Shown: positions 1-64,000, numbered from the stretch's first letter. The stretch: DNA of 64,000 nucleotides from Thermoactinomycetaceae bacterium (GCA_025449975.1 JANWIG010000025.1:1-64000); one strand, 5' to 3'. A program made the numbers and translations. Notes: a model not told the origin generated them from the sequence alone.

Positions 1-1530
1 AAAGCCACCCAAACATCATCAACCACCGATCACCAAGAACAACCCCCGCGCAAACTGGAACCAAGACAAAAAATCGGACTGATCCTAGGACCATTATTGT
101 TTATCCTAACATTGTTGTTTGCCAACTTCCCTGGACTCAGCTACGAAGCAAAAGCAGTCCTCGCCGCAACCCTTTGGATCGCCACATGGTGGACCACAGA
201 AGCGATTCCCATTCCCGCAACTTCCCTCTTACCAATTATTCTCTTTCCACTCACAGGCGCCTCTGAAATGAAAGCAGTAACAGCCAGCTATGGAGATGGT
301 ACCATATTCCTATTTATGGGAGGATTTATCGTCGCCCTCGCCATGGAACGCTGGAACCTACACAAACGAATTGCCCTCAACATTATCTCTTGGGTCGGAA
401 CCGATACAGATCGCATCATTCTAGGATCGATGGTCGCAACCGGCTTTCTCTCCATGTGGATTTCCAACACCGCAACAGCCATGATGATGATGCCGATCGG
501 ATTAGCAATCATCTATCAATTGTCCGAAACATTAAAAGGTAGCATCGAAATCAAAACCAACCCGGGAGAATTCCCATTTGGAACAGCACTGATGTTAGGA
601 ATCGCTTATGCAGCCTCGATTGGTGGCTTGGGAACATTGATTGGAACACCACCCAATGCCATTTTAGCAGCGCAAGTAAAAAAACTATTTGATATTGAAA
701 TTTCTTTTGCCACATGGATGGCAATCGGTGTTCCCTTGGTCATTATCTTACTGATTATCACATGGTTGTACTTAGTCAAAATGGCTTTCCCAATGAAAAT
801 AAAAGACATTCCTGGTGGGAAAGAGATCATTGATCGTGAAATTGAAGCGCTAGGAAAAATGTCTTTTGAAGAAAAATCCGTTCTCATTGTCTTTTTCTTA
901 ACTGCCTTTGCGTGGATCACCCGCAGCTTTATCCTCGAAGACTTCATCCCGGGCATCGATGATACCATGATCGCGATTACTGCAGCCGTCGTCCTCTTCC
1001 TACTCCCAGCAAAAAACGGCAACAGTACCTCATTGATGAACTGGGAAACGGCTAAAAAATTGCCTTGGGGTGTGCTCTTACTGTTTGGAGGGGGATTGGC
1101 GATTGCCGGTGGATTTAAAGATTCAGGACTTACGACTTGGATTGGGGAACAGCTCACCTCATTAAAAGGAGTTTCTTACTTGTTGATTTTAACGATGGTG
1201 GTCGCCTTAGTAATCTTCTTAACGGAAATCACATCCAATACCGCGACAGCGACGATGATGATGCCGATCATGGCTGGTTTTGCCACTGCGATGGCTGTTC
1301 ATCCGTATGGCTTTATGGTCGGAGCTGCGCTAGCTGCCTCTTGCGCCTTTATGCTACCGGTTGCTACGCCGCCCAATGCTGTCGTCTTTAGTTCAGGCTA
1401 TATCAAAATTGGTCAGATGGCCAAAGCTGGTTTTTGGCTCAATCTGATTTCGATCGTCGTCATTGTCTTAATCATTTATCTCTTATTACCAAGCGCTTGG
1501 GGCGTTGACTTATTATCCCCGTTAAAATAG
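1..1530 (+). CDS. sdcS: Sodium:dicarboxylate symporter, DASS/SLC13 family (5' partial)
   Basis: The reading frame is open from the first base, so the start codon lies outside the window; about 510 codons are present. The protein is a polytopic membrane transporter for Na+-coupled uptake of C4-dicarboxylates. Two SNT-type signatures of this family are visible in inverted-topology halves: SNTATAMMMMPIG (near nt 460-500) and SNTATATMMMPI (near nt 1235-1270), each followed by a TPPNA motif (GTPPNAIL and ATPPNAVV). The N-terminal part has the amphipathic, charged segment followed by the IGLILGPLLF helix that also begins staphylococcal SdcS, which this protein resembles over its whole length. The gene is monocistronic at its 3' end, where a strong terminator follows. 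Family assignment is confident; the exact substrate is inferred from family. Confidence 0.93.
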   Translation, partial: KATQTSSTTDHQEQPPRKLEPRQKIGLILGPLLFILTLLFANFPGLSYEAKAVLAATLWIATWWTTEAIPIPATSLLPIILFPLTGASEMKAVTASYGDGTIFLFMGGFIVALAMERWNLHKRIALNIISWVGTDTDRIILGSMVATGFLSMWISNTATAMMMMPIGLAIIYQLSETLKGSIEIKTNPGEFPFGTALMLGIAYAASIGGLGTLIGTPPNAILAAQVKKLFDIEISFATWMAIGVPLVIILLIITWLYLVKMAFPMKIKDIPGGKEIIDREIEALGKMSFEEKSVLIVFFLTAFAWITRSFILEDFIPGIDDTMIAITAAVVLFLLPAKNGNSTSLMNWETAKKLPWGVLLLFGGGLAIAGGFKDSGLTTWIGEQLTSLKGVSYLLILTMVVALVIFLTEITSNTATATMMMPIMAGFATAMAVHPYGFMVGAALAASCAFMLPVATPPNAVVFSSGYIKIGQMAKAGFWLNLISIVVIVLIIYLLLPSAWGVDLLSPLK

Positions 1531-1540
1531 ATCAAGCATC

Positions 1541-1577
1541 AGCTGAACCGTTCCATGCTGGCGGTTCAGCTTTTTTT
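1541..1577 (+). terminator. Rho-independent terminator of the dicarboxylate transporter gene
   Basis: A perfect 10-bp stem (AGCTGAACCG / CGGTTCAGCT) with an 11-nt loop is followed by seven T residues, 10 nt after the stop codon. Confidence 0.9.
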
Positions 1578-1759
1578 ATCCGATCTGTGAGGGAAAATAA
1601 CTTGTATATTTTTAAAAGAGAAGTATAAAAAATTGAGAAATTAGTCATCAAACAATAAATGTTCTCAGGTATAATGACATAAATAACAGGTATTCAAAGG
1701 ATGAAAAGATAGTGACTTGAACGTATATGGATTGGTTGTTGTTGAAGGAGAGTGACATC

Positions 1760-3418
1760 ATGGAAAAACAGCAAGTAAATCTTATGATCGCGGAAGGTGA
1801 AAGGTGGCTTAGAAAAGGAGTTGCCTTAGGACATCTTCCATCTATCTATGAACTTGGCTGGCGTCTATTGGATGGAGCGGGTTTGGAACAAAATAAAGAA
1901 GAAGGTGAAAAGTGGGTTCGTCTAGCTGCAGAGCGTGGTTACATTCATGCCAAAAAAGGACTCGGTTGGCGCCTCTTTGATGGCAAGGGATTGGCGAAAG
2001 ATATAGAAGAAGGCGAAAAATGGTTAAAAGAGGCGATTGAAGATGGAAGTGAGTCAGCGATGACGGACCTCGGCTGGCGCCTGATCGATTATACAGAAAG
2101 GAAAGCCGAAGGTGAAGAATGGCTTCGAAAAGCGATTCAGCTGGGTGATCCACGCGCAATGGTGAACCTTGGCTGGCGCTTGATTGATGGGAAAGGCGTC
2201 AAGCAAGATCCATTGGAAGGACAACAGTTTATTTTGCGGGCGATCGAGCTTGGCAGTGTGAGTGCGATGAGAGAGATGGGTTGGCGCTTGGTCGATGGAG
2301 CGGGTGTGAAACAAAACCTAGCTGAAGGCGAAAGATTATTGAGGCAGGCCATTTCCTTAGGAGATATTCGTTCGACCTATTATTTAGGATTCCGGATTAT
2401 CGATGGCAAGGTGCCTGGTGATCTAGCTGAGGGGGAAAAATTCCTTCGCGTCGCTGCTGCTGCGGGTGAACCGGGGGCGATGCGCTCTCTTGGCTGGCGC
2501 TTGATCGATGGGAAAGGAATGGAAAAAAATGTAGTAGAGGGAGAGCGTTGGCTTCGTAAGGCTGTTGCTGCTGGAGACGAAGTGGCCATGTATGAACTCG
2601 GTTGGCGCTTGGTGGAAGGAGAAGGATTGGAACAGAATTTTGTGGAAGGAAAGCAAATGCTAAAACAATCCGCTCTCCTCGGAGATATGTATGCGATGTA
2701 CTATCTAGGATGGTGGATCTTAGTTGACAAATTGCCTGAAGAGGAACCAGGCGAAGGGGAGATGTGGCTACGGCGTTCGGCAGAATTGGGATATCTTCCG
2801 GCGATGTGTCAGCTTGGTTGGCGGCTGACTGATGGCGATCGCCTTCCGAAAGACCCCGAAGAGGGGGAGCTTTGGTTACGGCGCGCGGCAGAAAAGAACT
2901 ATACGATTGCCATTTGTGAATTAGGTTGGCGGATTATCGATGGCAAAGTGCCAACACGTGATCTGGAAGAAGGCGAAAGATTGTTGCGGCAAGCGACCTT
3001 GGCAGGAGATATTAAAGCGCAATATTGTTTGGGATTGTTCCTATTGGATGGCACTTTAACCAGTGATGATCCAAATGAAGGGGAAGCATTGATGCGGAAA
3101 GCAGCAGAAGCAGGATATGTGAATGCGATGACCGCTTTGGGTTGGCGTTTGCTCGATGGAAAAGGAGTCGAAGCCAATCCAGAGGAAGGGGAACAATGGC
3201 TACGCCAAGCGATTCAAGCAGGGAATGTGGATGCGATGTATCAATTGGGCTGGCGGTTAGTCGATGGGATCTCGGTGCGAAAAAATGTGGTTGAAGGAGA
3301 AAAGCTACTGCGTGAAGCCGCAGAAAAAGGAGATCCCGATGCGATGTTTGCCCTTGCTGTCCGTTATTTAGATGGGGATATTGCTTATACGACGGATGGA
3401 AAAACGACGGTGCATTAA
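1760..3418 (+). CDS. Sel1-like repeat (TPR-like) protein, about 14 repeats
   Basis: The 552-aa protein is built almost wholly of about fourteen 34-38-aa Sel1-like repeats with the core LGWRLxDGKG, then xxEGExWLRKA and a short AM/AMY turn. Sel1 repeats form alpha-solenoids that act as protein-binding scaffolds; no enzyme domain, signal peptide or membrane segment is visible, so a cytosolic adaptor is likely. The ATG at 1760 is preferred over an upstream TTG-type start because GAAGGAG lies 8-12 nt before it. The high conservation of repeats at DNA level (GGTTGGCGC/GATGG recurring) means internal recombination could change the repeat number. It stands alone between two unrelated transcription units, so context gives no function. 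I do not recognise an orthologue with a known role. Confidence 0.85.
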   Translation: MEKQQVNLMIAEGERWLRKGVALGHLPSIYELGWRLLDGAGLEQNKEEGEKWVRLAAERGYIHAKKGLGWRLFDGKGLAKDIEEGEKWLKEAIEDGSESAMTDLGWRLIDYTERKAEGEEWLRKAIQLGDPRAMVNLGWRLIDGKGVKQDPLEGQQFILRAIELGSVSAMREMGWRLVDGAGVKQNLAEGERLLRQAISLGDIRSTYYLGFRIIDGKVPGDLAEGEKFLRVAAAAGEPGAMRSLGWRLIDGKGMEKNVVEGERWLRKAVAAGDEVAMYELGWRLVEGEGLEQNFVEGKQMLKQSALLGDMYAMYYLGWWILVDKLPEEEPGEGEMWLRRSAELGYLPAMCQLGWRLTDGDRLPKDPEEGELWLRRAAEKNYTIAICELGWRIIDGKVPTRDLEEGERLLRQATLAGDIKAQYCLGLFLLDGTLTSDDPNEGEALMRKAAEAGYVNAMTALGWRLLDGKGVEANPEEGEQWLRQAIQAGNVDAMYQLGWRLVDGISVRKNVVEGEKLLREAAEKGDPDAMFALAVRYLDGDIAYTTDGKTTVH

Positions 3419-3543
3419 AAAAATTTGGTAAAAGTTTAACTCTTTTTAAGCAATCGTTAAGCTGAAGTTAAGGTTGAACTGGCATCATTAACCATGAAGG
3501 AGCTTGCAGGATGAACTACCTCCCAGGTATTTTATTTTTGATG

Positions 3544-3572
3544 GCACACTCAACTGGAGTGTGCTTTTTTTT
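3544..3572 (+). terminator. Rho-independent terminator after the Sel1-repeat gene
   Basis: An 8-bp stem GCACACTC / GAGTGTGC with a 5-nt loop is followed by eight T residues. It lies about 125 nt after the stop codon; a 22-codon reading frame (ATG at 3511) runs through it but has no other support. Confidence 0.8.
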
Positions 3573-3678
3573 GTTATAAAGATTACTGAAAAAAAGACCT
3601 TCTTTTGATAAAATTAGATCTTAGTTTTAGATTGACAGAGCGGGTGACCTTATTTTCGAACCACCTTGCTCTGATCAT

Positions 3679-3716
3679 CCATTGCGCAGGGGGATTCGTA
3701 TGATTTTGCGCAATGG
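3679..3716 (+). promoter_or_regulatory. Inverted repeat in the speE 5' leader
   Basis: Ten-base perfect arms CCATTGCGCA (3679-3688) and TGCGCAATGG (3707-3716) flank an 18-nt loop and end 13 nt before the speE ribosome binding site. There is no T-run, so it is not an obvious terminator. It may be an operator or an mRNA leader hairpin; its role is unknown. Confidence 0.5.
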
Positions 3717-3743
3717 AATCGATTACATAAAGGAGGGTCTGGG

Positions 3744-4601
3744 TTGACTCAACTACCAAATTTCATACAAAAAAACGATGATGGAATGTGGCTAGTAGAA
3801 GATGAAGAAAATATGATGAAAATCAGTTATCGCATCGATGAAATCGTTTATCAAAAACAATCGCCATTTCAGCATGTGATGGTTGTTCAATCTCCTAACT
3901 TTGGTCGAATGCTCGTATTGGATGGGATTGTTCAAACCACCTCTCTGGATGGTCATATCTATAATGAGATGATCACCCATGTCCCTTTAACCATTCATCC
4001 AAATCCCAAGCGGGTGCTGATTATCGGTGGGGGAGACTGTGGTGCAGCACGGGAAGTCACCAAATATAAGGAAGTAGAAGAGATTGACATGGTGGAGATC
4101 GATGCATTGGTTGTCGAAGCTTGTAAACTGCACTTAACAGATGTTTCCGGTAATTTATCAGATCCGCGAGTCAACTTTATCTTTGCCGATGGTATTGAGT
4201 ATATCAAAGCGAAGAAAGATTATTATGATGTAGTGATTATCGACTCCTCTGATCCGATTGGTCCAGCTACCCAACTGTTTGAGAAAAGCTTTTATAATAA
4301 CGTAAAAGAAGCATTAAAAGAGGACGGATTGATGGTATGTCAAAGTCAATCTCCTGCGTTCCATATGAAGGTGTTGCATCAAACCTATCGGTCGATTCAA
4401 GAACTCTTCCCGATAAGTAAGGTATATACGGCGGTCGTTCCTACCTATCCCGGTGGCATGTGGAGCTTTACACTGGGCTCGAAAAAATATAGTGAGGTCG
4501 ACCTAAGCAAACTGGCTGCAGATACCAAATACGTAAGCCCAGCTCTCTTATCTCAATGTTTTGCTTTACCCGCATTTCTGCAGAAAGCCTTAGCTGAATA
4601 A
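3744..4601 (+). CDS. speE: Spermidine synthase (polyamine aminopropyltransferase)
   Basis: The cytosolic enzyme transfers an aminopropyl group from decarboxylated S-adenosylmethionine to putrescine. The 285-aa length is normal. The N-terminal beta-strand region is followed by the Rossmann-fold binding motif IIGGGDCGAAREVTK and the catalytic-aspartate region IDSSDPIGPA (near residue 168), both diagnostic. Translation probably starts at a TTG at 3744, because AAGGAGGG sits 7 nt upstream and no better ATG exists. The speB gene that accompanies speE in B. subtilis is not next to it; the next gene is a YtfI-like protein. A 10-bp inverted repeat lies in the leader. Confidence 0.93.
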   Translation: MTQLPNFIQKNDDGMWLVEDEENMMKISYRIDEIVYQKQSPFQHVMVVQSPNFGRMLVLDGIVQTTSLDGHIYNEMITHVPLTIHPNPKRVLIIGGGDCGAAREVTKYKEVEEIDMVEIDALVVEACKLHLTDVSGNLSDPRVNFIFADGIEYIKAKKDYYDVVIIDSSDPIGPATQLFEKSFYNNVKEALKEDGLMVCQSQSPAFHMKVLHQTYRSIQELFPISKVYTAVVPTYPGGMWSFTLGSKKYSEVDLSKLAADTKYVSPALLSQCFALPAFLQKALAE

Positions 4602-4666
4602 ACATGATCGTTGGTATAATTTACCCCAACACTTGCAATACTACCAAGTAGTGGCAGGTGATTGGG

Positions 4667-5305
4667 GTGAATTTTTTTCTTTGGACTGGGGTTATCCTGT
4701 TCGTTTTCCTTATTTTGATCATGTTTACCTCTGTTCGAATTGAGATTTTGTTTAAACATGAGCATGTAAATGAACAAGGAGAGATCCGCATTCGTGCTCT
4801 TTTGGGATTGGTACGCCTTCGTTTCACTTTGCCGCAATTGAATTGGCGTGGATGGGAACAGGGATTGCAAGTAAAAGGAAAAATGACAACAGAACAAAGT
4901 GAATTAATGACAGTCAATGAAAAGGTAGGAAAACGGAACATCAGATCAATGAAAAAGCGCATGTCGGAACTATTGTCTCAGATAGATGACTTCATGGAAG
5001 TCGTTCGCTGGTTCTTTAGTAAAATTACATGCGAAAAACTGGATTGGTCGACTTCATTGGGCACTGGAGATGCAGCGGAAGCAGGTATTCTTACAGGACT
5101 CGCATGGTCGATCAAATCGATGTTAATCGGCTGGATCAGCGGATATATTCGATGGAAGCAATATCCCAATTTGTCCATTCGACCCGCTTTTCAACAAAAG
5201 ATGTTTGATACCTATTTTCACAGTATAATCCGATTTCGGCTCGGGTATGCTATCCTTGCGCTGAAACGTTTATTTATAGATCGCTATAGAAGGAGGTCAT
5301 CATAA
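4667..5305 (+). CDS. ytfI: YtfI-like membrane protein (DUF2953 family)
   Basis: A roughly 212-aa protein with one strong N-terminal transmembrane segment (FFLWTGVILFVFLILIMF) followed by a mostly soluble region and a basic C-terminus. It resembles B. subtilis YtfI in size, topology and position directly before ytfJ. A GTG at 4667 is chosen because an AGGTG sequence lies 6 nt before it; a GTG at 4658 is also in frame. The stop codon overlaps the ytfJ start by one base, so the two are translationally coupled. The molecular function is unknown. The pairing with a GerW-type protein suggests a sporulation role, by context only. Confidence 0.75.
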   Translation: MNFFLWTGVILFVFLILIMFTSVRIEILFKHEHVNEQGEIRIRALLGLVRLRFTLPQLNWRGWEQGLQVKGKMTTEQSELMTVNEKVGKRNIRSMKKRMSELLSQIDDFMEVVRWFFSKITCEKLDWSTSLGTGDAAEAGILTGLAWSIKSMLIGWISGYIRWKQYPNLSIRPAFQQKMFDTYFHSIIRFRLGYAILALKRLFIDRYRRRSS

Positions 5306-5760
5306 TGGAAGAACACCCGATTCAAGGACTCATGCAGACAGCCATGGAAAATTTAAAAGAAATGGTGGATGTGAATACGATTATTGGTGAACCAGTGGAA
5401 ACAGCGGGTGGCCAATTAATTATTCCAGTTTCGAAAGTAGGGTTTGGCTTTGCAGCAGGAGGAAGTGAATTCCAAGTTTCAAATAGAAATGATGAGCGGC
5501 GAAACGACTCAGGGGATCAGGAGTCCGATCAAAGTCAAGGTCAAGATAGCAGTTATCCCTTTGGGGGAGGAAGTGGTGGGGGTGTTTCGATTACCCCGGT
5601 AGCGTTTATTGTGGTTGGAGAAAGAGAGATTCGCGTCTTAAATCTGGAAAAAACAACTCATCTCTATGATCGGATCATCGAACAAGCTTCGAAAGTGATT
5701 GATAAATTGGGAGATAAAAGTCCAAAAAAGAAGACGGACCCTGAACTATGCATTGATTAG
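5305..5760 (+). CDS. ytfJ: GerW family sporulation protein (YtfJ-like)
   Basis: The 151-aa protein has the hallmarks of the YtfJ/GerW family: an N-terminal HPIQGLMQTAMENLKEMVD segment, a central glycine-rich stretch (GFAAGG, later FGGGSGGGVSI) and the ITPVAFIVV strand. In B. subtilis the YtfJ protein is made in the forespore and is needed for efficient germination. The start is unambiguous: AAGGAGGTC lies just before an ATG that overlaps the ytfI stop codon. A strong terminator follows. The polar linker between residues about 60 and 90 is rich in S, Q, D and N and is probably disordered. Confidence 0.88.
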   Translation: MEEHPIQGLMQTAMENLKEMVDVNTIIGEPVETAGGQLIIPVSKVGFGFAAGGSEFQVSNRNDERRNDSGDQESDQSQGQDSSYPFGGGSGGGVSITPVAFIVVGEREIRVLNLEKTTHLYDRIIEQASKVIDKLGDKSPKKKTDPELCID

Positions 5761-5767
5761 CTGAAGG

Positions 5768-5800
5768 GACATTGCTTTCGTCGAAGGCAATGTCTTTTTT
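5768..5800 (+). terminator. Rho-independent terminator of ytfI-ytfJ
   Basis: An 8-bp stem GACATTGC / GCAATGTC with an 11-nt loop is followed by six T residues, 7 nt after the ytfJ stop codon. Confidence 0.88.
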
Positions 5801-5868
5801 ATTTCATAACCTGAGTAGACGTGCATATATTTTTGTACAAACCCCCTATGAGAGGGTCAGGTGAGAAA

Positions 5869-7014
5869 ATGATCAGAAAATCACTTTCCTTATTTGTACT
5901 CATTGGTTGTTTGGTCGTTTTTTTGTGTAACCCAACAAACGTTTATGCCGAAACCGCTATGCAACCGAGCGTAAGTGCAGAAGCTGCGGTGGTGATGGAT
6001 GCCCAGTCAGGACGAATCTTATTTGCTAAAAATGCTCAGAAACGGATGAAAATCGCCAGTGTCACAAAGATTATGACAGCGATCTTGGCGATTGAGCGCG
6101 GAGACTTGGATCGAGTAGTAACCGTGAGTCCCAATGCGGTAAGAGTAGAAGGCTCCAGTATCTATTTAAAGCCAGGGGATCAGATCCCACTGCGCACCTT
6201 ATTATATGGATTGATGTTGCGTTCGGGAAATGATGCCGCGCTAGCCATTGCTGAAGAGATCGGCGGTTCAGTCGAAGGATTTGTCTATCTGATGAATGAA
6301 AAGGTGGAATACCTCGGTCTAGAAAATACGCATTTTAATAATCCACATGGATTGGATGATCCTGAACATTTTTCATCGGCAGAAGATCTTGCTAAGATTA
6401 CTGCCTATGCTTTAAAAAATCCAACTTTTAGAGAAATCGTCAAAACCAAAGTGATCACTACCGAATGGGCAGAGGAAAGCTGGCGGAATCGGTTTTATAA
6501 CAAAAATAAGCTGTTGCAGATGTATCCTTGGGCTGATGGTGTAAAAACAGGTTATACCAAAAAATCAGGACGAACGTTGGTTAGCTCAGCAACCAAAAAT
6601 GGACAACAGCTAGTCGCTGTCACTTTAAATGATCCCAATGACTGGCTCGATTCCATCAAAATGTTTGAGTATGGGTTTTCCGAGTATCCGGCAGTCACTT
6701 TTTTGAGTGAAGGACAAGTGATCCACCGTAGTAAAGAGAAGAAAATGCCGAATGTCGTCGCCGGAGAAACGTTTCGCTATCCATTGACAGCGGAGGAAAA
6801 AAAGAATGCCAAGGTGCGAGTCGAACCCATCATCAGTTATCCGCTTAAATTGGCTCACGAAGAGAATCTGCCGGTTGGCAGCGCACGCATATTTCTCAAC
6901 GACCAATTAGTTGGGGTGGTTCCCTTGGTTACAAAATATCCAATCAAACCTAGCTTCTTTTCCAGATGGAAACAGCTGATGTTTGGCTGGTTTGAGCGAG
7001 GAGTGGGATCATGA
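5869..7014 (+). CDS. dacB: D-alanyl-D-alanine carboxypeptidase (penicillin-binding protein 5*-like)
   Basis: A 381-aa exported serine carboxypeptidase of the peptidase S11 class that trims the terminal D-Ala from peptidoglycan side chains. An N-terminal signal peptide (hydrophobic residues 5-21, cleavage near VYA-ET) is followed by the three catalytic motifs: S64-VTK67, S119-G-N121 and K226-T-G228. A C-terminal domain and an amphipathic end typical of membrane-attached PBP5 proteins follow. The ATG at 5869 is favoured because AGGTGAG lies 5 nt upstream. The ATGA overlap with spmA and the dacB-spmA-spmB order match the B. subtilis spore-cortex operon, where DacB controls cortex cross-linking; this argues for dacB rather than dacF. 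Confidence 0.9.
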   Translation: MIRKSLSLFVLIGCLVVFLCNPTNVYAETAMQPSVSAEAAVVMDAQSGRILFAKNAQKRMKIASVTKIMTAILAIERGDLDRVVTVSPNAVRVEGSSIYLKPGDQIPLRTLLYGLMLRSGNDAALAIAEEIGGSVEGFVYLMNEKVEYLGLENTHFNNPHGLDDPEHFSSAEDLAKITAYALKNPTFREIVKTKVITTEWAEESWRNRFYNKNKLLQMYPWADGVKTGYTKKSGRTLVSSATKNGQQLVAVTLNDPNDWLDSIKMFEYGFSEYPAVTFLSEGQVIHRSKEKKMPNVVAGETFRYPLTAEEKKNAKVRVEPIISYPLKLAHEENLPVGSARIFLNDQLVGVVPLVTKYPIKPSFFSRWKQLMFGWFERGVGS

Positions 7015-7598
7015 TCCACTATATTTGGTTATTCATGATTGCTAGTGGTGTGATCGCTGCTGCCCTTCAAGGAAAAATCGATTTGGTGACGATGGCCGCT
7101 TTGAATGGAGCGAAAGAAGCGGTTGCCGTCTGTATTGGTTTAATTAGTATTTTAGTCTTCTGGTTGGGAATGATGCGCATCGCCAAAGATGCAGGACTAT
7201 TGGAAAAATTGGCTTATATCATGAGACCTGTAGCCAAAGCACTTTTTCCAACCGTACCTACGAACCACCCGGCGATGGGTTATATATTGTCCAATATGAG
7301 TGCCAATCTCTTTGGATTGGGCAATGCAGCGACACCGATGGGAATCAAAGCGATGGAAGAGTTGCAAAAGCTAAATCCAGATCCCAAAACAGCCACTCCG
7401 GCCATGTGTACGTTATTGGCTTTAAATACTTCCGGTTTAACACTGATTCCGACGACGATCATTGGAATACGGATGAAGCATGGCTCGGTTGATCCGACCG
7501 ATATTATCGGACCGACCTTAATAGCTACTTTTTGCGCGACTTCATTTGCTATCTTATTGGATCGGTACTATCAACGACGCTATCGTAAGAAGTCTTAG
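7011..7598 (+). CDS. spmA: Spore maturation protein A (nucleoside-recognition domain family)
   Basis: A 195-aa integral membrane protein of about five hydrophobic segments with the conserved GNAATPMGIKAMEEL motif (nt 7321-7365) and the downstream NTSGLTLIPTTIIGIR stretch. SpmA and SpmB together are required for spore core dehydration and heat resistance in Bacillus; the biochemical activity is not established, though the family resembles nucleoside-transport Gate domains. Its ATG overlaps the dacB stop codon, so it is translated in the same operon. Confidence 0.93.
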   Translation: MIHYIWLFMIASGVIAAALQGKIDLVTMAALNGAKEAVAVCIGLISILVFWLGMMRIAKDAGLLEKLAYIMRPVAKALFPTVPTNHPAMGYILSNMSANLFGLGNAATPMGIKAMEELQKLNPDPKTATPAMCTLLALNTSGLTLIPTTIIGIRMKHGSVDPTDIIGPTLIATFCATSFAILLDRYYQRRYRKKS

Positions 7599-7616
7599 GA
7601 GGGAAGGAATACCAAA

Positions 7617-8153
7617 GTGTATGAATTCGTATCGTTGCTATCCAAATGGATGCTTCCGCTCATGATTGTGATGATCCCTTTGTATGCGATCTGGCGAAAG
7701 GTACCGGTCTATGAGAGCTTTGTAGAAGGAGCAAAAGAGGGCTTTCCGACGGCAGTGGAAATTATTCCTCATTTGGTAGGGATGATGGTGGCCGTCTCTA
7801 TCTTTCGCGATACGGGAGCAATGGAATTTTATTTGCAATTTTTGCGCCCCATTGCTTCTTGGCTTCATATTCCTGAAGAAGTTTTACCGATTGGCTTATT
7901 GCGCCCCATTTCAGGGACAGGCTCACTCGCTTTTGTCGAAAGTGTGCTTAGAACCTATGGACCGGACTCTTTTATTGGTAAGCTGGCGTCAACGATTCAG
8001 GCGAGTACGGATACGACTTTGTATGTGATCACCGTTTATTTTGGAGCAGTGGGCATTAAACGAACCCTCTATGCTCTTAAAGTGGGATTATGGGCGGATG
8101 TAGCCGGATTTTTATTTTCTTGGATTATTTGTTCCCTTGTGTTCTTGAGTTAA
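7617..8153 (+). CDS. spmB: Spore maturation protein B
   Basis: A 178-aa membrane protein, the partner of SpmA. Visible family features are the VEIIPHLVGMMVAVSIFR segment, the LLRPISGTGSL motif and the ASTIQASTDTTLYVITVYFG segment. A GTG start at 7617 is used, preceded by AGGAGGGAAGG. It is the last gene of the dacB operon; the following 430 nt contain a terminator-like hairpin. The role, cortex/core maturation during sporulation, is taken from B. subtilis. Confidence 0.93.
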   Translation: MYEFVSLLSKWMLPLMIVMIPLYAIWRKVPVYESFVEGAKEGFPTAVEIIPHLVGMMVAVSIFRDTGAMEFYLQFLRPIASWLHIPEEVLPIGLLRPISGTGSLAFVESVLRTYGPDSFIGKLASTIQASTDTTLYVITVYFGAVGIKRTLYALKVGLWADVAGFLFSWIICSLVFLS

Positions 8154-8583
8154 AAAAGTTGTTAAAATTAACATAGGAAATAAATTATAATGTATAAAAA
8201 TATACATCATACAAATGTTGATTCTTTCACAGATGAGGGTATGATTATATATAACCTTTATTTCTTTACAGAAGAAAGGATCAAGATGGGAGAATGGCCC
8301 CATAGGCTTTTTAGTTGCATAAATCACCGGATGAGAACATCTTAGAACGGGCTTCTAAGGTGTTCCCTGTTGTTTGTTTTTCTAATGTGAAAGAAACCGG
8401 TACCACTATCATTTTTTGGGGAAGGTGATTCGTTTATCAGACGGATATAGGGACTTATTTTCGAGATCGAGAGACAACGACTGAGAGAAGGAGATTCAAA
8501 TCACGAAAGAGAATCTTTTGTCAACAGCCTATTATATAGAAAAAATATGTTAAATTATTAGGCTAATATTAGGAGGAGAAAGC
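8154..8583 (+). other. Intergenic region after spmB
   Basis: No gene is seen in these 430 nt. They hold an AT-rich palindrome (ATGTATA 8190-8196, AAAA, TATACAT 8201-8207), the terminator at 8335-8381, and a longer inverted repeat (AGCCTA 8526-8531 / TAGGCT 8559-8564) just upstream of the next gene's AGGAGGAG ribosome binding site. The palindromes could be operators; no clear sigma-A promoter was found. Confidence 0.4.
8335..8381 (+). terminator. Probable terminator of the dacB-spmA-spmB operon
   Basis: A 13-bp stem with one G-T pair (GAACATCTTAGAA / TTCTAAGGTGTTC, loop CGGGC) is followed by a T-rich tail. Confidence 0.65.
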
Positions 8584-9708
8584 ATGATTTATGAATTAGC
8601 CCAATCCGATTTTGATCATATTCGCCCGCTATATAGTGAACATGCGCATCATCCGATCGTCAATGGCATTGTCGATGGATGGAATCGTGGGCGCATTTTT
8701 GTCGATAACCAAGCATCTCCACGTAGTGCGCTGGTTTGGGCGGAGCATGAGATTTTTTTCTTGATTGGTGACCCATTCAATCGTAGTTTTGTGAAAGCGC
8801 TTCCAAAATTGATCAAAGAGCAAATTATGCCAGCCAGTTTGGCCATGGGCGAAATCTGTTTTCAAGTAGAAATGATTTCCGCAAAGTGGTTTGCCCAAAT
8901 TGAAAGTTATTTAGATGAGTTTATCCCCAAATATTATGATCGGATCTCTTTTACCTTTAAACCGCATCTCAATCAGCAGTTGCCAGATTGGCGCAAGCGG
9001 GTTCCGAAGGGTTACCGGGTTCAAAAAATTGATGCGGAATTATTGGCGGATCCCGATGCCGAGGTCGTTCACAATGTGGTCCATCGTTATTGGCGTTCAG
9101 AGGAATTGTTTTTAAAACATGGAATAGGCTATGTTGTGAGAAAAGGGAAAAAGGTGATCAGTTGCTGCTTATCCACTTTTGCTTCCGAGACGGATATTGA
9201 AGTAGGAATTCAAACCTTTCAACCCAAGGATCGCAAACGAGGTCTAGCCACGCTCGCTGCTCGCGCATTGCTCGATGAATGTATCCGCCAACAGCGAACT
9301 CCGCATTGGAAAACAGAATCATTTCGTCTTGCTTCGATTCGCTTGGCGCAAAAAGTAGGCTTTGCAGATAAGACGGTTTACCGCGCGTATTACTTTTTTT
9401 ATGACCCTCTGGATAATCTCGTATTTAGTGCTTACCATCGTTTAAAGGAAATGGGTGACATGGCAGAAGCAGCGATGTATATTGACCAAGCCAAGAGTTA
9501 TGGGGAACTCCATCCTTTTCATCAGTTTATCTTGGCGTGTGGTTACGCTGCAGCTGAAGAACTGGATATCGGATTGGAATATCTTCGCCGTGCTGTTGAA
9601 AGAGGATGGCGATACGATCTGAGTGATGAGCGATTTGAACGTGATTTGCAGAATTTACGGAGGATCGATGAGGGACACGATCTCATTATGCAACTATCAG
9701 GGCATTAA
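8584..9708 (+). CDS. GNAT family acetyltransferase with C-terminal helical extension
   Basis: A 374-aa protein. The central part (residues about 190-265) looks like a GNAT fold: GIQTFQPKDRKRGLATLAARAL resembles the acetyl-CoA-binding Q/RxxGxG/A region and is followed by the ASIRLAQKVGF motif typical of GNAT beta-strand 6. The family resembles the ZmaR-type GNAT_acetyltran group. After residue about 280 a helical stretch (MAEAAMYIDQAKSYG, GLEYLRRAVERGW) looks like two TPR-like helical hairpins. AGGAGGAG precedes the ATG. The gene appears monocistronic with its own terminator. The acetyl acceptor is unknown. Confidence 0.75.
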   Translation: MIYELAQSDFDHIRPLYSEHAHHPIVNGIVDGWNRGRIFVDNQASPRSALVWAEHEIFFLIGDPFNRSFVKALPKLIKEQIMPASLAMGEICFQVEMISAKWFAQIESYLDEFIPKYYDRISFTFKPHLNQQLPDWRKRVPKGYRVQKIDAELLADPDAEVVHNVVHRYWRSEELFLKHGIGYVVRKGKKVISCCLSTFASETDIEVGIQTFQPKDRKRGLATLAARALLDECIRQQRTPHWKTESFRLASIRLAQKVGFADKTVYRAYYFFYDPLDNLVFSAYHRLKEMGDMAEAAMYIDQAKSYGELHPFHQFILACGYAAAEELDIGLEYLRRAVERGWRYDLSDERFERDLQNLRRIDEGHDLIMQLSGH

Positions 9709-9782
9709 AAGAAAGGAGAGTTGCTTTTTTACCAAGAGTCATTTCATAACTCCGAATAAAAACAGGATGATTGATAATAACG

Positions 9783-9819
9783 AGGAGTAGGTCTTTCGGT
9801 GAGATCTACTCCTATTTTT
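9783..9819 (+). terminator. Rho-independent terminator of the GNAT gene
   Basis: An 8-bp stem AGGAGTAG / CTACTCCT with a 15-nt loop is followed by ATTTTT on the plus strand. It also separates the convergent minus-strand gene. Confidence 0.75.
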
Positions 9820-9839
9820 AAGCAGAATAATGCTATTTT

Positions 9840-10544
9840 TTAAGAAGCGGTTTTGCGCAGAAAAGAAGAACAGAGATATCCGAGGATGATTAATAGGGTA
9901 GCACCGATCTGTGTCAGATCGAGACCGAAATAGATAACCGTCGGTTGAGCGAAGAAGGAGATGATAAAAAGTCCAAACCCCCAGAGCATGGAAAGGAAAG
10001 CAAAAGCTTCTCCAGAACCGATCACAGCTCTCCCTTTCCAGCCAAACCAAATGGAGCCGATCAGGGCGACGAGAAATTGATAATAGTGGATCGGATGGTA
10101 GCGAATCGCTGGATCAGCTAATGAGATCCCCCATGGAAGCTGTGTCTCTTTTCCATATTCCCAGAAAAAAAGGGATTGTAATAAAAAGACAAGAGTGATC
10201 CCCACAATCAGTGTATCTAATAAACACAGGTAAGCTGTTCGTTTTCTTTTTAATCCGATGATCAGGTAAAGCGCGCTAGCCAAAGCGGCAATCCCGATAT
10301 AAACTCCTGAAGGTTGGAGAAATAGAAGATCGAGCGGTTTGGTCCACAAGAGTTCAGGTTGAGATAACAAAGGGGTTAGTTTCCAGACCAGAACGCCTGT
10401 AATAAAAGCATTTAGTAGTAAATCTGGGAGTGTTTCGGGAAGATCCGTCTGGGTTTTTAATTTCGATTTTAATAGATAGTAACTTATGAGTAAAACGAGA
10501 ATCATAAAAAGCAAAGATTGATTTAAAAAAGGACTGAAAGACAA
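9840..10544 (-). CDS. Polytopic membrane protein, partner of the TlpA/ResA-like thioredoxin (Lgt-like features)
   Basis: A 234-aa protein with about seven hydrophobic segments. The stretch RYHPIHYYQF followed by a membrane helix recalls the HP-x-x-x-YE region of prolipoprotein diacylglyceryl transferase (Lgt), but the full Lgt signature is not evident, so I do not call it an Lgt. A TTG start at 10544 is proposed because AAGGAG lies about 8 nt upstream of it, within the end of the preceding gene's intergenic space; an ATG at 10604 would need a 53-nt overlap with the upstream gene. It is downstream of, and almost certainly cotranscribed with, the TlpA-like gene, which suggests a role in extracytoplasmic thiol or cytochrome chemistry. 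Confidence 0.6.
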   Translation of the reverse strand: MSFSPFLNQSLLFMILVLLISYYLLKSKLKTQTDLPETLPDLLLNAFITGVLVWKLTPLLSQPELLWTKPLDLLFLQPSGVYIGIAALASALYLIIGLKRKRTAYLCLLDTLIVGITLVFLLQSLFFWEYGKETQLPWGISLADPAIRYHPIHYYQFLVALIGSIWFGWKGRAVIGSGEAFAFLSMLWGFGLFIISFFAQPTVIYFGLDLTQIGATLLIILGYLCSSFLRKTAS

Positions 10545-10551
10545 AAGAGGT

Positions 10552-11076
10552 TCACTCCTTGATGAGTAATGGTTGGATTTTATTTTCCAAAGAAACGGGA
10601 TCAATCGCTCCTTTGATTTTTTCGACGATTACGCCATTTTTATCGATGAGATAAGTGCTTGGAATTGCGTTGGCTTCATAAAGATGCCCCACTTCATTGT
10701 TTGGGTCAAGTAAAAGAGGATAGTGTAGCCTGTGTTGTTGCTGAAATTTTTTTACATTGTCTACTGTATCCTGAGCAGTGAGGTTGACCCCCACGATCAA
10801 CACTTTTCCTTGATATTGTTGATGTAGTTTTTCCAAAGCGGGCGCTTCGGCTTGACAAGGTCGGCACCAAGAGGTCCAAAAATTAAGGACAATCGGTTGT
10901 CCATTTTGGTCGGGTAAGTGAATTTTTTTTCCTTCAAGCGTAGCTAAGGAAAAATGGGGTGCGAGAAAGCCCTCAACCGGAGCTGCTTCTTTTCGATCGG
11001 TGGTTGTGGAGTTGACATAGATGGCGATTCCGAGCAAGGTCAGTAAAATCGCTCCGATGAAATAGTGTCGTTTCAT
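10552..11076 (-). CDS. resA: TlpA/ResA-family membrane-anchored thiol-disulfide oxidoreductase
   Basis: A 174-aa protein with an N-terminal signal-anchor (residues 5-22) and an extracytoplasmic thioredoxin fold. The active site is WTSWC71-R-P-C74; the cis-proline region is AIPSTYLID. In B. subtilis, ResA reduces apocytochrome c for haem attachment by the ResB-ResC complex. Here the CRPC motif differs from the CEPC of canonical ResA, and the gene is on the opposite strand from resBC with rluB between. It is therefore the probable local ResA, but another TlpA-type function is possible. AGGATGA precedes the ATG. Confidence 0.75.
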   Translation of the reverse strand: MKRHYFIGAILLTLLGIAIYVNSTTTDRKEAAPVEGFLAPHFSLATLEGKKIHLPDQNGQPIVLNFWTSWCRPCQAEAPALEKLHQQYQGKVLIVGVNLTAQDTVDNVKKFQQQHRLHYPLLLDPNNEVGHLYEANAIPSTYLIDKNGVIVEKIKGAIDPVSLENKIQPLLIKE

Positions 11077-11464
11077 GTTTATTCATCCTATCTAGTCTTG
11101 GTCTGAGATGAAAGCAAGATGCTGCCTAGATCAGAGAAGATGTGACAAAAAAATGGTTTCAAACTTAGACAACAAATATGATAAGATATTGTCACAGTTG
11201 GCTAATACCCTGATCAACATTTCAAAAATGGCGATTTGGTAAAAACGGGTTGAAGGCAAACCGTTTCACGATTTAGATATCCTTATTCTAACATGGATAA
11301 AAAGTATTTTTTACAGCTTTGTAACGAGAAAGTGATCAATATGAAACTTCCGAATGGATTTATCCGTTGCTCCTGTTGAAACATCCTGTCCAGAATCCAC
11401 TTGTTAGCGATGACCAACTTGTGAAGAAAATATGAAAGGAATAAGATAGCTAAGAGGTGACAAG
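11077..11464. other. Divergent intergenic region between the resA-like gene and rluB
   Basis: No gene is seen in 388 nt. It must hold the divergent promoters. A plausible -10 (TATGAT, 11177-11182) lacks a good -35. A hairpin with AAACGG (11243-11248) and CCGTTT (11261-11266) arms lies in the presumed rluB leader. Confidence 0.3.
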
Positions 11465-12184
11465 ATGGAGAGATTGCAAAAAGTGATGGCACAAGCAGGT
11501 GTGGCATCGCGAAGGCAAAGTGAAGAGTGGATCCGTCAAGGACTTGTCAAAGTCAATGGACAGCTGGTGACAACGCTCGGAGTAAAAGTAGATCCTACTT
11601 CCGATGTGATCGAAGTCAAAGGCAAAAGGATTCAGCTCGAATCCAAGCGGATGTTCTTATTTTATAAGCCACTTCAGGTGATTACCAGTATGTCTGATCC
11701 GCAGGGGCGGAGGGTTGTTGCCGACTTTTTTCGTCATATTCCCGAACGGGTTTATCCTGTTGGTCGTTTGGATTATGATACAGAAGGTCTGCTCCTTGTA
11801 ACCAATGATGGAGAGTTAGCCAATCGGTTGACACATCCACGATATAAAGTGGCGAAACAGTATGTAGCAACAGTAAAAGGAAGACCAAACCGTGAAGTGC
11901 TTAAACAGTTACAAAATGGTGTCTTATTGGAAGATGGTGTGACTTTGCCCGCACAGGTTCGCTTACTGGAAAGTTCACCTAAGCAATCCAAGCTAGAATT
12001 AACCATATATGAAGGGCGAAATCGACAAGTTCGACGGATGTGTGACGCGGTTGGTCATCCGGTGATTCATTTAAAACGAACACGTTTTGCCTTTTTGACA
12101 TTAAAAGGTCTTAAGCCTGGACAATTTCGTGAACTGACCCAGTCAGAGATGACACATTTGAACAAAATATTAAGAGAGCGGTAA
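11465..12184 (+). CDS. rluB: 23S rRNA pseudouridine synthase, RluB/RsuA family
   Basis: A 239-aa protein with an N-terminal S4 RNA-binding domain (ERLQKVMAQAGVASRRQSE, residues 2-60) and a TruA/RsuA-type catalytic domain. The catalytic aspartate is in the signature GRLDYDTEGLLLVTNDG (D103). RluB isomerises a uridine in helix 80-93 region of 23S rRNA; the precise site is taken from the family. GAGGTG sits before the ATG. In B. subtilis the equivalent gene also lies between spmB and the res genes, so position supports the call. Confidence 0.92.
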   Translation: MERLQKVMAQAGVASRRQSEEWIRQGLVKVNGQLVTTLGVKVDPTSDVIEVKGKRIQLESKRMFLFYKPLQVITSMSDPQGRRVVADFFRHIPERVYPVGRLDYDTEGLLLVTNDGELANRLTHPRYKVAKQYVATVKGRPNREVLKQLQNGVLLEDGVTLPAQVRLLESSPKQSKLELTIYEGRNRQVRRMCDAVGHPVIHLKRTRFAFLTLKGLKPGQFRELTQSEMTHLNKILRER

Positions 12185-12252
12185 GCGAAAGACAACTAGG
12201 TACCATAAAGTTTAGGACTTCACAATGTTGGGGTATACCGGGGGGATGACGG

Positions 12253-13815
12253 ATGATAGAAAATACAAAATGCGAATGTGGCCACAATAACCCCATTGGT
12301 ACGATTTTGTGTGAGTACTGTGGAAAGCCATTAGATGAAGGGCAACAAGAGAAGAAATCAATTGAAAAAGAGATGCGATATGATGGTGTGGCCAGACGAT
12401 CGCAGAAAAAAGAGCAGAATTTTCTTGATCGAGTTTGGAGTTTTTTTTCGTCTGTCAAAGTAGCAATCATTTTAATTGTGATTACCTTGCTGGCTTCTGG
12501 GATTGGAACGATTTTTGAGCAGGAGCGGCTGACCGGTTCCAGTGATCCGGAATCCTATTATATTGAAAAGTATGGTGTATGGGGCGAATGGTATTATAAA
12601 CTAGGCTTTTCGGATATGTATAACTCTTGGTGGTTTGCTACCTTGTTAGCCATGATCGGTGTCTCATTGGTGATTTGTAGTTTGGATCGGGTTGTCCCGT
12701 TGTATCGCGCTTTAAAAAATCAAACCGTACCCAAGAGCACTCATTTTATACTTAGACAGAGGATTTCTCACCAAGAAACGTTAAAAGCGGAGGATAAGGA
12801 AGAAAAATGGAAGAAGTTGATTGGCGCACTAAAGAAGAAACGTTATGAAGTTCGCCAAGAGGGGAATTCCATTCTTGCCGAAAAGGGACGGATTAGCCGT
12901 TGGGGACCTTATATTAATCATATTGGTCTTATTATCTTTTTAGTTGGCGTTTTGTTGCGATTTATCGTTCCTGGCTGGTATTTGGAACAAGCGTTGTATA
13001 TCCGAGAAGGGGAGACGCTCCGTTTACCTGATACGCCTTATTATCTTAAGAATGAAAAGTTTACGGTGGAAATGTATGAAGGTGAGTTTTCCAATGTTCC
13101 TAAAAATTATCAAACGGATGCGATTTTATATGAGAAGGACAAGAATGGTCAGTTGGTTCCCGTTCATAGACATGCGATTCGTGTGAATCACCCACTGGAG
13201 TATAACGAGCTGTTTTTAGTTCAGGCTGATTATCAAATGGAGACGACCGGACTGAAGTTAAAAGTAATCGAGAAGCAGACAAAGAAAAATTTAGGTACTT
13301 TTTCGGTCGACTTTCAAAAAATATCTGCCAACCAAGTATATAAAGTAGGAGATCTCGAAATCAGAGCATTGGAGTATTACCCAGATTTTGTTTTGCAAAA
13401 TGGACGTCCCGCTACCCAGAGCCAAGAACCCAATCTACCTGCGTTCGTTTTTGAAGTAAAAGCCAAAGGAGCGAATGAGGGAGAAAAATCGTGGGTGATC
13501 TCCGGACAAGATACCTCTTCATTAACTCCACAAAATAAATATGAGATTGATTTAGAAGGAATTGAAACAGCGCTATCTTCTGGCTTGCTGATCCGCGTTG
13601 ACCAAAGTTTACCGATTATCTTTGCTGGTGGATTTATTTGTTTAATCGGTTTAGTGATGGGCTTTTACTGGCATCATCGCCGGATTTGGATTAAATATGA
13701 GGATGGTAAGATTTATCTCGGCTCTCATACCAATAAGAGCTGGTATTCATTGCGGCGTGAGATCGATCAGATTGCTGAACAATCCGGACTTCGCTTAAAA
13801 TTGACACAAGAATAG
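12253..13815 (+). CDS. resB: Cytochrome c biogenesis protein ResB (Ccs1 type) with N-terminal zinc ribbon
   Basis: A 520-aa membrane protein of the system II cytochrome c maturation complex, which with ResC carries haem to the outside and attaches it to apocytochromes. A zinc-ribbon-like head (C7-x-C9 and C20-x2-C23) is followed by transmembrane segments at residues about 70-90, 120-140 and 225-245, a large extracytoplasmic domain (about 250-455) and a last transmembrane helix (about 458-480). The sequence and the head domain closely resemble B. subtilis ResB. It starts 68 nt after rluB and is followed by resC 11 nt later. Confidence 0.95.
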   Translation: MIENTKCECGHNNPIGTILCEYCGKPLDEGQQEKKSIEKEMRYDGVARRSQKKEQNFLDRVWSFFSSVKVAIILIVITLLASGIGTIFEQERLTGSSDPESYYIEKYGVWGEWYYKLGFSDMYNSWWFATLLAMIGVSLVICSLDRVVPLYRALKNQTVPKSTHFILRQRISHQETLKAEDKEEKWKKLIGALKKKRYEVRQEGNSILAEKGRISRWGPYINHIGLIIFLVGVLLRFIVPGWYLEQALYIREGETLRLPDTPYYLKNEKFTVEMYEGEFSNVPKNYQTDAILYEKDKNGQLVPVHRHAIRVNHPLEYNELFLVQADYQMETTGLKLKVIEKQTKKNLGTFSVDFQKISANQVYKVGDLEIRALEYYPDFVLQNGRPATQSQEPNLPAFVFEVKAKGANEGEKSWVISGQDTSSLTPQNKYEIDLEGIETALSSGLLIRVDQSLPIIFAGGFICLIGLVMGFYWHHRRIWIKYEDGKIYLGSHTNKSWYSLRREIDQIAEQSGLRLKLTQE

Positions 13816-13826
13816 GTGGGAGTATC

Positions 13827-15029
13827 ATGGAACGGCTAATGGAGAACTTATTGTTATTTACATTTATTCTTTATCTATGCGCGTTTATCGCTTTTGCGAT
13901 CGCCATCTCAGGGAAGAAGATAAAGGATCAGAAGAAAAAGGAGCGGCGTTGGGGCAATATAGCGATCGGGGTGACCATCGCAGGAGTAGCTTGTCATCTC
14001 GCGTTTACCATCACCCGTATTCTTGTGACGGGTCATTTTCCGACAAGCAACATGTTTGAATTTACGACTTTTTTATGTTTTGCTATTGTTTTAGCGTTTA
14101 TTGTTATTTTCTTTATCTATCGTTCTGTCGTATTAGGGGCGTTTGCCATGCCTCTCGCTTTGATTATCTTAGCTTATGCAGCTGTGTTTCCACGGGAAGT
14201 ACAACCCCTGATACCGGCTCTGCAAAGCTACTGGTTGGTGATTCACGTTGGCTTAACGGCTTTGGCTTCTGGCATGTTTGCGGTCGGTTTTGTCGCTGGA
14301 CTCATCTATCTAATCAATCAGGTAGGGAATCAAAAGCAAGGGAGAAATGGATTCTTTTTAGAAATCATTCTTCTAGCGACCCTTATGTTTGTTGGTTTTA
14401 TTTTTACGAACTTGATCTCTAGTAGTATGGGTTATGAGGCGCAAATCGCTCATATCGTGGATGGGGAGCAACAAGTGCAATCATATGAGATTCCACCGCT
14501 AGTGGGTCCAGCCGATGGTCAAGTACAAAAAATGACTCCATTTTTAGGATTGGACAAGCCGCTGATGGAAGCTCCGGCATGGATGAAAGGTCATGAGTCC
14601 GCCAAACTGTTAAACTCTACGCTATGGGGAATTCTCGTCGGTCTCCTTTTATATGGTCTGATCCGATTGATTGCCCGTAAGCGGATTAGTTCCCTGCTTC
14701 ATCCTTTAATCAAAGATTGGAATCCGGAATTGATCGATGAGATTAGCTATCGCTCTACCGCGATCGCCTTCCCGATTTTCACCCTAGGAGCATTGATCTT
14801 TGCGATGATCTGGGCTCATGAGGCTTGGGGTCGTTTTTGGGGATGGGACCCGAAAGAAGTATGGGCATTAATCACTTGGCTTTTTTACAGTGCTTATCTC
14901 CACTTGCGTTTATCCCGTGGATGGCATGGCATTCGTTCGGCTTGGTTAGTCGTTGGCGGGTTTTTGGTAATCATGTTTAACCAAATTTTTATTAATCTCG
15001 TCGTTTCCGGACTACATTCTTATGCGTAA
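13827..15029 (+). CDS. resC: Cytochrome c biogenesis protein ResC/CcsB (CcsA family)
   Basis: A 400-aa polytopic membrane protein, the haem-handling partner of ResB. The tryptophan-rich haem-binding WWD-type motif WGRFWGWDPKEVWALITW is present near residues 330-347, and conserved histidines flank it (VIHVG near residue 135, AHEAWG, SRGWHG). Eight or so hydrophobic segments are predicted. The start has GGTGGGAG upstream. It lies between resB and resD in an evident operon. Confidence 0.95.
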   Translation: MERLMENLLLFTFILYLCAFIAFAIAISGKKIKDQKKKERRWGNIAIGVTIAGVACHLAFTITRILVTGHFPTSNMFEFTTFLCFAIVLAFIVIFFIYRSVVLGAFAMPLALIILAYAAVFPREVQPLIPALQSYWLVIHVGLTALASGMFAVGFVAGLIYLINQVGNQKQGRNGFFLEIILLATLMFVGFIFTNLISSSMGYEAQIAHIVDGEQQVQSYEIPPLVGPADGQVQKMTPFLGLDKPLMEAPAWMKGHESAKLLNSTLWGILVGLLLYGLIRLIARKRISSLLHPLIKDWNPELIDEISYRSTAIAFPIFTLGALIFAMIWAHEAWGRFWGWDPKEVWALITWLFYSAYLHLRLSRGWHGIRSAWLVVGGFLVIMFNQIFINLVVSGLHSYA

Positions 15030-15085
15030 AAGTTATATTATAAAATAAAAAAAGAAAAGATTGATTGTTCTTATGAGGTGAAACC

Positions 15086-15802
15086 ATGGATAAGCAGTAC
15101 GTTATTCTGGTTGTTGATGACGAAGCAAGAATTCGTAGGCTGTTGCGTATGTATTTGGAGCGTGAGGGTTACAAAATCGATGAGGCGGAAAATGGAGAAG
15201 AAGCTTTAGAGAAAGCTTTTAATAAAAATTATGACCTCATTCTCTTAGACCTGATGCTACCAGGTGTAGATGGCTTAAATGTGTGCCAAGAGATTCGCAA
15301 GAAAAAAGCGACACCGATCATTATGCTAACAGCTCGTGGTGAAGAAGCCAATCGGATTGAAGGCTTTGAAGCTGGAACAGATGACTACGTTGTAAAGCCC
15401 TTTAGCCCGCGGGAATTGGTCCATCGGGTTAAAGCGGTTTTACGTCGGGCATCTGCTACAGCGTATCTCACAACAAATCCAGAAACCCACAATGTGATTG
15501 TCTTCCCTGATTTACAAATTAACCATGATGCTCATGAAGTAAAAGCTGGAGGAAAAGTGATCAATCTTACTCCGAAAGAGTATGAGCTACTATACTATCT
15601 CGCTAAGTCCCCGGACAAGGTTTTTACGCGGGAAACCTTGTTGCGAGACGTATGGCATTATGAATTTTTCGGCGATTTGCGGACCGTAGACACCCATGTA
15701 AAGCGTTTACGTGAAAAACTAAATCGTGCTTCAAAAAGAGCAGCGCAAATGATTACGACTGTTTGGGGCGTAGGTTATAAGCTAGAGGTGCCAAAAGAGT
15801 GA
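15086..15802 (+). CDS. resD: Response regulator ResD (OmpR/PhoB class)
   Basis: A 238-aa two-component regulator. The receiver domain shows the acidic pocket D11-D12, phosphoacceptor D55 (LILLDLMLPG) and K104 (VVKPFSPRE); the C-terminal winged-helix domain contains the LTPKEYELL and VDTHVKRLREKL motifs. In B. subtilis, ResD activates aerobic and anaerobic respiration genes, including resABC and ctaA. Its stop codon overlaps the resE start (GTGA), indicating translational coupling. Confidence 0.95.
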   Translation: MDKQYVILVVDDEARIRRLLRMYLEREGYKIDEAENGEEALEKAFNKNYDLILLDLMLPGVDGLNVCQEIRKKKATPIIMLTARGEEANRIEGFEAGTDDYVVKPFSPRELVHRVKAVLRRASATAYLTTNPETHNVIVFPDLQINHDAHEVKAGGKVINLTPKEYELLYYLAKSPDKVFTRETLLRDVWHYEFFGDLRTVDTHVKRLREKLNRASKRAAQMITTVWGVGYKLEVPKE

Positions 15803-17562
15803 TACTAAGAAGTGTAGTAGGAAAATTATGGCTAACAATTATCTTACTAGTTTCCATATTATTGGTTGCATTAAGCCTCTTTTTAAGTCAGCAAGTCGAT
15901 AATAGCTCAACCCAAACACATGAAGAGAACTTAAAGAGGCTAGCTCAAGAAATTAAGTCAAAAAAAGTCAAGATAGAGGACCTCCAAGAAATTAGTAAGG
16001 TATTTGGAACGTATACGGTTGTTGTAAATGGACAAAGAAAAATTGAAATTTCAGATCCACAGGCGGATGCTAAAACGATTACAAACGATATTGAGAAGCT
16101 AATCAACATCGATCAAGTACGTCAGGGAAAAGAAGTACTGGTTACCGGTCGTGTTGCGTCAGAAGATGTAAAACTGATGGCACTCCCGTATCAGTTTGCT
16201 GATGGTGGGAAAGGTGCGGTCGTTCTTTACCAAGTATTAAACCAAACGATTGAAGAGGACATTAAAAGATGGATCCTTTATTCAGCTTTGATCGCGATTG
16301 CCCTGACAACGATTTTTGCTTTCTTCTTATCCACGCGGATTACCAAACCGTTGATTCAAATGAAAAAAGCCGCAGAGAAGATCGCGAAAGGTGATTTTAC
16401 AGGCCGAGTTTCGGTAAGAGAGCATGAGAAAGATGAGATTGCGGATCTTTCCATGACCTTTAATCGAATGGCTGCCCAGTTGGATGATTTGGTCAATATG
16501 CTTTCGCATGAAAAGGAACAATTGACCAGTATTTTACGCAGTATGACCGATGGAGTCATCACCTTAAATGCCAATGGAAAGGTCATTATGACGAATCCGC
16601 CAGCGGATCGGCTGTTGGCTACTTTCCGGAAGCCTGGTGATAAGACGTTTAAATCCACTTTGCCTGGTCCGCTAAAAGACCTTTTTGATATTGTGGTTAA
16701 AGAAGAGAAAGAACATGTAGGGGATATTACCGAACAGGGAAGAACCTGGGCGGTTGTTTTAGCGCCATTGTATGCACGTGGACAGCTTCGCGGGGCGGTT
16801 GCTGTGTTCCGTGATGTGACAGAAGAGAGACGACTAGACAAAATGAGAAAAGACTTTGTCGCCAATGTCTCTCATGAGTTGCGCACGCCTCTTGCTATGT
16901 TACAAGGATATAGTGAGGCATTGATCGATGATATTGCGCAAACCCCTGAAGAGGTAAAAGAGATTGCCACAGTGATCAATGAAGAGTCGATGCGGATGGG
17001 GCGTTTGGTGCGGGAATTGCTTGATTTGGCGCGAATGGAAGCGGGACATATTCATCTGCAGCTTTCTCAGCTGGATGTCAATATGTTTGCGCAACGGATC
17101 GTACGTAAATTCCAAAACCTCGCCCGTGAGCGGAAAGTCCAATTGGCTGGGGATGTACCTGAGGATCTCCCCACCGTTTACTGGGATGAAGATAAGATTG
17201 AACAAGTATTGACCAACTTGATCGATAATGCGATTCGCCATACACCCGAAGGCGGATCAGTCACTTTGCGTGTTTTCCGAAATGGACAACATTTATTTTT
17301 GGAAGTAGAAGATACGGGAACGGGTATCCCTGAAGAGGATTTACCCTTTGTCTTTGAACGATTCTACAAAGCAGATAAAGCGCGGACACGTGGTGGCAAC
17401 TCCGGAGGAACTGGACTTGGCTTATCCATTGTGAAGCACTTGGTGACAGCTCATGATGGCAATGCAACGGTGCGTAGTCAGTTAGGAAAAGGAACCGTTT
17501 TTTCGATTCAATTGCCGATTGAAGGTCCAGACGGATATGAAGTAGAAGAATTGATTGGCTAA
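15799..17562 (+). CDS. resE: Sensor histidine kinase ResE
   Basis: A 587-aa membrane kinase. Order of domains: N-terminal transmembrane helix (about 9-29), extracytoplasmic sensor region, second transmembrane helix (about 157-178), HAMP linker (TRITKPLIQMKKAAEKIAKG), a PAS-like domain (about 235-345), HisKA with phospho-accepting histidine in NVSHELRTPL (about residue 358), and HATPase with the N box (LIDNAIRHT), G1 (EDTGTGIP) and G2 (GGTGLGLSIVKHL). It is the cognate partner of ResD, sensing redox or oxygen state via quinone-linked signals in B. subtilis. A GTG start overlaps resD. Confidence 0.95.
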   Translation: MILRSVVGKLWLTIILLVSILLVALSLFLSQQVDNSSTQTHEENLKRLAQEIKSKKVKIEDLQEISKVFGTYTVVVNGQRKIEISDPQADAKTITNDIEKLINIDQVRQGKEVLVTGRVASEDVKLMALPYQFADGGKGAVVLYQVLNQTIEEDIKRWILYSALIAIALTTIFAFFLSTRITKPLIQMKKAAEKIAKGDFTGRVSVREHEKDEIADLSMTFNRMAAQLDDLVNMLSHEKEQLTSILRSMTDGVITLNANGKVIMTNPPADRLLATFRKPGDKTFKSTLPGPLKDLFDIVVKEEKEHVGDITEQGRTWAVVLAPLYARGQLRGAVAVFRDVTEERRLDKMRKDFVANVSHELRTPLAMLQGYSEALIDDIAQTPEEVKEIATVINEESMRMGRLVRELLDLARMEAGHIHLQLSQLDVNMFAQRIVRKFQNLARERKVQLAGDVPEDLPTVYWDEDKIEQVLTNLIDNAIRHTPEGGSVTLRVFRNGQHLFLEVEDTGTGIPEEDLPFVFERFYKADKARTRGGNSGGTGLGLSIVKHLVTAHDGNATVRSQLGKGTVFSIQLPIEGPDGYEVEELIG

Positions 17563-17569
17563 TTTAATC

Positions 17570-17688
17570 AACTAGCTCCTTTGGGTAGTCGATGAAAGCA
17601 ATGCACGAACGGTTGTACTCTGTGATCGGGTAAAACATAACCAGAGCAACGCATTGAATGGGCTACCCAAGTACGGAGTTAGTTTTTT
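17570..17688 (+). ncRNA. 119-nt nested hairpin with T-tract after resE: structured RNA, long terminator or MITE-like element
   Basis: Four stacked complementary segments form one long interrupted hairpin: AACTAGCTCC (17570-17579) with GGAGTTAGTT (17675-17684, one mismatch); TTGGGTAG (17581-17588) with CTACCCAA (17663-17670); CAATGC (17599-17604) with GCATTG (17651-17656); and GTTG-TA-CTCTG (17612-17622) with CAGAGCAAC (17642-17650). It ends in six T residues. It begins 8 nt after the resE stop codon, so it probably ends the operon transcript, but it is far longer than an ordinary terminator. It does not match any riboswitch I know. Confidence 0.5.
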
Positions 17689-18472
17689 AAATTCTATATG
17701 ATTTAAGGAATTTTCATAGGTGGAGATAGATTCAATAATTAAAAAAGAGATTTGTTCATTGTTCGATCATATCGGACTGGGGATGTTTATATTTTTTTAC
17801 GGTCATGTTATATTTTGAATATGTGTATTTTATCTTGTTTAGTTTTCTAATATACTACATAATAATAAAATTCATTTCTAATATAATGGGGATTCTATTT
17901 TGGGCGAATCCTTGGCTGGAAAGTGCCTGATAGAGTTCCTTTCGATCAGGGGAAAGGGATCTCTCTTTCTCCTCTCAATCTTCTTGAATCAACCTCCACT
18001 CGTAGATCGAACGAAGATGGATGAAGCGGAAATGAAAAGAAAAAGAGGCGGCAAATGACTCTGAATAAAAATGAGGGTAAGGCAAAAGATTTACCAGAAT
18101 GGCTTGGGTACCAAGCGGAATAAAGTAATGTACCCAGTTTGACCCAGTAAGTTATCTGTTTTTTAATAGAGTAAGGTGGACAAAGTTGTCAATCGAGTAT
18201 AATGCTTTATGATGGGTGTACTTTGTCAAGCTTGCTACTATTTTTATCGTTTTAGAGCGAAATTGTCTTGTCGCCGAGTAAGTTTTTCTTGGGTAAGACA
18301 ACTTCATACGTGTTTTTAATAGCCGCATATCGCCGAGTATTTTTGAAATGCGGTCTATGCATGCATTGTTTGTTTTGTATAGATACTTGGCAAGATAAAC
18401 GAAGGGATCAAATTTGCATTCTTGTAAAAGATTTTGCCAATCCATGATAATGAAGATATGGGGGAGCAAAAA
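17689..18472. other. Gene-poor region with paired hairpins carrying a CGCCGAGTA loop
   Basis: I find no convincing gene in 780 nt. A 22-codon frame (ATG 18055) and a minus-strand frame (18152-18442) have no ribosome binding site or recognisable content. The left half is very AT-rich. Two successive hairpins are visible: arms TTGTCTT 18263-18269 / AAGACAA 18295-18301, and CCGCAT 18323-18328 / ATGCGG 18348-18353. Each shows the same nine bases CGCCGAGTA (18272-18280 and 18331-18339) in the 5' part of its loop. This duplication suggests a protein- or RNA-binding leader for the next gene. Confidence 0.35.
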
Positions 18473-18892
18473 ATGAATGATCCAAGACAAATCAAACAAT
18501 GGGAACAAGAGATGATGAAGACCCACGGGTGGTATGTGCACTATATTTCAGGAAAAAATGGTTATGCGAATATTCATACACATGGATTGCGGGAAACATT
18601 TAATCATCCTGATCTGCAAATCGTGATGTTACTCAAACCCAATATCGCACAGGGGATTTTTACAGCGATGATTGATGAGATCCAGATGGGTCAGCAATTT
18701 CAAGAGGGAAAACTTTATGATCAAGTTTTGGTGGGATATCCCGTTATGGTGAAAGCTTATGAGGAAATGGGGAGGATGGTCTTGCGCGTGTTACTCCCAG
18801 ATGGAAACGGATACTTACCGGGACATCCAAAATGTGATCCCATCTTTCAAGGACAATTGCGTCGTTTTCCCTATGAATCGGGTAGTAATTAA
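18473..18892 (+). CDS. DUF4262-like protein
   Basis: A 139-aa cytosolic protein containing HGWYVHYISG then ANIHTHGLRE, the pattern of the DUF4262 family, and a later HPDLQIVMLLKP segment. The function of the family is unknown; the conserved histidines suggest a metal or ligand site, by inference. GGGGGAG lies 7 nt before the ATG at 18473. It is followed by a hairpin that serves the convergent minus-strand operon. Confidence 0.7.
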   Translation: MNDPRQIKQWEQEMMKTHGWYVHYISGKNGYANIHTHGLRETFNHPDLQIVMLLKPNIAQGIFTAMIDEIQMGQQFQEGKLYDQVLVGYPVMVKAYEEMGRMVLRVLLPDGNGYLPGHPKCDPIFQGQLRRFPYESGSN

Positions 18893-18931
18893 GGAACCAT
18901 TTCCATTCAACAAAAAAGTCGAAGCTCACAG

Positions 18932-18975
18932 AAAAGAAGAAACCAAGCTTCTTATCATGAGCAAGAGGCTTGGTT
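18932..18975 (-). terminator. Terminator of the SDR operon
   Basis: A 13-bp imperfect stem (AACCAAGCTTCTT 18941-18953 / AAGAGGCTTGGTT 18963-18975) is followed on the minus strand by TCTTCTTTTC. It lies 12 nt after the SDR stop codon. Confidence 0.7.
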
Positions 18976-18987
18976 CCATTTGTGAAT

Positions 18988-19668
18988 TTATCGTTTTCGC
19001 GGGACTTGTGGACGCATAATGATTTGATTGATGATCACGTTCTTAGGTGCTGAAGCGATCATCCAGACGGTTTCCGCTACTTGTTCGGCTTCAAGAGCCC
19101 AATCGGGTGCAGGATGGAACTCGGTTTTGATCGAACCCGGGCAAAGGGTGGAGACTTTGACATGATGCGGTTTTAACTCTTGGGTCAAAGATTCAGACAA
19201 GCCCATCAAGCCGAATTTTGTCGCACAATATCCTCCACCGTTTGGAAAGGCGACTGTTCCGGCAACGCTAGAGATGTTGATAATGTGTCCTTTGGTTTCT
19301 TTGAGATGGGGAATCGCATATTTACAGGCCAAGAAGACCCCTGTTAGATTAACTTGCATCATTTCGTTCCAATCTTCTTCTTTTAGCTCATCTAAAGGAG
19401 CAAAGCGCCCTAATCCGGCGTTGTTGATCAAAAGGTCTATTTTTCCACAGGTGTCGATCGTATATTGAATCAGTGACTGCACTTGCTCACTTTGTGTGAC
19501 ATCGCAGGGAAAGGGTAAAATAAATTTTGGATTGGTTTGGGCCAAAGAGCGAAGCTTCTCTTCACTGCGGGCACTGGCGATCACCGTAATCCCTTCTTGG
19601 GCCAAACGTTGTGTAATCGCTGCTCCCAATCCTTTACTGGCTCCGGTAACGATTGCTACTTTGTCCAT
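18988..19668 (-). CDS. Short-chain dehydrogenase/reductase (3-ketoacyl reductase-like)
   Basis: A 226-aa classical SDR. The Rossmann cofactor motif is TGASKGLG (residues 8-15), followed by NNAG (82-85) and the catalytic Ser133/134, Tyr147 and Lys151 (NISS; YCATK). The NADP-type basic residue after the glycine motif (ASARSEEKL) suggests NADPH. Substrate is unknown; FabG-like and YdfG-like roles are possible. The ATG at 19668 is preferred because AGAAGGGAG lies just upstream. It is downstream of a small membrane protein gene. Confidence 0.85.
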   Translation of the reverse strand: MDKVAIVTGASKGLGAAITQRLAQEGITVIASARSEEKLRSLAQTNPKFILPFPCDVTQSEQVQSLIQYTIDTCGKIDLLINNAGLGRFAPLDELKEEDWNEMMQVNLTGVFLACKYAIPHLKETKGHIINISSVAGTVAFPNGGGYCATKFGLMGLSESLTQELKPHHVKVSTLCPGSIKTEFHPAPDWALEAEQVAETVWMIASAPKNVIINQIIMRPQVPRKR

Positions 19669-19689
19669 TGCTAAACTCCCTTCTAACAT

Positions 19690-20031
19690 TTAAAACAAAA
19701 ACTGCAAACCTGTTTTGATGCTGGCTAAAAAAAGCGCCCAGAGACTATAGGTAAAAAAGCTGATCATGATAATCAGTGTAACACCGATGATCACACCTAA
19801 ACCATGTTTTTTACCTAATTTTCGCCATGCAGAGATGGCAAGTGGAATCAGTAAGCAAATCAGGATCGTCGTAAGCAGTGGAAAAGCCAGCCAAAGCATT
19901 AGACTCGAAAAGTCAGAAAATAAATAAATAATCGGTGTAATCCCCAGTAATATTCCATAAATCAACACGAGCGCTAAGAGGGTAAGATAGATGGAAAATA
20001 AAGATCCCCGTCCCTTTAATCCATAATCCAT
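19690..20031 (-). CDS. Small membrane protein of unknown function
   Basis: A 113-aa protein with three hydrophobic segments (residues about 14-38, 43-65 and 80-105) separated by a basic loop (WRKLGKKHG). I do not recognise the family. It is immediately upstream of, and likely cotranscribed with, the SDR gene; the SDR ribosome binding site falls between them. A G-rich ATG context supports translation but no clear promoter was found. Confidence 0.6.
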   Translation of the reverse strand: MDYGLKGRGSLFSIYLTLLALVLIYGILLGITPIIYLFSDFSSLMLWLAFPLLTTILICLLIPLAISAWRKLGKKHGLGVIIGVTLIIMISFFTYSLWALFLASIKTGLQFLF

Positions 20032-20190
20032 TCTATTTTCACCCTTTCTTTATTCTGAAAATAGAAATTTATTATTCTATGATCTTTATATCTGTATAGT
20101 TATAATAATCTATCTGTATTGTCCCATTTTCTTAGATTAAAATCAATAAAAATTAGCACATATTCATCCGATCGATTGGGTAGGCAGAAA

Positions 20191-20222
20191 TAAAAAAGTC
20201 GGGGCAAAGAGAGTCCCCGACT
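20191..20222 (-). terminator. Rho-independent terminator of serA
   Basis: On the minus strand an 8-bp stem AGTCGGGG / CCCCGACT with a 10-nt loop is followed by TTTTTTA, 20 nt after the serA stop codon. Confidence 0.9.
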
Positions 20223-20242
20223 GCTTCATCAACACGATTGGA

Positions 20243-21823
20243 TTAGAGAACAATTTCGGTAACAGAGTAGATTCCTTCCAGCTGTTTTAAGGCTTCGGTG
20301 CTTTCTGGAGTTAAATCTTTATCGATATGGAGTAACATGATCGCTTGTCCGCCTACTTCAGCTCGTCCTACTTGCATCGTTGCAATGTTGATTCCATAGT
20401 TACCGAGAACCGTTCCAACTCGTCCGATGGTACCAGGTTGGTCCTTATGTTGAATAAAGAGCATATGACCTTCTGGATAAGCATCAATGGAGTATTTGCC
20501 AATTTCGGTAATCCGAGGTCCGAAACCATTGAGCAAAGTACCCGCGACGCTTTTTTGTTCTTTATCGGTAGCAATTTCTACGCGGATAAACTGGGTAAAA
20601 CCATAGCTTTTTGACGATTTTTGTTCGATGATTTGAATACCGCGCTTTTTGGCTATGTGAGTCACATTGACATAGTTGACATCGGACAGATGGCTCGATA
20701 GCGCTCCTTTTAAGATGGTGCGAGCCAATGGAGCAGTGTCCCATTCAGCGATTTCTCCAGCGAAAGTGACGGTAATTTTTTCAGGCGCTCCGTTTACGAT
20801 TTGGCCAGCAAACGATCCGAGCTTTTCCGCCAATGTTTGATAAGGTTGTAATTTGCTTTGCAATTCGGCTGGAATCGATGGTAAGTTAACTGCATTTTTA
20901 AATGGTTCACCGCGTAAGATATGCAACACTTCTTCAGAAACATCGATGGCGACATTTTCTTGCGCTTCCACCGTTGAAGCTCCTAAGTGAGGAGTAGCGG
21001 TCACTTGTGGTAAAGTGAACAAACGATGGTTGCCGGGTGGTTCGGTTTCAAAGACATCGAGCGCTGCGCCAGCCACATGTCCAGATTGAATCGCCTCATA
21101 TAGAGCATCTTCATCAATGATTCCACCACGAGCACAATTCAAAATTCGGACACCTGGTTTCATCTGTGCAAAGACATCGCGATTGATAAGATGACGCGTA
21201 TCCTTGGTCAGTGGGGTGTGAACGGTAATAAAGTCACCGGTAGCAATCGCTTCTTCAAAGCTTGCTTTTTTAACGCCTAATTTTTTCGCTCTCTCTTCAG
21301 AAAGATAGGGATCAAAAGCGATCACGTTCATATGGAACGCTTTGGCCCGCTTCGATAACTCACTGCCAATCCGACCGAGACCAATAATACTCAATGTTTT
21401 TCCTTTTAGTTCTACCCCAACGAATTGTTTTCTTTTCCATTCCCCTTGAATGGTCGAACGGTAAGCTTGGGGAATATTGCGAGCAAGAGCAATCATCATA
21501 GCAAAAGTGTGCTCAGCAGTAGAAATGGTATTCCCATCGGGAGCGTTGACGACGATAATCCCTTTTTTTGTTGCTGCGTTAATATCGATGTTATCTACAC
21601 CGACGCCGGCCCGACCTACTACTTTAAGCTTTCTCGCTTTTTCTAGCACTTCAGCCGTTACTTTGGTTTGGCTGCGGACGAGCAAAGCATCGGCATCTTC
21701 AATCTCAAGTAGCAATTGCTCGGGCGAAAGATCTGTTTTACGGACCACTTCAACGTCTTCTGCTTGCAGTAACTTTTGAATCCCTAGATCACTAAGCGGA
21801 TCAGTAATCAATACTTTATACAT
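20243..21823 (-). CDS. serA: D-3-phosphoglycerate dehydrogenase, long form
   Basis: A 526-aa cytosolic enzyme oxidising 3-phosphoglycerate to 3-phosphohydroxypyruvate, the first step of serine synthesis. The substrate domain surrounds an NAD-binding fold with GLGRIG (148-153); catalytic R232, E261 and H279 (TPHLGAS) are all present. An intervening allosteric-substrate-binding domain (about 310-450) and a C-terminal ACT domain (about 455-526) make it the long type found in Bacillus. Its start lies inside the end of the aminotransferase gene (8-nt overlap), so both are expressed from the T-box leader upstream. Confidence 0.96.
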   Translation of the reverse strand: MYKVLITDPLSDLGIQKLLQAEDVEVVRKTDLSPEQLLLEIEDADALLVRSQTKVTAEVLEKARKLKVVGRAGVGVDNIDINAATKKGIIVVNAPDGNTISTAEHTFAMMIALARNIPQAYRSTIQGEWKRKQFVGVELKGKTLSIIGLGRIGSELSKRAKAFHMNVIAFDPYLSEERAKKLGVKKASFEEAIATGDFITVHTPLTKDTRHLINRDVFAQMKPGVRILNCARGGIIDEDALYEAIQSGHVAGAALDVFETEPPGNHRLFTLPQVTATPHLGASTVEAQENVAIDVSEEVLHILRGEPFKNAVNLPSIPAELQSKLQPYQTLAEKLGSFAGQIVNGAPEKITVTFAGEIAEWDTAPLARTILKGALSSHLSDVNYVNVTHIAKKRGIQIIEQKSSKSYGFTQFIRVEIATDKEQKSVAGTLLNGFGPRITEIGKYSIDAYPEGHMLFIQHKDQPGTIGRVGTVLGNYGINIATMQVGRAEVGGQAIMLLHIDKDLTPESTEALKQLEGIYSVTEIVL

Positions 21824-22973
21824 GTTGTGTCCAAACCTCCTGAGCTGCCTTTACTCCTGCCCCTAATTCAACGGGAACATCGATTTGATTTAAGGCAAAT
21901 TCAATCGCAGATAGTGTAGTGAGAATGTCCAATGGATCACAATAACCCATGTGACCGATCCGGAAAATTTGTCCTTTGAGATGCTGTTGGCCTCCAGCGA
22001 CGACCACATTGATTTGGCTTAACGCTTTGCGCAGATCTTCTACATTCCAGTCTGTATCCTTACAATCGATCGACGTGACGGTAGGAGAACCATCTTCATC
22101 CGAGGTCATCAAGGTAAGACCGAGGGCACGAACTCCTGCACGTGTCATCTCTTTTAAGAGCTCATGGCGACGAATCACATTTTCCATTCCTTCTTCTTCA
22201 AACAGGCGAAGTACCTCTTGCAAGCCAAAAATCAAGGACAATGCAGGGGTGAATGGAGTTGTGCTTTTGTCCATTTGGTTGCGATAGCTGATTAAATCTA
22301 AGTAGAAGCGTGGTTGTTCGTTTTGTTCAATCACTTTCCAAGCACGGTCACTTACAGCGACAAACGCCAGCCCAGGTGGGAGCATAAACGCTTTTTGCGA
22401 GCCCGTAACCAAGATATCGATGCCCCATTCATCCATTTGGCAAGGTACAGCGCCTACGCAGCTGACTCCATCGACGATGATCAGTGCATCGGAGTGATCA
22501 CGAACTGCCTTAGCTAAAGCATCAACAGGGTTTAGCACACCTGTAGAAGTTTCACAATAGGTCATGAAAACAGCTTTGGCTTTTGGATGTTGTTTTAGAA
22601 AAGCAGTCAATGTGTCGACATCGCAAGCTTGTCCCCAAGGAATATCGAGACGATGAACGGTGAAGTTGTAGCGATTTAGGATTTTCGTAAAACGATCACC
22701 AAAAACACCGGTAACGACAACGATGGCTTCATCTCCAGGAGAGAGTGTATTGACAACTCCTGCCTCCAGTGCCGATGTACCCGAGCTCGCTAAAATGAGA
22801 GGTTGTTGCTGGGTTCCCAAGACCATTTTTAAGCGATCGCTGCAATCGCGAATCAATTGAGAAGCCGCTTGGCTCCGGTGTCCAATCATCGCTTGTTGCA
22901 TTGCTCTGCCAACACTCGGTGGAATCGGTGTTGGACCTGGAATTCGAAGATGAAATTTTTCAGTAAATGTCAT
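21816..22973 (-). CDS. Class V aminotransferase (alanine/serine-glyoxylate family), serine-pathway associated
   Basis: A 385-aa PLP enzyme. It begins with RIPGPTPIPPSV, a signature of the alanine-glyoxylate/serine-glyoxylate/ureidoglycine-glyoxylate group; the Schiff-base lysine is K194 in GSQKAFMLPPG, with D168 (VDGV) contacting the cofactor pyridine. The ATG at 22973 has AAGGGGG upstream. It is the first gene of a T-box-controlled operon with serA, and no serC is seen nearby. This context suggests it transaminates 3-phosphohydroxypyruvate, or makes serine from hydroxypyruvate; PucG-type ureidoglycine chemistry is a less likely alternative. Confidence 0.85.
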   Translation of the reverse strand: MTFTEKFHLRIPGPTPIPPSVGRAMQQAMIGHRSQAASQLIRDCSDRLKMVLGTQQQPLILASSGTSALEAGVVNTLSPGDEAIVVVTGVFGDRFTKILNRYNFTVHRLDIPWGQACDVDTLTAFLKQHPKAKAVFMTYCETSTGVLNPVDALAKAVRDHSDALIIVDGVSCVGAVPCQMDEWGIDILVTGSQKAFMLPPGLAFVAVSDRAWKVIEQNEQPRFYLDLISYRNQMDKSTTPFTPALSLIFGLQEVLRLFEEEGMENVIRRHELLKEMTRAGVRALGLTLMTSDEDGSPTVTSIDCKDTDWNVEDLRKALSQINVVVAGGQQHLKGQIFRIGHMGYCDPLDILTTLSAIEFALNQIDVPVELGAGVKAAQEVWTQHV

Positions 22974-22995
22974 GTAGATAACCCCCTTATGGTAA

Positions 22996-23275
22996 ATAAA
23001 AAAACCTTTCATCTTCACATCTTCGCCAAGGAAGAGTGAGGGACGAAAGGTTCGTGGTGCCACCCTCATTTGTTGCTCGCTCACGCAAAGCAACCTTAAT
23101 AGGTCGATGACCTGAATGATAACGGTATAACCGGGTTTGCCTACTTCGATTTCAACAAACCGCTCCGGAGTGCTCCACATGGGTCAACTGCCGATTTTCA
23201 CCAACCATCGGCTCTCTAGGAGTTTGACACTCATGTTTGGCTCCATCATCACTGTGGCTAGTTAAATTTTTTTTT
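22996..23275 (-). promoter_or_regulatory. T-box riboswitch, probably serine-specific
   Basis: On the minus strand the leader contains the conserved T-box sequence AGGGTGGCACCACG (within 23053-23066), the stem I motifs GAGAG and GGTTGGTG, and a terminator with arms GAAAGGTT-type (23045-23052 and 23003-23010) followed by TTTTTTT. The antiterminator bulge sequence overlaps the terminator 5' arm as expected. In the probable specifier loop the codon AGC (Ser) appears in GGAGCACTCC, which fits the serine genes downstream. Uncharged tRNA-Ser would promote read-through. Class is certain; specificity is inferred. Confidence 0.9.
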
Positions 23276-23276
23276 T

Positions 23277-23305
23277 AATTTATCAAGGGATAATCTGAAA
23301 GTCAA
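23277..23305 (-). promoter_or_regulatory. Sigma-A promoter of the T-box/serA operon
   Basis: On the minus strand TTGACT (23300-23305) and TAAATT (23277-23282) are separated by 17 nt and place the start site just before the T-box stem I. Confidence 0.7.
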
Positions 23306-23475
23306 TAGCAAAATTCCCTTGGAATAAAATAAAACCATGGGTAAATCTAGAAGAAATAAGTTTTTTATGCAGATTACTACGATTTCTGTAACCTATGTTA
23401 ACATAAAGATATCTTTTCGGAAAGAGGTAAAATAACAACTAGGTTAAATATATATAAAAGCTTATAAAAACCTCT

Positions 23476-23532
23476 GAATCAGGAAGAAAACAGAAACTCT
23501 TCGAGTTTTATCAGTTTTTCATAACGGAAATG
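23476..23532 (+). repeat. Dispersed hairpin repeat, copy A
   Basis: A palindromic unit (GAAAAC 23486-23491, AAACTC-TTC-GAGTTT at its centre, GTTTTTC 23514-23520) followed by ACGGAAATG. A near-identical unit lies at 62408-62469. The core TCGAGTTTTATC-N-GTTTTTC is shared, with outer arms kept complementary in both. It lies between the ppa terminator and the T-box promoter. Confidence 0.55.
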
Positions 23533-23534
23533 CT

Positions 23535-23573
23535 AAATAAAAATACCACACCCCAATCGCGACTAGGGTGTGG
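23535..23573 (-). terminator. Rho-independent terminator of ppa
   Basis: On the minus strand an 8-bp stem CCACACCC / GGGTGTGG is followed by TATTTTTATTT, directly after the ppa stop codon. Confidence 0.85.
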
Positions 23574-23581
23574 GAGCAGAA

Positions 23582-24091
23582 TTAGCTATTTGTTTGATAA
23601 AGAGTTTGTTGATAACGCTCAAGGCATTCCTCATAAATTTTTTGAGCGACGTCGACGTCCCTCCACTCTTCGACATTTGTTACTTTTCTTTCCAAGTCTT
23701 TGTATACTCGGAAAAAGTGAGCGATTTCATCAAGAATGTGAGGTGGGACATCAGCCAAGCGTTTCACTTGGTTGAAACGAGGGTCTTCCACTGGTACGGC
23801 AAGCAATTTTTCATCTGGACCTTTATCATCTGACATCATCAATACGCCGACGACCCGGCTGGCAATCACACAACCTGGGAAGGTAGGGAATGTGGTTAAG
23901 ACGAGAATGTCTAGAGGATCACCATCATTGGCTAAAGTTCCGTCTAAATAGCCGTACTCGGTTGGGTAATGCATGGGAGAATATAAGACGCGATCCAAGC
24001 GGAAGAATCCTTTTTCTTTGTCATATTCATACTTATTCTGACTGCCTCTTGGGATCTCAATAAATGCATCAACAATCAATTCTTTACTCAT
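23582..24091 (-). CDS. ppa: Inorganic pyrophosphatase, family I
   Basis: A 169-aa soluble enzyme hydrolysing pyrophosphate to phosphate. The family I signature DGDPLDILV and the surrounding YPTEYGYLDGTLANDGDPLD region give the metal-binding aspartates; a second acidic cluster is DDKGPDEK. Length agrees with bacterial soluble family I enzymes. B. subtilis itself uses a family II (PpaC) enzyme, so this marks a lineage difference. GAGGG precedes the ATG. The gene is monocistronic with its own terminator. Confidence 0.93.
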   Translation of the reverse strand: MSKELIVDAFIEIPRGSQNKYEYDKEKGFFRLDRVLYSPMHYPTEYGYLDGTLANDGDPLDILVLTTFPTFPGCVIASRVVGVLMMSDDKGPDEKLLAVPVEDPRFNQVKRLADVPPHILDEIAHFFRVYKDLERKVTNVEEWRDVDVAQKIYEECLERYQQTLYQTNS

Positions 24092-24226
24092 TATGATTCC
24101 CTCTCTTTCACTATGTAGAAAAGTGATGAATAGTCCACAAGGACATTTTATTCACTTTTGCTACCATGCGCAAACAAAATTTTTGAAATTAGTGGCGAAA
24201 ACTGTAAACAATAAGGAAGTGAAGCA

Positions 24227-24559
24227 ATGAGTACCATAGAAATACACCATATTTCAGCACAAGAATTCGCGAAGAAATACCAACTTGGTGAATTGGAAAA
24301 AGAACAATGTTTGGATGTTCGTGAGCCTGAAGAATGGGAAAGATACCATTTGGATCAATGTAACCTCATCCCATTAGGTCATTTACCAAATTGTTTAGAT
24401 AAATTAAAACGCGAAAAGCCGATCTATCTGCTATGTGCTCATGGAGTACGTAGTTGGTATGCTGCGAATTTTTTAATTCGGCAAGGCTTTTTATTTGTGG
24501 TAAATGTTGATGGCGGTTTAGCGGAAGTGAGTCTCTATCTAGATCACGCTAATGAATAG
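24227..24559 (+). CDS. Rhodanese-like domain protein
   Basis: A 110-aa single-domain rhodanese. The acidic entry motif LDVREPEEWERYH is followed by the active-site loop C70-AHGVRS, a variant of the usual CRxGxR loop that retains the catalytic cysteine and the loop arginine. Single-domain rhodaneses carry sulfane sulfur between donors and acceptors; the specific partner is unknown. AAGGAAGTG lies before the ATG. It is divergent from ppa. Confidence 0.85.
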   Translation: MSTIEIHHISAQEFAKKYQLGELEKEQCLDVREPEEWERYHLDQCNLIPLGHLPNCLDKLKREKPIYLLCAHGVRSWYAANFLIRQGFLFVVNVDGGLAEVSLYLDHANE

Positions 24560-24700
24560 GAGTTTGTCATTATAACTCAATCATTCTACAGTAAAAAAAG
24601 GGGAATGTCTAGATAGTTTAGGAAAAAACTTTGTATACAAAAAAATCCCACTTCATTTTAAGGAGGGATCTACCAATATGTGGTTTTATTTTCATATCTC

Positions 24701-24729
24701 TTGACAGCTGTGTATGAAAATGATATATG
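24701..24729 (+). promoter_or_regulatory. Candidate sigma-A promoter in the rhodanese-ferredoxin gap
   Basis: A perfect -35 TTGACA (24701-24706) and -10-like TATATG (24724-24729) are separated by 17 nt. No recognised gene follows on this strand before the convergent ferredoxin gene, only a 30-codon frame and a hairpin. Confidence 0.45.
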
Positions 24730-24762
24730 AAGAGTTTATCGAGAAGAGGTAAGAGGACTGCG

Positions 24763-24855
24763 ATGCAATGGGAGAGAGTGAGAAGTGGTGATCGAAAGCG
24801 GAAGCAAACCTCCATTCATCCAATTGGAAAGATGAATGGAGGAGTCATACAATAA
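24763..24855 (+). CDS. Possible 30-aa basic peptide
   Basis: A short frame starting at an ATG 34 nt after a good promoter-like sequence, with AGAGG/AAGAGG before it. The product would be strongly basic (R, K rich: RSGDRKRKQ). Its 3' part coincides with a 12-bp perfect hairpin (24809-24820 / 24831-24842), which may be a terminator for either strand although it lacks a clear T-run. I do not recognise the peptide; this could equally be a small RNA. Confidence 0.25.
   Translation: MQWERVRSGDRKRKQTSIHPIGKMNGGVIQ
24809..24842. terminator. 12-bp perfect hairpin at the convergent end of the ferredoxin gene
   Basis: CCTCCATTCATC (24809-24820) and GATGAATGGAGG (24831-24842) form a perfect stem with a 10-nt loop. 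On the minus strand it is followed only by TTTGCTTCC, so termination is plausible but weak. It lies 34 nt beyond the ferredoxin stop codon. Confidence 0.45.
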
Positions 24856-24875
24856 GGGAACTATTGCTCAAAAAA

Positions 24876-25124
<249 letters not shown>

Positions 25125-25206
25125 TTACTTCCACACCTCATTTTAGAACGTTTCTGGTAGAATTGCAAGAAACAATCAGCGGATATGCATTAAGGGGAAG
25201 AAAAAA

Positions 25207-25770
25207 ATGGATCTAGATCAAAAAAAGGGTTTTTATACGGAAAGACAGCTCTTGATCTCCTTCTATTTTACCCAAGGGATCCTGCTTTTATTTGCTTTGG
25301 GGTTACTTTGGTGGCAAGATCGCCTTCACTGGGATCTCATTATCGATCAGCAACCTTTTTGGTGGATCTTTGGTCTGGGACTAGGGATTCTGATCGTTGT
25401 TATCGAATTTATCCTTATGTATACAGTTCCAACTGAATGGCAAGATGATGGTGGAATCAATCGCCTTTTATTTAAAAATCGTTCAGTTGGGCATATTTTT
25501 ATCATAGCGGTGATTTCCAGTTTGGTAGAAGAGCTTCTGTTTCGTGGCGCTATTCAATATTGGTTGGGGATTTGGTGGACAGCTTTTCTTTTTGTTTTGC
25601 TGCATGTTCGCTATTTAAGGCAGTGGCTCCTTGTCCTCATCCTTACACTGATCAGCCTGACATTTGGTTATGTGGTAGAACATAGTCATGTGCTAACTCC
25701 GGTCATTGTGGCTCATTGGATGATCAACTTTTGTGTTGGTTTACATATCCGTTTCTCTCATCAGAAGTAA
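25207..25770 (+). CDS. ypbD: CPBP-family intramembrane metalloprotease (Abi)
   Basis: A 187-aa membrane protein with about five transmembrane segments. CPBP motif 1 is EELLFRG (residues about 104-110), motif 2 is FVLLHVRY and the last histidine lies in VAHWMINF, which together form the predicted metal site. Relatives are CAAX-type prenyl proteases; the substrate here is unknown. AGGGGAAG precedes the ATG. Location between fer and a MecA-type gene corresponds to ypbD in B. subtilis. Confidence 0.85.
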   Translation: MDLDQKKGFYTERQLLISFYFTQGILLLFALGLLWWQDRLHWDLIIDQQPFWWIFGLGLGILIVVIEFILMYTVPTEWQDDGGINRLLFKNRSVGHIFIIAVISSLVEELLFRGAIQYWLGIWWTAFLFVLLHVRYLRQWLLVLILTLISLTFGYVVEHSHVLTPVIVAHWMINFCVGLHIRFSHQK

Positions 25771-25961
25771 AATTTTGTAACACCATAATGCACTTTTTTG
25801 ATTGATGTGATAAAATAAGTATTTATTATATGCTAATGCAATTTAAGCTGTTTTTGTGTATTATTAAATTAGAACAGAATAGGAGACCAGACCGCCGTAA
25901 CCGATTTCTTTTTGACCACATACAATGGAATGTGGAGGTCTCCAGCGAGGGAGGGAAAGCC

Positions 25962-26561
25962 ATGCGTGTCGAGCGTCTAGGTGGAGATAAAATTAGGTTT
26001 TTTTTAACCTTAGATGATCTTTCAGATCGTGGAATTGAGAAGGAAGATATGTGGAGAGATATTCCCAAAGTACAAGAGCTATTTAACGAAATGATGGAGC
26101 ACGCATATGAGGAGCTCGGCTTCGAGATTGCTGGACCTGTTGCGGTGGAAGTACATGATTTGCCAACCCAAGGCATGGTTGTAGTTGTTACGAGAGGGAG
26201 AAGTTTTCGAACAGAAGATGAGTTTGGGCATGACGAAACTTATGAGCTTGAAGTTTTTCCGATGGTCGAGACAGAGCATATCGCTTTCCGTTTCTCTGAC
26301 CTAGAACACCTGATTCAGGTAGCGATCCGCATGCATCCTTTTGTCGAACAAGGTGGTCAAGTATATGAATACAATGGGGCTTATTACTTAGTTTTAGGGA
26401 AAGACTTCCAAACAGACAAATTTGAAGCAGTGATTGCTCTTTTATCTGAGTTTGGAGAAGCTTCGACCGTAACAGATGCTGTTTTAATGGAGTATGGAAA
26501 ATGTATTTGGTCTAATCATGCCATCAGGGAAATAAACCAATATTTTGGTTCAAATAAATAG
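25962..26561 (+). CDS. mecB: MecA-family ClpC adaptor protein
   Basis: A 199-aa cytosolic adaptor that delivers substrates to ClpC-ClpP. The N-terminal domain begins MRVERLGGDKIRFFLT and includes DLSDRGI and DMWRDIPKVQELFNEMM, diagnostic of MecA/YpbH; the C-terminal ClpC-binding domain follows an acidic linker (TEDEFGHDETYE). The ATG at 25962 is preferred because GGGAGGGAAAG lies just before it. Since it precedes glutamate dehydrogenase and YpdA as in B. subtilis, it is probably the YpbH (MecB) paralogue rather than MecA; that choice rests on synteny. Confidence 0.85.
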   Translation: MRVERLGGDKIRFFLTLDDLSDRGIEKEDMWRDIPKVQELFNEMMEHAYEELGFEIAGPVAVEVHDLPTQGMVVVVTRGRSFRTEDEFGHDETYELEVFPMVETEHIAFRFSDLEHLIQVAIRMHPFVEQGGQVYEYNGAYYLVLGKDFQTDKFEAVIALLSEFGEASTVTDAVLMEYGKCIWSNHAIREINQYFGSNK

Positions 26562-26571
26562 GAAAAGTTAC

Positions 26572-26596
26572 ATCGCGCGAATTGCGCGATTTTTTT
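26572..26596 (+). terminator. Rho-independent terminator of the MecA-type gene
   Basis: A 7-bp GC-rich stem ATCGCGC / GCGCGAT with a 5-nt loop is followed by six T residues. Confidence 0.88.
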
Positions 26597-26967
26597 ATGG
26601 ACTCGATGCATCCGATGAAAGAATAAAAATGTAATTTTGAGAAAAATGATCATTCATAATGATCCAATAAGACATTTTATAACAGAAAAAAGAAAAAACA
26701 GCAATTATTTAATGAGTTCAATTTCTTAAAAATAAATAAAACAGAAAGGGGTAGATCTGTGGTATGATCATAGTAGGGTAAATTGCCTCAAGAATTGGCG
26801 TATTTCTCTTAAAAAAACAAGATTTGATTATTGGTTGCTTCTATAGTAAATTTGGATATTAACTAGGATATTATGATAAGGGAGTAGATGTGTTTATCTT
26901 ATATATCCTCCGTTTTTGAACTACTTGTTAGTTCGACTAGTTTCTATCCGATAATGAGGTGAAAAAG
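26597..26967 (+). other. Intergenic leader of the glutamate dehydrogenase gene
   Basis: About 370 AT-rich nt with no gene seen. A TATGAT hexamer occurs near 26762 without a clear -35. A small hairpin (GAACTA-CTTGT-TAGTTC, near 26918) lies about 35 nt before the ribosome binding site. No riboswitch pattern is recognised. Confidence 0.3.
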
Positions 26968-28242
26968 ATGAATCAACAATCCGATCACTCGATACATGAA
27001 CAAGAACATTTGGCTCTGCTCGCTTCAACCCAAGTCGTCATTAAAAAAGCTTTACAAAAACTGGGTTATCCCGAAGCGATGTATGAATTGTTAAAAGAGC
27101 CTTTGCGTATGCTAACCGTTCGCATCCCTGTGCGGATGGATGATGGATCTGTTCGTGTATTCACGGGGTATCGAGCACAACATAATGATGCCGTAGGTCC
27201 TACTAAAGGCGGAGTTCGTTTTCACCCGAATGTTACGGAACCGGAAGTGATTGCCTTATCGATTTGGATGAGTTTAAAAGCAGGTATTGTTGATTTACCT
27301 TATGGTGGTGGAAAAGGTGGGATTGTTTGCGATCCACGGACCATGTCTTTCCGTGAATTGGAAGCTCTTTCTCGTGGATATGTGCGAGCAATTAGCCAAG
27401 TTGTCGGACCGGCGAAAGATATTCCAGCACCTGACGTCTTTACCAACTCGCAAATCATGGCTTGGATGATGGATGAATATAGTCGCATCCGCGAATTTGA
27501 TTCTCCTGGTTTTATCACAGGTAAACCGCTTGTGCTTGGAGGATCACGTGGGCGAGAAACGGCGACAGCGAAAGGTGTTACCATCATGATCCGAGAAGCA
27601 GCTAAGAAGAGAGGCATCGACATCGAAGGGGCACGGGTTATCATTCAAGGTTTTGGTAACGCAGGTAGTTTCTTGGCGAAATTTATGCACGATGCTGGAG
27701 CAAAAGTGATTGCCATTTCAGATGCTTATGGTTCTTTGCATGATCCAGAAGGATTGGACATCCCCCATTTATTGGATCGCCGTGATTCGTTTGGAACAAT
27801 TACGAATCAATTTAAAAATACCATTTCAAATAAAGAAATGTTGGAACTGGATTGTGATATATTGGTTCCCGCTGCCGTTGAGAACCAAATCACGAAAGAG
27901 AATGCGGATCAGATTAAAGCAGATATTCTGGTAGAAGCAGCCAACGGACCGACCACACTGGAAGCAACGGAAATTTTACATAAACGGGGAATCTTGCTTG
28001 TACCTGATGTTTTGGCAAGTGCAGGAGGAGTAACCGTTTCTTACTTTGAGTGGGTACAGAATAACCAAGGTTATTATTGGTCCGAAGAAGAAGTAGAGAA
28101 AAAATTGGAAGAAATCATGGTTAATGCGTTTGAAAATGTCTATCAAACGGCTCATTCTCGTCAAGTCGATATGCGATTGGCGGCGTACATGGTTGGTGTA
28201 CGGAAAATGGCTGAAGCATCTCGCTTCCGAGGTTGGGTATAG
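26968..28242 (+). CDS. gudB: NAD-specific glutamate dehydrogenase (GudB/RocG type)
   Basis: A 424-aa hexameric cytosolic enzyme converting glutamate to 2-oxoglutarate and ammonium. The substrate region VGPTKGGVRFHP, the catalytic-lysine loop GIVDLPYGGGKGG and the nucleotide-binding GFGNAGSF are all present; full length and uninterrupted. There is no sign of the duplicated codons that inactivate gudB in the B. subtilis laboratory strain, though I can judge this only from the intact frame. The ATG at 26968 follows GAGGTG. Its position before ypdA matches gudB rather than rocG. Confidence 0.93.
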   Translation: MNQQSDHSIHEQEHLALLASTQVVIKKALQKLGYPEAMYELLKEPLRMLTVRIPVRMDDGSVRVFTGYRAQHNDAVGPTKGGVRFHPNVTEPEVIALSIWMSLKAGIVDLPYGGGKGGIVCDPRTMSFRELEALSRGYVRAISQVVGPAKDIPAPDVFTNSQIMAWMMDEYSRIREFDSPGFITGKPLVLGGSRGRETATAKGVTIMIREAAKKRGIDIEGARVIIQGFGNAGSFLAKFMHDAGAKVIAISDAYGSLHDPEGLDIPHLLDRRDSFGTITNQFKNTISNKEMLELDCDILVPAAVENQITKENADQIKADILVEAANGPTTLEATEILHKRGILLVPDVLASAGGVTVSYFEWVQNNQGYYWSEEEVEKKLEEIMVNAFENVYQTAHSRQVDMRLAAYMVGVRKMAEASRFRGWV

Positions 28243-28265
28243 TAAAGTTATAGAGAATGAGAAAG

Positions 28266-28287
28266 GCACCCTCGAAGGGTGTTTTTC
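28266..28287 (+). terminator. Rho-independent terminator of gudB
   Basis: A short 6-bp stem CACCCT / AGGGTG with a 3-nt loop followed by five T residues. Confidence 0.75.
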
Positions 28288-28441
28288 TTATTGTAGAGGC
28301 AAATTTTAAATTAACAAAAGAAATCCATTTCGTCTATATTATAGTTAGTATGGAATCAAAAAGGTTTTGACCCATAGTTAGGAAAAGTATAGAAATTCAT
28401 AAAAACTCTTTATAAATGAGAGGACATAGAAAGGAGTCACC

Positions 28442-29416
28442 ATGGAGGAAGTTATTATTATTGGAGCAGGTCCATGTGGCATTTCGGCAGCAATCGAATG
28501 TAAAAAACAGGGGATCGAGCCGTTAATTATCGAAAAAGGATGTATTGGGAATTCGATTTATCATTATCCAACCGGTATGACTTTTTTTAGCTCGCCGGAA
28601 AATATTGAAATCGGTGATCTTCCTTTTACAACGATTCAAGACAAGCCCACCCGTTTGGAAGCATTAAAATATTACCAGAAAGTAGCGAAATGGTATCAGC
28701 TTAAGATCCACACATATGAAAAAGTGATCGATCTAAAGAAAGTTCCGGTTGGCTTTCTCGTCGATACCGAAACGCGGGAGGGAAGGAAAACATATGAAGC
28801 TAAACAAGTGATTATTGCTACGGGCTATTATGACAACCCGAATTTAATGGGCGTACCAGGAGAAGAGCTGCCGCATGTGTTTCATTACTTTAAAGATGGG
28901 TATCCGTATGCAGGACACCCTGTTGTGGTGATCGGGGGACGCAACTCCGCGGTTGATGCTGCTTTGGAACTTCAGCTTGCTGGAGCAGATGTAACAATGG
29001 TTTATCGCCGAGATGCTTTCAGTGATAGTGTGAAATCTTGGGTAAAACCAGTGATTGAAGCAGCCATTGAGAAAAAGCGGATTAAGATGATTTGGAATGC
29101 CGAAGTCGTCGAGATCAAAAACCGCAGCGTCATTGTGGACGTTCATGGAGAGCAAAAGGAAATCCCTGCTGATTTTGTTTTTGCGATGACGGGTTATCGT
29201 CCCGATCTCTCCTTACTACAGAAAGTGGGAGTAGAGATGGATGCTGAAACACACGTCCCTGTCTGTTCCGATGAGATGGAAACCAATGTTTCTGGTTTAT
29301 ATCTTGCCGGTGTTGTGGTAACGGGGAATGACTCAGGTAAAATATTTATTGAAAATGGACGCTTTCATGGTCGCACCATCGCTCAGGCGATCCGGCAAAA
29401 ACAAGAACAAAATTAA
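28442..29416 (+). CDS. ypdA: YpdA-family FAD-dependent bacillithiol disulfide reductase
   Basis: A 324-aa flavoprotein. FAD motif GAGPCGISAA (residues 8-17) and NADPH motif VVIGGRNSAVDAAL (about 162-175) give the two-dinucleotide-binding architecture of the thioredoxin reductase-like YpdA group; there is no CxxC redox pair. In Firmicutes YpdA reduces oxidised bacillithiol with NADPH. Order after gudB matches B. subtilis. GAAAGGAG lies before the ATG. Confidence 0.92.
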   Translation: MEEVIIIGAGPCGISAAIECKKQGIEPLIIEKGCIGNSIYHYPTGMTFFSSPENIEIGDLPFTTIQDKPTRLEALKYYQKVAKWYQLKIHTYEKVIDLKKVPVGFLVDTETREGRKTYEAKQVIIATGYYDNPNLMGVPGEELPHVFHYFKDGYPYAGHPVVVIGGRNSAVDAALELQLAGADVTMVYRRDAFSDSVKSWVKPVIEAAIEKKRIKMIWNAEVVEIKNRSVIVDVHGEQKEIPADFVFAMTGYRPDLSLLQKVGVEMDAETHVPVCSDEMETNVSGLYLAGVVVTGNDSGKIFIENGRFHGRTIAQAIRQKQEQN

Positions 29417-29420
29417 CCGC

Positions 29421-29465
29421 AAAATCCCTTCTTCGTCTCTCTTGCACGAAGAAGGGATTTTTTTT
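29421..29465. terminator. Bidirectional terminator between ypdA and ansA
   Basis: A 15-bp perfect stem (AAATCCCTTCTTCGT / ACGAAGAAGGGATTT) with a 9-nt loop has eight T residues on the plus side and TTTT on the minus side, fitting both convergent genes. Confidence 0.9.
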
Positions 29466-29480
29466 GGAAAAAGTGGGGAC

Positions 29481-30434
29481 TTAAGCAAAAATCGACGGAA
29501 GGTCGGCATCTGGTAGAGCGAGCATCAGTTTGATGCGGGCTTTGGGTCCGCTCAACGTGGAAAAGAGGACCCCCATCTTTTTTAATTGTTTTCCGCCACC
29601 ATCATATGCATAGGTATCTTGAACCACCCCTTTGAGGCAGCGCGAGACGAGGACAACAGGCAGGGAATGCTGAAGAGCTTTTTGAATCCCTGCCGACATC
29701 TGCGGGGGAAGATTCCCTTGTCCGAAAGCTTCAATCACTATGCCTTGATAGTCTTGCTGAACGATCCAGTCCAACATTCGGTGATCGGCTCCAGCTACCG
29801 CTTTAATCAAAGCAACTGAACGGGTGGGCATCCGGAGCGGAAGAAAATGCTCGCGAGTGATCTGCCGATAAAAACAAACTTTCTCTCTGGTCAAATAACC
29901 GACCGGTCCGGAGGCAGGAGATTGAAAAGCATCCAGACTGCTTGTATCGATTTTGGTCACATCGCGTGCGGTATGGATCTCATCCTGAAAGACAACCAAA
30001 GTGCCATAGCCCCGGGCTTGGGCGGAGGCTGCCACCCGAATCGCCTGAACCAAATTGTACGGTCCATCAGCGCCCAACTCGTTTTGGCTACGCATCGCTC
30101 CGGTCAGTACGACCGGTTTATCAGACGAAATCACCAGATCCAAAAAATAAGCGGTTTCCTCCAATGTATCCGTTCCATGCGTAATCACCACCCCATCCAC
30201 GGTGGGCTGATCGAGCAACTCTTTTACCCGCTCGGCGATCCGGTACATCTCTTTGGGAGTGATGTGTGGACTGGGAAGTTGAAACAACGATTCCATGGTA
30301 ATTTCTGCATAATTTTGGAGCAGCGATTGCAGAGAAAAGAGAGAATTCGCCTCCTGAAAGTTTACTCCGCGATTCTCTTGATCTTCCTTCATCGCAATCG
30401 TTCCACCAGTAGTTAGAACGGCAATACGCTTCAT
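29481..30434 (-). CDS. ansA: L-asparaginase, type I/II
   Basis: A 317-aa amidohydrolase converting asparagine to aspartate and ammonia. The nucleophile threonine lies in TTGGTIAM (T12) and the second catalytic set in VITHGTDTLEETAYFL, both textbook. No signal peptide, so a cytosolic type is likely. GGAGGG lies upstream of the ATG on the minus strand. B. subtilis also has ansA near this block, but with ansB; no aspartase gene is beside it here. Confidence 0.94.
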   Translation of the reverse strand: MKRIAVLTTGGTIAMKEDQENRGVNFQEANSLFSLQSLLQNYAEITMESLFQLPSPHITPKEMYRIAERVKELLDQPTVDGVVITHGTDTLEETAYFLDLVISSDKPVVLTGAMRSQNELGADGPYNLVQAIRVAASAQARGYGTLVVFQDEIHTARDVTKIDTSSLDAFQSPASGPVGYLTREKVCFYRQITREHFLPLRMPTRSVALIKAVAGADHRMLDWIVQQDYQGIVIEAFGQGNLPPQMSAGIQKALQHSLPVVLVSRCLKGVVQDTYAYDGGGKQLKKMGVLFSTLSGPKARIKLMLALPDADLPSIFA

Positions 30435-30622
30435 AGCAAAAATCCCTCCTTCCTATCCTCCTCATTTTTAGCGGTTCCTTCTTTTTTCAGCGAGTCTTCA
30501 ACCCGCAAGTACTCACATGATAACGAAAAAGAAAGAGCCTGTCACGAAGCTTACTCCAATCGCGATCGGATTTGTTGTATGAAGCAAGATGGGTTCAGTA
30601 AATAATAAGGACGAATCAAGAG

Positions 30623-30802
30623 ATGGGCGGTGAGAAAGTGAGAGAAAACAAACGATTAATGGTTTCAATCCGATGTCTAAACTGTGGAGAACGTTTTTTT
30701 CTCAAAGGTCGAGTGAAAAATGGAAGAGTGGAAACCGGATTTAAGCGGTGTCTATGCGATAATGAAACCAACTTTGAGATCCGGAATGAGCCTTCTTTAT
30801 AA
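30623..30802 (+). CDS. Small zinc-ribbon-like protein, 59 aa
   Basis: A 59-aa basic protein with a CxxC pair (IRCLNCGERF) and a later CxC pair (KRCLCDNE), which together could bind one zinc or iron ion. An ATG at 30623 with AAGGA 11 nt upstream and an in-frame GTG at 30638 are both possible starts. The frame is open, has normal codon content and fills an otherwise empty space between the divergent ansA and ypeB. I do not recognise a characterised homologue. A nucleic-acid-binding role is a guess from the fold and charge. Confidence 0.55.
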   Translation: MGGEKVRENKRLMVSIRCLNCGERFFLKGRVKNGRVETGFKRCLCDNETNFEIRNEPSL

Positions 30803-30985
30803 ATAACCTCGCAAGAATCGCCAAATGATCCTGATGCCTCTTTAGATCATCTTCAATCGCATCCACGATCGGCTGGCTGAATAATTTACCAACGCGCCGC
30901 AAAAACTACGCAAAAATAAAAGTAAGAATCGTTGCTCCCGCACCCGAACCACAACTTTTTTGTCATCGAAGGAGGGAAATCGGTT

Positions 30986-32332
30986 ATGTATCGGACAGTA
31001 GCCTCTGTATTGTTTCCACTATTGCTGGTTGGTTTGATTGGTACTGGAATCTGGGGTTATCGAGAACATCAAGAAAAAAATGCGATCCTGATCAAAGCAG
31101 AGAATCAATACCAACGTGCCTTTCATGATTTGAACGATCATATGGATAAACTACAAAGCGAAATGGGGAAAGTTTTAGCCCTCAACTCCCAAAAACAATT
31201 AGCGGAGAGTATGAATAACATCTGGCGTCTAGCCTTTGCAGCACAGGAAGATATCGGACAACTCCCCTTATCCTTGATGCCATTTGATAAAGCGGAAAAG
31301 TTTTTAGGGAATATCGGCTCGTTTGCCCACCAAGTCGGCGTTCGCGATTTAAAGGAAAAACCCTTAACGGATCAAGAATGGAAAAATATGCGTACCCTCT
31401 ATACAAGAGCCAACGAGATCCAACGGGATCTTTCCAAGTTGCAAGAAAAAGTTTTAAACGAACAACTGCGGTGGATGGATGTCGAACTCGCACTGGCGTC
31501 GGAAGACAAAAAGATGGATAATGCCATTATAGATGGCTTTCAGCAAGTAAACAAAATGGTCGAACAATATCCGGAAGTGGATCTAGGGCCCAATATCTCC
31601 AATATGGAAGTGCATAAGCGCGAGAAATTTCGCCACTTGACAGGAAAAGATATTTCCCTTGAAGAAGCAAAACAAAAAGTGGCTGATACTTTTGGCGTGC
31701 AATCCACCAAAAAAATGAAAGCGACTCTCAATGGAAAAGGCGGAGACTACCAAACGATCAGCGTCACTTATCCGAAAGCGGAGGGAGAAGTCTATACCGA
31801 TTTGACGAAAAAAGGTGGTCATCTTGTTTTTATGATCTATGATCGTCCTGTCAAAACGGCAAAACTCAACTTGACACAAGCAGAAGAAAAAGCGCGCCAC
31901 TTCCTCGAAAAAATCGGATACAAGGACATGGTCACCATTTCTTATGATGAAGTAGGGCAAATGTTTGTCTTTAACTTTGTCCATCAACATGACGATATCT
32001 ATTTCTATCCGGAAAAGGTTGCTGTCAAAGTAGCACGCGACAACGGAGAGATCGTCGCTTTGCAGGCCGATGAATATCTCTTTAATAAAATTACTCCTGT
32101 CGTAAAAAAACCAAATTTAACTGAAGAGGAAGCCCGCAAAAAAGTCAGCTCCAAATTAAGCGTGCAAAAGGTCAACCTAGCATATATCTATGGGCACACA
32201 GGAAAACCGGTTCTTTGCTATGAGTTTTTAGGAACCTTAGACAAGGAACAATATCGCGTCTTTATCAATGCTGTGGATGGCGGAGAAGAGAAGGTAGAAA
32301 AAATCAAAAAGGCTGATGCAGATCGCGTTTAA
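30986..32332 (+). CDS. ypeB: Spore germination protein YpeB
   Basis: A 448-aa protein with an N-terminal transmembrane anchor (VASVLFPLLLVGLIGTGIWG), a helical central region (about 40-200), and C-terminal PepSY-type domains (three related segments beginning ISLEEAKQKV, LTQAEEKARHF and LTEEEARKKV). YpeB holds and stabilises the cortex-lytic enzyme SleB in dormant spores. The ATG at 30986 follows GGAGGG. In B. subtilis ypeB is cotranscribed behind sleB; here no sleB is present upstream, where instead the small zinc-ribbon gene and ansA lie. Confidence 0.9.
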   Translation: MYRTVASVLFPLLLVGLIGTGIWGYREHQEKNAILIKAENQYQRAFHDLNDHMDKLQSEMGKVLALNSQKQLAESMNNIWRLAFAAQEDIGQLPLSLMPFDKAEKFLGNIGSFAHQVGVRDLKEKPLTDQEWKNMRTLYTRANEIQRDLSKLQEKVLNEQLRWMDVELALASEDKKMDNAIIDGFQQVNKMVEQYPEVDLGPNISNMEVHKREKFRHLTGKDISLEEAKQKVADTFGVQSTKKMKATLNGKGGDYQTISVTYPKAEGEVYTDLTKKGGHLVFMIYDRPVKTAKLNLTQAEEKARHFLEKIGYKDMVTISYDEVGQMFVFNFVHQHDDIYFYPEKVAVKVARDNGEIVALQADEYLFNKITPVVKKPNLTEEEARKKVSSKLSVQKVNLAYIYGHTGKPVLCYEFLGTLDKEQYRVFINAVDGGEEKVEKIKKADADRV

Positions 32333-32762
32333 CCACGATGCTTTTAAAAAATGATGACCTGTTTTCAGTAAGCAAAGCGATGACAGGTCATCCTGGTAAT
32401 AAGTGGATTAGGTTAGATGTGTATGATTAGAAATGAACATTTTCGCGAAACATGATTAAATCATACCAATGAACTAGTTACAAAAACCCTGAAAAATGCT
32501 AGGATAAAAGATAGTTTTCATTGCAAATATGAATTTTTTATGTTATTCTTAAAACAAGTTAAAATTTAATATGGGGGTCTTTATTCCTAGATTTTCTCTT
32601 TATTTTAAAAAGAGATACATACAGTGGTATGCTAACAATAGGTCGAGGTTTTCGATATAGGATTGTATTTTGGTAAAAATTTGATTACACAGTCCAAACA
32701 TCATCGAGCAGGTGTCGACCTGCTTATTCTTTTTTTATCCCGCATTTGGGGAGGATTTGTTG
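32333..32762 (+). other. Intergenic region between ypeB and cmk
   Basis: No gene seen in 430 nt. A 9-bp stem (GATGACCTG 32353-32361 / CAGGTCATC 32384-32392) follows ypeB but lacks a T-run. The rest is AT-rich up to a terminator-like hairpin immediately before cmk. Confidence 0.35.
32708..32737 (+). terminator. Terminator-like hairpin directly upstream of cmk
   Basis: GCAGGT-GTCG-ACCTGC followed by TTATTC and seven T residues, ending 11 nt before the cmk ribosome binding site. It could end an upstream small transcript or attenuate cmk. Confidence 0.5.
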
Positions 32763-33431
32763 GTGAGCAGATTTTCAGTAGCGATTGATGGTCCTGCGGG
32801 AGCAGGCAAAAGCACGGTAGCCAGATTAGTGGCAAAACGATTAGGAATTACTTATGTTGACACCGGTGCGATGTACCGAGCCATTGCGTGGCGTGCCTTG
32901 CAAGAAAAAATCGATCTTTCCCAAGAAGAGCAGATCGCAGCTTTGGCCAAATCAACACAATTTACTCTAGAGGATGAAGGAATTCGTGTCAATGGAGTAT
33001 GGCTGAAAGAAGAGATTCGCACTTCAGAGGTTTCACAGTTGGCATCCATGATCGCTAGCATGGCAGCTGTACGGAAAGTTCTTGTGCAAAAACAACAGGA
33101 GATTGCGGCGAACCAAGGGGTTGTCATGGACGGACGAGATATTGGGACGCAAGTATTGCCTAATGCCAATCTGAAAGTGTTTCTCACTGCTTCGATCGAA
33201 GAAAGAGCCAGACGCCGTTACCTGGAAATGAATGCCAAAGGGATTCGTGTCGATCGAGAAAAACTGATTGAGGAGATTCGTCAACGCGATGAGAGGGATC
33301 AAAATCGTCAACATGCCCCATTGCGTCAAGCACCAGATGCAATCTTGGTAGATACAACCCATTTAACCTTAAATGAAGTTGTCGAAAAGATTTTGGAACT
33401 TTGTCGCACCAAAGTGGGCAAAACAGAGTAA
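32763..33431 (+). CDS. cmk: Cytidylate kinase
   Basis: A 222-aa nucleotide kinase phosphorylating CMP and dCMP with ATP. The P-loop is GPAGAGKST near residue 10, followed by YVDTGAMYRA and MDGRDIGTQVLPNA, family signatures. A GTG start at 32763 is chosen because GGGGAGG lies 8 nt before it. It begins the cmk-ypfD-yphA-der-plsY-gpsA series known from B. subtilis. Confidence 0.95.
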   Translation: MSRFSVAIDGPAGAGKSTVARLVAKRLGITYVDTGAMYRAIAWRALQEKIDLSQEEQIAALAKSTQFTLEDEGIRVNGVWLKEEIRTSEVSQLASMIASMAAVRKVLVQKQQEIAANQGVVMDGRDIGTQVLPNANLKVFLTASIEERARRRYLEMNAKGIRVDREKLIEEIRQRDERDQNRQHAPLRQAPDAILVDTTHLTLNEVVEKILELCRTKVGKTE

Positions 33432-33574
33432 GATGTGATGAGAAGCGGGCAGCTGAATCGCCCGCTCTACCATTGAGGGAATTTGATCAACTGAGCCGGA
33501 TTTTCCCGTGATCGGTTTGATCTTTAAAATAAACTATATGAAAGTCTTTGTAGGTAAATGAGGAGGGCATTGGT

Positions 33575-34738
33575 ATGTCAGAACAAGTCAAATCTGAAAT
33601 GGCTGAGGCTGTAGCATTCCAAATAGGTGATGTTGTACAAGGAAAGGTAGTAAAAGTAGAAAGAAACCAAGCATTGATTGATCTAGGAAGCAAAGTGGAT
33701 GCTATTCTTCCGATTTCCGAAATTTCTGCCCTACATGTAGAGCAAGTATCTGATGAACTAAGTGTAGGGGATGAATTTCCTGTTAAAGTGCTTCGTATTG
33801 AAGACGAAGGCGATAAATTGATTGTCTCCAAAAAAGCAGTCATTGCTGAAAAAGCGTGGAAAGAATTGCAAGAAAAACTGGAAACGGGAGAAACGTTGCA
33901 AGCGACCGTTGCTGAAATCGTCAAAGGCGGACTGGTCGTTAATGTAGGAGTGCGTGGATTTATTCCTGCTTCTCATGTTGAGCGTCACTTTGTTGAGGAT
34001 TTTAGCGACTATAAAGGGAAGGAACTCACCCTAAAAGTTGTGGAATTAGATCCTGAAAAGAACAAATTGATCTTATCCCGCAAATTGGTCCTGGAAGAGG
34101 AAGAAAAGAAAAGAAGAGAAGAACGACTAGCAGAAATTGAAGTCGGCCAAATTTTAGAAGGAACCGTTCAACGGATCACTGATTTTGGAGCTTTTGTGGA
34201 TATCGGTGGCATCGATGGTTTGGTTCATGTTTCCGAACTCGCTTGGCATCGGGTGGAGCATCCAGCGGACGTATTAGCCAAAGACGATGAAGTGAAAGTA
34301 AAAGTGCTTAAAGTAGACCGTGAGGCGGAGCGAATCAGCTTAAGTATTAAAGAAACACAACCTGGTCCATGGCAACTGGTGGCAGATCATATTAAAACAG
34401 GAGATGTGGTCACAGGTGTCGTCAAACGGTTGGTTTCTTTTGGGGCTTTTGTAGAAGTTTATCCTAGTGTAGAAGGTTTGGTCCATATTTCGCAAATTTC
34501 CCGTCGTCATATCGCCACCCCGCAAGAAGTTTTAGAAGAAGGGCAAGAAGTAAAAGTAAAAGTATTGGATATGCAGCTGGATCAAAAGCGAATCAGCCTG
34601 AGCATGAAAGAAGTGGAACCTGAAGAAGAGAAGCCCAAAGCAGAGAAAGTGGAAGAACAGCCGGCACCTACTACCACCAATACGGGTTTAAGCGTCACCT
34701 TGGGTGATATGTATCCTGAGCTACGTAACTTGAAATAG
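33575..34738 (+). CDS. ypfD: S1 RNA-binding domain protein, ribosomal protein S1 homologue (YpfD)
   Basis: A 387-aa protein with four S1 domains starting near residues 17, 103, 187 and 272, each with the VxGxVxxxxxFGAFVxx-type beta-barrel core (for example [20 protein letters not shown] and [20 protein letters not shown]). An acidic, proline- and threonine-containing tail follows. Firmicute versions are shorter than the six-domain S1 of E. coli and are not essential in B. subtilis. Strong AGGAGGG before the ATG and own terminator downstream. Confidence 0.93.
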
Positions 34739-34800
34739 AAATCCATTTGTAATTTGAATTAATGGGCGATCAGCACTTATATCCATCCCTTTCTTATACG

Positions 34801-34825
34801 CCAGCCAAAATATGGCTGGTTTTTA
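34801..34825 (+). terminator. Rho-independent terminator of ypfD
   Basis: A 7-bp stem CCAGCCA / TGGCTGG with a 5-nt loop is followed by TTTTTT-type tail. Confidence 0.85.
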
Positions 34826-34890
34826 TTGTTATAAAAAGAACGGAAACTCTCATACTAGAACAAAAAAGTCGCCGAGGGGAGGGTTTCTGT

Positions 34891-35505
34891 TTGAGTCCAG
34901 GTATATGGTCCATTTATTCTATCTTAGTACTGATCATCTTGGTTTGTACGGGCTGGCTTTCCGATCTAAGCAAACAATTGAAGATTACTCGGTCACAGCT
35001 GATCGGAGGATTATGTTTGGTCTTTTTATGTCACTTTCTCCCAACAGTAGACCTATCTCCTTCTTATGAGCTCACACCAGGGATCATCGGAATCATTGGC
35101 ATTAGTCTTCTACTAATGGATCTCGTCAATCGCTCGCGAATGATAGTTATCTATATCAAGATTGTTTTCTTGGGTACTGGTTTATTTGTCTTTCATGAAC
35201 TCGCTCATGTTCAAACCGACTGGACCGATCTATCCTTTCGAATGGTTGTGATCAGTGCGGTTACGTTGTTGCCAGTCTTTCGTTTCAAGCAATTTCATGA
35301 GCAATTGCTAATGCAACTAGGGAGTCTACTCTATTTACATTTCTTGATTTTAGCTGTGTATGCCGATATGCTTGCTCCACTGCCCATTGGACAAAAAACC
35401 TTTTTAGATACGTGTTGGCTTAGCATCGGTTATCTTTTGACCATTCACTATGGCCTGAAGAGCTTTTTTGGTTGGCGGAAAATGCAAACAAATGGAAATC
35501 GTTAG
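34891..35505 (+). CDS. yphA: YphA-like integral membrane protein
   Basis: A 204-aa protein with about seven hydrophobic segments and short polar loops. It has no motif I can link to a function. The TTG at 34891 is proposed as start because GGGAGGG lies 7 nt before it and it gives a protein of the size of B. subtilis YphA, which occupies the same position between ypfD and der. Family identity rests mainly on position and topology. Confidence 0.65.
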   Translation: MSPGIWSIYSILVLIILVCTGWLSDLSKQLKITRSQLIGGLCLVFLCHFLPTVDLSPSYELTPGIIGIIGISLLLMDLVNRSRMIVIYIKIVFLGTGLFVFHELAHVQTDWTDLSFRMVVISAVTLLPVFRFKQFHEQLLMQLGSLLYLHFLILAVYADMLAPLPIGQKTFLDTCWLSIGYLLTIHYGLKSFFGWRKMQTNGNR

Positions 35506-35613
35506 CATCACAATCCCTTTAATCCAAGGTTGCCTTGCAAGAAAAATCGGGATAAGATTAAGAATGTCATCCATCACAATTGGCTGATAGATTGTTTGTG
35601 AGAAAGGAAAAAA

Positions 35614-36939
35614 ATGATGAGCTTACCTGTAGTTGCGATTGTTGGACGACCCAATGTTGGAAAGTCTACTTTGTTTAATCGGTTGTCCGGGGAGCGAATT
35701 GCGATTGTAGAAGATCAACCGGGAATTACCCGTGATCGAATTTATTCCAAAAGCGACTGGAATGGTCGTGAGTTTCATTTAATTGATACCGGTGGACTCG
35801 ATTTTGATGAAAATGATGAAATACTTAGGCATATACAGAGTCAAGTTGAATTGGCATTAGCTGAGGCAGATGTGATTCTGTTTATCACAAATGGGCGTGA
35901 AGGAGTGACTCCGGGAGATGAAGAAGTGGCTCAGTTGCTCCATCGGACCAAAAAGCCGGTGATCGTTGCTGTAAACAAGGTAGATGATCCCAAGCATGCC
36001 AATGAAACATATGATTTTTATCGTCTCGGCTTTGGTGATGTCGTTGGAATTTCATCCATCCATGGAACAGGAACGGGAGATCTGTTGGATATTCTCGTCA
36101 GTTATTTTCCTGATCACAAGGATGAAGAGTTTGATGAGGATACGATTCGTGTCTCTTTAATCGGTCGTCCCAATGTGGGAAAGTCATCGCTGGTCAATGC
36201 TATCTTAGGTGAGGAACGCGTGATCGTAAGTCCCATCGCTGGGACAACCCGTGATGCGATTGACACACCTTTTGAACATGAAGGGCAATCCTTTGTATTG
36301 GTGGATACAGCTGGTTTACGTAAACGTGGGAAAGTGTATGAATCGGTAGAAAAATATAGTGTGATTCGGGCTTTAAAGTCCATTGAACGTTCAGATGTTT
36401 GCTTAATTGTCCTCGATGCCGAGCGGGGAATAGCGGAACAGGACAAGCGGATTGCTGGCTATGCCCACGAAGCAGGCTGTGCTTCGATCTTTTTAGTGAA
36501 CAAATGGGATGCGATTGAAAAAGATGATAAAACGATGAAACGTTTTCAAGATAAAATACGGCAAGAATTTCAATTTATGCCCTATGCGCCGATCCTATTT
36601 GTTTCAGCTAAAACCAAACAGCGCATAGCAAAGATTTTACCGATGGTGTTGGAAGTGGCTGAACAGCATGCGATGCGCATTCCTACTTCCGTTCTAAACC
36701 AAGTCTTGCGTGAGGCAATCGCTACCACTCCGCCACCGTCAGAAAAAGGAAAACGGTTCCGCATTTCCTATGTGACGCAAGTATCTGTCAAGCCTCCCAC
36801 TTTACTGTTATTTGTCAATGATCCTGAACTGGCCCACTTTAGTTATCTACGGTACATAGAGAATCAGTTGCGAGCAGCTTTCCAATTTTATGGTACACCT
36901 GTTCGTATTCGTTTGCGTAAAAAGAATAAGTTAAAATAA
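35614..36939 (+). CDS. der: Ribosome-assembly GTPase Der (EngA)
   Basis: A 441-aa protein with two tandem GTPase domains: G1 motifs [12 protein letters not shown] (near residue 11) and [12 protein letters not shown] (near 185), G3 DTGGLD and DTAGLR, G4 NKVD and NKWD, then a C-terminal KH-like domain rich in basic residues. Der is essential for 50S subunit assembly. Two adjacent ATG codons (35614, 35617) are possible starts after AAAGGAAA. Confidence 0.97.
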
Positions 36940-36957
36940 TAAGGAGAGGGAAGACGG

Positions 36958-37545
36958 ATGTTTTCAGCTTGGATTTTGCCGATCGTCCTTTCCTATCTGG
37001 TTGGATCGATCAGTTTTAGTTTTGTGATGGGGAAACTATTGAAAGGAATTGATATTCGTGATCACGGCAGTGGAAATGCCGGAGCTACCAATACCCTCCG
37101 CGTTTTAGGAAAGGGTCCAGCTATTCTCGTTCTGTTATTGGATGCTGTAAAGGGAATGGCTGCTGTCGGAATCGGTTACCTTTTTGCTCCTGAGCAGGAA
37201 GCGGTCTGGATGTCTAGCGGGTTGGCGGCAATTATCGGGCATAACTGGCCGATCTTTCATCGCTTTCGTGGAGGAAAGGGAATCGCGACAACCATTGGGG
37301 TCACTGCGGTTCTCGTTTTTCCAGCCGGAGTGTTAGCCGGAGTTATTGCGATCTTATTTATTTTTTTGACGCGATATGTTTCACTTGGATCGTTACTCTA
37401 TACAGCTGGCTTACCGATAACCATTTGGTTAGTTGGCTATCCAAGTTCATTTTTTTGGCTTAGTTTGGTTATTACACTCCTAGCAGTTATTCGCCATAAA
37501 AATAATATACACAATTTATTTAAAGGAACAGAACGCAAGATATAG
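36958..37545 (+). CDS. plsY: Glycerol-3-phosphate acyltransferase PlsY
   Basis: A 195-aa membrane acyltransferase transferring acyl from acyl-phosphate to glycerol-3-phosphate. The signature motifs GSISFSFVMGKL, DHGSGNAGATNTLRVLG and the GHNWPIFHRFRGGKG loop are complete. It lies 18 nt after der and just before gpsA, which makes the glycerol-3-phosphate substrate; the pairing is functionally coherent. In B. subtilis plsY is elsewhere (yneS) and yphE-type genes fill this space. Confidence 0.96.
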   Translation: MFSAWILPIVLSYLVGSISFSFVMGKLLKGIDIRDHGSGNAGATNTLRVLGKGPAILVLLLDAVKGMAAVGIGYLFAPEQEAVWMSSGLAAIIGHNWPIFHRFRGGKGIATTIGVTAVLVFPAGVLAGVIAILFIFLTRYVSLGSLLYTAGLPITIWLVGYPSSFFWLSLVITLLAVIRHKNNIHNLFKGTERKI

Positions 37546-37561
37546 GATGAAGGAGCGAAGG

Positions 37562-38587
37562 ATGAGAAAAAAATTTGCCGTTTTGGGTGCAGGAAGTTGG
37601 GGAACAGCTTTAGCTACGGTCTTGGTTGAAAACGGTCACCATGTGACTCTCTGGGCACGGCGTGACGAATTAGCGCAAGAGATTAATCGACGACATACCA
37701 ATGAGAAATATTTACCAGGAGTCCGCTTGCCAGAAAAATTGCAAGCAACCTCTTCCCTTTCGCAAGCGTTATTTGGAAAAGATGTGATTCTCTTTGTTGT
37801 CCCATCTCATTCGATGCGATCCGTCGCACAAAAAGCGAAAAAGTGGATTGATGACCAAGCTCTTGTGATCCACGCGACCAAGGGCTTTGAAGAGGTTACA
37901 GCCAAACGGATGTCTGTAGTATTAAAAGAAGAGCTGCCATCGTCTCTGAGTGACCGGATTGCCGTCTTATCTGGTCCCAGTCATGCCGAAGAAGTGGCTC
38001 GTCGATGCCCGACAACGGTTGTGATTGCGGCAGAGAACCAAGAAGTTGCTGAGCTATGTCAAACCTTTTTTATGAATCGTTATTTTCGCGTTTATACCAA
38101 TTCCGATATGATCGGAGTGGAAGTAGGTGGCGCGTTAAAAAATATTATTGCGTTAGCAGCAGGCTTGAGCGACGGATTAGGAATAGGAGATAATGCGAAA
38201 GCGGCTTTAATTACGAGAGGACTCGCCGAAATGGCTCGTCTCGGAACGGTGATGGGAGCCAAACCCCTTACCTTTGTGGGACTGGCTGGTGTAGGGGATC
38301 TGGTCGTCACCTGTACCAGCAAACATAGTCGCAATTGGCGAGCGGGCTATATGATTGGACAAGGAAAAAAACTACAAGAGGTATTGGCTGAGATGAAGAT
38401 GGTTGTCGAAGGGGTAAAAACAACCATTATGGCCTATAGTTTAACGATGAGTTATCAAGTAGAAATGCCCATTACCGAACAGTTATACGATGTCTTGATG
38501 AATGATAAATCGCCTCATCAGGCTGTCGAGGATTTAATGCGGCGCGGGCGAACAAGTGAGTGGGAAGAAATCATTCGTTCTTGGTAA
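37562..38587 (+). CDS. gpsA: NAD(P)H-dependent glycerol-3-phosphate dehydrogenase
   Basis: A 341-aa cytosolic enzyme reducing dihydroxyacetone phosphate to sn-glycerol-3-phosphate for phospholipid synthesis. N-terminal cofactor motif GAGSWGTALA, substrate loop LSGPSHAEEVARR, the catalytic-lysine stretch GGALKNIIALAAGL and GLAGVGDLVVTC are present. The ATG at 37562 is preferred since AAGGAG lies 6 nt upstream; an ATG at 37547 would lack a binding site. Confidence 0.96.
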   Translation: MRKKFAVLGAGSWGTALATVLVENGHHVTLWARRDELAQEINRRHTNEKYLPGVRLPEKLQATSSLSQALFGKDVILFVVPSHSMRSVAQKAKKWIDDQALVIHATKGFEEVTAKRMSVVLKEELPSSLSDRIAVLSGPSHAEEVARRCPTTVVIAAENQEVAELCQTFFMNRYFRVYTNSDMIGVEVGGALKNIIALAAGLSDGLGIGDNAKAALITRGLAEMARLGTVMGAKPLTFVGLAGVGDLVVTCTSKHSRNWRAGYMIGQGKKLQEVLAEMKMVVEGVKTTIMAYSLTMSYQVEMPITEQLYDVLMNDKSPHQAVEDLMRRGRTSEWEEIIRSW

Positions 38588-38613
38588 TTCGTATCGAATT
38601 GGGCTTTTTTTTT
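38586..38613 (+). terminator. Weak terminator of the der-plsY-gpsA operon
   Basis: A 6-bp AT-rich stem AATTCG / CGAATT overlapping the gpsA stop codon, then GGGC and a run of nine or ten T residues. Confidence 0.5.
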
Positions 38614-38744
38614 GTTACATGGCAGCTTCATATTACATATTTTATATTAGTTTGAACCATGATCCATAAACTTGAGCACGGAAAGAAGATTGGGACAGGG
38701 ACTCAGTGTTCGATGGTGGTTAATAGGTGAAAGGTAATAGTAAT

Positions 38745-38780
38745 ACGAGGGTAATGCCTGGAAGGCACTACCCTCGTTTT
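38745..38780. terminator. Bidirectional terminator between gpsA and the proline-rich gene
   Basis: A 14-bp stem (ACGAGGGTAATGCC 38745-38758 / GGCACTACCCTCGT 38764-38777, one mismatch) with TTTT on the plus side. The minus-strand gene's TAG stop codon lies inside the stem. Confidence 0.7.
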
Positions 38781-39283
38781 CTTGTTGGAGAAGTCTGTTG
38801 TTGAAATAACATTTTGAGCATCCCTTGCAACAGTGGAGATTGAAGCAGCGAAAAGATTTGTTTGATATCGAGCTGTTCAAAAAGGGAAGAAGGGGCTTTT
38901 GGAGTGGGATTGTTATTGAGAGGATGTGGGGGTAAAGGGAGAAACGGAGAAGATGGGCTGGAAGGATTAGGTGGTTTGGGTGTGAAAAGCGAAAGAAGTG
39001 GATTGCTTGGATTTGTTTTACGTAGCGTATTCACTCGCTGGAATATTTCAAACATTTGATATGTTGTATTTAATATCGATTCCAGTTTAGCTAACGATTT
39101 ACTCACATCTTGGATCGTAGAGCGGAAAGTCATAAAATGGCTTAATACTTTGGCTAAGTTTTGAGAGGATAAAGGAGTCACGATCGGTTCAGGGTGTTGA
39201 ATGAGTCGCGGGGCTTGAGTAGAACGAGTAGGGATCCGTCTTCTCCTTCTTCTGTGAGGAATGTTTCGTTTGTTTCTCTTCAC
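38768..39283 (-). CDS. Basic N-terminus, proline-rich protein of unknown function
   Basis: A 171-aa protein in three parts: a highly basic head (KRNKRNIPHRRRRRR), a central predicted helix (LAKVLSHFMTFRSTIQDVSKSLAKLESIL) and a serine/proline-rich stretch (FTPKPPNPSSPSSPFLPLP), ending in a hydrophobic helix before a TRKRG tail. The composition recalls spore or coat-associated low-complexity proteins and YqfQ/VrrA-type proteins, but no homologue is recognised. It interrupts the gpsA-yphE order on the opposite strand. Whether the head is the true start is uncertain. Confidence 0.5.
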   Translation of the reverse strand: MKRNKRNIPHRRRRRRIPTRSTQAPRLIQHPEPIVTPLSSQNLAKVLSHFMTFRSTIQDVSKSLAKLESILNTTYQMFEIFQRVNTLRKTNPSNPLLSLFTPKPPNPSSPSSPFLPLPPHPLNNNPTPKAPSSLFEQLDIKQIFSLLQSPLLQGMLKMLFQQQTSPTRKRG

Positions 39284-39556
39284 TTTTGTTTTCTACTACT
39301 CAAAACAAAGACAACCGGTGATTAGCATGGACTTCTATTTATAGTACAATCAGACTGTGAGCGATTGAATCCTTCAATTATTGTATGAATGTATCTTTTC
39401 CGGATGTCCATGTCTGGAATAGTAGTATTCACCTCCAATCAGGCTGCTGTCTATGTATCTTATGCAACAAGCAAATGCTAGAAGCAGGCAGATGTCCTGA
39501 TGATTGGTAGGCTATAGTGGATTTGCTATACTATGTATTGGGAAGGTGGTGCAAAA

Positions 39557-39718
39557 TTGGGCGATTTTATGTTAATTATCATGTTATTGGTTATCATCAA
39601 TTTGCTGGTAACGATTGCTCGAATCCAAAAGAGGAAATGGCTGCGTTATCTTCTGATTGCCGTTGCAGTCATCCTTGTTTTCCCAGCTATTTTTGTCGGA
39701 TTAAGGGTGATCTTTTAG
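39557..39718 (+). CDS. Small two-helix membrane protein (YphE/DUF2768-like)
   Basis: A 53-aa protein with two transmembrane helices separated by a basic loop (RIQKRKWLRY). The TTG at 39557 is favoured by GGAAGGTGG upstream. Size, topology and position just before the lipoprotein gene match B. subtilis yphE, but sequence evidence alone is thin. It ends 19 nt before the next start, so the two are cotranscribed. Confidence 0.6.
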   Translation: MGDFMLIIMLLVIINLLVTIARIQKRKWLRYLLIAVAVILVFPAIFVGLRVIF

Positions 39719-39737
39719 AAGGGAGATCGAAAGTAGG

Positions 39738-40448
39738 ATGAAGAAAGCGCGATGGGGTCTTATTTTTTTTATTGTCATCCTGTTAGTAGCTGGTTGCGGC
39801 TATCCTCAGGAAAAAAGGCAGCAGTTGGATCAATTGCCGGAACATGTTTTAAGGGTGCAAACTGCTGTTGATTTATATAAAAAGCAGAAAAATGAACTAC
39901 CTTATCGTTATCGTGACGATGAAATCATGCTGACAAGTAAATACATAGTCGATTTTGACGCCTTGCAGGGGCACTTATCGTCGACCCCACCAACCGCTTA
40001 CGAGCAGGGGGGGAATTATCTATATGTCTTAGTCGATGTGGAGAAGGATCCGACTGTCAAATTATTGGATTTACGAACCAATGAAACGGTGCGGTCGGTT
40101 CAGCAGCAAGTACAATTTTATTACCAAGAATATAAAAAATGGCCGACGAAAGAAAAAGTAACTTCGGATTATTGGAAGATCGATTACCAAAAATTGCGAA
40201 GCGATCCCGTTACTCTCCAAAGTCCCTATGGTTCACAAGCGAAGTTGGAACTATTACTTGATCAGCAAGGACGCGTTTTTATCGACTATCGCAGCGAAGC
40301 GATGCGGCTGATTCAACAAGCGCAAGAAAAGCCGACATCAGAGGAAGATTTACGCCTTTGGTTAGCGAAACAATCTCATTTTGTTCCAGCTTTTTCGCCA
40401 CCAATGTCTTATGAAAAAAATGAACCGGTTTTAAAGCAGATGAAATAA
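39738..40448 (+). CDS. yphF: Lipoprotein YphF-like
   Basis: A 236-aa exported lipoprotein: signal sequence with lipobox LVAGC (Cys21), then a charged soluble domain. Two similar modules occur (YKKQKNELPYRYRDDE and YYQEYKKWPTKEKVTSDYW), each a pattern of helix then KxxPxxxx as in other YphF proteins. Function is unknown; in B. subtilis yphF lies just upstream of the spoIVA region and may be sporulation-linked. Strong terminator downstream. Confidence 0.75.
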   Translation: MKKARWGLIFFIVILLVAGCGYPQEKRQQLDQLPEHVLRVQTAVDLYKKQKNELPYRYRDDEIMLTSKYIVDFDALQGHLSSTPPTAYEQGGNYLYVLVDVEKDPTVKLLDLRTNETVRSVQQQVQFYYQEYKKWPTKEKVTSDYWKIDYQKLRSDPVTLQSPYGSQAKLELLLDQQGRVFIDYRSEAMRLIQQAQEKPTSEEDLRLWLAKQSHFVPAFSPPMSYEKNEPVLKQMK

Positions 40449-40454
40449 AAAAAA

Positions 40455-40481
40455 GACTCCTCAAGAAGAGGAGTCTTTTTT
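40455..40481 (+). terminator. Rho-independent terminator of yphE-yphF
   Basis: An 8-bp stem GACTCCTC / GAGGAGTC with a 5-nt loop, flanked by A-run and T-run, so it may act in both directions. Confidence 0.88.
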
Positions 40482-40733
40482 AATTGGTTGATTTGTTGGT
40501 CCAGCGACCGGACGGTTTGGAAGAGGAGTTCATTGCTTTCGTGGACGTAAAGTGACGGATCAGGCGAAGATCCATTGGAGTTGGTTTCCACTTTTATCAT
40601 AAAGGAAAATTTTTAACGAATTGTAATCATTGTATGTTTTTTTTATTAGGATTAAGCCCTTTGAGTCAGCTGGAACATAATGCATCTATCTGGTTCATAT
40701 GTTAAGGAATAGATCGATGAAAGGATGAACACC

Positions 40734-40859
40734 ATGAATAGTTTACTATTCCATCTCATTGTGATCCCAGGGATTTTTATATTGGGACGTTTATCTGGAT
40801 CTGTTAAAGTGGCGACGATACGCGTCAAATCACGAAAAACGAGTTCTTTAGAAAGATAG
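40734..40859 (+). CDS. Small membrane peptide of 41 aa upstream of spoIVA
   Basis: A 41-aa frame beginning at an ATG with AAGGATG 6-12 nt upstream. The first half is a single hydrophobic segment (LLFHLIVIPGIFILG) and the second half is basic (KVATIRVKSRKTSS). This is the shape of small sporulation membrane peptides, but no homologue is recognised. It ends 30 nt before the candidate sigma-E promoter of spoIVA. No other feature was found in the rest of the 558-nt yphF-spoIVA gap. Confidence 0.4.
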   Translation: MNSLLFHLIVIPGIFILGRLSGSVKVATIRVKSRKTSSLER

Positions 40860-40888
40860 TTTTCTTCTGTTTTTTTCTGTAGAAAGAA

Positions 40889-40916
40889 TCATAATAGGCA
40901 TGCCAACTCATATATT
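40889..40916 (+). promoter_or_regulatory. Candidate sigma-E promoter of spoIVA
   Basis: TCATAAT (40889-40895) matches 6 of 7 in the B. subtilis sigma-E -35 consensus, and CATATATT (40909-40916) matches the CATACA-N-T -10 well, with a 13-nt spacer. B. subtilis spoIVA is transcribed by sigma-E. Confidence 0.5.
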
Positions 40917-41007
40917 AATAGTGTCTTGGGAAAGAGAACCGGAGGGAGGGGATGGCCTTCGCACCGGCGACACAGTTAGATGGAAGAGATGCTAAGGAGG
41001 GTAACAT

Positions 41008-42486
41008 GTGGAAAAAGTAGATATCTTGAAAGATATTGCCGAACGGACTGGAGGAGACATTTACTTAGGTGTGGTCGGTGCGGTGCGCACCGGAAAATCA
41101 ACATTTATTAAACGTTTTATGGAACAAGTGGTAATCCCAAATATTCGTGATGAAGCCGAACGGATACGTGCTACAGACGAGCTTCCACAAAGTGGCGCAG
41201 GAAAGACGATCACGACCATCGAACCCAAATTTGTTCCAAATCAAGCAGTCAATCTCCAGGTCGATGAAGGACTAGATGTGAACATGCGCCTTGTCGATTG
41301 CGTTGGATATGCGATTGATGGCGCGAAAGGCTATGAAGATGAAAATGGACCGCGCATGATCAACACCCCTTGGTTTGATGAACCGATTCCATTTCAGGAA
41401 GCAGCAGAAGTAGGAACCAGGAAAGTGATTCAAGATCATTCCACGATCGGGATCGTCGTATCGACAGATGGTTCCATTACCGATATCCCGCGTTCTTCTT
41501 ATGAGGAAATAGAGGAGCGAGTCATCAATGAGCTAAAAGAACTGGGGAAACCGTTTATCTTATTGTTAAATAGCACAAACCCCTATGGTGAACAAGCTCA
41601 AGCTTTACGAGGAGAGTTGGCAGAAAAGTATGATATCCCAGTCATTGCGCTCAGCGTAGCAACGATGGGAGAAGACGAGATTCTCGGAGTGATGCGTGAA
41701 GCATTATTTGAATTCCCCGTTCATGAAGTCAATGTGAACTTGCCCAGCTGGGTAATGGTATTAAATGAGGATCATTGGCTACGTCGGGAGTTCGAAAGCG
41801 CTGTTCGCGAAACCGTTCAAGATATTAAACGGCTTCGTGATGTGGATCGGGTAGTCAGTCAATTTTTACAATTTGACTTTATCGAACATGCTGCTTTATC
41901 TGGAATGGACATGGGACACGGAGTAGCGGAGATCGATCTCATGGCTCCAGACGAGCTCTATGATCAGATTCTAACCGAAGTCGTCGGTGTCGAAATCAAA
42001 GGAAAAGACCATCTTCTTGAGCTTATGCAAGATTTTGCGATCGCCAAGCGAGAATATGATAAAGTAGCGGATGCTTTAAAAATGGTGCGTACTACTGGCT
42101 ATGGCGTCGCTGCTCCATCGGTTGAAGAAATGACCTTGGATGAACCGGAGCTAATCAAACAAGGACCGCGCTTTGGCGTTCGCCTAAAAGCAACGGCTCC
42201 ATCGATCCATATGGTACGAGTCAACGTGCAATCCGAATTTGCTCCGATCATCGGATCGGAACGGCAAAGTGAAGAACTTGTTAACTACTTAATGAAAGAC
42301 TTTGAAAATGATCCACTGCGCATCTGGGAATCGGACATTTTTGGTCGTTCCCTCAACTCCATCGTTCGCGAAGGAATTCAAGCCAAACTCTCCATGATGC
42401 CAGAGAATGCCCGCTTTAAACTACAGGAAACTCTCGAACGAATTATTAACGAAGGCTCTGGAGGTCTCATTGCTATTATTTTATAA
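41008..42486 (+). CDS. spoIVA: Stage IV sporulation protein A (spore coat basement ATPase)
   Basis: A 492-aa mother-cell protein that hydrolyses ATP to polymerise into the basement layer of the spore coat. The Walker A motif GAVRTGKST (residues 24-32) and the Walker B-like VDCVGYAI are visible; the C-terminal end LIAIIL is the conserved tail needed for localisation in B. subtilis SpoIVA. The GTG start follows AAGGAGGG. The length equals the family norm. Its neighbours, hbs downstream and yphF upstream, match B. subtilis. Confidence 0.97.
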   Translation: MEKVDILKDIAERTGGDIYLGVVGAVRTGKSTFIKRFMEQVVIPNIRDEAERIRATDELPQSGAGKTITTIEPKFVPNQAVNLQVDEGLDVNMRLVDCVGYAIDGAKGYEDENGPRMINTPWFDEPIPFQEAAEVGTRKVIQDHSTIGIVVSTDGSITDIPRSSYEEIEERVINELKELGKPFILLLNSTNPYGEQAQALRGELAEKYDIPVIALSVATMGEDEILGVMREALFEFPVHEVNVNLPSWVMVLNEDHWLRREFESAVRETVQDIKRLRDVDRVVSQFLQFDFIEHAALSGMDMGHGVAEIDLMAPDELYDQILTEVVGVEIKGKDHLLELMQDFAIAKREYDKVADALKMVRTTGYGVAAPSVEEMTLDEPELIKQGPRFGVRLKATAPSIHMVRVNVQSEFAPIIGSERQSEELVNYLMKDFENDPLRIWESDIFGRSLNSIVREGIQAKLSMMPENARFKLQETLERIINEGSGGLIAIIL

Positions 42487-42493
42487 CTCTATC

Positions 42494-42528
42494 AAAAAGC
42501 CCTCTCCCTAGCAGGATGGGGCTTTTTT
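42494..42528 (+). terminator. Rho-independent terminator of spoIVA
   Basis: AAAAAGCCC and GGGGCTTTTTT arms flank a short loop region 8 nt after the stop codon. The rest of the 336-nt gap to hbs holds only the hbs promoter. Confidence 0.8.
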
Positions 42529-42707
42529 CTCGATCTTGCAGAAAACCCCATTTGAAAGCCTACGGTTTGCATCGTGGGATGAAAGACGGCGTCGCTCGGT
42601 AAACCCTTTATCGGATGGCTCCATGGTGAAAACCGTGTGAAGTGTCAATAATAGTAGGGAAAACTGTCTATTTTTTTTAACTAGGGAAGAAATACGTAAT
42701 AATTCCC

Positions 42708-42736
42708 TTGAACTCTTCCTATGTCTGTATTACTAT
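42708..42736 (+). promoter_or_regulatory. Sigma-A promoter of the split HU gene
   Basis: TTGAAC (42708-42713) and TACTAT (42731-42736) with a 17-nt spacer, about 85 nt before the HU start codon. Confidence 0.6.
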
Positions 42737-42822
42737 ATCTTTGTTCCCACGAAACCCTGCTGTAACGCGCTTCTTTGCCGGAACAGAAAAGGGAAAGTGG
42801 ATTTTGTACAGGAGGTGCTGTC

Positions 42823-42966
42823 ATGAACAAAACAGATCTAATCAATAAAGTAGCTAAAGCAACCGGCAAGTCCAAAAAGGATGCCACACTAGCAGTAGAA
42901 GCAGTCTTTGGAGCAATCACTGAAGCTTTGCGTGATGGGAACAAAGTACAATTAATCGGGTTCGGC
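42823..42966 (+). CDS. hbs: DNA-binding protein HU, exon 1 (codons 1-48)
   Basis: Exon 1 encodes residues 1-48 of the nucleoid protein HU, from MNKTDLINKVAKATGKSKKD to QLIGFG. HU is a small dimeric protein that bends and compacts DNA. AGGAGGTG precedes the ATG. The coding frame stops being HU at 42967, where GTGCGCCCG starts a group II intron; reading on would add only two residues (VRP includes one past GFG) and a stop. Joining to 44977-45027 and 47134-47280 restores a 113-aa protein collinear with Bacillus HU: exon 1, then NFEVRERAERKGRNPQT, then GAEITIAATRVPAFKPGK and a lysine-rich tail about 20 residues longer than usual. Both junctions are phase 0. Position between spoIVA and folE (mtrA) is that of hbs in B. 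subtilis. Confidence 0.95.
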
Positions 42967-43251
42967 GTGCGCCCGTAAGGCTTTTGTAGAAATGCCGAAA
43001 GGCTAGGAGAAAAGCTGCTCCTATTACCACTGACCTCATCTCGGACCGAAAGGAAAGAGGGAGTGTAGCATGGTCAGAAAGGCATAAGTCAACTTCGCTG
43101 CCAAAGTTGCGACTGAATGCCGAGGTAAGGACAAACAGATAAGGTGAAGGCTTGGATTAGCTTGAAGCTCAGCACTGGTGGGATAAACCGATCCCCCTTA
43201 TCGTTGGCAGTATTTAGATAAGGTCTGCGAAAGCTCCTTGGAAGGAGATTG

Positions 43252-43280
43252 TAGTTGCCTCATTGCCGAAGGGGTGGCTA
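43252..43280 (+). other. EBS1 hairpin of intron 1
   Basis: Stem TAGTTGCCTC / GGGGTGGCTA (all pairs Watson-Crick or G-T) closes a 9-nt loop ATTGCCGAA. The last six loop bases pair perfectly with the exon 1 end TTCGGC. Intron 2 has the same layout. Confidence 0.75.
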
Positions 43281-43497
43281 TCAGCTTTGAAACCGCAGAA
43301 CCATCTCCAATGGAGAATTGTGTGCGAACGAGACACCTAAGTCTGTTTATCGTTCTACAAAAAGCTAAACGGGGATTACCTAAGTGGAATTTTCCATATG
43401 GTAACGGAGTTCCCATAGTAGTCCGCGCTAGGGAAAGCCTAGTACATGGCGAAGGGGAACAGCTGCTAATGGCTTGAAAGTACCGAGGGGGTATCGA

Positions 43498-44781
43498 ATG
43501 ATGCAAAAGCCCGAGGAACTGCTCAAGATACTATCTACGAATACAGTTCGAAACGATGGAAAGTGGAGGCATAAAGACCTTTATCGCCAACTTTACAACC
43601 CCGCGCTCTATCAGCTGGCTCGTCCAAAGTGGGGTTACCCAAAGATCGATCCGAACCGCTTATCAGCAATCATCTCACAACTGATCGCAGAACTTAGAAA
43701 CGAACAATATCAGCCGCAGCCCGCTAAACAACGTTCCTTTTCGGAGCGCTTTGCTCCTGTGATGATCGCTGATCAACTATTGCAACTGGCGATCAAACGG
43801 ATCTTAGAAAGCATTTATGACCCGCTCTTCTCTGAAGATAGCCATGGAGCCCGTTCCGGAAGAAACTGTCATACAGCCCTGTTACATATCCGAAAACAAT
43901 CGCGAGGCAAGATCTGGTGGATCACCGGTGAGCTAAACCCATCGATCCAGTCTTTCAATCATCATCTTCTCATTCAGCTGTTACAAAAGAAAATTAGAGA
44001 TGATCGGTTTCTTCGCTTAATCCGGAAATTTTTAAACGCGGGATTCCTTGAAGAATGGCACTCACCGTCTCCCTTGACCGGTCGCCTCCAAGGCGGTCTA
44101 CTCAGTCCCATTCTTCTCAATATCTATCTTCATGAGCTGGATCAATGGATCTTCGCTCAGGCGCGGGAGAATCGACAAGCGTATAGCCGTTATTTGGATA
44201 CTTGGATCATCGGATTTAAGGGTTCAAAAAAAGAGGCGATACAATTTCAGAAAACACTAAATCAATATTTACATGAGCAACTACAGCTGAACGTGACCGA
44301 TGAGATGAAATTATACCATGGTAAAAAAGGGGTTCCCTTTCTCGGTTATCAGCTTGCGTATGCCAAATCCCCAACCAATCATGCTTCAGAGGGACCTATC
44401 TATCAACTATGGATGCCGAAACGCAAAGAGTTTGAATTTATCTTAGAATATGGTTTGGGCAAACTGGAAGCGGGTCAGTGGAAAGCACTTGCTGTCAAAA
44501 AGCTTTTTATGCAGGATGATCAGACGATTATCAACTGGTATAATGCTACTTTCCGTCGGTTGTATGACCATTATCAATTGGCAACCAATGTATCGCGGTT
44601 GCGCTCGGCTCGGTGGATTTGGAAATTGAGTTGGGGTAAAACCATGGCGAATAAATATCGGACACAAAAAGCAAAGATCTTTGCAAAATATCGGATCGGC
44701 AAACGGATCGGCGTGAAGCATCAAGGGATGATTACCTACCTGTTTGATGAATCCTTGCGAAAGCAAAGCGATGCTTACTAG
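43498..44781 (+). CDS. Group II intron maturase with inactivated reverse-transcriptase site (intron 1)
   Basis: A 427-aa intron-encoded protein starting at an ATG preceded by GAGGGGG. It keeps the RT fold landmarks SEDSHGARSGRNCHTAL, LQGGLLSPILLNIYLHELD and the C-terminal maturase X domain (INWYNATFRRLYDHYQLA ... WGKTMANKYRTQKAKIF, residues about 343-395). Key catalytic residues are changed: the first RT aspartate is E145 (TGELNPSI instead of GDIKGxFD) and the YADD box reads Y232-L-D-T235. No HNH endonuclease or DNA-binding domain follows. It should assist splicing of its own intron, and perhaps intron 2, but not reverse transcribe. Confidence 0.9.
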   Translation: MMQKPEELLKILSTNTVRNDGKWRHKDLYRQLYNPALYQLARPKWGYPKIDPNRLSAIISQLIAELRNEQYQPQPAKQRSFSERFAPVMIADQLLQLAIKRILESIYDPLFSEDSHGARSGRNCHTALLHIRKQSRGKIWWITGELNPSIQSFNHHLLIQLLQKKIRDDRFLRLIRKFLNAGFLEEWHSPSPLTGRLQGGLLSPILLNIYLHELDQWIFAQARENRQAYSRYLDTWIIGFKGSKKEAIQFQKTLNQYLHEQLQLNVTDEMKLYHGKKGVPFLGYQLAYAKSPTNHASEGPIYQLWMPKRKEFEFILEYGLGKLEAGQWKALAVKKLFMQDDQTIINWYNATFRRLYDHYQLATNVSRLRSARWIWKLSWGKTMANKYRTQKAKIFAKYRIGKRIGVKHQGMITYLFDESLRKQSDAY

Positions 44782-44884
44782 CGTGTTTCGCGATGCAATT
44801 GAAGTCAGTTTGTCGCCTTTCGTTATGCCACGGTCCACTCTTCATCTTCATTGTTTTCATAGATAGTAGAAGATTGGCAGCGGA

Positions 44885-44918
44885 GAGCCGTATACGCTGA
44901 AAGGTGTACGTACGGTTC
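44885..44918 (+). other. Domain V of intron 1
   Basis: A 34-nt hairpin beginning GAGCCGTATACGC, with a GAAA tetraloop and ending GTACGGTTC; the AGC/GTT catalytic triad pair region and two-nt bulge position are typical of bacterial group II introns. Confidence 0.92.
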
Positions 44919-44976
44919 GGAGGGAAGAGCATGGAAACCTGCTTACGCTCGGCAAGGCGCTGTGTTCTTACCCTAC

Positions 44977-45027
44977 AACTTTGAAGTACGTGAACGTGCA
45001 GAAAGAAAAGGGCGTAATCCACAAACT
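44977..45027 (+). CDS. hbs: DNA-binding protein HU, exon 2 (17-codon mini-exon)
   Basis: These 51 nt encode exactly NFEVRERAERKGRNPQT, HU residues 49-65, which form the beta-strands leading into the DNA-binding arm. They lie between the CCCTAC end of intron 1 and the GTGCG start of intron 2. There is no start or stop codon and no other function in this piece; by itself it would not be found by ordinary gene callers. Its near-perfect conservation argues that the split gene is still expressed. Confidence 0.95.
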
Positions 45028-45331
45028 GTGCGCGCTGATCAGCTGCTTGTCTAACCTCAAAAAGGGAAGCAGCTCGTCCAATTAGAAAAGTGGCATAAGG
45101 CACCACATGATCCGGTAGATGATCATAGGTTGCTCTTCTTACCCTGTAGGGAAACCGATCAGGGGACCATAGCATGAAGAGAAAGCTCCAAGTTAAACGA
45201 ACTCACCGTTTACGACTGAGGAGCGAAACCAAGTTGACATGAGGATAAAAGCCAGACTGCTTGAAGGATAACTCGACGGCTTTGGATTGGCAGATGGGTT
45301 ACGTGAGGAATATTCCCATCTCCTGCTAAGG

Positions 45332-45354
45332 TTTCTGTACCAGTTTGACAGAAA
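45332..45354 (+). other. EBS1 hairpin of intron 2
   Basis: Stem TTTCTGT / ACAGAAA closes a 9-nt loop ACCAGTTTG whose last six bases pair with the exon 2 end CAAACT. Loop size and register equal those of intron 1. Confidence 0.78.
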
Positions 45355-45598
45355 TCATCTACCTAAGAGCAGGCGAGCGTTCGATCGGAACGAAACGAGT
45401 GGAAGTCCTATCCGACAGTCAACAGGCCTAGTCTAATTGGGCAACGGCGGATCACCTAAGTTAGCCAGACGATTTTAAAGTTGGCTAATAGGGTGACGGA
45501 GTCTTCATAGTAGTCCGAGGTAGGGAAAGCCTACTACATGGCGAAGGAAGACAGTTTGGGAAGTACAAAACAAGTCCAGAGGGAGCGTGTGAGACGCT

Positions 45599-46852
45599 AT
45601 GAGGAACTTTGAAACTGTTTTGTACAACTTAGCCAAGCAGGCGAAAAACAGGGAGTATCGATTTGAAAGACTGATTCGCCTTCTCTACAATCCAGACTTT
45701 TATCGCAAAGCATCTCGTTGGACTAGCTCCATGCAGAAAATAGATTATGCCGAGCTTGTCCCCTTGATTGAAGCGCTAAAAAGCGAAAGCTATGCATCGG
45801 ATCCCAAAGAAATCGATCCAATCAAGGATCAACTGGTACAAGAAGCGATCCGAATCATCTTGGAGACCATTTATGAACCGATCTTTAGCAAGCACTCGCA
45901 CGGATTTCGGCGAGCGAGAAGCTGTCATACCGCTCTTCAGGAGATTGATGCGCTGTTCACTGGAACCAAGTGGTGGATCAAAGGCGATCTGCAAGAGGCT
46001 TTGTCGCATCTTTCACATCATCGTTTGCTTCAAATCTTGCAGAAGCGGATCAAGGATCAAAAATTTCTCAGACTGCTTTCAAAACTACTCTTCCGGGGAG
46101 TCCATACTGACTGGAAGGATGGGAAGCGCTTCTCGGGAGTGCGTTTAGGAGGCATTCTCAGTCCGATTCTGTCCAACATCTATTTGCACGAACTGGATCA
46201 GTTTGTAACCGACTTATCTCGCCAAAAAGGAGAGCGTTTTCCGAAAATCCGTTATGTGCGTTATGCCGATCAATTTTTGCTTGGGATCGTCGGGACCAAA
46301 AGCGATGCCGAGCGGCTCAGCCAGGAAATCGCTCATTGGCTGAAGGATGAATTGAGAATCGAGCCTTGTGACCTGGCGCTCCAATGGATTCATCATTCGC
46401 AGGCGATTCGATTCCTCGGATATGAGATCCAAGTGCGGGCGGATGGCAAAATGCGTTTTTCTATGCCGAAAGAAACGAGCATCCAATGGCTCCGTGAAAA
46501 TCAAATGATTGCGTTTCAAAAGGATGGGAGATGGAAACCGGTAGCGAAAGATGCCTGGGTTCATTTGCCTGATCCGGATCTCCTCAACCGTTATAATCGG
46601 CTGCTGACGCGAATCCATCACCATTTTTCACTGGCTGACAATCTCTATCGGCAGATGAGCACCATAAAGTATGCGATGGAGTACAGTTGTCTTTGTACCC
46701 TTGCCAAAAAACATAAAAGTTCGGTCAGGGCGTTAAGAAAGAAACTAAGCCGCGGAAAAGAGTGGGGGATCAAGCAGTGGACAGCCGAAGGGGAAAAATG
46801 GATCAGCATCTCTTATGTACCCGATGCAAAGAAAAGGATGAAATCAGTTTGA
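45599..46852 (+). CDS. Group II intron maturase with inactivated reverse-transcriptase site (intron 2)
   Basis: A 417-aa protein. RT landmarks include SKHSHGFRRARSCHTAL and GGILSPILSNIYLHELDQ; the X domain spans about residues 320-380 (LNRYNRLLTRIHHHFSLADN ... LAKKHKSSVRALRKK). D130 of the first RT motif remains (KGDLQEAL), but the YADD box reads Y222-A-D-Q225 and the PQGG motif has become RLGG (182-185). There is no endonuclease domain. The ATG at 45599 has a GAGGGAG 16 nt upstream, an unusually long gap containing a small GCGT/ACGC hairpin. It is a distant paralogue of the intron 1 protein. Confidence 0.9.
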   Translation: MRNFETVLYNLAKQAKNREYRFERLIRLLYNPDFYRKASRWTSSMQKIDYAELVPLIEALKSESYASDPKEIDPIKDQLVQEAIRIILETIYEPIFSKHSHGFRRARSCHTALQEIDALFTGTKWWIKGDLQEALSHLSHHRLLQILQKRIKDQKFLRLLSKLLFRGVHTDWKDGKRFSGVRLGGILSPILSNIYLHELDQFVTDLSRQKGERFPKIRYVRYADQFLLGIVGTKSDAERLSQEIAHWLKDELRIEPCDLALQWIHHSQAIRFLGYEIQVRADGKMRFSMPKETSIQWLRENQMIAFQKDGRWKPVAKDAWVHLPDPDLLNRYNRLLTRIHHHFSLADNLYRQMSTIKYAMEYSCLCTLAKKHKSSVRALRKKLSRGKEWGIKQWTAEGEKWISISYVPDAKKRMKSV

Positions 46853-47038
46853 TCCTGTCCAATCGATGAGTATGCAACTCGCAGCGATTGGAGAAAAAGT
46901 TGTTTACTTTGCTGTGAAGTCGGAATAACAACGGGGGTTTCATACTCATCATGTAGACAAACATGTTAATTAGAAAGTAATACCGAGACTTCCTGTTGAG
47001 AGCGATTTTTAGGCTTGGCTAAGGGAGTACCAAACGGA

Positions 47039-47072
47039 GAGCCGGATGCATGGAGACATGCTTGTCCGGTTC
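47039..47072 (+). other. Domain V of intron 2
   Basis: A 34-nt hairpin beginning GAGCCGGATGCATG, GAGA tetraloop, ending GTCCGGTTC; same length and bulge position as domain V of intron 1. Confidence 0.92.
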
Positions 47073-47133
47073 GGAGGGGGAAACCAGGAATCCGGTTGAT
47101 CACATAACGATCGGCGCTTGGTTTCTACCCTAC

Positions 47134-47280
47134 GGTGCGGAAATTACGATTGCAGCAACCAGAGTCCCTGCATTTAAACCAGGTAAACAGTTAAAGGAAG
47201 AAGTGAATAAAGGAGCTGCTGCTCTAAAAGCAAAGAAAAACGAAAAAGAAGAGGCAGCTAAAAAAGATTCGACTAAGTAA
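47134..47280 (+). CDS. hbs: DNA-binding protein HU, exon 3 (codons 66-113)
   Basis: Encodes GAEITIAATRVPAFKPGKQL, the end of the HU beta-arm and the last helix, followed by a lysine- and alanine-rich tail (ALKAKKNEKEEAAKK). The tail makes this HU about 20 residues longer than the 92-aa B. subtilis protein; such tails occur in some HU proteins and may add DNA contacts. A terminator follows 12 nt after the stop codon. Confidence 0.94.
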   Translation, partial: GAEITIAATRVPAFKPGKQLKEEVNKGAAALKAKKNEKEEAAKKDSTK

Positions 47281-47292
47281 TGATGTTTGTTT

Positions 47293-47325
47293 GAAAAGGT
47301 CCTTCGCGGGCCTTTTCTTTTTGTT
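47293..47325 (+). terminator. Rho-independent terminator of hbs
   Basis: GAAAAGG-T-CC / GG-G-CCTTTTC stem with a short TTCGC-type loop and five T residues. Confidence 0.88.
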
Positions 47326-47326
47326 T

Positions 47327-47355
47327 TTCGATTGGTTCCAAGAATATGGTATAAT
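47327..47355 (+). promoter_or_regulatory. Possible sigma-A promoter of folE
   Basis: A consensus -10 TATAAT (47350-47355) with a weak -35 TTCGAT (47327-47332), 17 nt apart. Confidence 0.4.
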
Positions 47356-47465
47356 TGAGCCAGCTGTTTGAAAATATCTGTTTAGAAAACCATCATCTGT
47401 AGGAAAGGTTATGCTAAACAGTCAAATAGGTAGGTAAGTTGCAGAAGTGGATGGAGGAATTAATC

Positions 47466-48032
47466 ATGCCAGTGGACCATCAAAAAATTGAGACGGCTGT
47501 TCGAATGATTTTGGAAGCCATCGGAGAAGATCCCGACCGCGAGGGATTGTTGGATACGCCGAAGCGTGTCGCGCGGATGTATGAAGAGATTTTTGCCGGA
47601 CTCAAGCAGAATCCGGAAGATTTTTTTTCGGTTATTTTTAGTGAAGATCACGAAGAGCTTGTGCTGGTAAAGGATATTCCGTTTTTCTCTACCTGTGAAC
47701 ATCATTTGGTTCCTTTTTTCGGCAAAGCGCATATCGGTTATATCCCGCGAGGAGGTCGTGTCGTCGGACTCTCGAAGCTGGCCCGGGCGGTGGAGGCAGT
47801 GGCGAGACGTCCCCAATTGCAGGAGCGGATCACCGCTGAGATCGCCGATTCGATCACGAAAAAGCTGGATCCGCATGGTGTGATCGTCGTGATCGAAGCG
47901 GAACATATGTGTATGACCATGCGCGGGGTAAAAAAACCAGGTTCAAAAACGATTACTTCGGCGGTAAGAGGCGTATTGGCAGAAGATGCTTCCTCACGTG
48001 CGGAAGCGCTTAGTTTAATTGGCTTAAAATAA
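47466..48032 (+). CDS. folE: GTP cyclohydrolase I
   Basis: A 188-aa enzyme making 7,8-dihydroneopterin triphosphate from GTP for folate synthesis (mtrA in B. subtilis). The zinc site is in [20 protein letters not shown] and C-M-T-M-R-G-V near the end; the GTP-binding motif [20 protein letters not shown] is complete. The ATG at 47466 follows GGAGG. In B. subtilis mtrA is directly followed by mtrB; here a tRNA gene with its own promoter and terminator lies between. Confidence 0.96.
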
Positions 48033-48159
48033 GCACTCGATGATCCGTTTTGGGGCTTGGCGTGGAGGATCCCGTAAAAGGAACCGGCTGCAATCGATCG
48101 GACGAAGCCGGTTTCTTTGGCAAGCCCATTGGTGATTCGCAAAGTGGTGGAAAAAACTC

Positions 48160-48188
48160 TTGACACGCCAAAGAAGCTGTTATATAGT
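48160..48188 (+). promoter_or_regulatory. Sigma-A promoter of tRNA-Pro
   Basis: TTGACA (48160-48165) and TATAGT (48183-48188), 17 nt apart, about 31 nt before the tRNA 5' end. Confidence 0.8.
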
Positions 48189-48218
48189 AAAAATCGATCG
48201 ATTTTTTCAAGAGATTGA

Positions 48219-48295
48219 CGGGCTATGGCGCAGCTTGGTAGCGCGCTTGCATGGGGCGCAAGAGGTCGTCAGTTCAAATCTGGCTAGCCCGACCA
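48219..48295 (+). tRNA. tRNA-Pro (anticodon GGG), CCA encoded
   Basis: The acceptor stem CGGGCTA / TAGCCCG closes a normal cloverleaf: D arm GCGCAGCTTGGTAGCGC, anticodon stem CTTGC / GCAAG with loop ATGGGGC, T arm with GTTCAAATC. Loop position gives anticodon GGG, reading CCC and CCU. The CCA end is encoded. It has its own promoter and terminator. Confidence 0.95.
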
Positions 48296-48310
48296 AAACG
48301 CAAGTTTGAA

Positions 48311-48355
48311 AAGAGTGACTTAGTAGCCACGCTACTAAGTCACTCTTTCTTTTCT
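48311..48355 (+). terminator. Terminator of tRNA-Pro
   Basis: A 17-bp perfect stem (AAGAGTGACTTAGTAGC / GCTACTAAGTCACTCTT) with a 3-nt loop, followed by TCTTTTCT. Confidence 0.88.
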
Positions 48356-48449
48356 AAGAAAGAACCCCTAAATCCCAAGCAGATTCCCCCTTACACTGGA
48401 AAGCTATTTCATGATAAACTGAAACAGGCAAATAAAAGGAGGTGAAGTC

Positions 48450-48671
48450 ATGAGAGAGCATAGCGATTATATCGTGATTAAAGCGTTGGAGAATGGCGTA
48501 AAAGTGATTGGGTTAACCAGAGGGAAAGATACCCGTTTTCACCACTCGGAAAAGCTCGATCGTGGAGAAATCATGGTTGCCCAATTTACTGAATTTACCT
48601 CGGCCATCAAGGTCCGTGGAAAAGCTGTTTTATATACCCCATATGGGACGATTGAATCCGAGTCATCATAA
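48450..48671 (+). CDS. mtrB: Tryptophan RNA-binding attenuation protein (TRAP)
   Basis: A 73-aa protein that forms the 11-mer ring binding G/UAG repeats in trp leader RNA when loaded with tryptophan. Recognisable segments are [21 protein letters not shown] and [25 protein letters not shown], which include the tryptophan-pocket and the RNA-binding KKR-type positions. AAAGGAGGTG precedes the ATG. Its presence implies TRAP-type attenuation of trp genes elsewhere. Confidence 0.95.
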
Positions 48672-48737
48672 TCTCCCTTGTCATCTTTTCTGTCTAAAAA
48701 AATAAAATGAAGACAGAAAGGTGAAAGGGACGATGAA

Positions 48738-49220
48738 ATGAAAGCTTTTGTCAGACCATTGATGGCTACCGTACTTTTATCTGTATTTCTAGCAGCCTTG
48801 CTTTCCTTTATTCCGCCACTGATGCAGCAGGATGAAGAGGGGGATGTCGCTGTTTTTCAACCGTATGCTTCGACACTGACCGAGCAAAATCTGGTCGATT
48901 TTATGTTGCATCTCATGCTTACGTCAACGATTCGGCGAGTGGATCTGCAAGAGGATCGATTGATAATTGAGCTTTTTCAGGCTGACCAAAGGAAAGAAGA
49001 CCATCTCTATCGGGACTGTTTTTTGCTCTTGAAAGGTTCATTGGTCAGCATGAAGAATATCAATGAAGTGAAGTTGATCACCCAGTTAGCAAAACAGCCT
49101 AAAGTGGAAATAACTGGGAGACCTGCACATTTAAAATTGGATCCGAAAATGGAGAAGAGCCCAGATCATTCTTATCGCCCCTATTTAAAGGCGATGTTTG
49201 AGTGGAAAGAGCAAAAATGA
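48738..49220 (+). CDS. Membrane-anchored protein of unknown function
   Basis: A 160-aa protein with one N-terminal signal-anchor (MATVLLSVFLAALLSFIPPL) and an exported soluble part of mixed alpha/beta character. It lies between mtrB and hepS and is transcribed in the same direction. I do not recognise the family; no catalytic motif is visible. Confidence 0.65.
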   Translation: MKAFVRPLMATVLLSVFLAALLSFIPPLMQQDEEGDVAVFQPYASTLTEQNLVDFMLHLMLTSTIRRVDLQEDRLIIELFQADQRKEDHLYRDCFLLLKGSLVSMKNINEVKLITQLAKQPKVEITGRPAHLKLDPKMEKSPDHSYRPYLKAMFEWKEQK

Positions 49221-49442
49221 AGCTTTACTTCTCCTACCGTAAATTTCCATTTATGTGTGCAGGGATGAACCGGTAGAGATTTTGTGTTATACTGTTGGGT
49301 AGTAGCAAGTTGGAAAGGTATTGTATAATAGCAAAAATATTCAAATGATCAACTTAGGTAGAGATAGAAAAGTTGATTAATGTGAAAATAGTTTAAACTA
49401 TTTTCAAACAATCTAGAGTTGTCATACGTGGGGGGCGCTTGA

Positions 49443-50174
49443 ATGACGTCCATACATAAGGAAATCAACAGAAGCTGTCAACAAATTAGAGAATTAGCAC
49501 ATGAGCCATACTTAGACAAAATCATTGGAAAACCACAGGTTCCTGTTTTTTTTGTGCAATTATTACATTTTTTAATGGAATCATATGGCTTACCAAGAGA
49601 ACGAGTACATGTTTTTAGTGTGGCGACCACACTTTTAAAAATGGGATTGGATCTTCATGATCGCGTGACGGAAGATAAAGAAGTGAATGTAAAAAAAATG
49701 CGGGAAAGACAGTTATTTGTTTTGGCTGGCGATTATTATAGTAGCCTATTTTACCGGTTTCTTGCCACCAATCATGAATTAGAAGGCATCGATTGTCTTG
49801 CTCAAGCGACCAGTCGAATCAATGAAGTAAAGATGCAACGTCATTTTGCCGAGGGGAAAGAGAATGATTTAAAGTATCGACATTTGATCGAGAGTAAATT
49901 ATTAACGGCGCTAGCCGATTTTTTTCATGTTGTCGGAGATTTAAATCAACTATGGCGTCAGCTTCTGTCCTCCTTAACGCTTCTTCACCTGTTGAAAAAT
50001 CATTATGCTGATCAGTTAAATGGTCCGTTGTTGCAAGAGTTTGAGAATGGCTGTAAGAAGGCGCGTGAAGCGGCATTGCGGTTGCCTAGCGGAGAAGTAA
50101 AAAATCTATTACTCGAGCGGATCAATCAGTGGTCGATGAAAATGGGCGACTTTTCGTTGGTAAAGGGAGGATGA
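49443..50174 (+). CDS. hepS: Heptaprenyl diphosphate synthase component I
   Basis: A 243-aa regulatory subunit that pairs with HepT to make the C35 side-chain precursor of menaquinone-7. Family features are the KIIGKPQVPVFFVQLLHFLM segment and RQLFVLAGDYYSSLFYRFLA, which imitates a prenyl-synthase helix without an aspartate-rich motif. Order hepS-menG precedes the inserted futalosine genes and hepT. The start ATG follows the GGGGGCGC sequence, an imperfect binding site. Confidence 0.9.
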   Translation: MTSIHKEINRSCQQIRELAHEPYLDKIIGKPQVPVFFVQLLHFLMESYGLPRERVHVFSVATTLLKMGLDLHDRVTEDKEVNVKKMRERQLFVLAGDYYSSLFYRFLATNHELEGIDCLAQATSRINEVKMQRHFAEGKENDLKYRHLIESKLLTALADFFHVVGDLNQLWRQLLSSLTLLHLLKNHYADQLNGPLLQEFENGCKKAREAALRLPSGEVKNLLLERINQWSMKMGDFSLVKGG

Positions 50175-50181
50175 ACCTCAC

Positions 50182-50898
50182 TTGGATAAACAGGAGAAAA
50201 CACGCTTTGTACATCAAGTCTTTGAAAGCGTTGCGAAAGATTATGATCGAATGAATACACTACTGAGTTTCCGCAGGCATAAAGCTTGGAGAAAATTTGC
50301 GATGCGTAAAATGAACGTCCAAGTTGGAGATACTGCACTGGATGTCTGTTGTGGCACTTGTGATTGGGCGCTTTCGTTGTCGGAGGCGTCACAGACGGGG
50401 AAAATTGTCGGATTGGATTTTAGTGCCAATATGTTAGAAGTCGGTCGTCGCAAGATCACCGAAGCAGGGTTGGCGCAAAGGATTGAATTGGTTCAAGGGG
50501 ATGCGATGCGATTGCCGTTTCCGGATCATACATTTGATCATGCTACGATCGGCTTTGCGCTAAGGAATGTTCCGGATCTCGTTCAAGTGTTAGCTGAAAT
50601 GAAACGAGTGGTAAAACCAGGTGGTCAAGTGGTTTCACTCGAGCTATCCAAACCCACGATGCCCGTTTTTCGTCAACTCTACTATTTTTATTTTGAAAAA
50701 TTATTACCTGGACTTGGTAAATTATTTGCTAATCGTTATGAACAATATCAATGGTTGCCACAATCTTTGGTTCAGTTTCCTGGCTATCAGGAGTTAGCGC
50801 GAATCATGAAAGAGGATGTCGGTCTAGAAAAAGTAGAGGTTTATCCACTGACTGGTGGAATTACTGCCCTTCACATTGGACGAAAACCGCTGGAATAA
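50182..50898 (+). CDS. menG: Demethylmenaquinone methyltransferase
   Basis: A 238-aa SAM-dependent methyltransferase (UbiE/MenG) catalysing the last step of menaquinone synthesis. Motif I is LDVCCGTCDWAL, with two cysteines where many homologues have GTGD; post-motif residues GLDFSANML, the YDRMNTLLSF N-terminus and the GFALRNVPD motif are typical. A TTG start at 50182 lies 7 nt after hepS. Essential for respiration when menaquinone is the only quinone. Confidence 0.95.
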   Translation: MDKQEKTRFVHQVFESVAKDYDRMNTLLSFRRHKAWRKFAMRKMNVQVGDTALDVCCGTCDWALSLSEASQTGKIVGLDFSANMLEVGRRKITEAGLAQRIELVQGDAMRLPFPDHTFDHATIGFALRNVPDLVQVLAEMKRVVKPGGQVVSLELSKPTMPVFRQLYYFYFEKLLPGLGKLFANRYEQYQWLPQSLVQFPGYQELARIMKEDVGLEKVEVYPLTGGITALHIGRKPLE

Positions 50899-50914
50899 AC
50901 AAAGGAAGATGGGT

Positions 50915-51784
50915 ATGAGTGTTTTAAAGAAGATTCGCTTGATTTTAGATATGATAAAATTTGAACATACCATTTTTGCTCTTCCCTTTGCCTACTTAGG
51001 AGCTGTATTAGGCAGTTTAGAAGTAAATGGCCACTTGCCAACTTGGAGCCAAATTGGTTGGGTTACACTCGCGATGGTCGGCGCGCGAAGTGCGGCAATG
51101 GCTTTAAATCGAATCATCGATCGACATATCGATGCCAAAAACCCGCGAACCAAGCAGCGACATATTCCCGCAGGTGCCGTGAGCGTGACATTTGCCTGGG
51201 GATTTGTAATTGTCTCTTTTATTGTTCTGTTTTATGCTGCAGCGCAATTAAACACTTTATCCGTTCAATTGTTGCCCATTGCTGTCTTTTTTCTCGTTTT
51301 TTATTCTTATACCAAACGGTTCACTTGGGCCTGTCACTTTGTCTTGGGGATTACGACCGCATTGGGACCCTTAGGTGGTTGGGTAGCGACGACGGGACAG
51401 ATCGATCTGATGTCTTTGCTTTTATTTGCGACCGTTGCTCTGTGGATCGGCGGTTTTGATGTCATCTATGCCTGTCAAGATGCCGATTATGATCGGAAAG
51501 AAGGCTTATATTCGATTCCTGCCTGTTTTGGGATTAAGCGAGCGCTAACCATCTCTTCTTGGATGCATGTAGGAACGGCGCTCGGTCTGCTCGGTCTGTT
51601 TGTCCTAGCAGATCTGCATCTTTGGTATGGACTCGGTGTACTGATCGCGATCGGTATTTTGATCTATGAACATCGGATCGTGTCAGCAGATGACTTATCG
51701 CGCCTCAACACCGCTTTTTTTACCATGAATGGAGTATTAAGTGTGATTATTTTTATATTTACTTTAGTGGATGTGTTATTATGA
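50915..51784 (+). CDS. mqnP: UbiA-family prenyltransferase of the futalosine menaquinone pathway (MqnP)
   Basis: A 289-aa membrane enzyme with about eight helices that attaches the prenyl chain to the naphthoate. The first aspartate-rich motif appears as NRIIDRHIDAKNPRT (Mg-diphosphate binding) and the second as DADYDRKEG; an upstream IKFEHTIFALPFA is a UbiA-family mark. The ATG at 50915 is favoured by AAGGAAG 6 nt upstream. Being next to mqnA and ubiX, it fits the futalosine-route UbiA rather than the o-succinylbenzoate-route MenA. Confidence 0.9.
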   Translation: MSVLKKIRLILDMIKFEHTIFALPFAYLGAVLGSLEVNGHLPTWSQIGWVTLAMVGARSAAMALNRIIDRHIDAKNPRTKQRHIPAGAVSVTFAWGFVIVSFIVLFYAAAQLNTLSVQLLPIAVFFLVFYSYTKRFTWACHFVLGITTALGPLGGWVATTGQIDLMSLLLFATVALWIGGFDVIYACQDADYDRKEGLYSIPACFGIKRALTISSWMHVGTALGLLGLFVLADLHLWYGLGVLIAIGILIYEHRIVSADDLSRLNTAFFTMNGVLSVIIFIFTLVDVLL

Positions 51785-52398
51785 GTCGTAAGCGTTGGAC
51801 GGTAGCGATGAGTGGTGCCAGTGGGGCCCCCTATGCTCTGTGTTTATTGGAAGAGTTATTACGTCGTGGCGATCAGGTTCATTTGTTAATCACCGAAGCC
51901 GGCTGGCGCGTCTTAAAAGAAGAGCATCAGTGGCCGACGCATGAGAGGGAAAAGCTATTTCAACGCCGTTATAAAAATCTACCCGGGGAGCTGATCTATC
52001 ATCCGCTCAATGATATCGGTGCTTCGATCGCCTCCGGTTCATATCCGATAGATGGAATGATTGTGATTCCTTGCACAATGAGTACAGTTGCGAAGATTGC
52101 TTACGGGATGTCTTCCAATTTATTGGAGCGGGCGGCAGATGTCATGATTAAAGAGCGACGCCCTTTGGTCCTTGTTCCCCGAGAGACACCGCTAAGCGCC
52201 ATTCATCTGGAGAATATGTTGAAATTAGCGAAGTTGGGCGTGACCGTTTTACCAGCGATGCCTGCTTTCTATACGCAGCCAACACAAATCGACGAGATGG
52301 TTCAATTTATTGCGGGCAAAGTATTGGATGTACTGGGTTTACCACATCAACTTTATCCTAGATGGGGGATCAATCATGAGACCAATTCGCATCGGTGA
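51781..52398 (+). CDS. ubiX: UbiX-family flavin prenyltransferase
   Basis: A 205-aa flavoprotein making prenylated FMN, the cofactor of UbiD-type decarboxylases. The SGASGAPYAL dinucleotide motif, IPCTMSTVAKIAYG and the RPLVLVPRETPLSAIHLENM motif are the family signature. It overlaps mqnP by 4 nt and mqnA by 23 nt, so this is a tight operon. In the futalosine pathway, a UbiD-like (MqnL) decarboxylase needs prFMN; no such gene lies in the window. Confidence 0.93.
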   Translation: MSRKRWTVAMSGASGAPYALCLLEELLRRGDQVHLLITEAGWRVLKEEHQWPTHEREKLFQRRYKNLPGELIYHPLNDIGASIASGSYPIDGMIVIPCTMSTVAKIAYGMSSNLLERAADVMIKERRPLVLVPRETPLSAIHLENMLKLAKLGVTVLPAMPAFYTQPTQIDEMVQFIAGKVLDVLGLPHQLYPRWGINHETNSHR

Positions 52399-53218
52399 AA
52401 TCTCCTATTCAAATGTCTGGCCTGTTTCTTACTTTTTTGATCCGACCGGATTAAATGTGGAACTCATTCCTCAAGTGCCTAGTTTATTAAACCGCGGAAT
52501 GAAAAAAGGTGAAATCGATTTAGGGCCGATCTCCTCCTTTGCCTATGGGGAAGCCTATCCGAACTATCTCTTGTTACCCCATTTATCTGTAAGTGCTACC
52601 GGGGCAGTGGGCTCAATTTTTTTATTTACCAAGGGGAAGAGCCTCAGTGAGTTGGATGGTGCGAAAATTGCTCTGACCAATACCTCAGCGACGTCGGTTC
52701 ATCTCTTGCGCATTCTTTTAGAACGTTTTGAGCGAGTTCGTCCTTTGTATATCACCATGGCACCCGATTTAAAACAGATGTTACGCCGAGCGGACGCAGC
52801 GATGGTCATTGGAGATGATGCGATTCGTGCCTCATGGTCCGATCAAGGATATCGCGCGTTTGACTTGGGAGAAGAATGGTATTTGCGGACAGGCTTATCG
52901 ATGACTTTTGCTGTTTGGGCGATTCGCAAGGAGATTGTAGAATATCGTTGGTCTGAAATAGAAAAAATCTACGATCGTTTTATTGAATCGAAAGAGAAAA
53001 GTCGACAAAATTTGCTCCCCGTGATTCAGCATGCCATGAATAAGTTAGGTGGCACAGAAGCATTTTGGCAAAAGTATTTTTGGGGTTTGTCTCATGATTT
53101 AGGAGAAAAAGAGATTGCCGGTCTTCAGACTTATTACCGATATGCGGCGGAGTTAGGCTTTTTAAAGGAAGGAATTAAAGTGGATCCGCTTGATAAAATA
53201 GTTAGTATGAACACATAG
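52376..53218 (+). CDS. mqnA: Chorismate dehydratase MqnA (futalosine pathway)
   Basis: A 280-aa protein of the periplasmic-binding fold (MqnA/MqnD family), first enzyme of the futalosine route, converting chorismate to 3-enolpyruvyl benzoate. Motifs: IGEISYSNVWPV at the start, then DLGPISSFAYGEAYPNY, VGSIFLFTKG and LTNTSATSVHLLRILL. The ATG at 52376 follows GGGGGA, inside the end of ubiX. Its presence argues that the organism makes menaquinone via futalosine, not via MenF/MenD as B. subtilis does. Confidence 0.92.
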   Translation: MRPIRIGEISYSNVWPVSYFFDPTGLNVELIPQVPSLLNRGMKKGEIDLGPISSFAYGEAYPNYLLLPHLSVSATGAVGSIFLFTKGKSLSELDGAKIALTNTSATSVHLLRILLERFERVRPLYITMAPDLKQMLRRADAAMVIGDDAIRASWSDQGYRAFDLGEEWYLRTGLSMTFAVWAIRKEIVEYRWSEIEKIYDRFIESKEKSRQNLLPVIQHAMNKLGGTEAFWQKYFWGLSHDLGEKEIAGLQTYYRYAAELGFLKEGIKVDPLDKIVSMNT

Positions 53219-53233
53219 GTTTAGGTGAAGCAG

Positions 53234-54208
53234 ATGAATTTGCATGATATTTATCAAGATTTACAAAATGAGCTTCAATTGATTGAAAAAGAGCTTGCGC
53301 GAACCGTCTACTCGTCGGTAGATCAGCTGGAGGCTTCTTCCCTCCATCTATTAACAGCGGGTGGAAAACGGATGCGCCCCATCTTTGTGTTATTGGCTGG
53401 TCACTTTGGTCCATCTTATGATGCATCCAAGTTACGTAAATTAGCCGTAGCTCTGGAACTGATTCACATGGCTACTTTGGTGCATGATGATGTGATTGAT
53501 GATGCGAATTTACGAAGAGGAAGACAGACCGTTCGCGCAGAGTGGAATAATCAAGTGGCGATGTTTACGGGAGATTATATTTTAGCCCAAGGTTTGCAAG
53601 TGATGAGTCAGTTTAAAAATCCCAAAGTTCATCAGATCTTGGCAACGGCGATCAAAGAGATGGTCTTAGGAGAGATTGAGCAGATTTGTGACCTATATAG
53701 CGATAAACTTACCTTGCGCAGCTATTTGCATCGCATTAAACGAAAGACGGCCTTTTTGATTGCGATTAGTTGCCAGCTGGCGGCTTTGGTTAGTGGGGCT
53801 AGCGCCGAGGTTGTTTATCGCTGCTACTTATATGGCTATTATGTGGGGATGGCTTTTCAAATGACCGATGATATTCTCGATTTTAAAGGAACCGAAGATG
53901 TATTAGGAAAGCCAGCTGGAAGTGACTTGCGTCAAGGCAATGTGACCTTGCCCGTGATTTATGCCTTGCGTCACGAATCAGAGGAAAATAAACAAAAATT
54001 AATGAACTATTTGCTTAGTCAAGGGACTGAAGGAGATTTAGAGGAGATATTGGAGATTATACGTAAGTCCGGTGGAATCGACTATACGGTGCAGTTATCG
54101 GAACGGTATTTGGAGAAAGCGTTGCAAATGTTGAATAAACTTCCAAACACACATGTAAAGGAATCCTTCCAATTGATTAGTGATTTTGTGGTTCGTCGCT
54201 CTTATTAA
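53234..54208 (+). CDS. hepT: Heptaprenyl diphosphate synthase component II
   Basis: A 324-aa trans-prenyltransferase, catalytic subunit. The first aspartate-rich motif is HDDVIDDANLRRG, the second is DDILDFKG, with AGGKRMRP upstream. AGGTG lies 7 nt before the ATG at 53234; a GTG at 53225 is possible. It closes the hepS-menG-mqnP-ubiX-mqnA-hepT operon, followed by a terminator. Confidence 0.94.
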   Translation: MNLHDIYQDLQNELQLIEKELARTVYSSVDQLEASSLHLLTAGGKRMRPIFVLLAGHFGPSYDASKLRKLAVALELIHMATLVHDDVIDDANLRRGRQTVRAEWNNQVAMFTGDYILAQGLQVMSQFKNPKVHQILATAIKEMVLGEIEQICDLYSDKLTLRSYLHRIKRKTAFLIAISCQLAALVSGASAEVVYRCYLYGYYVGMAFQMTDDILDFKGTEDVLGKPAGSDLRQGNVTLPVIYALRHESEENKQKLMNYLLSQGTEGDLEEILEIIRKSGGIDYTVQLSERYLEKALQMLNKLPNTHVKESFQLISDFVVRRSY

Positions 54209-54212
54209 AGTA

Positions 54213-54254
54213 AGAACCGGTTGTTGGGCTTAGACCGGTTCTCAGGGCTTTTTT
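54213..54254 (+). terminator. Terminator of the hepS-hepT operon
   Basis: A 9-bp stem AGAACCGGT / ACCGGTTCT with a 12-nt loop, then CAGGGC and six T residues. Confidence 0.8.
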
Positions 54255-54347
54255 CAACGGAAAAAGTTGCTTTCTTATTCACTTCTTGTTAAAATTTGTG
54301 ATGATTTCTGATACATAGCTGATGGATGAAAATTGGGAGGACTTTCT

Positions 54348-54791
54348 ATGGAACAGACATTTATTATGGTCAAGCCTGATGGCGTACAACGCGGTTTAAT
54401 TGGTGAAATTGTTGCTCGTTTTGAAAAGAAAGGATATCAATTGGTCGGTGCAAAACTGATGCAAGTCTCTCGGGAATTAGCAGAACAGCATTATGCTGAA
54501 CATAGAGAAAAGCCTTTTTTTGGTGAGTTGGTAGAGTTTATCACTTCTTCTCCGGTTTTTGCCATGGTCTGGCAAGGAGCGGGTGTGATCGCTACGGCTC
54601 GGCAAATGATGGGGAAAACCAATCCGAGCGATGCACTGCCAGGAACGATTCGGGGAGACTATGGGGTGAGCTTGGGCATGAACATTATCCATGGCTCCGA
54701 TTCTCCAGCGAGTGCAGAGCGGGAGATCGCTCTCTGGTTCTCTAAAGATGAATTGTTAAACTATGAAAAAGCGATCAACCGTTGGGTCTAA
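54348..54791 (+). CDS. ndk: Nucleoside diphosphate kinase
   Basis: A 147-aa enzyme transferring phosphate between nucleoside di- and triphosphates. The phospho-histidine is H115 in [16 protein letters not shown], with [15 protein letters not shown] at the start and the active-site [19 protein letters not shown] loop. The ATG at 54348 follows GGGAGG. Position after hepT equals B. subtilis. Confidence 0.96.
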
Positions 54792-54798
54792 AAAAACC

Positions 54799-54827
54799 TT
54801 GACGGGTGATTCAAAGCGGAGTATACT
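54799..54827 (+). promoter_or_regulatory. Sigma-A promoter of the metI-metC operon
   Basis: TTGACG (54799-54804) and TATACT (54822-54827), 17 nt apart, about 40 nt before the SAM-I aptamer. Confidence 0.8.
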
Positions 54828-54873
54828 TAAAAAGTAATCTAGGAATAATAAAAATTTGATATTTAAATAGGAT

Positions 54874-55043
54874 TCTCTTATCCAGAGTGGCGGAGGGACT
54901 GGCCCAATGAAGCCCGGCAACCTTTGATATCTTTCTAGATATTGATTGGTGCTAATTCCAGCAGGATTTTATTCCTGGAAGATAAGAGAGGAAGATGACT
55001 CTGAAAATGACCTCTTCTCTTATCTGTGAGAAGAGGTTTTTTA
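54874..55043 (+). promoter_or_regulatory. SAM-I riboswitch (S box) of metI-metC
   Basis: P1 is CTCTTATC (54875-54882) / GATAAGAG (54981-54988). Conserved core: AGAGTGGCGGAGGGA (kink-turn and P2), TGAAGCCCGGCAACC and GGTGCTAATTCCAGCAGG. The expression platform is a terminator ACCTCTTCTC / GAGAAGAGGT with T-run (55010-55042) whose 5' part can pair with P1's 3' side to give an antiterminator. High SAM should stop transcription. Confidence 0.97.
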
Positions 55044-55069
55044 TATTTTGAAAAGGGAGGGCACAGCTG

Positions 55070-56233
55070 GTGAGAATCGAAACACATTTAGCACAAATCG
55101 GAACAAAAAAAGAACCCAAAACAGGAGCCATTAATTTCCCAGTCTACTTTGCCACCGCTTATGAACATATTGGAGGGGTAAGCACGGGTTTTGATTATAC
55201 GCGGACAGCCAATCCCACTCGACAAGTTTTGGAGCAAAGCATTGCTGCTCTCGAAGAAGGGGATGCTGGATTTGCTTGTAGTTCGGGAATGGCGGCGATT
55301 CAAACCGTCATGGGGCTGTTCTCCCAAGGAGATCACCTCATTGTTTCCTTGGATCTATATGGTGGCACCTATCGCTTGTTTGAACAGGTGCTCTCCCGTT
55401 ACGGATTAACTTTTTCTTGGGTTGATTTGCGGGATCTTTCCCAAGTGGAACAAGCGATTCAGCCCAATACCAAGGCGATTTTTATTGAAACCTTGACCAA
55501 TCCGTTGATTCAAGTGATCAACTTAGAAGAGATTTGTCAACTGGCGAAACGGCAGCAATTGTTGACGATCGTGGATAATACTTTTATGACTCCCTATCTG
55601 CAACAACCGATCAAATGGGGTGCAGATATTGTGCTTCATAGTGCGACCAAATATTTAGGTGGGCACAATGATGTATTGGCCGGACTGATCGTCAGCAAAG
55701 GAGAAGAATTATCTGAGCGGATCGGCTTTTTACACAATTCGATCGGGGCGACCTTGGCTCCATTGGATGCCTGGCTGCTGATGAGAGGGATGAAGACATT
55801 GGCCTTGCGGATGAATCAACATCTTGCCAATGCTCGGGAATTAGCGCTTTTTCTCAATCAGCATCCATTGGTCGAGAAAGTATTTTATCCCTCATTTGAT
55901 CCAGAGGGTCGTCAGATTTTAACGAAACAAGCTCGAGGATTTAGTGGCATTTTCTCCTTTCGACTAAAGGATGAAAACTTGGTTCGTCCGTTTTTAGAGC
56001 ATTTAGAAGTGATTTCTTTTGCTGAAAGCTTAGGTGGCGTAGAAAGTTTAATTACTCATCCTGCTACGCAGACACATGCCGACATGCCGGATGAGTTATG
56101 CCAGAAGATCGGAATATGCGGCCGATTAGTGCGTATTTCCGTTGGAATCGAACATATTGAAGACCTACAACAAGATATAGCACAAGCATTGAAAAAAGCA
56201 GACCAGATCATCCGTAGGAGTGGGTTATCGTGA
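55070..56233 (+). CDS. metI: Cystathionine gamma-synthase / O-acetylhomoserine thiolyase
   Basis: A 387-aa PLP enzyme of the Cys/Met metabolism family, making cystathionine from acylhomoserine and cysteine. Lysine K194 in HSATKYLGGHND binds PLP; YTRTANPTR and SSGMAAIQ are cofactor-site motifs. A GTG start follows GGGAGGG. Directly behind the SAM-I riboswitch and overlapping metC, exactly the B. subtilis metIC layout. Confidence 0.93.
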   Translation: MRIETHLAQIGTKKEPKTGAINFPVYFATAYEHIGGVSTGFDYTRTANPTRQVLEQSIAALEEGDAGFACSSGMAAIQTVMGLFSQGDHLIVSLDLYGGTYRLFEQVLSRYGLTFSWVDLRDLSQVEQAIQPNTKAIFIETLTNPLIQVINLEEICQLAKRQQLLTIVDNTFMTPYLQQPIKWGADIVLHSATKYLGGHNDVLAGLIVSKGEELSERIGFLHNSIGATLAPLDAWLLMRGMKTLALRMNQHLANARELALFLNQHPLVEKVFYPSFDPEGRQILTKQARGFSGIFSFRLKDENLVRPFLEHLEVISFAESLGGVESLITHPATQTHADMPDELCQKIGICGRLVRISVGIEHIEDLQQDIAQALKKADQIIRRSGLS

Positions 56234-57399
56234 AAAAAGAGACCATCGCTTTACACAATGGCAATGAAATCGATCCATATACAGGAGCAGCCAGTATTCC
56301 GATCTATCAAGCATCCACATACCATCAATTTTCGTTGGAACATCCCAATCAGTTTGATTATGCGCGATCCGGAAACCCTACGCGCGAAGCGTTGGAAAAT
56401 GCGATCGCGAAGCTAGAAGGTGGCTGTCGTGGTTTTGCATTTGCTTCGGGTATGGCAGCCATCTCGACCACTTTCTTGTTGTTTTCCCATAACGATCATC
56501 TGATTGTATCCAAAGATGTCTATGGTGGAACATATCGACTGCTCACTCAGGTGTTGACTCGGTTAGGGATTGAGGTCACCTTTGTCGATACAACCGATCT
56601 GCAGGCGGTCGAAGCGGCGATTCGCCCCAATACCAAAGGAATCTACATCGAAACACCTTCCAATCCATTACTAAAAGTGAGTAATTTGTCTTTATTGGCT
56701 GAGCTTGCCAAAGCATACCAATTGCTGACCATTGTGGATAATACCTTTTTAACACCGTATTATCAGCAACCGCTTAAATTGGGAATCGATGTCGTGGTGC
56801 ATAGTGCGACCAAGTTTATCGGGGGACATAGCGATGTGGTAGCTGGTTTGGTTGTGGTCAAAGAGGATGAAATTGCCGAAAAAATATCCTTTCTTCAAAA
56901 CTCATTTGGTGCTATTTTAGGTGTACAGGATTCTTGGTTGATTTTGCGAGGGTTAAAAACTTTACCCGTTCGGATGAAAAATTCAAGTAAGAGTGCCAAA
57001 GTGATCGCTGATTGGCTGGAGCAGCATCCGGCAGTTCAGCGTGTTTATTATACAGGCTTAGAATCGCATGAAGGACACAAATTGCAAGCGGAGCAAGCGA
57101 GTGGACATGGAGCGGTCCTCTCCTTCGATGTCGGGAGCGAAGAGAAAGCCAAACAGATTCTAAATCGTGTTCGCTTACCGTTGGTAGCGGTTAGCCTAGG
57201 AGCGGTAGAGAGTATCTTATCTTATCCGGCGATGATGTCTCATGCCTCGATGCCGCGAGAGGTTCGTCTGCAATATGGGATTTCCGATGGTCTATTGCGC
57301 CTGTCTGTCGGTTTGGAAGATGTGGAGGATCTGATTGCCGATCTTGAACAAGCTCTAAGCGTAAAATCGTTGCTTGTCACTTCAGAGGGAAGACGGTAA
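56230..57399 (+). CDS. metC: Cystathionine beta-lyase
   Basis: A 389-aa PLP enzyme cleaving cystathionine to homocysteine. PLP lysine is K195 in HSATKFIGGHSD; YARSGNPTR and ASGMAAIS match the family. It is about half identical in pattern to metI; the role split between them is inferred from the operon order metI-metC. Its GTG start overlaps the metI stop codon. Confidence 0.92.
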   Translation: MKKETIALHNGNEIDPYTGAASIPIYQASTYHQFSLEHPNQFDYARSGNPTREALENAIAKLEGGCRGFAFASGMAAISTTFLLFSHNDHLIVSKDVYGGTYRLLTQVLTRLGIEVTFVDTTDLQAVEAAIRPNTKGIYIETPSNPLLKVSNLSLLAELAKAYQLLTIVDNTFLTPYYQQPLKLGIDVVVHSATKFIGGHSDVVAGLVVVKEDEIAEKISFLQNSFGAILGVQDSWLILRGLKTLPVRMKNSSKSAKVIADWLEQHPAVQRVYYTGLESHEGHKLQAEQASGHGAVLSFDVGSEEKAKQILNRVRLPLVAVSLGAVESILSYPAMMSHASMPREVRLQYGISDGLLRLSVGLEDVEDLIADLEQALSVKSLLVTSEGRR

Positions 57400-57506
57400 G
57401 AGAGAGGCGATTGTCGCTGAGACCTCATTGCGAAAAGCCCTTACTTTTTAGTGGTCCGTTGGAGAAGGTGAATTAAAAAAGCAGAGTAAGTGAAAGAGGT
57501 GATGGC

Positions 57507-58625
57507 ATGAACGTATCAGTCAAGCAGAAAACGGAGCAAAAGTTCTTTCAGCTTCAAGATTTTGAGCTGGATAGTGGTGAGATCTTGCAAGGAGCCGTTT
57601 TAGCGTATGAAACATTTGGAACATTAAACAAAGAGAAAGACAATGCGATCCTCATCTGTCATGCTCTAACAGGTGATACGCATGCTGGTAATAGTGAGAA
57701 GCATCTTGGTTGGTGGTATGGGCTGATTGGGGAGGATAAAGCGTTAGATACATCCAAATATTTTCTCATCTGTGCCAACGTGATCGGTGGATGTTATGGT
57801 TCCACCGGACCGAGCTCACCACATCCGGTTGATGGGAAACCCTATGCATTACGTTTTCCTGTTGTCACCATTCGCGATATGGTTAAAGCGCAATACCAAT
57901 TGGTAAAAAGCTTTGGAATTGAGCGCTTATTCTCTGTGATCGGCGGATCCATGGGCGGTATGCAAGTGTTTGAATGGGCGGTCTCCTATCCGGAAATGGT
58001 AAAAAGTTATATTCCGATCGCTTCCAACATTCGCGCCTCCGCGCTGGGAATTGCTTGGAACAATGTGATGAGACAAGCGATTATGAATGATCCCGAGTGG
58101 TGTGAAGGAGAGTATTATGGTCGCACATTCCCCGTCAATGGGCTGAACCTCGCCCGGCGTGTAGGGATGATTACCTATCGGAGTTTTGAATTGTATGAAC
58201 AGCGGTTTGGACAGGAGATCAATGTACAAACCAGTCCCTATCATTTAAGTTCAGAATATGAAGTGGAAAGATATTTAAGTTATCAAGGGCGCAAATTTGT
58301 GAATCGCTTTGATGCAAATAGTTACCTTTATCTGATCAAGGCGATGGATCTGCATAATATTGCCAACGGATATGGCAGTGAAATGGAAGCTTTAAAGCGG
58401 ATGACTTCGGAAGGATTATTGATCGGGATTAGCTCAGATGCTTTATTTCCACCGCAGGAAATGAGTATCGTTGCTGAACAGTTGCAATTGATTGGTAATC
58501 CCGCCAGTTACTATGAAATGGAAAGCATTCATGGTCATGATGCATTTCTCATTGAATTTGATGAGTTAAATCAAGTGATCAGTGAGTTTTTAGCAAGAAT
58601 AAGAATTGAAAAAGACAATGAGTGA
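57507..58625 (+). CDS. metX: Homoserine O-acetyltransferase
   Basis: A 372-aa alpha/beta-hydrolase-fold enzyme that activates homoserine with acetyl-CoA. The nucleophile is S148 in GGSMGGMQVFEW; ALTGDTHA, NVIGGCYGSTGPSS and the final catalytic-histidine region SIHGHDAFLIE complete the triad. The sequence around the start is GAAAGAGGTG. B. subtilis uses MetA here, so MetX is a lineage difference. No S-box precedes it. Confidence 0.94.
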   Translation: MNVSVKQKTEQKFFQLQDFELDSGEILQGAVLAYETFGTLNKEKDNAILICHALTGDTHAGNSEKHLGWWYGLIGEDKALDTSKYFLICANVIGGCYGSTGPSSPHPVDGKPYALRFPVVTIRDMVKAQYQLVKSFGIERLFSVIGGSMGGMQVFEWAVSYPEMVKSYIPIASNIRASALGIAWNNVMRQAIMNDPEWCEGEYYGRTFPVNGLNLARRVGMITYRSFELYEQRFGQEINVQTSPYHLSSEYEVERYLSYQGRKFVNRFDANSYLYLIKAMDLHNIANGYGSEMEALKRMTSEGLLIGISSDALFPPQEMSIVAEQLQLIGNPASYYEMESIHGHDAFLIEFDELNQVISEFLARIRIEKDNE

Positions 58626-58630
58626 TCGAG

Positions 58631-58683
58631 CAGGAGTGCGGCTAGCTGATCTAGCCAAGAAGCATTCCTGTCGTTCTGTTTTT
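58631..58683 (+). terminator. Terminator-like nested hairpin after metX
   Basis: CAGGAGTGC-GGCTAG-CTGAT-CTAGCC-AAGAA-GCATTCCTG folds into a two-level stem (G-T pair allowed), then a T-rich TCGTTCTGTTTTT tail. Confidence 0.65.
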
Positions 58684-58757
58684 AGCATGATCTCCACATA
58701 TATAGATGGGAATTGTATTCTTTAGCAATAAAGCCTAAATATAAAGGAATGAAACCA

Positions 58758-61700
58758 ATGTTGAAAAAACCGATTGTCGAACGTATGAAAGAAAAAATCC
58801 TCATCATCGATGGAGCGATGGGAACGATGTTGCAGCAAGCCAATCTCACAGAAGAAGACTTTGGCGGTGTGGAGTACGATGGCTGTAATGAGTATCTCTC
58901 GATAACGCGTCCCGATTTAATTCGTCAGATTCATGATGCTTATTTTAAGGCCGGGGCGGATGTTGTGGAAACCAATACGTTTGGAGCGACTCCGATTGTC
59001 TTGGCGGAATATGGACTGGAAGAACAAACAGAAGAGATCAATTTGGCTGCCGCACGCTGTGCAGTCGAAGTCTGTCAAAAATGGAGCACACCCGAATGGC
59101 CGCGCTATGTGGCTGGCGCAATGGGTCCAACGACGAAGACATTGTCCGTAACCGGTGGGGTGACCTTTGAACAGTTGGTCGAATCCTATTATCGCCAAGC
59201 GAAAGCCCTGGTACAAGGTGGGGTCGACCTCCTGCTGCTAGAGACTTCGCAAGATACATTAAATGTGAAAGCAGCCAGTATTGGGATTCGGCAAGCATTT
59301 GCCGAGCTTGGAAGAGAGCTACCGCTGATGATTTCGGGGACGATTGAGCCGATGGGAACGATGTTGGCCGGTCAAGGAATCGAAGCATTCTATTTGTCGA
59401 TTGAGCATTTAAATCCCATTTCGATTGGTCTGAACTGTGCGACAGGACCGGAGTTTATGCGCGATCATATCCGAACCTTATCGGGTTTGGCGCGTTGTGC
59501 CGTCAGTTGTTATCCCAATGCGGGTTTACCGGATGAAGATGGCAACTATTTGGAAACGCCTGAAGCGCTTGCCCGCAAGTTGGAGGAGTTTGCGGATGCG
59601 GGCTGGCTAAACATGGTTGGGGGCTGTTGTGGAACTAGGCCAGAGCATATTCAAGCATTGGCACAGGTGATGAAAGGAAAGCCACCACGTCGTCCGCTTT
59701 CCCATCATCCAGCCGCTGTTTCGGGAATTGAGCCTGTTTATTTAGAAGAAGATAATCGGCCGCTCTTGGTGGGAGAGCGAACCAATGTGATTGGCTCGCG
59801 CAAGTTTCGCCGGCTGATTGCCGAAGGGAAATATGAGGAAGCTTCCGAGATTGCCCGTCGACAGGTAAAAGGCGGCGCGCAAATTATCGATGTTTGTCTG
59901 GCTGATCCGGATCGCGATGAGCTAAAAGATATGGAGGCTTTTTTGTCCTATGTTACCAAGAAAGTAAAAGTGCCGTTAATGATCGATTCCACGGATCCCC
60001 AGGTGATCGAGCGAGCTTTACAATTCTCCCAAGGGAAAGCGATTATCAATTCGATCAACTTGGAAGATGGGGAAGAGCGTTTTCAAGAAGTGGTTCCCTT
60101 GATTCATCGCTATGGTGCCGCGGTGGTTGTCGGGACGATTGAAGAATCCGGAATGGCGGTGACGAGGGAGAGAAAATTAGCGGTCGCCAAGCGCTCCTAT
60201 GATCTGTTGGTTCACAAATACGGTCTTTCTCCTCAAGATATTATTTTTGATCCGCTTGTTTTACCGGTGGGAACGGGAGATGAACAATATATCGGTTCGG
60301 CTTTAGAGACCGTGGAAGGAATTCGCCTCATTAAAGAAACGTTCCCAGCATCTGCGACTGTTTTGGGAATTTCCAATGTCTCATTTGGACTCCCTGCCGC
60401 TGGCCGGGAAGTGCTCAATGCGGTCTTTCTTTATGAATGCTCAAGGGCAGGACTCGATTACGCGCTGGTGAATACAGAGAAGTTGGAACGTTATGCTTCG
60501 ATTCCGGAAGAAGAGCGGCGTTTGGCTGAAGAGTTGTTATTTGAAACGACATTGGAAAATTACGAAGAGGTATTAAGTCGTTTTACAGCCTTCTATCGAA
60601 CGAAAAAAGTAGAGAAAAAACAACCGTTGAGCAATTTGTCGTTGGAAGAACGGTTGGCTCGCTATGTGATTGAAGGAAGTAAAGATGGGTTATACAGCGA
60701 TTTGGATGCTGCATTAAAGAAATATGCACCGCTCGATATTATCAATGGTCCCCTGATGGCAGGGATGGATGAGGTTGGACGGCTGTTTAATCAAAACCAA
60801 CTGATTGTCGCCGAAGTCTTGCAAAGTGCGGAAGTGATGAAAGCATCGGTCGCTTATCTGGAACCACATATGGATAAGACGGAGACGAGCAGCAAAGGCA
60901 GAGTGATTCTCGCTACGGTTAAAGGAGATGTCCATGACATTGGTAAGAATCTGGTTGAAATTATTTTAGCGAACAACGGTTATGAAATTATCAATCTGGG
61001 GATCAAAGTGCCACCCGAAACGATTATTGAGGCTGTTCGCCGTGAGCAGCCGGATCTGATTGGTCTTTCTGGGTTATTGGTTAAATCGGCCCAGCAGATG
61101 GTATTAACGGCGCAGGACCTCAAAGCAGCTGGAATCGATCTACCCATTCTCGTGGGAGGAGCGGCGTTAACGCGGAAATTTACTGAGACGAGGATTGCTC
61201 CTGTCTATGATGGAATGGTGCTTTATGCCAAAGATGCGATGAACGGACTGGAATTGGCCAATCAGCTTGTGAATGAAGAGGGTTATCAAGCGCTTAAAGC
61301 CGAGCAGAAAGAACGGTTAGCCAAGGCGCAGCAAACGAAGACCATTGCCCCCATCACCCATCGTCCGGCGGTGCGTAGCCCAATTGACCGAAATGTTCCG
61401 GTACTCACTCCACCTGATCTCGATCGCCATGTATTCCGTGATGTCCCACTTAGCCATCTCCGCCCTTATTTAAATGAACAGATGGTATTGGGTAAACACT
61501 TGGGGATCAAAGGGAAAGTAGAAGAGCTAATCAAAAACAAAGATCCGAAAACGATCGAATTAAAGGAAAAAGTAGATCAGTTGTTAGAGATGTTGGAGCG
61601 TGATCAATTGTTAACTCCACGGGGAATGTATCAGTTTTTCCCCGCGCAAGCCGAGGGAGATCGTATTTTCATCTATGATCCGCAAGACTTGAATCATGTA

Positions 61701-62198
61701 CGGGAAGAATTTATCTTTCCACGCCAAAGTAAACCGCCCCATCTATGTTTAGCGGATTTTCTCCGCCCGCGTTCTTCTGGCGAGATCGATTATGTCGGCT
61801 TCTTAGCTGTAACAGCAGGGATTGGCGTAAGAGAGCTATCTGAGCAATGGAAAGAGAGCGGGGAATATCTCTTGTCCCATATGCTGCAAGTGGTTGCCCT
61901 GGAGCTCGCTGAAGCCTTTGCGGAACGGCTTCATCAAGTGATGCGCGACCAATGGGGTTTCCCTGATCCACTGGAAATGACGATGAAAGAGCGGTTTGCC
62001 GCGCGTTATCGGGGGATCCGCGTCTCATTTGGTTACCCAGCATGTCCCGACTTGGAGGATCAGAAAAAGTTATTTCGCTTATTAAATCCAGAAGAAATTG
62101 GGATTCAATTGACCGAGGGCTGTATGATGGAGCCGGAAGCCTCTGTGACCGCGATGGTTTTCTCCCATCCTGAAGCCCGCTATTTTAATGCCGTCTAG
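58758..62198 (+). CDS. metH: Cobalamin-dependent methionine synthase
   Basis: A 1,146-aa four-module enzyme transferring a methyl group from methyl-tetrahydrofolate through cobalamin to homocysteine. Modules: homocysteine-binding (residues about 1-325; zinc cysteines in GLNCATGPEF and GGCCGTRPEH), pterin-binding (about 340-600; GERTNVIGSRKF), cobalamin-binding (cap about 640-720, then DVHDIGKN with the cobalt-ligand histidine near 725), and the SAM-binding reactivation domain (about 880-1146, with RFAARYRGIRVSFGYPACP). The ATG at 58758 is preferred because AAAGGA lies just upstream. It requires B12 supply. Gene order metX-metH places it in the methionine region. Confidence 0.96.
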   Translation: MLKKPIVERMKEKILIIDGAMGTMLQQANLTEEDFGGVEYDGCNEYLSITRPDLIRQIHDAYFKAGADVVETNTFGATPIVLAEYGLEEQTEEINLAAARCAVEVCQKWSTPEWPRYVAGAMGPTTKTLSVTGGVTFEQLVESYYRQAKALVQGGVDLLLLETSQDTLNVKAASIGIRQAFAELGRELPLMISGTIEPMGTMLAGQGIEAFYLSIEHLNPISIGLNCATGPEFMRDHIRTLSGLARCAVSCYPNAGLPDEDGNYLETPEALARKLEEFADAGWLNMVGGCCGTRPEHIQALAQVMKGKPPRRPLSHHPAAVSGIEPVYLEEDNRPLLVGERTNVIGSRKFRRLIAEGKYEEASEIARRQVKGGAQIIDVCLADPDRDELKDMEAFLSYVTKKVKVPLMIDSTDPQVIERALQFSQGKAIINSINLEDGEERFQEVVPLIHRYGAAVVVGTIEESGMAVTRERKLAVAKRSYDLLVHKYGLSPQDIIFDPLVLPVGTGDEQYIGSALETVEGIRLIKETFPASATVLGISNVSFGLPAAGREVLNAVFLYECSRAGLDYALVNTEKLERYASIPEEERRLAEELLFETTLENYEEVLSRFTAFYRTKKVEKKQPLSNLSLEERLARYVIEGSKDGLYSDLDAALKKYAPLDIINGPLMAGMDEVGRLFNQNQLIVAEVLQSAEVMKASVAYLEPHMDKTETSSKGRVILATVKGDVHDIGKNLVEIILANNGYEIINLGIKVPPETIIEAVRREQPDLIGLSGLLVKSAQQMVLTAQDLKAAGIDLPILVGGAALTRKFTETRIAPVYDGMVLYAKDAMNGLELANQLVNEEGYQALKAEQKERLAKAQQTKTIAPITHRPAVRSPIDRNVPVLTPPDLDRHVFRDVPLSHLRPYLNEQMVLGKHLGIKGKVEELIKNKDPKTIELKEKVDQLLEMLERDQLLTPRGMYQFFPAQAEGDRIFIYDPQDLNHVREEFIFPRQSKPPHLCLADFLRPRSSGEIDYVGFLAVTAGIGVRELSEQWKESGEYLLSHMLQVVALELAEAFAERLHQVMRDQWGFPDPLEMTMKERFAARYRGIRVSFGYPACPDLEDQKKLFRLLNPEEIGIQLTEGCMMEPEASVTAMVFSHPEARYFNAV

Positions 62199-62466
62199 GA
62201 GTGAGAGAGATAAAGTTGGTAATAAGTTTGCGAATCAAGAGAGTGTATGGAAAGGGGGGAATCCGTTAACGAAAAACGAACCAGTCGATATATAGAAGTG
62301 GAAGAGATGTCATCATCGAGCAAAACCGTAAGTTGCACGGGAAGCGATGCCTGTGGAGTGTTTAGATCCAGTCGGTACTAGCGAGTAAGCGGAGAGATCG
62401 GACACGATGAAGCAGGAAAAAACAAAACACTGCTCGAGTTTTATCTGTTTTTCGTTACGGAGAAAT
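62199..62466 (+). other. Leader region of the yitJ-type gene
   Basis: No riboswitch is recognised in these 268 nt. A 44-codon frame (ATG 62246) is probably fortuitous. The end of the region is occupied by copy B of the dispersed hairpin repeat. Confidence 0.3.
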
Positions 62467-62469
62467 GTG
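62408..62469 (+). repeat. Dispersed hairpin repeat, copy B
   Basis: GAAAAAAC (62416-62423) and GTTTTTC (62447-62453) arms with inner AAAAC / GTTTT pairing and TCGAGTTTTATC; then ACGGAGAAATG. Shares about 85 percent of positions with copy A by eye. Its 3' end supplies the GGAG ribosome binding site of the next gene. Confidence 0.55.
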
Positions 62470-64000
62470 AAAAAGAGAACATTACGGGAACATCTCGCCG
62501 ATTCCCTTTTAGTTGGCGACGGGGCGATGGCCACTTATATGTATCAACAGGGTGTATCGATTGGGCAGTGTGTCGAAGAGCTGGTGCTTACCAATCCGCG
62601 CTTTGTCAGTCAGGTTCATCAAGCCTATTACCAAGCGGGTGCGCGTCTGATTGAAACCAACACCTATGGTGCCAACCGCGACCGCTTGGCACGTTATGGT
62701 TTGGATAGCAAAATCATTCGTTTAAATCGAGAAGCAGTCAAAATAGCCCGTGAAAGTGTGGGCGATGATGCGTATGTCGTTGGCTCGATCGGTTCCGTCC
62801 GCGCTGGACGTGTACAAGAGATCGATCCGGAAACCTATCGCGATATTTATGAAGAGCAAGCGACTGCTCTCTTGCATGCCGATGTGGATGGCATTATTTT
62901 AGAGACGTTTTTGGACTTATCGGAAGCGTTGATCGCTGTACAGACGATTCGTTCGCTGACTGATCGCCCGCTGTTTGCCCAGCTGTCGACATTGGAGGTA
63001 GGACGCACGCGCGATGCTTTTACATTGACCGAAGCTTTTGCCAAGCTGGCTGCTGCAGGAGCCGATGGTGTGGGCATCAATTGTCGATTGGGTCCGGTGG
63101 AGATTTTGCGCAGCTTGGAAAATAGCGTGATTCCGGAGCAATTGATTATTTCCGCTTTTCCCAATGCGGGTCGGTTGGGTATGGATGATGGCGAAATGCA
63201 ATACAAATCAGACCCCGCTTACTTTGCCGAAACAGCCCACTTGCTGGTGGAGCAGGGGGTCCGTTTGATCGGAGGATGCTGTGGAACGACACCTGCCCAT
63301 ATTGAACAAATCGCTCAGGCTTTGGCGGGAAAGAAACCTGTTCCACGCCGAAATCCGGAACCGAAATTGATTGAAGTAACGGTTTTGGAACCCAAAACTG
63401 AACGAACCCAACCCAATGTGTTGGAACGAGTCAAACAGGGGCGCACAGTGATTTGTGAGTTGGATCCACCCAGAGATTTGGATATTCGCCACTTTTTAAA
63501 TGGAGCCCATCGGCTGGCAAAAGCGGGTGTGGATTGGGTGACTCTTGCCGATAATTCATTGGCGACGGCAAGGATGAGTAATCTCGCTCTTGGAGCGATC
63601 TTAAAGAAGCAGTTGGGAGTCGAACCTCTGCTGCATATCACTTGTCGGGATCGGAATTTATTGGGGCAACAATCTCATCTCATGGGGCTTCACGCTTTGG
63701 GAATCGATCAGATTCTGGTCATTACCGGCGATCCGACGCGAATGGGCGATTTGCCTGGGGCTAGCTCCGTCTATGATGTGACGTCTTTTGAACTGATTCG
63801 GATGGTGAAACAGCTCAATCAGGGAATCTCCTTTTCCGGAAAACGATTGAAGCAAAAAGCCCATTTTGTTGTGGGAACGGCGTTTAACCCCCATGTTGCC
63901 AAAATCGAGGCGGCTGTTAAGAGGTTGCGTAAAAAGATTGAAGCAGGGGCCGACTTTGTGATGACCCAGCCGATTTACGATGAACAGGGAATTTTAAATT
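62467..64000 (+). CDS. yitJ: Bifunctional homocysteine S-methyltransferase / methylenetetrahydrofolate reductase (YitJ-like, 3' partial)
   Basis: The frame stays open to the last base; 511 codons are seen. The N-terminal half is a homocysteine S-methyltransferase domain (VGDGAMATYMYQQG, ETNTYGANR, and zinc cysteines in GGCCGTTPAH). The C-terminal half starts a MetF-type reductase (CELDPPRDLD, LLHITCRDRN, ITGDPTRMGD, ADFVMTQPIYD). Such fusions supply methyl-THF and may salvage methyl groups. The GTG at 62467 is chosen for its GGAG 5 nt upstream; an in-frame ATG at 62407 lies inside the repeat. It follows metH, its methyl-THF-using partner. Confidence 0.92.
   Translation, partial: MKKRTLREHLADSLLVGDGAMATYMYQQGVSIGQCVEELVLTNPRFVSQVHQAYYQAGARLIETNTYGANRDRLARYGLDSKIIRLNREAVKIARESVGDDAYVVGSIGSVRAGRVQEIDPETYRDIYEEQATALLHADVDGIILETFLDLSEALIAVQTIRSLTDRPLFAQLSTLEVGRTRDAFTLTEAFAKLAAAGADGVGINCRLGPVEILRSLENSVIPEQLIISAFPNAGRLGMDDGEMQYKSDPAYFAETAHLLVEQGVRLIGGCCGTTPAHIEQIAQALAGKKPVPRRNPEPKLIEVTVLEPKTERTQPNVLERVKQGRTVICELDPPRDLDIRHFLNGAHRLAKAGVDWVTLADNSLATARMSNLALGAILKKQLGVEPLLHITCRDRNLLGQQSHLMGLHALGIDQILVITGDPTRMGDLPGASSVYDVTSFELIRMVKQLNQGISFSGKRLKQKAHFVVGTAFNPHVAKIEAAVKRLRKKIEAGADFVMTQPIYDEQGILN

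Follow-up and report, generated by a model that had tools for sequence, protein, structure and literature searches.

Reverse transcriptase-defective maturases of two group II introns in a bacterial HU gene are probably retained for splicing

The hbs gene, which encodes HU, of a Thermoflavimicrobium relative (order Thermoactinomycetales) consists of three exons and two group II introns, and each intron encodes an LtrA-like protein (IEP1 and IEP2) with substitutions in the reverse transcriptase (RT) active site. Our analysis makes it very probable that the RT active sites of these two LtrA-type introns have decayed, while the proteins were kept as splicing maturases. We studied the window, i.e. 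the whole stretch of 64,000 nucleotides, together with the draft assembly from which it derives (2.52 Mb, 70 contigs, 97.7% complete; G000) and related genomes including those of the congeners Thermoflavimicrobium dichotomicum (G001) and T. daqui (G002).

Results

The split hbs gene and its ribozymes

In the window, hbs lies between spoIVA (41008-42486) and folE (from 47439), and comprises the following features:

42823..42966, + strand: hbs exon 1, codons 1-48, ending in ..LIGFG
42961..42966, + strand: IBS1 of intron 1, TTCGGC, 6/6 Watson-Crick pairs with EBS1
42967..44976, + strand: group II intron 1, GTGCGCCCG...CTTACCCTAC, 2010 nt, phase 0; RF00029 match, exon frame restored
43265..43270, + strand: EBS1 of intron 1, GCCGAA, intron position 299
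43498..44781, + strand: IEP1, LtrA-like maturase, 427 aa, stop included; E145 and YLDT (232-235), RT-defective by sequence
44883..44976, + strand: domains V and VI of intron 1, RF00029 64.1 bits; bulged A at 44970 (-7) in the fold
44977..45027, + strand: hbs exon 2, 51 nt, NFEVRERAERKGRNPQT
45022..45027, + strand: IBS1 of intron 2, CAAACT, 6/6 pairs with EBS1
45028..47133, + strand: group II intron 2, GTGCGCGCT...TCTACCCTAC, 2106 nt, phase 0; RF00029 match, exon frame restored
45342..45347, + strand: EBS1 of intron 2, AGTTTG, intron position 315
45599..46852, + strand: IEP2, LtrA-like maturase, 417 aa, stop included; RLGG, YADQ (222-225), D130 kept
47037..47133, + strand: domains V and VI of intron 2, RF00029 59.5 bits; bulged A at 47127 (-7) in the fold
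47134..47280, + strand: hbs exon 3, GAEITIAATRVPAFKPGKQ..., stop included

Both introns are of the LtrA (ML) type. They start with GTGCG, end with CTAC and are inserted between codons, and they carry the 5' GUGYG, the 3' AY and the domains V/VI of group II introns, which adopt a normal fold in which an A bulges out seven bases from the 3' end. The EBS1-IBS1 pairing is complete (6/6) in four introns of the genome, with EBS1 at position 299 in intron 1, 315 in intron 2, 309 in an intron of a second HU gene (HU2) and 279 in a soj intron; in shuffled windows, four such pairings have a joint probability of about 6e-8. Exon and EBS1 also change together, as TTCGGC/GCCGAA in intron 1 versus TTTGGT/ACCAAA in the HU2 intron.

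Joining the exons in silico yields a complete, normal HU of 113 residues, which is 86% identical to the HU of T. dichotomicum, whose gene has no intron; the same operation also restores HU2 and RecA. Exon 2 is in frame, and its skipping would give an HU shortened by 17 residues. HU is known to be essential from Bacillus subtilis. A gene search of the assembly found two HU genes, and since both are split, HU requires splicing; with the assembly 97.7% complete, a third HU gene or an intact RT may lie in the missing part. Elsewhere in the window, Rfam models matched a T-box leader (23036-23258, - strand), a tRNA gene (48219-48292, + strand) and a SAM riboswitch (54875-54988, + strand).

The two intron-encoded proteins

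Residues are numbered from the ATG at 43498 for IEP1 and at 45599 for IEP2. The original prediction held that both proteins have lost catalytic residues. All the substitutions it named are real, but IEP2 turned out to lack just one of the three catalytic aspartates. In IEP1, YLDT stands in place of YADD at exactly residues 232-235, T235 being aligned with the second YADD Asp of LtrA, and G144-E145 (GELN) aligns with the motif A Asp of LtrA, a conservative D to E change. In IEP2, the YADD box reads YADQ at exactly 222-225 with Q225 at the second Asp, and RLGG replaces PQGG at residues 182-185. New with respect to the prediction are the LQGG for PQGG in IEP1, and the motif A Asp (GDLQ, D130) and first YADD Asp that IEP2 keeps. 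Hence, the catalytic Asp triad of an active retromobile protein is incomplete in both. To our knowledge, all three aspartates are needed in the RTs that have been studied, and for this reason IEP1 is very likely, and IEP2 likely, to be RT-dead, judging from their sequences. Since IEP2 keeps two of the three residues and the motif A change of IEP1 is conservative, the sequences are also compatible with residual RT activity.

The remaining features claimed for the proteins were all recovered. No endonuclease family matched either of them, the X domain is kept (PF01348 38.3 bits in IEP1 and 63.1 in IEP2; Pfam cut-off 20.8), and the reading frames run uninterrupted through 427 and 417 codons, with 11 to 31 stops in each of the other five frames. 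With NCBI TIGR04416, the proteins score 138 and 153 bits, under the curated cut-off of 300 bits. AlphaFold2 models both as whole RT-plus-thumb proteins (IEP1: pLDDT 85, pTM 0.82; IEP2: pLDDT 84, pTM 0.81), and the best structural match of IEP1 is LtrA in the group II intron complex (8h2h_D, Z 28.4, rmsd 2.9, 416 residues). Lost catalytic residues, an open frame and an X domain, by which RT-dead maturases are recognised, thus occur together in both proteins, and hbs fits the essential or housekeeping host gene of such maturases.

Other group II introns of the genome

Five group II introns of the assembly exceed the Rfam cut-off, namely the two in hbs and three others:

C1:95088-95927: HU2 intron (L099), 840 nt, ORF-less; site GFG/NF, the same as for hbs intron 1
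C26:54830-56709: soj/parA intron (L063), site GGVG/KTTT; third LtrA-like protein, YADD replaced by WGEE, highly eroded
C38:100945-101853: recA intron (L101), 909 nt, ORF-less

A weak RF00029 match (C25:75568-75691, 23.8 bits) was left uncounted. The four LtrA-type introns have all diverged from one another. Intron 1 and the HU2 intron resemble each other most, sharing 73.5% identity over their 5' parts and 83% over their 3' parts, as compared with 51-55% and 65-73% for the other pairs, and by this sequence identity the HU2 intron is the sister of intron 1. It may contain a remnant of the start region of an intron-encoded protein. The domain V of the recA intron differs from that of the other four introns. 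No intron-encoded protein related to the recA intron was found in the genome, and this intron may self-splice or borrow a maturase.

The three maturases of the genome are each RT-defective by sequence. Searches of the assembly with RVT_1, TIGR04416 and the X-domain model Intron_maturas2 returned only these three proteins, all under the NCBI cut-off. The intact active homologue elsewhere in the genome that would speak against the original prediction was therefore not found.

Related introns across the Thermoactinomycetales

Loss of catalytic residues is widespread among the relatives of these proteins. A catalytic Asp is missing from 32 of 36 related LtrA-type intron proteins (in soj, mutS, nrdB, hbs and other genes), whereas all 11 control intron RTs, which come from relatives in the order and class and were returned by the same searches, keep (Y/F)ADD and none lacks a catalytic Asp. 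All catalytic motifs are retained in the other four: two in lytic transglycosylase genes, one in soj of Shimazuella soli and one of Dictyobacter vulcani. A group II RT over the NCBI cut-off was present in just 4 of the 22 order genomes tested.

The soj gene is split at exactly NQKGGVG/KTTT in 20 of the 42 order genomes; related soj loci were collected by an exact junction pattern, a mixed alignment of the intron-encoded proteins having given no conserved stretch. Related introns also occur in mutS (G002, G006, G011 and G018; ORF-less in G016) and in nrdB (G016). YADD reads YAGD in the nrdB protein, which has an intact motif A, and the mutS protein of T. daqui (G002) has lost motif A with YADD intact, so that independent RT losses are clearer in these two proteins than in those of hbs. 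ORF-less introns were seen in mutS of G016 (L106) and in a lytic transglycosylase gene of T. daqui (L105), and all LtrA-type proteins of both genomes are RT-defective. Another soj intron without a long ORF (L114, G009:C1:453000-458000) belongs to a genome rich in other group II introns. The P-loop site GGVG/KTTT of soj is also split in Clostridium, Heliorestis, Ktedonobacteria and several MAGs, where some maturases are intact and others, at the opposite extreme, can no longer be recognised in the RT part (L121, L140, L124, L127, L132, L136, L122, L128, L129, L138).

The soj proteins form one clade (100/100) that includes Chloroflexota and Clostridium members, which means that this lineage formerly moved between phyla. 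Soj gene and intron topologies agree weakly (Mantel rho 0.29, p 0.005); given this weak agreement and the lack of the intron in some congeners, a deep vertical descent of the soj intron was set aside. IEP1 and IEP2, both long-branched, grouped in 30% of bootstraps in one tree and in 59% in another, and they have lost different residues. INDEPENDENCE of the losses, i.e. two separate losses in hbs, is plausible. Each intron required RT activity for its insertion, in cis or in trans.

Selection on the maturases and alternative explanations

Between closely related RT-dead soj maturases, codon substitution rates (NG86) were determined pairwise, excluding three Thermoflavimicrobium proteins with saturated synonymous sites. 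By domain, dN/dS was 0.19-0.38. The Kroppenstedtia pair had 0.31 overall, with 0.38 in the RT part and 0.21 in X, the Thermoactinomyces and Baia maturases had 0.20-0.30, and the Laceyella pair had 0.29, a value from few changes with a wide interval. In these RT-dead proteins, purifying selection acts on X and on the RT-derived part alike, the latter presumably being kept for binding of the intron RNA. The relaxed selection over X that had been named as counter-evidence to the original prediction was not seen in these relatives, X having a low dN/dS as in Kroppenstedtia.

The prediction had also expected the RT part to decay while X is kept. This pattern applies to the soj maturases, in which RT evolves faster than X relative to intact proteins (Mann-Whitney p 0.0035), but not to the hbs proteins, whose RT/X branch ratios of 0.73 and 0.58 lie between the extremes seen in intact proteins (0.34-1.02). 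The divergence of RT and that of X have kept pace with each other in the hbs proteins.

It could be argued that IEP1 and IEP2 are decaying pseudogenes in self-splicing introns, with frames that are still open merely for lack of time. The genome does contain ORF-less introns (HU2, recA), and C.te.I1 of Clostridium tetani, according to a 2015 review the sole ORF-less intron without a related intron-encoded protein in its genome, self-splices without such a protein (PMC4424553). We nevertheless regard this explanation as improbable. The end branches of the hbs proteins amount to 1.67 and 1.40 changes per column, as opposed to 0.14-0.18 in four intact relatives, without any stop or frameshift, and the branches of the RT-dead soj proteins, which evolve under purifying selection, are also mostly longer than those of intact members. 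When point changes were placed at random at 5% of the sites, just 1-5% of the frames stayed open, and at 10% none did in 300 trials. Together with substitutions that fall on catalytic positions, the latter result argues against chance.

A second explanation, that both proteins are still active RTs with altered active sites and the introns still mobile, could draw on the two aspartates kept by IEP2 and on the RT fold, which is intact in the predicted structures. It is very unlikely, not only in view of the requirement for three aspartates in the RTs studied, but also because the divergence of the four LtrA-type introns gives no sign of recent copying and the HU introns occur in no other genome searched: orthologues of the hbs proteins were absent from 42 order genomes, and the HU junction pattern was absent from every other one of 398 phylum genomes. 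A plasmid search with the hbs proteins gave nothing above 60% identity.

Finally, the draft state of the assembly might suggest sequencing or assembly errors or contamination as the source of the RT defects, but this can hardly be credited, as each change is an in-frame substitution inside a long open frame, the spoIVA-hbs-folE order and the similarity of HU to that of the congeners fit the host, and changes of this class are found again in named strains that were sequenced separately.

Discussion

That maturases residing in an essential gene lost their RT function and were retained for splicing, as the original prediction proposed, is well supported by several lines of evidence: the search for an intact RT found none, the pattern is repeated in soj, mutS and nrdB, the soj maturases are under purifying selection, and the second HU gene harbours an ORF-less sister intron. 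According to this reading, two mobile LtrA-type introns would have inserted into hbs at separate sites 51 nt apart. As hbs is needed, they would persist only if precisely spliced, and with mobility no longer beneficial, the RT active sites would have decayed. IEP1 and IEP2 would each be made from the unspliced transcript and bind their own intron RNA via the RT-derived fingers/palm and the X/thumb domain, thereby stabilising the active ribozyme fold. The branch-point A would then attack the 5' splice site, held in place by the EBS1-IBS1 pairing, and joining of the exons would give the HU mRNA. From the sequence evidence, we infer that both proteins are inactive as RTs and that splicing is protein-assisted in vivo; the least certain element is that IEP1 may also serve the ORF-less HU2 intron in trans.

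Beyond hbs, we propose only tentatively that the Thermoactinomycetales possibly keep a lasting, non-mobile splicing system, in which selected RT-dead maturases act in soj, hbs, mutS and nrdB introns that are partly co-inherited with their host genes. If true, this would be a bacterial counterpart of MatK-dependent organellar splicing and an extant intermediate linking mobile group II introns to splicing that depends on the host. The genome studied here can make HU, RecA and Soj only by splicing, and its assembly contains no intact group II RT. RT loss has occurred again in many introns related to these, and several of the strains that carry them are named and deposited. The step from a selfish to a domesticated, host-dependent intron, which is thought to have preceded the spliceosome, would thereby become accessible to experiment.

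RT-dead, splicing-only maturases are textbook knowledge for plant organelles. A literature search on group II introns of Thermoactinomyces or Thermoactinomycetaceae, or on hbs introns, gave nothing relevant, which is weak evidence for novelty as most subscription journals were outside its scope. A recA intron of Geobacillus kaustophilus was reportedly described by Chee and Takami in 2005 (cited in PMC4424553); like the recA intron found here, it belongs to group II and interrupts a DNA-related housekeeping gene in a thermophile of the Bacillota, and the one in our genome is, set against it, ORF-less with 909 nt. In a 2022 survey of prokaryotic introns, the terms "YADD", "housekeeping" and "maturase" are absent from the text (PMC8919778).

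Among well-known systems, Ll.LtrB/LtrA of Lactococcus lactis provides the closest solved structure and sequence, and shares the domain order with the hbs proteins up to the start of the DNA-binding region. In contrast to them, LtrA combines an active RT with an endonuclease and belongs to a mobile intron of a relaxase gene. MatK of the chloroplast trnK intron in plants resembles the hbs proteins in the loss of RT, the retention of domain X and the essential host gene, and action on several introns has been proposed for it (PMC4424553). However, MatK is organellar and its RT motifs are far more eroded; it is approached more nearly by the soj maturases of Thermoactinomyces and Baia. According to a 2015 review, RT decay is rare in bacteria, the sole known example being O.i.I2 of Oceanobacillus iheyensis, an ML-class intron in radC (PMC4424553). 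It shares with the hbs introns the mitochondrial-like/LtrA class, the loss of YADD, an open frame and a cellular host gene. Unlike O. iheyensis, our genome has three such proteins, two of them in one gene, together with an ORF-less sister intron and order-wide relatives. Therefore, the hbs proteins belong to the known type of RT-dead maturases, and what is new is a genome in which the group II intron proteins found are all RT-defective, with relatives throughout the order.
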